Positions 1-32,946 are shown, counted from the first letter of the stretch. The stretch: DNA of 32,946 nucleotides from Prevotella sp. (GCA_016284635.1 JAEEPF010000022.1:1-32946); one strand, 5' to 3'. A program made the numbers and translations. Notes: generated by a model not told the origin, from the sequence alone.

Positions 1-15
1 TGTTTACAGTAGTTC

Positions 16-591
16 ATGGACAAATACTTGATTGTTGGCTTGGGTAATGTCGGTGACGAATACGAACTGACCCGCCACAACACAGGGTTTATGGTATTGG
101 ATGCTTTTGCTAAGGCATCCAATATTCATTTTGACGACCGGCGCTACGGCTTTGTGGCCGAGACAACGGTCAAGGGACGGAAAGTGTTCCTGCTGAAGCC
201 CTCCACGTTCATGAACCTCAGCGGCAATGCCGTGCGCTATTGGCTGAACAAGGAGAACATCGACCAGTCGCGGCTGCTCGTCATCAGCGACGATGTGGCG
301 CTGCCCTTGGGACAGTTCCGCCTGAAGGCCAATGGCTCCAACGGCGGTCATAACGGCCTCGGACATATCCAGCAGCTCATCGGTCAGGACTATGCCCGTC
401 TGCGTATGGGCATCGGCAATGACTTTCCGCGTGGTATGCAGATCGACTGGGTGCTCGGCCGTTATTCCGAGGAGGAACTCAAGGCCCTCCAGCCCGCCAT
501 CGACCTGGGTGTGCAGATCATCCAGAGTTTCATCCTCGCCGGTATCGATATCACTATGAATCAATTTAACAAATTGGGGAAGCATGTCTGA
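16..591 (+). CDS. pth: Peptidyl-tRNA hydrolase
   Basis: [34 protein letters not shown]...[10 protein letters not shown]...[10 protein letters not shown]: canonical Pth motifs (GLGN, RHNxGF, FMNxSG, NGGHNG). Confidence 0.97.
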
Positions 592-1018
592 CGTAGCCCG
601 TATTGATAAATGGCTGTGGGCAGCACGGATCTTCAAGACCCGCTCCATCGCAGCAGACGCCTGTAAGAACGGGCGTGTCACCATCGGTGGCGTCAATGTG
701 AAACCCTCGCATACCGTCAAGGCCGGTGAGACAGTCAGCGTCCGTAAGCCGCCTGTGACCTATTCGTTCAAGATCCTGAAGACCATCGAGCAGAGGGTAG
801 GGGCGAAGCTGGTTCCGGAAATCTACGAGAACGTGACGACGCCCGACCAGTATGAACTCTTGGAGATGAACCGCATCAGTGGCTTCGTGAACCGTGCCCG
901 AGGCACCGGACGTCCTACAAAGAAGGATCGTCGCGCTATGGATGCTTTCGTCGGCCCTTCATTAGAAGGCGATTTCGACAGTTTCTTTGGTGATGACTTT
1001 GACGATGAAGAAGAGTAA
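584..1018 (+). CDS. hslR: RNA-binding S4 domain protein, Hsp15/HslR-like
   Basis: [46 protein letters not shown] is a typical S4/Hsp15 N-terminus; start overlaps the pth end. Confidence 0.9.
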
Positions 1019-1040
1019 TCAATCATAATTCGCATATCTT

Positions 1041-2027
1041 ATGACTTGGCTGAATATTCTGTTTATTATTATTGGCGTAGCGCTCGTCTTGTGGGGTGCA
1101 GACCGTCTGACGGAGGGTGCCTCCTCGCTGGCTCGTGGTATGCACGTGCCAGAGATCGTCATCGGCTTGACCATCGTGGCGGCAGGCACTTCGGCACCTG
1201 AACTGTTCGTCAGTCTGGTGTCAGCCTTGAAGGGTACTGCTGACCTCGCCGTGGGTAACGTCATAGGTTCGAATATTTTTAACACGACGCTCATCGTGGG
1301 CTGTTCCGCTTTAGTGGCGCCGATGGTAGTGCAGAAGTCCACCGTCCGCAAGGATATCCCCTTCGCCGTGGTCGCCTCGTTGCTGCTCTTCGTCCTCTGT
1401 TTCGACGATATGGACTCTCCCCACCTCTGGGGCAACGAGATCACCCGATCCGACGGAGTTATCCTGCTCCTCGGCTTCCTCGGCTTTATGATCTATACTT
1501 TCTACGCAGCCAAGAAAGACGGCCTGATGCCGACGGAAGAAGAACTTGAGGACAACGCCGAACTGCCGAAAGACTACTCCCGTCTCGGCCGGAACCTCTT
1601 CTGGATAGCCGTAGGTCTGGGCTGCCTGATATATGGCAGTAATCTCTTTGTCGATGCCGCCACCTACGTCGCCCATCGCTTCGGCGTGCGCCAGAGCGTC
1701 ATCGGTTTGACCGTCGTCGCAGGAGGTACGTCGCTGCCCGAACTGGCCACTAGCGTGGTTGCCGCCTACAAGGGCCGCTCCGCCATCGCCATCGGCAACG
1801 TCATCGGCTCCAACGTGTTCAACATCCTGCTCATCCTCGGAACGACGGCAGTCATCCATCCACTCCGTATCATGGGTATCACGATTGTCGATCTCATGGC
1901 GCTGTTGGTCTCCATCGGCTTCCTCTGGCTCTTCGCATACACCAAGTGGTATGTCTCGCGTCGTGAGGGCGCAGTCCTGGTTTGCGGCTTCCTGATGTAT
2001 ATGGGCTGGCTGTTCTACCTTATATAA
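1041..2027 (+). CDS. Calcium/sodium antiporter (CaCA family, YrbG-like)
   Basis: Two inverted repeats with alpha-motif-like GTSAPELFVS...GNVIGSNIFN and GTSLPELATS...GNVIGSNVFN. Confidence 0.95.
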   Translation: MTWLNILFIIIGVALVLWGADRLTEGASSLARGMHVPEIVIGLTIVAAGTSAPELFVSLVSALKGTADLAVGNVIGSNIFNTTLIVGCSALVAPMVVQKSTVRKDIPFAVVASLLLFVLCFDDMDSPHLWGNEITRSDGVILLLGFLGFMIYTFYAAKKDGLMPTEEELEDNAELPKDYSRLGRNLFWIAVGLGCLIYGSNLFVDAATYVAHRFGVRQSVIGLTVVAGGTSLPELATSVVAAYKGRSAIAIGNVIGSNVFNILLILGTTAVIHPLRIMGITIVDLMALLVSIGFLWLFAYTKWYVSRREGAVLVCGFLMYMGWLFYLI

Positions 2028-2070
2028 CCACACACAGGGGTCGACGAACACCCCCTTTAACAAAACAAAA

Positions 2071-2763
2071 ATGCAACAAAAGAAAGAACAACGTATCAGT
2101 GTGCTGTTCATGTTCTACAGCATCCTGTTCTGCGTCTGCCTGATTACGGCAAACGTACTCGAGACCAAGCAGATCTCCTTAGGACCTGCGAACATGACGG
2201 CGGGACTCATTGTCTTCCCCGTCAGTTACATCATCAACGACGTGGTGTGCGAGGTGTGGGGCTATGGCCGTACCCGTATGCTCATCTGGTTAGGCTTTGC
2301 CATGAACTTCTTCTTCGTGACGATGGGAGCCATCGCCGACTGGATCCCTGGTGCCTCCTACTGGAATGGCGATGAGGGCTTCCATCAGATCTTCGGCCTC
2401 GCACCCCGTATCGCAGGTGCCTCCTTCCTGGCGTTTATCTGCGGGTCGTTCATCAATGCCTATATCATGAGCCGTATGAAGCTGTCGTCCAACGGCAAGA
2501 ACTTCTCAGCCCGTGCCGTGCTCAGCACCATCGGTGGCGAGCTGACCGACTCCATCATCTTCTTCCCCCTGGCCCTCGGCGGCGTCATTCCATGGGAGGA
2601 GATGCCGTCGCTCGTCATCACCCAGGTCACGCTGAAGACCGTCTATGAGATCATCGTCCTGCCCGTCACCATCCGCGTCGTGAAGTTCACCAAAGCGCAC
2701 GACCAGGAGGATGTCTATGATAATGGCATGGTGTATAACATCTTTAAACTGAATCTGAATTAA
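2071..2763 (+). CDS. Queuosine precursor transporter (VUT/YhhQ family)
   Basis: Hydrophobic ORF with [35 protein letters not shown]; adjacent to queF. Confidence 0.93.
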
Positions 2764-2768
2764 GCATT

Positions 2769-3281
2769 ATGAACGAGCAAGAGAAAATCGAGGAAAGAGG
2801 AATGAGGAGTGAGGAAGGTTTGCAGGCCCTTGGAAAGAAGACCGGATATCGCATGGACTATGCGCCGGAAGTGTTGGAGACCTTTGAGAACAAACACCCC
2901 GACAACGACTACTGGGTGCAGTTCAATTGTCCCGAGTTTACCAGTCTCTGTCCCATCACGGGCCAGCCTGACTTTGCAGAGATCAAGATCCTTTATATCC
3001 CTGGCCGTCGGATGGTCGAGTCGAAGAGCCTCAAGCTCTACCTCTTCTCCTTCCGCAACCATGGTGATTTCCATGAGGACTGTGTCAACATCATTATGAA
3101 GGACCTTGTGCGCCTGATGGAGCCCAAATACATCGAGGTGGTCGGTCTCTTCTCGCCCCGTGGCGGCATCAGCATCTATCCATACGCCAACTACGGCCAG
3201 CCTGGCACGAAATATGCCGACCTCGCCGAGCACCGCTTCATGAACTATCAGATGGCTACCAGTTCCGGCTTCAAAAGTTGA
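2769..3281 (+). CDS. queF: NADPH-dependent 7-cyano-7-deazaguanine reductase
   Basis: [62 protein letters not shown]: QueF signature including catalytic Cys and ESKSLK. Confidence 0.97.
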
Positions 3282-4219
3282 GGCTGTTCTCTTCCGATAT
3301 CGTATGGCTCTACTGAACCTTCAATATTGAAGGTCAGTACGGCTTTGTCTAATGTGACGTCGAGTGAGCACGGCGCACCCTCGATGAGTGGCAGACAACT
3401 GTTGCTACCCACGGGGAATCCACAGCATACGGGAATGTCCAAGTCGTGCAGATGAGCAATCAGCATCTGCTCCACACTGCCGAACTGAAGGTCGAACTTG
3501 ATGGAGCTGAACGTCCCGAAGATGATGCCCTTCACCCTTTCGAAGTCAAGTATCAGTCGCAGCATATAGAATAGTCTGTCAATGTCGTGCAGGGCCTCTT
3601 CCACTTCCTCGATAAAGAGGATGATGTCTTGATCCGGCGAAAGGTGGAACTTGGTTCCGGCGATGGCAGCATAACTTGACAGGTTGCCACCAATCAGAAT
3701 ACCTTCTGCATGGCCACATCTGTTATAGGGTGCGCTGGCGACCTTGTACTGCGGTAGGTTGCCCATAATCATCTTGCGTGTAAGCATCGTGGCAGGTTCT
3801 TGTTCGTTGGCGATCTGGAATGCTATGGGTCCGTGGATACACATCGTCCCGGCTCCGACTGCGGCATTGAGCAGCATGGTGATGTCGCCGTGACCGATCA
3901 GCCATTTCGGGTGACGCTGATAGACCTCTGCCGGAATGCGGTTCAGCAAGTGAATGGAGCCATATCCGCCTCTGGAGCAGACGATGGCCTTGACTGTGTC
4001 ATCGTTGAGCGCCCATAACAGGTCGTCAGCCCGTTCGTCGGCCGTTCCTGCATAGACGTTTACGTTCAAACTGTTGGTATGCGGGCCGATGACCGGCTGC
4101 AATCCCCAGCTTCTGATCACTTCTGCGGTTTGCATAAGGGTGTCTTCTGGCATCCAGTAGGCGGGAGATACAAGCGCAACCTTGTCTCCCTCTTTCAAAT
4201 ACGTAGGTCGATTAATCAT
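3248..4219 (-). CDS. S66 family LD-carboxypeptidase homologue (catalytic triad appears degenerate)
   Basis: [70 protein letters not shown]: LdcA/MccF fold motifs. The usual GxSD nucleophile Ser reads Gly and the GH His reads Ser. Confidence 0.9.
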
Positions 4220-4261
4220 ATTATCTTGTTATCCTGATATACTAATTCTTTTTTGGGGCTG

Positions 4262-4293
4262 CAAAGGTAGTCTTTTTTGTGGAATTATGCAAT
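4262..4293 (-). promoter_or_regulatory. Putative Bacteroidota promoter upstream of the S66 gene
   Basis: Minus strand TACCTTTG (+ strand CAAAGGTA 4262-4269) with an ATTG box 20 nt upstream (+ strand CAAT 4290-4293). Confidence 0.45.
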
Positions 4294-4384
4294 AGTTTGC
4301 CCTTATATTTTCCAAATAAAGGTAAATTCTGAACATGTTTTGTGAAATAAATGTGACCCGCCTTGCGAGTGTCAAGCTTTTGCA

Positions 4385-4415
4385 CAAAAAAAGCGGGCCT
4401 TGCGGCTCGCTTTTC
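4385..4415. terminator. Bidirectional intrinsic terminator-like hairpin
   Basis: AAAAAAAGCGGGCC-TTGC-GGCTCGCTTTT: 9-bp stem with one G-T pair, A-tract before and T-tract after. Confidence 0.7.
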
Positions 4416-4571
4416 TGTGTGTGAGAGAATGTTTAATATTTGAAGTACTCTGCAAATTTGTCGTACATGGCGTAGACATCATGTGCGAGTATTTCTACAT
4501 CTACAGTTTTCACATTGCCACCGCGATTCATGATAAATACAATCCAGATGCTGTAGTTGAATGCGTATTCG

Positions 4572-4780
4572 TTGGGCTCTTCCTCTATACCGATGGTCTG
4601 GACGAGGCCGAGAATGCCCAACGCCAGATGTTCGGCAAGGAACGGATAACTGAAGTGCTGCAAACTGCATCGCCGGAGCCACAGACACTCATCAAACAGA
4701 TGACTCAGGCTGTGGTCGACTTCGTAGGCGATACCGAACAGAGCGATGATCTCACCATGTTGGCATTGCAATACCTGTAA
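4572..4780 (+). pseudogene. C-terminal fragment of a SpoIIE/RsbU-type PP2C phosphatase
   Basis: Translation GLFLYTDGLDEAENAQRQMFGKERITEVLQ...DFVGDTEQSDDLTMLALQYL matches the PP2C/SpoIIE C-terminal motif pattern (LYTDGL.EA.N, GD.EQSDDLTML). No N-terminal domain is present upstream. Confidence 0.8.
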
Positions 4781-4782
4781 AG

Positions 4783-4817
4783 TCCCTACGCCAACTACGT
4801 CCAGCCCGGCACGAAAT
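4783..4817 (+). repeat. Relic duplicate of the queF 3' region
   Basis: TCCCTACGCCAACTACGTCCAGCCCGGCACGAAAT vs queF 3179-3213 TCCATACGCCAACTACGGCCAGCCTGGCACGAAAT: 32/35 identical, then diverges. Confidence 0.75.
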
Positions 4818-4903
4818 GACTTTCCATGCGGTGTGTCATAAAACCTGTAGAGTCCTATTAAAGTTCAATTAGAGCTCGACATTTAAAAAAATCGGCAAAT
4901 TCT

Positions 4904-4934
4904 TTTGTCGTTTCAGAAAATTTGTTTATCTTTG
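4904..4934 (+). promoter_or_regulatory. Putative Bacteroidota promoter (TTTG-N19-TATCTTTG)
   Basis: TTTG 4904-4907 and TATCTTTG 4927-4934, 19-nt spacer, upstream of the DUF4105-like gene. Confidence 0.7.
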
Positions 4935-4991
4935 CGGCCAATAGCAATCAACGATAACATAATAGCCATTTTTTCGCCAACCAACAGGGAT

Positions 4992-6248
4992 ATGAGAGCC
5001 ATTAAAACCAAAAAGACCATAATAAGTCGGGCAGTCATGACATTGCTTATGACGCTGCTGACGGTGTCGGCATGGGCCGGCGTCGGTAAGAGGCATTTGG
5101 TTCCTGTGGCTCCCGACAGCAGTGACTTTGTCAAGGCCAGCGTGATGTATGTCTCGCCGCTCAACAACTTTAAGTCTATTGCCGGCCATTGTGCTTTGCA
5201 CATGGAATGTCCGTCAGAGGGGTTTGATGTTATCTTTACCTTTTCCGAAGAACTTGGTCGGAGAGACTGGGGACAGCTGATCGCACGCAATAAATTCAGG
5301 ACAGTAGGTCTGCTTGCTGACACCGTGATAAATGAATTTAGGGCCGAAGGACGACAGGTAGTAGAATGGCCGCTCAACCTGACCCACCACGAGAAACAGC
5401 GTCTCTGGATGCTGCTCGACCAGAACGTAGCCAAGAGTTCTGCCGGTGAGCATTTCTGCTATATCAACGGGCAATGCGCCTCGATGGTGCTACAGGCCCT
5501 GGAGCGATGCACCATCGGTGAATACGTTGATTTGGGCCCCAGACTGGAGCCGATGTCCCTGACACCACAGGGCAACTATTATCGCTGGGTATTCAGAGAC
5601 TCTCCCTGGTTCCTTTTCTGCATTGTCACTTTTGGCGGCGACGGCTTTGACAGGTCTGCCCCTGTGGATCATGTCATCTGCCCGGAGCTGATGGTTCCCC
5701 TGTTGCAGCAGGCTCGCCTCCGCAGTTCCGACGATGCCGACTCTGTGACAGTCAGGCCTGTGCTCATAGGCTCCCATCAGGAACTGCTGCCCTTGGTGAC
5801 CAAGACCTATACGTCGCCCGTTACTCCTCGGATGGTGTTCGCCGCCTTGTTGGTGCTGATCGTCCTTGTGACTCTCTTGGAGTGGCTTCTGCGCCAGCAT
5901 AGGTTGGCTTTGTGGTTCGATCGTGTGCTCTTTGCGCTTTATGCCTTGTGGGCTGTGGCGGTGGTGTGGTTCGTTGTCGTAGGCTTGACCCTCGGCGATG
6001 CCAATTGGAACTGGTACATCATCCCCTTCAACCCGCTGCCCGTCGTCATCTGGGCTTGGCAAAGGAAACGCCCCCAATATAAGAAGGTGTTTCTGCTCTA
6101 TGCGGTGGTACTCACGCTGTTCTTGCTGGCCACGCCGTTGTCGGCACAGATTGATCTTGACCACCAGCTTATCACAGCCTCGCTGGCCATTCGTTGCTTT
6201 AGCAACTATTATCAATTCAAATATTCAAAATCAAAACCTAAGATATGA
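4992..6248 (+). CDS. DUF4105/Lnb N-terminal-like periplasmic domain membrane protein
   Basis: ATG at 4992 precedes a signal peptide (MRAIKTKKTIISRAVMTLLMTLLTVSAWA), a periplasmic domain with GHCALHME and CYINGQCASMVLQALE (His/Cys candidate sites), then several C-terminal TM segments. ORF track starts earlier at 4905. Confidence 0.7.
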   Translation: MRAIKTKKTIISRAVMTLLMTLLTVSAWAGVGKRHLVPVAPDSSDFVKASVMYVSPLNNFKSIAGHCALHMECPSEGFDVIFTFSEELGRRDWGQLIARNKFRTVGLLADTVINEFRAEGRQVVEWPLNLTHHEKQRLWMLLDQNVAKSSAGEHFCYINGQCASMVLQALERCTIGEYVDLGPRLEPMSLTPQGNYYRWVFRDSPWFLFCIVTFGGDGFDRSAPVDHVICPELMVPLLQQARLRSSDDADSVTVRPVLIGSHQELLPLVTKTYTSPVTPRMVFAALLVLIVLVTLLEWLLRQHRLALWFDRVLFALYALWAVAVVWFVVVGLTLGDANWNWYIIPFNPLPVVIWAWQRKRPQYKKVFLLYAVVLTLFLLATPLSAQIDLDHQLITASLAIRCFSNYYQFKYSKSKPKI

Positions 6249-8893
6249 TGAAAGGTAGATTAATCATGGCATTACTGCTATGGGTGGCAGTTGCCGACAA
6301 TGTTTGGGGGTATGTTGGTAATGGAGTAGGAATTGTTAGCTGTACTCCAGGTGAAGGATATGTCTATTCATCAAAAACAGATATCCCCTATGATGAAGTT
6401 TCCGAATGGAATGACTGTTCAAAAAATCCCTCGTATGCATGGGGAAGTGGTGAAACAGTAGAAGATGGTTCTCCATATTGGATTTATGCCAAACCTGCTC
6501 AAGGTTATCAGTTTTTAGGATGGAAGAAATATATTGAGATAGACAAGGTTTCTGATGAAGCTGAATTTTATAGTACGAATACTAAAGAGAAATTAATATA
6601 TTATGATAATAATTCATGTGGATATAAAGCTGTTTTTGAGTATAAAACCAAGCTCGTTGGCGTACCTCGAGCTTTCAATGTATATGTGGATAATGACAAA
6701 GTTAAACCCAACGGGAACGGCAATTACAATATTTTAGAAGGGAAGACGGTGAAAATCTCATGGAGCGATGATTACCAATGTGGATTCAGTTCTGAAATAC
6801 CCTCTGCCAATAACGCGACATTCACAATGCCCGAAAACGATGTCACTGTAGTTTTGAACAGTTTGACGATTTCCTCAGGGGTGACCCAGATAGAAGAGAA
6901 AGCTTTTTATAATTGTGGGTTGACCGATGTGTACTATGAGGGAACAAAGGCCCAATGGGATGCTGTCGAAAAGGGGAAAGATGCATTCACTTCCACCATC
7001 CATTGGCGCTGCACGGCCACCTTTAACATGAAGGGCCACGGCACAGCCCCCACGGCGCAGACCGTCTATTCTGGTGTAGCCAATGCTCTGACTAGGCCAA
7101 CAGACCCTACCGCAGAGGATTATGAATTCGGCGGATGGTACGTCGATGAGGCATGCAAAAAACCTTTCGATTTTACTGCCGCACTTTCTGACAATGTGAC
7201 AGTTTATGCCTGTTGGTTTCAGGGTAGCCACTACACATTGGAACTGCCCGACATAGTGGAAATCAACCCAAATACGGTGTGGACTCCTACGACGGTGATG
7301 GTCTCAAATCTGAAACTTGGGCAAAATACTAATGGACACACGCCAACAGCCCTTCGATTAGTACTCAATAGGGGAACGCTTGTCAATCAAGCGGACGACA
7401 CTAAGACCATACCATTTTTCACGTACTACAATGAATCCGAGGGCAATCCACCGGTTTCTGTTCTCCTTAATTTGAATTCAAACGGTGCGGCAACATTTTA
7501 TATCAAAGTAAGCAGCGACGACTGGGATGCGGCAGAGCCTGGCACATATAGCGGAACTTTGCCTTGTCAAATTTTTTATTTTTACAAGAATACTTCTTTT
7601 GTGACCGAAGAACTTGAAACTCGCACCATCCCCGTGACGCTGACAATCCCACCGGAACCACACACCATCACCACCGCTGTCTCGCCCGCTGAAGGGGGTA
7701 CGGTGACAGGCGGTGGCACATACGACAAAGGTACTGATGTTACCCTAAAGGCCACAGCCAATGAGGGCTATTCATTTGTGAATTGGACGGAAGACGGCAA
7801 CGAGGTAAGCACCGAGGCCACCTATACTTTCACCGTCAGTGACGACCGTTCTCTGGTGGCGAACTTCGAGCAGGGCTACACCATCAACGTCGCGGTTGAT
7901 CCCAAGGATGGCGGCATGGTGACGGGCGGCAGCAGCGGCTTCTATGCTGATGGTACGCAACTTGTAATTAAGGCCATACCGAACGAGGGTTACCGGTTTG
8001 TGGACTGGAAGATCGACGGCGTCAATGGCAGTTCTGAGCCCACCTATACGTTCATCGTCGACGGCGATTTAAGTACGTTGGTGGCCCACTTTGAACAGGT
8101 CTATCGGCTCTCGGGCACGAACGTGTTGTTCTTCTCAGAGGGTAGCATTAACAACATCACCGAGGCTGCGGAAGGCGAGCGGGTGACGGTGAGCCTGAAC
8201 CCCGTGAACGTTCAAAACGGATATTATCTGACGGGCGAGTTCTCGACGGACGGCGTGGTGATTACCAAGGAGGAAGACAATGAAGACGGTTGGTTCATCA
8301 TGCCCGCGAAGGCAGTGACGGTGAATGCTGTGGCTGCCGAACGTACAGAGTACAAGATTGACCTGACCACGGCCACGACGCAGACTATTACCGAGGGGGC
8401 TTGGCTGGCGCTGATGCAGCAGGAGGGCTACTTCGGCTCTGTCTGTGACGATACGGGATATCTGCAGTACATAGATCTGAATCTCGACGGCACACCCGAT
8501 CTACAGCTGACGGATGACTATAACGAGGCAACAAGAGTGACCACGTACGGCGTGACGAAACTCGATGGCGCCAATCAGCTGACGACGAATTACCGCCTCA
8601 CCATCCCGACCTTCCCTGAACTCAACCCTTCGCCCTACAGCACCATCCTTGTGACGCTCGGCAGCGGCTCTGAGGTGAACAATCTGCCTGAGATCATCAT
8701 GGGCGACGTGAATGGCGACGGACGGGTGACCATCACCGATGCCACGCTCTTGACGGACTTTGTCAATACGGGCGTGGAACCTGCAGGCTTCGTCAAGGCG
8801 GCTGCCGATGTGGACTATAGCCGCAGCATCACCATGGCTGACGTCATGGCCATCCTCGAAATAATCCTCACCAGTTTTCCAACGATAGATTAA
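6245..8893 (+). CDS. Secreted surface protein: BspA-like LRR remnant, InlB B-repeat, bacterial repeat domains and C-terminal type I dockerin
   Basis: Signal peptide; TQIEEKAFYNCGLTDVYYEGTKAQWDAV (LRR_5/BspA-like); RPTDPTAEDYEFGGWYVDEACKKPFDF (InlB B-repeat); two SPAEGGTVTGGGTY..GYSFVNWTEDG repeats; GDVNGDGRVTITDATLLTDFVNTG...DVDYSRSITMADVMAILEIIL (dockerin). Confidence 0.85.
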   Translation: MMKGRLIMALLLWVAVADNVWGYVGNGVGIVSCTPGEGYVYSSKTDIPYDEVSEWNDCSKNPSYAWGSGETVEDGSPYWIYAKPAQGYQFLGWKKYIEIDKVSDEAEFYSTNTKEKLIYYDNNSCGYKAVFEYKTKLVGVPRAFNVYVDNDKVKPNGNGNYNILEGKTVKISWSDDYQCGFSSEIPSANNATFTMPENDVTVVLNSLTISSGVTQIEEKAFYNCGLTDVYYEGTKAQWDAVEKGKDAFTSTIHWRCTATFNMKGHGTAPTAQTVYSGVANALTRPTDPTAEDYEFGGWYVDEACKKPFDFTAALSDNVTVYACWFQGSHYTLELPDIVEINPNTVWTPTTVMVSNLKLGQNTNGHTPTALRLVLNRGTLVNQADDTKTIPFFTYYNESEGNPPVSVLLNLNSNGAATFYIKVSSDDWDAAEPGTYSGTLPCQIFYFYKNTSFVTEELETRTIPVTLTIPPEPHTITTAVSPAEGGTVTGGGTYDKGTDVTLKATANEGYSFVNWTEDGNEVSTEATYTFTVSDDRSLVANFEQGYTINVAVDPKDGGMVTGGSSGFYADGTQLVIKAIPNEGYRFVDWKIDGVNGSSEPTYTFIVDGDLSTLVAHFEQVYRLSGTNVLFFSEGSINNITEAAEGERVTVSLNPVNVQNGYYLTGEFSTDGVVITKEEDNEDGWFIMPAKAVTVNAVAAERTEYKIDLTTATTQTITEGAWLALMQQEGYFGSVCDDTGYLQYIDLNLDGTPDLQLTDDYNEATRVTTYGVTKLDGANQLTTNYRLTIPTFPELNPSPYSTILVTLGSGSEVNNLPEIIMGDVNGDGRVTITDATLLTDFVNTGVEPAGFVKAAADVDYSRSITMADVMAILEIILTSFPTID

Positions 8894-8908
8894 ATCATCC
8901 CACAAGTT

Positions 8909-11900
8909 ATGAAAATGAAAAGAACAATAGGCATCAGAAGCCAAAAGAGTTTTATGAGACGGGCAGTGATGACAGTGCTGCTTGCAATGATAACCATGAT
9001 GGCGTGGGCTGCCAAGCCTGTTACCAACTTGGACGCTTGTCGCGGAGAGGCTTACAGCATCTACGTAAGTGGTTGGGCTTTCGACAAAGACGCACCTGAC
9101 TATAGCCTCAGCGTGAAGGTATATGTCTATACCGACGCAGCGTGCAAGAACCAATATGCATACAAGAAACTGGCTACCGGCTATGTGGACAGGCCTGACG
9201 TGGTAACGGCGCACAGCCTGCCGAGTGGCTCTAAGCCCGGCTTCGAGGGCCGCATCCCCATCACGGATCCCGGCACCTATTACGTGAAGGTGTTTGCCAT
9301 CGACATCGACCAGTGGGGCGATGACGTTGCCAATAGCAGTACTGAGATGAGCCATTCCTTCAACCCCGTGACCGTGACGACCCTCACGACCATCGGCTCG
9401 GCAGCCGATTGGAACACCTTTGTCACTGTCATAAAAAGTGGCGGCGAGGACTTTGCCGGCAAGACGGTGACGTTGACAGCCGACATCCCCACCGCTGCGG
9501 AGATAGCGGCGGGCACGACAGCCGTCACGACGATTACCGGCGAGAACAAAGCCTTCTGCGGCACGTTCGACGGTCAGGGCCATACCATCAACGTTGATCT
9601 TAACGTTTCCGGCAACATAGCGGAAGGTCTCTTCAGCAATGTGAAGGGAGCCACCATCAAGGACCTCACCGTCACGGGCACCATCAACAACACTGGCATG
9701 TACGCTGGCGGACTGGTGGGTACTGCCAAGGGAGCGACCATCCAGAACTGCACCTTTGCCGCCACCATCAATAGCTCTGGTAATGAGATAGGCGCCTTCG
9801 TGGGCGGCTGCAGCCAGATAGATGCCGACACCCCTGGCAACCTGACGCTGCAGGACTGCATCTTCAGTGGCAGCATTCATATCACAGGTTCCTACGGCGA
9901 CAGCAAATCCGCCGGCTTGGTGTCGGTATGGAACAACACATCGCTCACCATCAGCAACTGCCTCGTCAAGGGTTCGTTCTCCAGCGAACGTTCCGGCGCC
10001 CAGTTCTATCCTATCGCCTTCAAGACGGCTGGCGTTACCGTCACGGCCAACGTCAGCGGTGCCTACTACCTGAACACCCTCCCCGTCACCACCTCCGGCT
10101 CCAATTTCATCTCCGGTGCCGAGGGCATGGCGGTGAGCAATACCGTAACGCCGGAGCGTGACCGTCCCTTCGTGGCGGTCGACGGCAATACATACTATGC
10201 CATGTCCTCAAACCACATCATCGAGGACGGTATCAGCTCAACGGCAGATTGGATTAACTTTGTGGCGTTGGTGAACGAGGGTACCGAATCCTTTGAAGGG
10301 CAGACCGTGAAGCTGAAGTCAGACATCTGCATATCGTCGATGGTGGGCACAAGCGACCACCCTTTCTGCGGCACGTTCGACGGAGACGGCAAGACAATGA
10401 CTGTTGATATCAATACAATAGAGACATACGCGGCTCCATTCCACTATATTGACGGAGCAACGATTAAGAACCTCACCGTTGAGGGCCACGTCACAAGCAA
10501 TTCCACGGACTACGTAAACTACGCTGCAGGATTCGTGGGTGTTTGTGGTAGTACAGGGGTGAACACTATCACTAATTGTATTGTCAATACTGATGTGAGC
10601 GTTGATGCCAGTGGGAACAATCCTATTACTTTTGCTGGTGGTATCATATACCTCTTGAAGGGTAGTCTGACGATGGAGCGTTGCGTCTATGGTGGCACCA
10701 TCAGTGGTTTTCAATACGAATCGGGCGGATTTATTGGCGAATTAGATGCGAACACAATAACACTTATTCTCACCAACTGCATATTCAGGGGTGTATTCTC
10801 ACCTGGAAAAAACGGAAAATATAACCCCATAGTCATGTCGGGATATTGTAAAAACTTGAATGCCTCAATAAGCGACACCTACTATCTTAACACCGCTGCC
10901 CCCACATTTGTTTATGATACTTTATCCGAACTCACGGGAACACCAGTGAGTGCGACCTTTGTAGAAGGTAAGTGGGAAATCCCCGTGACATTAATCGATG
11001 GCAACATCTATTATCTGCACGGAAAAAGTCTGCCTTATTCCTACGGCTTCGAGAATAACGATCTGGATGCAGAGGGCTGGAGCACTTCATCTTTCTATAT
11101 TCGAATAACTGCTGGTGGTCATAACCATACCCAGGGTCTTTGCTTTAAAGAAAATAATGAACTACAGTACTTGATTTCCCCCGAACTTGACGGGAAAGCT
11201 GCAATGAAAGTATCGTTCTATTATTATTCCACGGCTACCACTGAGGAGGAAATCATCATTCCTGCCCGAGTGGGATATTCCATGACCACCAAGAGCATCG
11301 ATGCTTTCACTTGGGTTGATGCAAATCTTCCTCCTGCAAATCTCGGTTGGTTCTTATATGAAAACGAGTTTCCCGCAGGCACAAAATATGTTGCTTTGGA
11401 AGTTGATATTCCAGAAAGTTCATACTATAACAGGGCTCTTGATGTTGACGACTTCCTTTTTGAGGTGTCTGGTAACCTGCCACCGGCAAATCTCACAGTG
11501 AGCAATATAACAGGCCAGTGTGCTACGGTATCATGGGATGCTCCTCAGACAAATAATACTATCACGGGCTATGTATACAAATACAAGAAAGACAGCGATG
11601 AAAACTGGTCGGAAGAATTCACGACAAACTCTACTACTGTTACGCTCACTGGGCTGATAGACGACACATCATATGAATTCCGCGTGTCGGCACTCTATGG
11701 CAGCAATAACGACTTTTATTGCACCACTACGAAATTCACAACACCAATTGTTTACCAATCCCCCGTCAACTTGGCTATTAGCAGTATCACTTACCTAAGT
11801 GCTACGCTTACATGGGAGGCTCCAGAAACTGGGACGGGCACAACCCTTCTTGGTTATGGTTATCAGTATAGAAAGCAGGGCGACGAAGATTGGTCAGAGG

Positions 11901-14900
11901 AAATTTCAGTGAATAATACTACCACTACTATCGAAGGGCTGTCAGACAATACACGATATGAGTTCAGATTGAGAGCATTATATGACGGCAGTCATGTGAG
12001 TAGGTTTACAAACATCAGTTTTATTATAGGCGATGCCATTCGTGTAACAGCTGGAACTAAAACAATGGATGCCGTTCACAGAGTGATGGACGATGTTACC
12101 ATCAATGACCGTATCACCATCAATGGCGACGTAACGCTCATTCTTGATGAGGGGAAAACCCTTAATGCCACCAGTGGCATCAAGTTGTCGGCTGGGAACA
12201 AACTGACAATTAAGGGAAAAGGCACACTTAATGCAGACGCTTCCAGTTATCCTGGGGCTGGAATTGGCTCAGATAATGTTGGCATACTGGTAATCGAGGA
12301 CGGTATAATCAATGTCCGAGGTGGTTATCGCGCTGCTGGTATTGGCGGTTCAAACTTCTGTAGTAATGGTGGATCAATTACCATTAATGGCGGAACTATT
12401 AATGCAACTGGCGGTTATGAAGGTGCTGGCATTGGTGGTGGATCTGCAAATGGAGAAGAAAACTACGGCATTTGTGGTACTATCACCATCAATGGTGGAA
12501 AGATAACAGCCATAGGAGGCGAAGGGGCTCCAGGAATCGGATCGATGGATGGTGCTCCTATCGGTGGTTCTATCACTCTTGGTTGGACTAATGAAGATGA
12601 TTTTATTTATTCCAGTGGTTACGCCAATGTAACTTCTATTAAATTTGCGAAAGACAAATATTTCTTTTGGTCAGAAAATGGCGTAACTCAAGCTGCTACG
12701 ATAGATAATATCGGTGGCAAGAAGATTGTTCCTCTCAGTGAAGAACTGTCACATAATTTCGACTATATTGCCGTCAGTGGCATAGAACCCTATTATCTTT
12801 ATTCGGGGGATGAAATCAACATAGACTTTATTGTGAAAGACGCAGGAGGAAACGAGTTGGAAAAGGGAACCCATTTCACGGAGTCTTACAGCTCTTTTCC
12901 TGTTAAGGAAAGTGGCAACTATACCCTTACCTTGACCGCCATAGATGGTAGTGGCTATCTGGGCTCCAAAGAATTCAGTTTTACTGTTGGCGATGGCATT
13001 CCCGTAACTGAAGAAACAACAAAGTTGACTTTTTGCCAATACAAGGTTTCGGATGATGTTACTATCGATGATCACATTACCATTAATGGCAACGTGAAGC
13101 TGATTCTTGATGAGGGCAAGACGCTTACGGTCACTAAAGGTATTGAGGTGTCGGGGGGTAATAAGTTGACCATAGAAGGGAAAGGTAAACTCATTGCAAC
13201 GGGATATGGCAATTATTCTGGTATCGGTTCACCAATGTCCGGTATGTTCGGTACTTTGGTTATAAATGACGGTACAATTATAGCTACAGGAGCATTATCT
13301 GCGGCGGGTATCGGTGGTTCTGTCTGCAATACTGGTGGAGGGACAATCTACATCAATGGTGGTCATGTAACTGCCACAGGCGGAAATGGGGGTGCCGGCA
13401 TCGGAGGCGGTTTTGGCGGTGTCTGTGGAACTATCTTCATCAATGGCGGTAAGGTTATTGCCATAGGTGGTAATAATGCGCCAGGTGTTGGCCCTGGAGG
13501 TGGAAGCTCGGGAAAGGGTACAGGTTCAATGACTCTTGGCTGGACCAATACAGACGATTATATCTATGCCAGCAGTTATGACCTGGGAGGAGGCTTCTAT
13601 ATTGCAGAAAACCAGATTCTCTATGATAATTCCGGTAACATTTATAGTGGAAAACTGTCTGAAGAGGAGTTATCCGCCATTCAAGGCAAAGAGCTGAGAG
13701 CCAGAACCTTGATAGTGAGTCTGCCTTATATTCAAGACTTTTCTGACGGCATGGGCGGTTGGATTGCTGTGGATGGTGTTGGCAATACAGGTCTTAATAT
13801 AGGAGCAGACACAAATTTCATGTTTGGCATAAGTGAGTCTTATCAATACCTCATCTCCCCACAACTGGACTTAACCACTGATGTAAAACTATCGTTCTAC
13901 GTCAAGAATTTTGTTGCATATACTATGTCGTTTGATGCTAAATTCCAAGTGGGGGTTTCAACAAAGACCAATAGTATTTCCGATTTTATATGGCAGGAAG
14001 AGTGGATGGCCAGTGGTGGTTCGTCTCGGCTTGTTCAATATTACCTCCCTGCTGAGGTTAAATATGTGGCAATTAAGTACCTTCCTGATCCTGGTAATTA
14101 TTTGTATATCGACAACATCAGCTTTGTGGCGGTTGCGGATGTCAGTCTCGCCGAAGATGCCGACAATGGTGACATCATCAGCGGTGTAGACGGTTACCTT
14201 GCCGACGTGACCCTGCAGGACCGTACACTCTGGACGGACAACGAGTGGAACACACTGTGCCTGCCGTTCTCGATGACCGCCTCACAGATCGCTGGTTCAC
14301 CTCTGGCTGGAGCCGTCATCAAGGAGGTGAACGCTGAGACGTCGAACATGACGGACGGGACGCTGACGCTGAACTTCAAGAGAACCACAAGCATATCGGC
14401 AGGGAAACCCTATATCGTGAAGTGGGCGAATGCTGACCTTGTCATCAGCTCGGAAGCGGATTGGGAGGCGTTTGCCACAAGCGTGGCGGAAGGCGTTAGC
14501 TACTACGCCAAGACCGTGATGCTCGACACCGACCTCACCGTCACGGAAATGGTGAAAGGCTTCTTTACGGGCACCTTCGACGGCAACGGGCATACCATCA
14601 CCCTCGATATAGATTATAAGGAAAGCACGTCGAACCCAGGTCAGGCACTCTTCTATCAACTTAGGAACGCTACCGTCAAGAACCTCCAGACCGAGGGATG
14701 GGTCACCACATCCGGGCATCGCCCTGCCAACATTGCCGTGTACGCCGATGGCACCTCCACCATCAGCAACTGCACCTGTGGGGCATCGATTGAGTCAACC
14801 CTCAAAAACTCATGGGTGGACGGCGGCGCCGTGGTGGCCTGCATCAAGTCAGGAGCCACGCTCAACATCACCGACTGCTATGCCAGAGCGTCCGTTTACT

Positions 14901-15688
14901 ACGAAAATTCCGCCTATTCAGGCGGTGGCGTGGTGGGGTGGACGGAGGACGCCACGGCGACGGCCAACCTGGAGTGCTGCGTGTACGCTCCGACCTGGAT
15001 TGAGATAGAAAAGACAGATAATGATCCCCACTACTTCGTGTCGGGTCCGGGGCAGAAGACACTTTCCAAATGCTTCTACAATGAAACGGCCGAGGAGTCG
15101 GTGCTCACGGCCGAAGGAACGAATTGGGGGGTGTATTATAACACGGATGACCTATGGAGTTATCTGGGCTGGAAGAGAGGCATCAAGCTGCCCAAAGAGG
15201 TTGTAGTCGAGTTCGCCTCCATAGAGGATCCTGTGTTCAAAGACGTGATTATTGAATCAGGGAATACGTCCGTCGTGAACTTCGACGGCGGTCAGTTCAT
15301 CGGCTCATACAGTCCCTTCGCTGATATCAGCGGGCTGCTGCTGGACGACCATAATCCGGATAACGGCGCCTGCCGTGCCGCCCTCAGTCTCAGCAGGGCC
15401 TTCGAGGGCTGGTACACCGACGATGCGCTGACTACGCCCGTCACCACCATCCCCTTTACCTCCAATGGCACCGTGAAGCTCTATGCCAAGTGGAGTATAT
15501 TAGCGGGCGACGTGAACGGCGACGGACTGGTGACGATTACCGACGCGGCGGTGCTGATGGACTATCTCAAGACGGGCCTGGAACCTGCGGGTTTCGTTAA
15601 GGCGGCAGCCGACGTGGACGGCAAGCCTGGCATCACCATGAGCGATGCCGTGGCTATCTTGGAAATGATATTGAATGGCTTACCCTAA
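8909..15688 (+). CDS. Giant mosaic surface protein (2259 aa): GLUG-like beta-helix, cleaved-adhesin-like and FnIII modules, AGIGGG beta-helix repeats, C-terminal dockerin
   Basis: Signal peptide ..RRAVMTVLLAMITMMAWA; three FxGTFDGxGHTI modules; two choice-of-anchor-J-like modules (YSYGFENND..GWS; LPYIQDFSDGMGGW); two FnIII domains; INGGTINATGG.GAGIGGG repeats; FEGWYTDDALT; GDVNGDGLVTITDAAVLMDYL..AILEMIL dockerin. Confidence 0.85.
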   Translation: MKMKRTIGIRSQKSFMRRAVMTVLLAMITMMAWAAKPVTNLDACRGEAYSIYVSGWAFDKDAPDYSLSVKVYVYTDAACKNQYAYKKLATGYVDRPDVVTAHSLPSGSKPGFEGRIPITDPGTYYVKVFAIDIDQWGDDVANSSTEMSHSFNPVTVTTLTTIGSAADWNTFVTVIKSGGEDFAGKTVTLTADIPTAAEIAAGTTAVTTITGENKAFCGTFDGQGHTINVDLNVSGNIAEGLFSNVKGATIKDLTVTGTINNTGMYAGGLVGTAKGATIQNCTFAATINSSGNEIGAFVGGCSQIDADTPGNLTLQDCIFSGSIHITGSYGDSKSAGLVSVWNNTSLTISNCLVKGSFSSERSGAQFYPIAFKTAGVTVTANVSGAYYLNTLPVTTSGSNFISGAEGMAVSNTVTPERDRPFVAVDGNTYYAMSSNHIIEDGISSTADWINFVALVNEGTESFEGQTVKLKSDICISSMVGTSDHPFCGTFDGDGKTMTVDINTIETYAAPFHYIDGATIKNLTVEGHVTSNSTDYVNYAAGFVGVCGSTGVNTITNCIVNTDVSVDASGNNPITFAGGIIYLLKGSLTMERCVYGGTISGFQYESGGFIGELDANTITLILTNCIFRGVFSPGKNGKYNPIVMSGYCKNLNASISDTYYLNTAAPTFVYDTLSELTGTPVSATFVEGKWEIPVTLIDGNIYYLHGKSLPYSYGFENNDLDAEGWSTSSFYIRITAGGHNHTQGLCFKENNELQYLISPELDGKAAMKVSFYYYSTATTEEEIIIPARVGYSMTTKSIDAFTWVDANLPPANLGWFLYENEFPAGTKYVALEVDIPESSYYNRALDVDDFLFEVSGNLPPANLTVSNITGQCATVSWDAPQTNNTITGYVYKYKKDSDENWSEEFTTNSTTVTLTGLIDDTSYEFRVSALYGSNNDFYCTTTKFTTPIVYQSPVNLAISSITYLSATLTWEAPETGTGTTLLGYGYQYRKQGDEDWSEEISVNNTTTTIEGLSDNTRYEFRLRALYDGSHVSRFTNISFIIGDAIRVTAGTKTMDAVHRVMDDVTINDRITINGDVTLILDEGKTLNATSGIKLSAGNKLTIKGKGTLNADASSYPGAGIGSDNVGILVIEDGIINVRGGYRAAGIGGSNFCSNGGSITINGGTINATGGYEGAGIGGGSANGEENYGICGTITINGGKITAIGGEGAPGIGSMDGAPIGGSITLGWTNEDDFIYSSGYANVTSIKFAKDKYFFWSENGVTQAATIDNIGGKKIVPLSEELSHNFDYIAVSGIEPYYLYSGDEINIDFIVKDAGGNELEKGTHFTESYSSFPVKESGNYTLTLTAIDGSGYLGSKEFSFTVGDGIPVTEETTKLTFCQYKVSDDVTIDDHITINGNVKLILDEGKTLTVTKGIEVSGGNKLTIEGKGKLIATGYGNYSGIGSPMSGMFGTLVINDGTIIATGALSAAGIGGSVCNTGGGTIYINGGHVTATGGNGGAGIGGGFGGVCGTIFINGGKVIAIGGNNAPGVGPGGGSSGKGTGSMTLGWTNTDDYIYASSYDLGGGFYIAENQILYDNSGNIYSGKLSEEELSAIQGKELRARTLIVSLPYIQDFSDGMGGWIAVDGVGNTGLNIGADTNFMFGISESYQYLISPQLDLTTDVKLSFYVKNFVAYTMSFDAKFQVGVSTKTNSISDFIWQEEWMASGGSSRLVQYYLPAEVKYVAIKYLPDPGNYLYIDNISFVAVADVSLAEDADNGDIISGVDGYLADVTLQDRTLWTDNEWNTLCLPFSMTASQIAGSPLAGAVIKEVNAETSNMTDGTLTLNFKRTTSISAGKPYIVKWANADLVISSEADWEAFATSVAEGVSYYAKTVMLDTDLTVTEMVKGFFTGTFDGNGHTITLDIDYKESTSNPGQALFYQLRNATVKNLQTEGWVTTSGHRPANIAVYADGTSTISNCTCGASIESTLKNSWVDGGAVVACIKSGATLNITDCYARASVYYENSAYSGGGVVGWTEDATATANLECCVYAPTWIEIEKTDNDPHYFVSGPGQKTLSKCFYNETAEESVLTAEGTNWGVYYNTDDLWSYLGWKRGIKLPKEVVVEFASIEDPVFKDVIIESGNTSVVNFDGGQFIGSYSPFADISGLLLDDHNPDNGACRAALSLSRAFEGWYTDDALTTPVTTIPFTSNGTVKLYAKWSILAGDVNGDGLVTITDAAVLMDYLKTGLEPAGFVKAAADVDGKPGITMSDAVAILEMILNGLP
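12029..12620 (+). repeat. Intragenic repeat module A (Gly-rich beta-helix)
   Basis: GDAIRVT...DDVTINDRITINGDVTLILDEGKTLN...AGIGGG...ITLGWTNEDDFIYSSGY; matched by module B. Confidence 0.8.
12989..13580 (+). repeat. Intragenic repeat module B (Gly-rich beta-helix)
   Basis: GDGIPVT...DDVTIDDHITINGNVKLILDEGKTLT...AGIGGG...MTLGWTNTDDYIYASSY; paralogous to module A. Confidence 0.8.
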
Positions 15689-15743
15689 AGCGTTTAAACT
15701 AAGGGCGTATTCATAAATAATCAAAAAAAGTGCGGGGAATGTG

Positions 15744-15773
15744 CTTGAATCTAAAATAAAATGCCTACTTTTG
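15744..15773 (+). promoter_or_regulatory. Putative Bacteroidota promoter upstream of oadA-like gene
   Basis: CTTG 15744-15747, TACTTTTG 15766-15773. Confidence 0.5.
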
Positions 15774-15809
15774 CAGTTTGTAAGTATATAACTGACAAGA
15801 AAAGCATTT

Positions 15810-17588
15810 ATGAAGAAAAAAATCCAGTTTAGTCTCGTCTATCGGGACATGTGGCAGAGTTCAGGCAAGTTCCAGCCCCGCAAGGACCAGTTGGAGCGCA
15901 TTGCCCCGGTGATCATCGATATGGGCTGCTTCGCCCGAGTGGAAACCAATGGTGGCGCCTTTGAGCAGGTGAACCTGATGGCGGGTGAGAACCCGAACCT
16001 CGCCGTGAGGGCCTTCTGTAAGCCCTTCAACGAGGTGGGCATCAAGACGCACATGCTCGACCGCGGTCTGAACGCCCTGCGAATGTATCCCGTGCCCGAC
16101 GACGTGCGCGCGTTGATGTATAAGGTGAAGCACGCCCAGGGTGTGGACATCACCCGTATCTTCTGCGGACTGAACGACACAAGAAACATCATCCCCAGCA
16201 TCAAGTGGGCGAAGGAGGGCGGTATGACGCCACAGGCTACACTCTGCATCACGACCTCTCCCGTGCATACCGTCGAGTATTACTCAAGGATTGCTGAGGA
16301 GGTGATCGCCGCAGGTGCGGAGGAAATCTGTCTGAAGGATATGGCCGGTATCGGACAGCCCGCTATGCTCGGCGCCCTGACGAAGGCCATCAAGACAAAG
16401 CACCCTGACATCATCGTGCAGTATCACGGTCACTCTGGCCCAGGCCTGTCGATGGCCTCGATCCTCGAGGTGTGTAACAACGGTGCCGACGTGATTGACA
16501 CCGCCATCGAACCGCTGTCGTGGGGTAAGGTGCATCCGGACATCATCTCCGTGCAGTCGATGCTGAAGAACGAGGGCTTCGAGGTGGCTGACCTGAATAT
16601 GAACGCATATATGCAGGCCCGTACGCTGACGCAGGAGTTCATCGACGACTGGCTCGGCTACTTCATCAACCCCGCCAACAAGCACATGAGCTCGCTGCTG
16701 CTCGGTTGCGGACTGCCTGGTGGTATGATGGGTTCGATGATGGCCGATCTTGGCGGTATCATGACGATGATCAACAAGCTGCGTGCCCAGAAGGGTGAGG
16801 CAGAGCTGACGATGGACGATATGCTCGTGAAGCTGTTCAACGAGGTGGAGTACGTATGGCCGAAGGTGGGTTATCCCCCATTGGTGACACCGTTCTCGCA
16901 GTACACAAAGAACATCGCCCTGATGAACCTCTTGACGATGGAGCAGGGCAAGGGCCGCTATGTGATGATGGACGACGCCATCTGGGGTATGATCCTCGGC
17001 AAGAGCGGCAAGGTGCCAGGCGAGATTGCTCCCGAACTGAAGGAACTGGCTGCACAGAAGAAACTGGAGTTCACGGATGTGGATCCCCATACGCTGCTCG
17101 ACAATGCCCTCGACGGCTTCCGCAAGGAGATGGACGAGAACGGCTGGGAATATGGTCCCGACGACGAGGAACTGTTCGAACTGGCTATGCACCCCGAGCA
17201 GTATCGTCCATTCAAGAGCGGTCAGGCGAAGAAGAACCTGCTGGCCGACATCCAGAAGGCGAAGGACGCAAAGCTGGGTGGTGGCAAGAAGATCTCTCAG
17301 GAGGAGATCGACGCCATCAAGCATGCGAAGGCCGACGCCGTGAAGTCTCCGTTAGCCGGACAGCTGATCTGGAGCTTTGGCGGCGAGGGCGTGCCTGCTG
17401 CTTGCATCGAGCCGTTCATCGGTCAGAAGTACAAGGAGGGCGACGTGTTCTGCTATCTCCAGACGAAGTGGGGCGAGATTGTCGAGATCCCCGCTGCTAT
17501 GGGTGGTAAGCTGGTGGACATCAGCGTGAAGCCTGGACAGCAGATCCGTCAGGGAGATACGATAGCTTGGATTGAACGTGAAGCGTAG
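15810..17588 (+). CDS. Oxaloacetate decarboxylase alpha / pyruvate carboxylase subunit B-like carboxyltransferase
   Basis: SLVYRDMWQSSGKFQPRKDQLERIAPVIIDMGC...GVDITRIFCGLNDTRN...CLKDMAGIGQP...QYHGHSGPGLSMASILEVCNNGADVIDTAIEPLSWGKVHPD: carboxyltransferase domain, with C-terminal biotinyl-like domain. Confidence 0.9.
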   Translation: MKKKIQFSLVYRDMWQSSGKFQPRKDQLERIAPVIIDMGCFARVETNGGAFEQVNLMAGENPNLAVRAFCKPFNEVGIKTHMLDRGLNALRMYPVPDDVRALMYKVKHAQGVDITRIFCGLNDTRNIIPSIKWAKEGGMTPQATLCITTSPVHTVEYYSRIAEEVIAAGAEEICLKDMAGIGQPAMLGALTKAIKTKHPDIIVQYHGHSGPGLSMASILEVCNNGADVIDTAIEPLSWGKVHPDIISVQSMLKNEGFEVADLNMNAYMQARTLTQEFIDDWLGYFINPANKHMSSLLLGCGLPGGMMGSMMADLGGIMTMINKLRAQKGEAELTMDDMLVKLFNEVEYVWPKVGYPPLVTPFSQYTKNIALMNLLTMEQGKGRYVMMDDAIWGMILGKSGKVPGEIAPELKELAAQKKLEFTDVDPHTLLDNALDGFRKEMDENGWEYGPDDEELFELAMHPEQYRPFKSGQAKKNLLADIQKAKDAKLGGGKKISQEEIDAIKHAKADAVKSPLAGQLIWSFGGEGVPAACIEPFIGQKYKEGDVFCYLQTKWGEIVEIPAAMGGKLVDISVKPGQQIRQGDTIAWIEREA

Positions 17589-17596
17589 TATTTTCA

Positions 17597-17688
17597 GGCA
17601 CGGATTACACGGCTCTTTAATAAAGAGACACTGCTTTTCTTTGCAACCAGCCGTGTCTTTAATTCATTAAAGCCGTGAAATCCGTGCC
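17597..17688. repeat. Intergenic 18-bp inverted repeat
   Basis: GGCACGGATTACACGGCT (17597-17614) and AGCCGTGAAATCCGTGCC (17671-17688): reverse complements with one mismatch. Confidence 0.9.
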
Positions 17689-17701
17689 AAAGAAATAGAA
17701 T

Positions 17702-18238
17702 ATGGACTATCAGAAAATCATTGACAAATACTATCCTGAGGATGATGATCTCAGGAGACTTCTAATAATTCACAGTCGGCAGGTGGCGGATCGCTGCCTG
17801 CTGATTGCGAAGAAGCACCCGGAACTGAAACTGGACAGCGAGTTCCTCGAAGAAGCGGCGATGCTGCACGATATCGGCATCCGCGAGTGTGACGCGCCGG
17901 GCATCCACTGCCACGGCACGGAGCCCTATATCCGTCACGGTATCATCGGCGGACGGATGTTACGTGAGGATGGGTGGATTCGCCACGCGCGCGTGTGTGA
18001 AAGGCATACGGGCACAGGACTGACGGCGTGGGACATTGAGCAGCAGCAACTGCCCTTGCCCCACGAAGACTATATGCCTGAGGAGCTGGAGGAGCAGGTG
18101 GTGTGTTATGCGGATAAGTTCTATTCGAAGACCAGACCGGACAGCGAGCGTACTGTCGTAGAAGCGATGCGGGCGCTGGAGAAGTTCGGCTGGGACGGCA
18201 TCAAGCGGTTCCAGAAGTGGGTGGATATGTTTGAGTAA
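17702..18238 (+). CDS. HD domain phosphohydrolase
   Basis: LLIIHSRQVADRCL...EEAAMLHDIGIRECDAPGIHCHG: HD signature (H...HD). Confidence 0.92.
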   Translation: MDYQKIIDKYYPEDDDLRRLLIIHSRQVADRCLLIAKKHPELKLDSEFLEEAAMLHDIGIRECDAPGIHCHGTEPYIRHGIIGGRMLREDGWIRHARVCERHTGTGLTAWDIEQQQLPLPHEDYMPEELEEQVVCYADKFYSKTRPDSERTVVEAMRALEKFGWDGIKRFQKWVDMFE

Positions 18239-21200
18239 GGAGTTAGGAGTAAAGGAGAGAAGGAGTAAAGGAGAGTTGAGAGGGAAACACGCGGTCATAT
18301 GGCTATTGGGCGCCTTCATGCTGATGATGGCGTGTACGCCTGCGTCCCTGAGGTCGGATAAGAACCGCGAGAAAGGGGAGGAAAACGGAGCAGCTGCTGT
18401 TATACAGCAGCAAACCCAACAGGCTGCACCGATAAAACAGATGCCTGCGCTGCCAGATGTCAATGTGGCAATTCCAAGGGCCGATAGTCTGTTCCTGACA
18501 GAGATTTCTAATCATGAGATGCCGGAGGATAGCCTATTGACTGACGAGGTGTCCCGCGACAGCGTGCAGGCGGCGGTCGACGTGATCCGCGACGGCTTCA
18601 CGAAGGGCGACTCGCTGGTGATGCCGGCATCTCCCACGACGGTGCTCCAGGAGGCAGCAGCCAAACTGAAGCGCGACACGACGACGATGGACTCACTCGA
18701 ACTGGCCATCTGGAAGCACAATAAGGCTGTGGATGACTCGCTGGCTCTCGACAGCATCAACCGTAGCCGGAAAAGCGGCATCGACTCACCGGTGGAGTAT
18801 TCCGCCAACGACTCGCTGACCTACGAGGCCATCATCTCGCAGGCCAGGCTGTATGGCGACTCGAAGGTGAAGTACCAGAATATGGATCTGGCGAGTGAGA
18901 AGATCTTCATGAGCCTCGACAGTAATATCGTGCATGCGGAGGGTAGGCTCGACTCGACCACACAGCAGACCATCGGCTCGCCGGTGTTCAAAATGGGCAG
19001 CGACGAGTATCAGACGGGTCCGATGTCGTTCAACTTCAAGTCGAAGAAGGGCTTGATCAAGGATGTGTACACCCAACAGGACGACGGATTCCTGACCAGT
19101 GAGATATCGAAGCGCGGGCCTGACGGGGAGATGTATCTGCAGCACGGCCGCTATACGACCTGTGATGATCCGCATCCGGACTTCTATCTGGCGATGTCGC
19201 GTGCGAAGGTGCGGCCAGGAAAGGACGTGGTGTTCGGACCCACTTATCTTGTCGTGGCTGACGTGCCGTTACCGTTAGCTGTTCCCTACGGCTTCTTCCC
19301 CTTCACGAAGAGTTACTCCAGCGGACTGATCATGCCTACATATGGTGACGAGTCGGATAAGGGCTTCTATCTGCGTGACGGCGGCTATTATTTCGCCATC
19401 AGCGACAAGATGGACTTGAAGTTGCTGGGTGAGATTTATACGAAAGGCTCGTGGGGTGTTACTGCCACATCGAACTATCGGAAGCGCTACCGTTTCAGCG
19501 GCAGCTTCCTCATCAGTTACCAGAACTCCATCAGGGGCGAGAAGAATATGCCCGACTACCTGAAGACAACGGACCTCAAGTTGAATTGGAACCACACCCA
19601 GGACACGAAGGCCAATCCCTACCGCTCGTTCAATGCCCGCGTGAACTACTCCTCGACGTCCTATGACGCCAACAACCTCACCTCGATGTATAACCCCACA
19701 ACGAGGACGCAGTCGACGCGTACGTCGGCCGTGGGTTTTAATACGGGCTTCTCCAGCATCGGAATGTCAATCAACTCCTCATTCAACCTCACGCAGAACA
19801 TGCGCGACTCGACCCTGAGCGTAGAATTGCCAACGCTCGGCGTAACGATCTCACAGTTCTATCCCTTCAAACGGAAGAAGGCTGCGGGATCGGCTAAGTG
19901 GTATGAGAAGATCTCTATGTCTTATACTGGTACCTTCAAGAACCAGATTACCAACGTGAAGGAGGATCGGATTCTGCACACCAGCCTGGCCAAGGACTGG
20001 CAGAACGGTATGCAGCACACCATTCCCATCAAGGCTACCTTTTTGGCTTTTGGCTATCTGAATATCACCCCCAGTGTTAACTTCACCGACCGTACGCTGT
20101 TCAGGCGGGCTGAGAAATACTGGGACACTGACGCGCAGAAGGAGATAACGGACACGGTGACGGGATTCTATAATGTCTACGATTGGAACTTGTCACTCAA
20201 TGTCGACACGAAGCTCTATGGTTTCTATACCCCCAGCCGCAAACTCTTTGGCGATAAGATACAGGCCATCCGTCACGTCGTCACACCGTCTATCGGCTTC
20301 AGTTACGCACCGGACTTCGGCGACCCCTGTTACGGTTACTATAAGACCTATCAGAAGACGGATGCCGACGGTAATGTGTCGTATGTGGAGTACTCGCCCT
20401 ACGACATCTGTATCTACCGTGCTCCGAGCAAGGGTATGCGAGGAGAGGTCAGTTTCGACCTGAAGAACAACGTGGAGATGAAGGTCAAGTCTGACAAGGA
20501 TACGACAGGCTTCAAGAAGATCAGCCTGATCGACGAACTCTCGGCACACATGTCGTACAACTTCGCTGCGGACATCCGGCCGTTGAGTGACCTGAGAACC
20601 AACTTGAGACTGAAACTCACGAAATCGTATACACTGAATATTGCTGCCCAGTTCGCCTCGTATGTATATGAGGCCGACAGTGTGGGCGCCACGCCGCGAG
20701 TGAGTGAGCACACCACCTACTGGGGTCAGGGCAAGTGGGGACGCTGGCAGGGCATATCGCAAAATCTCGACTACAACCTGAACAACGAAAAGGTGATCAA
20801 GCTGTTTAAGCGCCTCACAGGTCAGAAGGTTGACGACGACAAGGACAAGAAGAAACGTAAGCAGGAGGACGATGATGATGAATGGGACACGGTGGACAGC
20901 AACGTGGACCTCGAAGCGGAGAAGGCGACGCACGCCAGGAATGAGAAGTCTAAGGCGGATACTGATGAGGATGGCTATATGAAGTTCAAGATGCCCTGGA
21001 GCCTGCATCTCGGCTACACCATCTCCATAAATGAGGACAGGGACAACAAGAAGTTCAACTACAACACGATGCGCTATCCCTACAAGATCAGCCAGACGCT
21101 GAACCTCAGCGGTAACTTGCAACTGAGCGACGGATGGAACATCGCCTTCAATTCCGGCTACGACTTCGACAACAAGAAGATCGCGATGACGCGTATGTCG

Positions 21201-21359
21201 CTCTCCCGCGACCTGCACTGTTTCAGTATGTCGTGCGACGTGATGCTGGCGCCTTACACCAGTTATAACTTCTCCTTCCGTTGTAATGCCTCGACGCTGA
21301 CCGATGCCCTGAAGTACGACAAGCGTTCCGGCAACACCAACGCCGTGCAGTGGTATTGA
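18231..21359 (+). CDS. lptD: LPS assembly outer membrane protein LptD
   Basis: AIISQARLYGDSKVKYQNMDLASEKIFM..HAEGRLDSTT...MSFNFKSKKGLIKDVYTQQDDGFLTSE...YTTCDDPHPDFYLAMSRAKV...PLPLAVPYGFFPFTKSYSSGLIMPTYGDE: LptD/OstA plus beta-barrel. True start probably downstream of the annotated ATG. Confidence 0.92.
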   Translation: MSKELGVKERRSKGELRGKHAVIWLLGAFMLMMACTPASLRSDKNREKGEENGAAAVIQQQTQQAAPIKQMPALPDVNVAIPRADSLFLTEISNHEMPEDSLLTDEVSRDSVQAAVDVIRDGFTKGDSLVMPASPTTVLQEAAAKLKRDTTTMDSLELAIWKHNKAVDDSLALDSINRSRKSGIDSPVEYSANDSLTYEAIISQARLYGDSKVKYQNMDLASEKIFMSLDSNIVHAEGRLDSTTQQTIGSPVFKMGSDEYQTGPMSFNFKSKKGLIKDVYTQQDDGFLTSEISKRGPDGEMYLQHGRYTTCDDPHPDFYLAMSRAKVRPGKDVVFGPTYLVVADVPLPLAVPYGFFPFTKSYSSGLIMPTYGDESDKGFYLRDGGYYFAISDKMDLKLLGEIYTKGSWGVTATSNYRKRYRFSGSFLISYQNSIRGEKNMPDYLKTTDLKLNWNHTQDTKANPYRSFNARVNYSSTSYDANNLTSMYNPTTRTQSTRTSAVGFNTGFSSIGMSINSSFNLTQNMRDSTLSVELPTLGVTISQFYPFKRKKAAGSAKWYEKISMSYTGTFKNQITNVKEDRILHTSLAKDWQNGMQHTIPIKATFLAFGYLNITPSVNFTDRTLFRRAEKYWDTDAQKEITDTVTGFYNVYDWNLSLNVDTKLYGFYTPSRKLFGDKIQAIRHVVTPSIGFSYAPDFGDPCYGYYKTYQKTDADGNVSYVEYSPYDICIYRAPSKGMRGEVSFDLKNNVEMKVKSDKDTTGFKKISLIDELSAHMSYNFAADIRPLSDLRTNLRLKLTKSYTLNIAAQFASYVYEADSVGATPRVSEHTTYWGQGKWGRWQGISQNLDYNLNNEKVIKLFKRLTGQKVDDDKDKKKRKQEDDDDEWDTVDSNVDLEAEKATHARNEKSKADTDEDGYMKFKMPWSLHLGYTISINEDRDNKKFNYNTMRYPYKISQTLNLSGNLQLSDGWNIAFNSGYDFDNKKIAMTRMSLSRDLHCFSMSCDVMLAPYTSYNFSFRCNASTLTDALKYDKRSGNTNAVQWY
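18232..18275 (+). repeat. 7/8-nt tandem repeat at the HD/lptD junction
   Basis: GAGTAAG GAGTTAG GAGTAAAG GAGAGAAG GAGTAAAG GAGAG; contains the HD-gene stop codon. Confidence 0.85.
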
Positions 21360-21374
21360 CGCCGCAGTAATCAT

Positions 21375-21412
21375 AAAGTTCAAAGTTCAAAGTTTAAAGT
21401 TCAAAGTTCAAA
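21375..21412 (+). repeat. Heptanucleotide tandem repeat (AAAGTTC)x5
   Basis: AAAGTTC AAAGTTC AAAGTTT AAAGTTC AAAGTTC AAA between lptD and kefB-like gene. Confidence 0.95.
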
Positions 21413-21416
21413 ATAC

Positions 21417-23675
21417 ATGTCAGAGATTCCTGAATTGATTAATGACCTTGCGCTCATCCTTGTGGTGGCAGGCATTGTGACACTGATTTTCAAGCGGCTC
21501 AAGCAACCGTTAGTGCTGGGATATATCGTTGCCGGTTTCCTGGTCAGTCCCAATATGCCCTACACGGCATCGGTGGTCGATCACGCCAGCGTGCACCTCT
21601 GGGCAGACATCGGCGTGATGTTCCTGTTGTTCTCGTTGGGTCTCGACTTCTCGTTCAAGAAGATCCTGAAGATGGGTGCCTCGCCGATCATCTCCACCTG
21701 TACCATCATCTTCTTTATGTCGATGCTGGGTGTGTTGGTGGGTCAGGCTTTCCACTGGAGCAAGATGGACTGCATCTTCCTCGGCGGTATGCTGGCGATG
21801 TCATCGACGACGATCATCTATAAAGCCTTCGACGACCTGGGACTGCGACAGCAGCAGTTCGCCGGAATGGTGATGAGCGTGCTGATACTGGAGGATATCC
21901 TCGCCATTGTGATGATGGTGATGCTGAGTGCCGTCGCCAGCGGCAATGACTTGGAAGGCGGTCAGATGATTGAGGCCATCATGAAGATTGCCTTCTTCCT
22001 AATCCTCTGGCTCGTGGTGGGTATCTTTGCCATCCCGCTGTTCCTCCGTCGAGTGCGCAGTCTCATCAATAACGAGGTGCTGCTGGTGGTGTCGCTGGGA
22101 CTCTGCTGTGCGATGGCTGTGTTCTCTACGAAGGTGGGCTTCAGCTCGGCTTTCGGCGCGTTTATCATGGGTAGCATTCTGGCAGAGACGGTCGAGGCAG
22201 AGCGCATCGAGAAACTGGTGGAGCCGGTGAAGAACCTCTTTGGTGCCATCTTCTTTGTGTCGGTGGGTATGCTCGTCGATCCGAAGATCCTGGTAGACTA
22301 TGCCCTGCCTATCCTGTTGCTGGTGCTGACGATTCTCGTAGGTCAGGCGGTCTTCGGCACGATATCGTTTATGCTGGGTGGTGAGTCGCTGAAGTCGGCC
22401 ATGCGCTGTGGATTCTCGATGGCGCAAATTGGTGAGTTCTCGTTCATCATCGCCTCGCTGGGCCTGTCGCTGGGAGTCATCAGCGATTTCCTCTATCCTG
22501 TGGTCGTGGCTGTGTCTGTCACCACCACGTTCCTTACGCCGTATATGATCCGTCTGGCTACGCCGGCATACAACAGACTCGAACGGCATCTGCCCAAGAA
22601 ACTGATCCTGTCGCTGAACCATCTGTCGATGAGTCATGAGCACACACAGCAGCAGAGCAACTGGAAGCGGTTGCTGACGCAGATGACCATCAATACCATA
22701 GTCTATTCTATTCTTTCGTCGGCGGCCATCGCTTTGATGTTCACCTTCGCACTGCCCTTTATGCACACGCTGCTGCCTGGACAGGAACTGCGGCCATACG
22801 CCAATGCCATCACGGGCATCCTGACGATCATCATCATCGCACCGTTCCTGCGGGCAATGGTGATGAAGAAGAACAAAAGCGAAGAGTTCAAGGCGCTGTG
22901 GGCAGAGAGCAACCGTAACCGTCTGCCGCTGCTCTTCACCATCCTCGTGCGTGTGATTATTGCTGTGGCTTTCATCTTCTATGTGTGCAACTATCTGACG
23001 CACTTCGCCAGTGCCCTGCTGATCTGCTTTGGCATCGTCGTCGTGGTGGGCATAGTATTCTCCCGTTGGATCAAGCATCGAAGCATCACGCTCGAACGCC
23101 TCTTCATCCAGAACCTGCGTTCACGGGAGATCGAGGCACAGGTGCACGGCAAGAAGCGTCCGTTGTATGAGGGACGTCTGCTCGACCGTGATGTCCATAT
23201 CGCTGACTTTGAGGTGCCTGCGGATTCACTGTGGATGGGTCAGTCGCTGAAGCAGTTGAACCTGGGACAGAAGTATGGCGTGCTGATCAGCAGTATCATG
23301 CGTGGTGGGCGACGGGTGAACATCCCTGATGGCGATTATGTCGTTTTCCCCTACGATGTGCTCCAGGCGATTGGTAGCGACGCGCAGTTCACGACATTCC
23401 GCGATGCGCTCGAAAAGGAACGCTTCGGCGAGGATCCGGATGTGGAGATGCGCGAGATGAAACTGCGTCAGCTGGTCATTGGCAGCGACAGTCCGTTCAT
23501 CGGCAAGACGCTCATCGAGAGTGGCATCCGCGACCTCTACAGTTGTATGGTCGTCGGCTTGGAGGAGGGAAAGGAGAGCCTGTCCGCTTTCCGTCCGAAC
23601 CGCCGCTTCCAGGAAGGAGACATCATCTGGGTGGTTGGTGAACTGGAGGCGCTCGATGCCCTAATGAAGGCGTAG
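21417..23675 (+). CDS. CPA2 family cation/proton antiporter (KefB-like) with TrkA-C domains
   Basis: LKQPLVLGYIVAGFLVSP..DIGVMFLLFSLGLDFSFKK..SSTTIIYKAFDDLGLR...SFIIASLGLSLGV; C-terminal TrkA-C-like LRQLVIGSDSPFIGKTLIESGIRDLYSCMVVGLEEGKESLSAFRPNRRFQEGDIIWVVGE. Confidence 0.93.
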   Translation: MSEIPELINDLALILVVAGIVTLIFKRLKQPLVLGYIVAGFLVSPNMPYTASVVDHASVHLWADIGVMFLLFSLGLDFSFKKILKMGASPIISTCTIIFFMSMLGVLVGQAFHWSKMDCIFLGGMLAMSSTTIIYKAFDDLGLRQQQFAGMVMSVLILEDILAIVMMVMLSAVASGNDLEGGQMIEAIMKIAFFLILWLVVGIFAIPLFLRRVRSLINNEVLLVVSLGLCCAMAVFSTKVGFSSAFGAFIMGSILAETVEAERIEKLVEPVKNLFGAIFFVSVGMLVDPKILVDYALPILLLVLTILVGQAVFGTISFMLGGESLKSAMRCGFSMAQIGEFSFIIASLGLSLGVISDFLYPVVVAVSVTTTFLTPYMIRLATPAYNRLERHLPKKLILSLNHLSMSHEHTQQQSNWKRLLTQMTINTIVYSILSSAAIALMFTFALPFMHTLLPGQELRPYANAITGILTIIIIAPFLRAMVMKKNKSEEFKALWAESNRNRLPLLFTILVRVIIAVAFIFYVCNYLTHFASALLICFGIVVVVGIVFSRWIKHRSITLERLFIQNLRSREIEAQVHGKKRPLYEGRLLDRDVHIADFEVPADSLWMGQSLKQLNLGQKYGVLISSIMRGGRRVNIPDGDYVVFPYDVLQAIGSDAQFTTFRDALEKERFGEDPDVEMREMKLRQLVIGSDSPFIGKTLIESGIRDLYSCMVVGLEEGKESLSAFRPNRRFQEGDIIWVVGELEALDALMKA

Positions 23676-23677
23676 AC

Positions 23678-23712
23678 CTCCTGACTCCAGACTCCTGACT
23701 CCTGGCTCCTCA
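23678..23712. repeat. Heptanucleotide tandem repeat (CTCCTGA-like)x5
   Basis: CTCCTGA CTCCAGA CTCCTGA CTCCTGG CTCCTCA; the last unit supplies the pepT stop codon. Confidence 0.95.
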
Positions 23713-24990
23713 AAGATTAAACCCCGCCGTCAGTTCACAGATCCTGACAATCACCTCGACGGCCTTCTGCATCGACTGTATGCTCACAAACTCATACGGG
23801 CCGTGGAAGTTCACGCCGCCGGCGAAGATGTTGGGGCAGGGGAGACCGCGGAATGACAGTTGGGCACCGTCTGTACCCCCACGGATGGGCTTCACCTTTG
23901 GAGCCACACCGCAGTCCTGCATGGCGTGCAGCACGAGGTCGATGACGTGCATCTGAGGATCGATCTTCTCCTTCATGTTGTAGTATTGGTCAGAGACTTC
24001 GCAGGTGACCGTTCCCTCGCCGTATGTCTCGTTCATCTGCTCTGCGCACTTCTGGATCGTGCGCTTGCGGTCTTCGAAGCGTTCACGGTCGTGGTCGCGA
24101 ATGATGTAGTTCAGTTTGGCGTTTTCCACGTTGGCCTGCATACCTGTCAGGTGGTAGAAACCCTGGTAGCCTTCCGTCTGCTCAGGTGTCTCTTCTGCCG
24201 GCAGCATCGCCACGAACTCTGCCGCCAGACGACAGGCATTCACCATCTTACCCTTCGCATAGCCCGGATGCACGCTTACACCTTTTATATATATCTTAGC
24301 GCTGGCAGCGTTGAAGTTCTCAAACTCCAGTTCGCCCACGTCGCCGCCGTCCATCGTATAGGCCCAGTCGCAGCCGAATTTATCCACATCGAAGTGGTGG
24401 GCGCCCATGCCGATCTCCTCGTCAGGATTGAAGGCGATGCGGATGTCGCCGTGCTTTACTTCTGGATGATCCCTCAGCCAGCACATCGCCTCGACGATCT
24501 CTGCGATGCCCGCCTTGTCGTCAGCGCCCAAGAGCGTTTGGCCGTCAGTCACGATGAGGTCTTCGCCTATATGGCTCAGCAACTCCGGGAATCGCTGTGG
24601 CGACATGATGATTTGATCTCCTTCTCTACTTACTCCTTCTCTCCTTACTCCTAACAATATCTCCGATCCGTCGTAGTTGCGCACGATCTGTGGCTTGATG
24701 TCTGCTCCTGAGCAGTCTGGGCTCGTGTCGTAATGTGAGATAAAGCCGATGGTGGGAATCGGTTGTGATGATTTGCTATCCGCCCCTTTCATGTTCGACT
24801 TCAACGTGGCATAGAGATAGCCCTTGTCGTCGAGCTCGACGTTGCTCAAGCTCTCGTGTTCCAGTTCCTTTTTCAGGTACTCCGCAAACACCAGTTGTTT
24901 GGCGGTACTCGGCACCGTCTGGCTGTCCTCAGCCGACTGCGTGTCAAACTTCGTGTAATTTAAAAATCTTTCTGTAATATCCATTGTCAT
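23710..24990 (-). CDS. pepT: Peptidase T
   Basis: [13 protein letters not shown]...[27 protein letters not shown]...[14 protein letters not shown]...[19 protein letters not shown]...[21 protein letters not shown]. Confidence 0.97.
24618..24654 (-). repeat. 7/8-nt tandem repeat inside pepT
   Basis: CTCCTTCT CTACTTA CTCCTTCT CTCCTTA CTCCTAA. Its reverse complement closely matches the 18243 repeat. It encodes [14 protein letters not shown]. Confidence 0.9.
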
Positions 24991-25014
24991 TTATCATTCA
25001 TCATTTATCATTCA
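24987..25014. repeat. Heptanucleotide tandem repeat (TCATTYA)x4
   Basis: TCATTTA TCATTCA TCATTTA TCATTCA between pepT and the GH3 gene; contributes the GH3 stop and the annotated pepT ATG. Confidence 0.95.
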
Positions 25015-27316
25015 GGCCGTAGGCCGCATTGACAGTAAGCACGGTCTTCTTCAGATGCTTCAGACTGCTGTCCGGACCAATCATGATCTCAAACTCGCCA
25101 GGCTCCAACACGTATTCGAGGCTGCTGTTGTAGAACTTCAGCAGGTCGTCGGTAATCTCAAACGTCACTTCCTTGCTCTCACCCTTCTTCAGATGGATGC
25201 GCTGGAAACCTTTCAGTTCCTTGACGGGACGAGTGATGCTGGCCACGACGTCGTGAATATAAAGCTGTACGATTTCTACGCCGTCATAGTCACCTGTGTT
25301 GGTGACCGTCACGGATGCCTTACGCCCGTCGAGGCGGATGTCGCTGTATTCGAAGTTGGTATAGCTCAGCCCGAATCCGAAGGGGAACAGCGGGTCGTTG
25401 CGCACGTCGAAGTAGTTGCTGGCGAATTTCGAGAAAGTGCTTTGGCTTTCTCCCACGGGCCTTCCTGTCGGTAAATAGTTATAGTATAGCGGCTCCTGTC
25501 CTGTGGCCTGAGGCATCGAGGTGGTAAGCTTGCCGCAGGGCACCTTGTCGCCGAAGAGCACGTCGCAGATGGCATCGCCGGCCTCACTGCCGCCGAACCA
25601 AACCTGCAGGATGGCTGGCACGTGATTGTTCTCCCATGTCAGCACCGTCGGACGGCCAGCGAAGTTCAGCACCACCAGGGGCTTGCCTAATGCGAGCAGG
25701 GCCTCTAACAGCTCCCGCTGTGTATCGAAGATCTCCAGCGTAGCACGGCTGCTGCACTCGCCGCTCATCTCTGCCGACTCTCCCATCGCGCAGACGATGA
25801 CGTCGGCATCACGGGCGATCTGAAGGGCCTCACGTTTCAACTGTTCTGCATCCTTGAAAGGTGTCTGACGGTAGAATCCGCCGTCCTTCTGCAGGGTGGA
25901 GTCGCTGGTGAAGTTGCAGCCTTGTGCATAACTGACCGTCGCCTTGCCTGCCAGCGCCTTCTCCATCGCCTCTTTAAGCGTGGCATAGCGCTCGTTGGTG
26001 GCTGTTGGTGCCCAGGTGCCTGCCATGTTGATGCGGTTGTCGGCCATCGGTCCGATGAGCGCGATCTTCCCCTGCTTCTTCAGCGGCAGCACCTTTTCAT
26101 TATTTAATGTTTTAATTCTTTCATTTTTCAGCAGCACGAACGATTCCGCTGCCAGCTGGCGTGCTGCCTGTCTGTGCGCTGGGGTATAGATGTCCGTATC
26201 GTGGCGCTTGGGGTCGAGGAAACGGTAGGGGTTGTCAAACAAACCTAAGATGTATTTTGCCTCGAGCACGCGACGGCAGGCCTGATCGATCTCAGCCATC
26301 GTCACCTTGCCCTCTTTCAGCGACTGTTCGAGGGTGTTGATAAAGCCTTCGGCACACATGTCCATATCCGTGCCGGCTTTCAGGGCCAGCACCGAGGCCT
26401 GTTGCAGGTCGCCCAGCCCGTGCTTCGTGATCTCAGCGATGGCGCCGTAGTCTGTCACCACGAAACCATTCCATTCCCACTGCTTGCGCAGCACGTCGTC
26501 GATAAGCCATTTGTTGGCCGTTGCGGGTATGTAGTCAACGATGTTGAACGAGGTCATCACCGATCCTGCCCCAGCCTTGGCGGCTGCCTCATAGGGCGGG
26601 AAGAACTGGTTGTACATCCTCACGTGACTCATGTCCACCGTGTTATAGTCGCGCCCTGCCTCAGCTCCGCCGTAGAGGGCATAGTGCTTCACGCAGGCCA
26701 TCATGTTCTCTGGACCGTAGTTACCCTGATAACCCCTCACCAAAGCCTCAGCGATACGACTGCCCAAGAACGGATCCTCACCGTTGCCCTCTGCGATGCG
26801 GCCCCAACGGGCATCGAGGGCGATATCCACCATCGGACTGTAGGTCCAGCAGATGCCGTCGGCGGTGGCCTCCTTGGCGGCTATCCTCGCTGCCTGCTCA
26901 ATGGCCTCCAGATCCCAGCTGCACGATATGCCCAGAGGGATAGGGAAGATGGTCTCGTAGCCGTGAATCACGTCCATGCCTACGAGTACGGGAATGCCCA
27001 GACGACTTCTCTTCGCGGCGTCCTGCAACTGCCGGATACCTTCCACGCCCTTCTGGTTCAGCACGGTGCCTAACTTGCCCTGCTCTATCAATGATAGCAG
27101 CGGACTGTTCTTCAACTCTCCCGTCGTGGCTGAGGTGCCAGGCAACAGGTTCATCTGTCCGAGTTTCTCCTCGACGGTCATCCTCGACATCAGCTGGTCA
27201 ATAAACGCGTTCATCTTCTTCTGGTCTTGTGACGGACCGTCCTTCTGGTTTTGTGCCAGACCGTTCAGCCCGGCCAAGAGCACCAGCACTCCTAAGAATA
27301 GCCTTTTTAGTTTCAT
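25001..27316 (-). CDS. bglX: Glycoside hydrolase family 3 beta-glucosidase (BglX-like)
   Basis: MSRMTVEEKLGQMNLL..GIPVLVGMDVIHGYETIFPIPLG..DARWGRIAEGNGEDPFLGS..NGFVVTDYGAIAE..FNFAGRPTVLTWENNHVPAILQVWFGGSEAGDA; C-terminal FnIII-like domain; signal peptide. Confidence 0.95.
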   Translation of the reverse strand: MKLKRLFLGVLVLLAGLNGLAQNQKDGPSQDQKKMNAFIDQLMSRMTVEEKLGQMNLLPGTSATTGELKNSPLLSLIEQGKLGTVLNQKGVEGIRQLQDAAKRSRLGIPVLVGMDVIHGYETIFPIPLGISCSWDLEAIEQAARIAAKEATADGICWTYSPMVDIALDARWGRIAEGNGEDPFLGSRIAEALVRGYQGNYGPENMMACVKHYALYGGAEAGRDYNTVDMSHVRMYNQFFPPYEAAAKAGAGSVMTSFNIVDYIPATANKWLIDDVLRKQWEWNGFVVTDYGAIAEITKHGLGDLQQASVLALKAGTDMDMCAEGFINTLEQSLKEGKVTMAEIDQACRRVLEAKYILGLFDNPYRFLDPKRHDTDIYTPAHRQAARQLAAESFVLLKNERIKTLNNEKVLPLKKQGKIALIGPMADNRINMAGTWAPTATNERYATLKEAMEKALAGKATVSYAQGCNFTSDSTLQKDGGFYRQTPFKDAEQLKREALQIARDADVIVCAMGESAEMSGECSSRATLEIFDTQRELLEALLALGKPLVVLNFAGRPTVLTWENNHVPAILQVWFGGSEAGDAICDVLFGDKVPCGKLTTSMPQATGQEPLYYNYLPTGRPVGESQSTFSKFASNYFDVRNDPLFPFGFGLSYTNFEYSDIRLDGRKASVTVTNTGDYDGVEIVQLYIHDVVASITRPVKELKGFQRIHLKKGESKEVTFEITDDLLKFYNSSLEYVLEPGEFEIMIGPDSSLKHLKKTVLTVNAAYGLNDK

Positions 27317-27344
27317 ATCGATGGTCTTTTTGTCATTTATGGTG

Positions 27345-27376
27345 CAAAGGTACGAATAAGTGAGCGAATTGCCAAA
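27345..27376 (-). promoter_or_regulatory. Putative Bacteroidota promoter for the GH3 gene
   Basis: Minus strand TTTG (27373-27376), 20-nt spacer, TACCTTTG (27345-27352). Confidence 0.7.
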
Positions 27377-27444
27377 TTTATTTGGGCATTTCCGAACGTG
27401 AGTACCTTCGGCGAAGCCAAAGTTACAATTATTTTTTCATTTCC

Positions 27445-27475
27445 TTTGCTATTTGGGAAATAATTGCTACTTTTG
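27445..27475 (+). promoter_or_regulatory. Putative Bacteroidota promoter for the patatin gene
   Basis: TTTG 27445-27448, 19-nt spacer, TACTTTTG 27468-27475. Confidence 0.7.
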
Positions 27476-27498
27476 TGCCTTCAAACAGAAAAGCAGAT

Positions 27499-32946: not shown

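Follow-up and report, generated by a model that had tools for sequence, protein, structure and literature searches.

A predicted Lnb paralogue encoded with an exported PTGxGxVY-domain protein in Prevotella: a candidate acyltransferase and its putative client

Why should a DUF4105-like membrane protein be encoded directly ahead of two giant surface proteins that end in dockerin modules? The three genes lie on one strand of a stretch of 32,946 nucleotides from Prevotella sp. (GCA_016284635.1, JAEEPF010000022.1), hereafter the window, and the original prediction saw in them a device for processing, anchoring or displaying dockerin-tagged adhesins. We propose instead that the locus represents a widespread two-gene module, which combines a cognate exported protein bearing a PTGxGxVY domain with a divergent paralogue of Lnb, the enzyme that N-acylates lipoproteins. 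In this module the paralogue would acylate its partner, plausibly at the alpha-amine. Our confidence in this reading as a whole is moderate, and its parts are of unequal strength: the family membership of the enzyme, its conserved catalytic residues, the conserved pairing and the fusions of the two proteins are direct observations, and the reaction and its acceptor site are progressively more conjectural.

The locus and its membrane protein

The layout of the locus is as originally described (Table 1). ORF calls and pattern searches recovered the three genes, the ATGA in which the stop codon of the membrane protein gene overlaps the start codon of the 882-aa gene (6245-6248), the 15 bp separating the latter from the 2259-aa gene, and a promoter upstream. 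The promoter pattern occurs three times in the whole window, against 0.16 expected from shuffling, and the copy at 4904 is the only one near the three-gene set. The ORF of the membrane protein extends upstream to 4905. Farther upstream, at 4400-4780, we noticed by eye a 126-aa ORF resembling the C-terminal remnant of a SpoIIE/PP2C-type phosphatase. A scan of genome contigs with the single sequence returned one relative only, in a Prevotella MAG from goat abomasum.

Table 1. Coordinates of the features of the locus, counted from the first nucleotide of the window
Feature	Position	Strand	Basis or content
Bacteroidota-type promoter, TTTG-N19-TATCTTTG	4904..4934	+	exact pattern match
Lnb paralogue (predicted), 418 aa from ATG 4992	4992..6248	+	signal/TM segment, periplasmic Lnb_N, 5-TM C-terminal domain
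Lnb_N catalytic domain, aa 48-176	5133..5519	+	Pfam PF13387
Predicted catalytic His66 (GH motif)	5187..5189	+	invariant in 39 homologues; present in canonical Lnb
Predicted catalytic Cys162	5475..5477	+	invariant in 39 homologues; aligns with DNC[ST] of canonical Lnb
Lnb 5-TM domain, aa 275-409	5814..6218	+	Pfam PF25221
Partner surface protein, 882 aa	6245..8893	+	signal peptide, N-terminal PTGxGxVY domain, InlB-type repeats, C-terminal dockerin
PTGxGxVY domain, conserved beside Lnb paralogues	6308..6739	+	profile A2, E 1.8e-24 in own genome; window row included in profile
C-terminal dockerin of the 882-aa protein	8702..8854	+	PF00404, 38.9 bits
Second giant surface protein, 2259 aa	8909..15688	+	fn3, choice-of-anchor J, beta-helix repeats, dockerin
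C-terminal dockerin of the 2259-aa protein	15503..15658	+	PF00404, 37.4 bits

The membrane protein belongs to the DUF4105/Lnb_N superfamily. It matches the Pfam models Lnb_N (PF13387, formerly DUF4105) with 29.5 bits, the cut-off being 22.2, and 5TMH_Lnb (PF25221) with 46.5 bits, the cut-off being 25.2. The motifs GHCALHME and NGQCASMV, which had been put forward as candidate His and Cys sites, are the active-site motifs of Lnb, and the alignment of homologues leaves neither residue varied; likewise, the several C-terminal TM helices noted at the outset correspond to the five-TM domain. One article (PMC12994826) classes DUF4105 among the permuted NlpC/P60 acyltransferases and, citing Armbruster et al. 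2024, equates it with Lnb, which N-acylates lipoproteins in Bacteroides. This identity, which the original prediction did not make, favors acyl transfer over a generic processing or anchoring device. The protein of the window has the same two domains as Bacteroides Lnb, in the same order and with the same invariant His and Cys, and going by its family it would share the topology of Lnb, with the active domain on the periplasmic side of the inner membrane. It differs from Lnb in its sequence (about 22-30% identity), in being a second copy, in its separate phylogenetic position and in having a non-lipoprotein as partner: Lnb acts on diacylglyceryl-Cys lipoproteins, and the proteins encoded next to the paralogues have no lipobox. 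A canonical-looking Lnb is indeed also present in the same genome (contig C156).

The NCBIfam model for Lnb matches the membrane protein weakly, with 70 bits against an equivalog cut-off of 550. This threshold is strict for the genus, because the canonical copy of the same genome itself scores only 372; the paralogues, with 70-163 bits, lie so far below it that their specificity may have changed entirely. The AF2 model of the protein is confident, with a pLDDT of 86.9; a Foldseek search of the PDB with it gave no match at E<=0.001, with CLN5 (6r99) appearing only at E 1.2, and a sequence search of the PDB found no match.

We surveyed 300 genomes of the genus, in which the matches split into two groups, one of canonical Lnb, with E values of about 1e-6 to 1e-17, and one of paralogues closer to the query. 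In the tree, 21 canonical rows and 50 paralogues are set apart at 100% SH-aLRT, and they stay apart when the tree is enlarged by held-out sequences (21 versus 81). These comparisons place the membrane protein as a remote Lnb paralogue. Canonical Lnb function was rejected for it, since the gene falls in the separate clade. Within the paralogues we distinguish the window's own subclade, a ligase-adjoining one, a GH38-adjoining one and the fused forms; gene-family searches on the neighbours covered representatives of these subclades. GH38-like genes adjoin paralogues at L087, L094-L096 and other loci. In one subclade a gene of ~580 aa lies directly 3' of the paralogue (L070, L083, L086, L089, L091, L093 and L098), and the one examined, that of L091, encodes an AMP-binding, fatty-acid-CoA-ligase-like protein; this company may be counted toward acyl transfer. 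At one locus, L116:6240-10502, a canonical-type Lnb and a long exported protein share a single reading frame of 1420 aa. The exported part presumably resembles a CotH-type protein.

The pairing of enzyme and exported partner

In the window's clade, the paralogue gene is at most loci followed immediately, on its own strand, by one for an exported protein of some 600-650 aa. Just past the signal peptide, these neighbors carry a domain of ~145 residues with a PTGxGxVY motif and the GYxFxxW...AxF signature of InlB B-repeats, which in the 882-aa protein of the window spans aa 20-165. The signature is shared with InlB B-repeat surface proteins (Flg_new_2, PF18998), but the partner domain adds an N-terminal PTGxGxVY strand, long insertions and a fixed place after the signal peptide. 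A profile seeded mostly on the window's clade also matched the domain beside paralogue subclades that had not been seeded. The alignment of the domain contains no conserved Cys, Lys or Ser as acceptor residue, and its AF2 model, with a pLDDT of 58, was too poor for use.

We observed an association between this domain and the paralogues. Across the 300 genomes of the genus, the domain lies <=3 kb from 43 of the 55 listed Lnb paralogues, and 44 of the 46 domain matches near paralogues are on the same strand; the 12 paralogues without a nearby domain include contig ends, one truncated gene and a few ligase-type loci. The same domain was found beside canonical Lnb at none of 20 loci. As a held-out set, the family and order were searched by the partner domain alone, which gave 34 loci, of which 33 come from 10 other genera and represent 3 families. 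A same-strand Lnb paralogue is present in 32 of these 34 loci, which include a few near-identical pairs, usually directly upstream and mostly with 90-150 bp between the matches; L190 and L194 have no Lnb paralogue. Every held-out enzyme that could be placed in the tree falls in the paralogue clade. Over all loci read, the enzyme is directly upstream of its partner in 58 pairs (fused forms being scored as upstream), farther upstream in 3 and downstream in 15.

At L076, L077, L078, L080 and L170 the two proteins are joined in one uninterrupted reading frame containing Lnb_N, a single TM segment, an internal segment resembling a signal peptide, the partner domain and a tail of the CTD-like kind, and at the sister locus L081 the parts of this fused form are encoded as two genes. 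Such single-frame fusions are strong evidence of joint function. The predicted linkage of the membrane protein to an adjacent exported surface protein is kept well beyond the strain, recurring among Prevotella of gut and rumen and related bacteria, so that the refutation set for the original prediction fails. Our search for literature on Lnb paralogues or PF13387 found none; the two-gene module, with its defined client, is real and conserved and, as far as the literature searched shows, undescribed.

About 30% of the partner-domain proteins have no Lnb paralogue nearby. The enzyme is therefore not required, and modification not essential, for every member of the family. Some of these solo proteins (L137, L139-L142) are encoded directly upstream of SusC/SusD-like genes.

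The second giant protein of the window is homologous to proteins encoded downstream of Lnb paralogues at L101 (E 3e-64), L068 (E 7e-41) and L069 (E 3e-19; all phmmer), and we therefore regard it as an optional third member. In the nearest relative, L101, the enzyme ends short of the catalytic Cys and the partner domain has gone, while the homologue of the 2259-aa protein is retained; read from the sequence, this is a co-loss of enzyme and partner.

Proposed acyl transfer to the partner and its alternatives

We infer that the partner is the substrate of the paralogue and that the reaction is acyl transfer. The partner would be exported by Sec and cleaved by signal peptidase I, and the inner-membrane paralogue would then transfer a phospholipid acyl group to it by means of the His/Cys active site. 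This would happen in the periplasm, ahead of the partner's transit to the surface, where its C-terminal tail, CTD-like or dockerin, would subsequently direct it. More speculatively, the acceptor could be the free alpha-amine of the partner's new N-terminus.

The N-termini themselves bear on this last point. Under the Q-rule, Bacteroidetes usually expose a Gln after cleavage by signal peptidase I and cyclise it, which blocks the alpha-amine (PMC5837995). With one crude cleavage-site predictor applied to all proteins, a Gln at +1 was found in none of 73 Lnb-adjacent partners, versus 7 of 31 solo partners (Fisher p 1e-4) and 69 of 234 other exported proteins from the same loci (Fisher p 9e-10). 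In the held-out set the sole partner with +1 Gln is that of L194, one of the two loci without Lnb. The contrast is weakened by relatedness, as solo partners close to the window's type likewise have no +1 Gln, and a phylogenetically paired comparison was underpowered and not significant (1-3 informative of 8 pairs, all in the expected direction). With no +1 Gln, the alpha-amine of the Lnb-adjacent partners would stay free, and the pattern agrees with a free N-terminus as acceptor, without proving it.

In its furthest form, the proposal would amount to a new lipidation route in Bacteroidota: Lnb paralogues would N-acylate the alpha-amine of dedicated signal-peptidase-I clients that have no lipobox Cys and break the Q-rule, yielding lipid-anchored surface proteins without lipoprotein biogenesis. 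We regard this extension as tentative and rather doubtful. Inspection agrees with the earlier view that neither large protein of the window has a lipobox, and the pair would allow a simple test of whether proteins without one can be acylated. A large sister clade of Lnb with a dedicated client would mean that, in abundant bacteria of gut and rumen, the family has branched out into modifying particular surface proteins as its clients.

The same active site could also belong to a cysteine hydrolase, a permuted NlpC/P60 phospholipase or peptidase with the partner as its regulator, chaperone or processed product, which we consider unlikely. The superfamily includes phospholipases and peptidases besides acyltransferases (PMC12994826, PMC10318531), and enzyme and partner share one chain in the fused forms, but N-acyl transfer is the activity of the nearest characterised family, which shares the 5-TM domain, and the Lnb_N active site is kept in the fusions. 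Permuted NlpC/P60 enzymes such as LRAT/HRASLS, YiiX, TseH and Tox-Act1 have in common with the paralogue a predicted His/Cys chemistry on acyl groups. We know of none among them with the 5-TM domain or such a partner.

Quite unlikely, too, is that the paralogue N-acylates lipoproteins in general, as a second such enzyme whose neighborhood merely hitchhiked. Its domains and catalytic residues are those of Lnb, as such a function would have it; however, the pairing persists across deep divergence even though gene order varies (upstream, downstream, fused), and canonical Lnb is paired in this way at none of 20 loci.

C-terminal tails and the dockerin question

Both large proteins of the window do terminate in dockerins, as had been claimed: type I Dockerin_1 is over the Pfam cut-off in each, and the claim that they have no recognisable T9SS C-terminal domain also stands, with no Por_Secre_tail or CTD found by Pfam and NCBIfam. 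SprA_N, a T9SS marker, is present in 14 of 14 genomes, including that of the window. The dockerins are nonetheless far from being the rule among relatives. Of 105 partner-domain proteins, 82 have a CTD-like tail and 17 a dockerin, and 6 have another tail or are truncated, the CTD-like class being defined by our own loose pattern, which Pfam and NCBIfam do not match (no hit at E<0.1 for these tails in the relatives). Dockerin tails occur in 8 of 74 partners beside an Lnb paralogue versus 9 of 31 without one, and we rejected the dockerin as the conserved link on these counts. The expected co-occurrence of enzyme and dockerin thus fails; dockerins are in the minority, and what is conserved is the N-terminal PTGxGxVY domain. 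Moreover, two almost identical partner domains lie in tandem at L056, where one of the proteins ends in a CTD-like tail and the other in half a dockerin. Together with the tail counts, this identifies the dockerin as an exchangeable C-terminal tail. Type I dockerin modules, at the C-termini in this locus, are shared with cellulosomal dockerin-cohesin systems, but here they are optional and replaceable by a CTD-like tail, and the locus has no scaffoldin. Since they take the place of CTD-like tails in proteins that are otherwise homologous, the role of non-cellulosomal dockerins in Prevotella can be put to the test.

On these counts, the membrane protein is an improbable anchor or processing factor for dockerin-tagged adhesins that dock on a cohesin. 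Besides the two proteins of the window, dockerin-tailed partners are found at seven other loci (L053, L064, L066, L084, L172, L178 and L199), and the genome does encode a candidate cohesin protein, as had been sought: an exported-looking chain on another contig (C2:10085-11308; G000, L021) in which two cohesin-like and two dockerin modules alternate. Nothing ties this protein to the locus, however. Of 14 dockerin matches over the cut-off in the genome, two are at this locus, and most of its dockerin proteins are not encoded near an Lnb paralogue; beside Lnb, dockerins are no commoner than elsewhere, and 63 of the 74 adjacent partners have CTD-like tails. The display device originally envisaged therefore survives in the linkage of enzyme and surface protein, which is conserved, but not in the dockerin, which is not, and the enzyme family suggests acyl transfer. 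An envelope conflict or toxin-immunity system, with the enzyme as lipid-acting effector or target and the InlB-repeat protein as delivery part, is very improbable: the toxin domain Tox-Act1 is a sister clade of DUF4105 (PMC12994826), but the enzyme carries a TM domain and a Sec signal of its own, and the neighbors seen are SusC/D-type, GH38 and fatty-acid-ligase genes, with no secretion-system or immunity genes among them.

Finally, many partner genes, and also other genes for CTD-like surface proteins, are followed by small acidic ORFs of some 50-80 aa whose start resembles MKKxYIKPExxxV. We found them behind the partner gene at L054, L056-L060 (unequally checked), L062-L064, L066, L068, L084 and L102, and beside other surface-protein genes at L053 and L067. 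None was found near the three genes of the window, and an NCBIfam search with them gave no match. They possibly constitute a large unrecognised peptide family.
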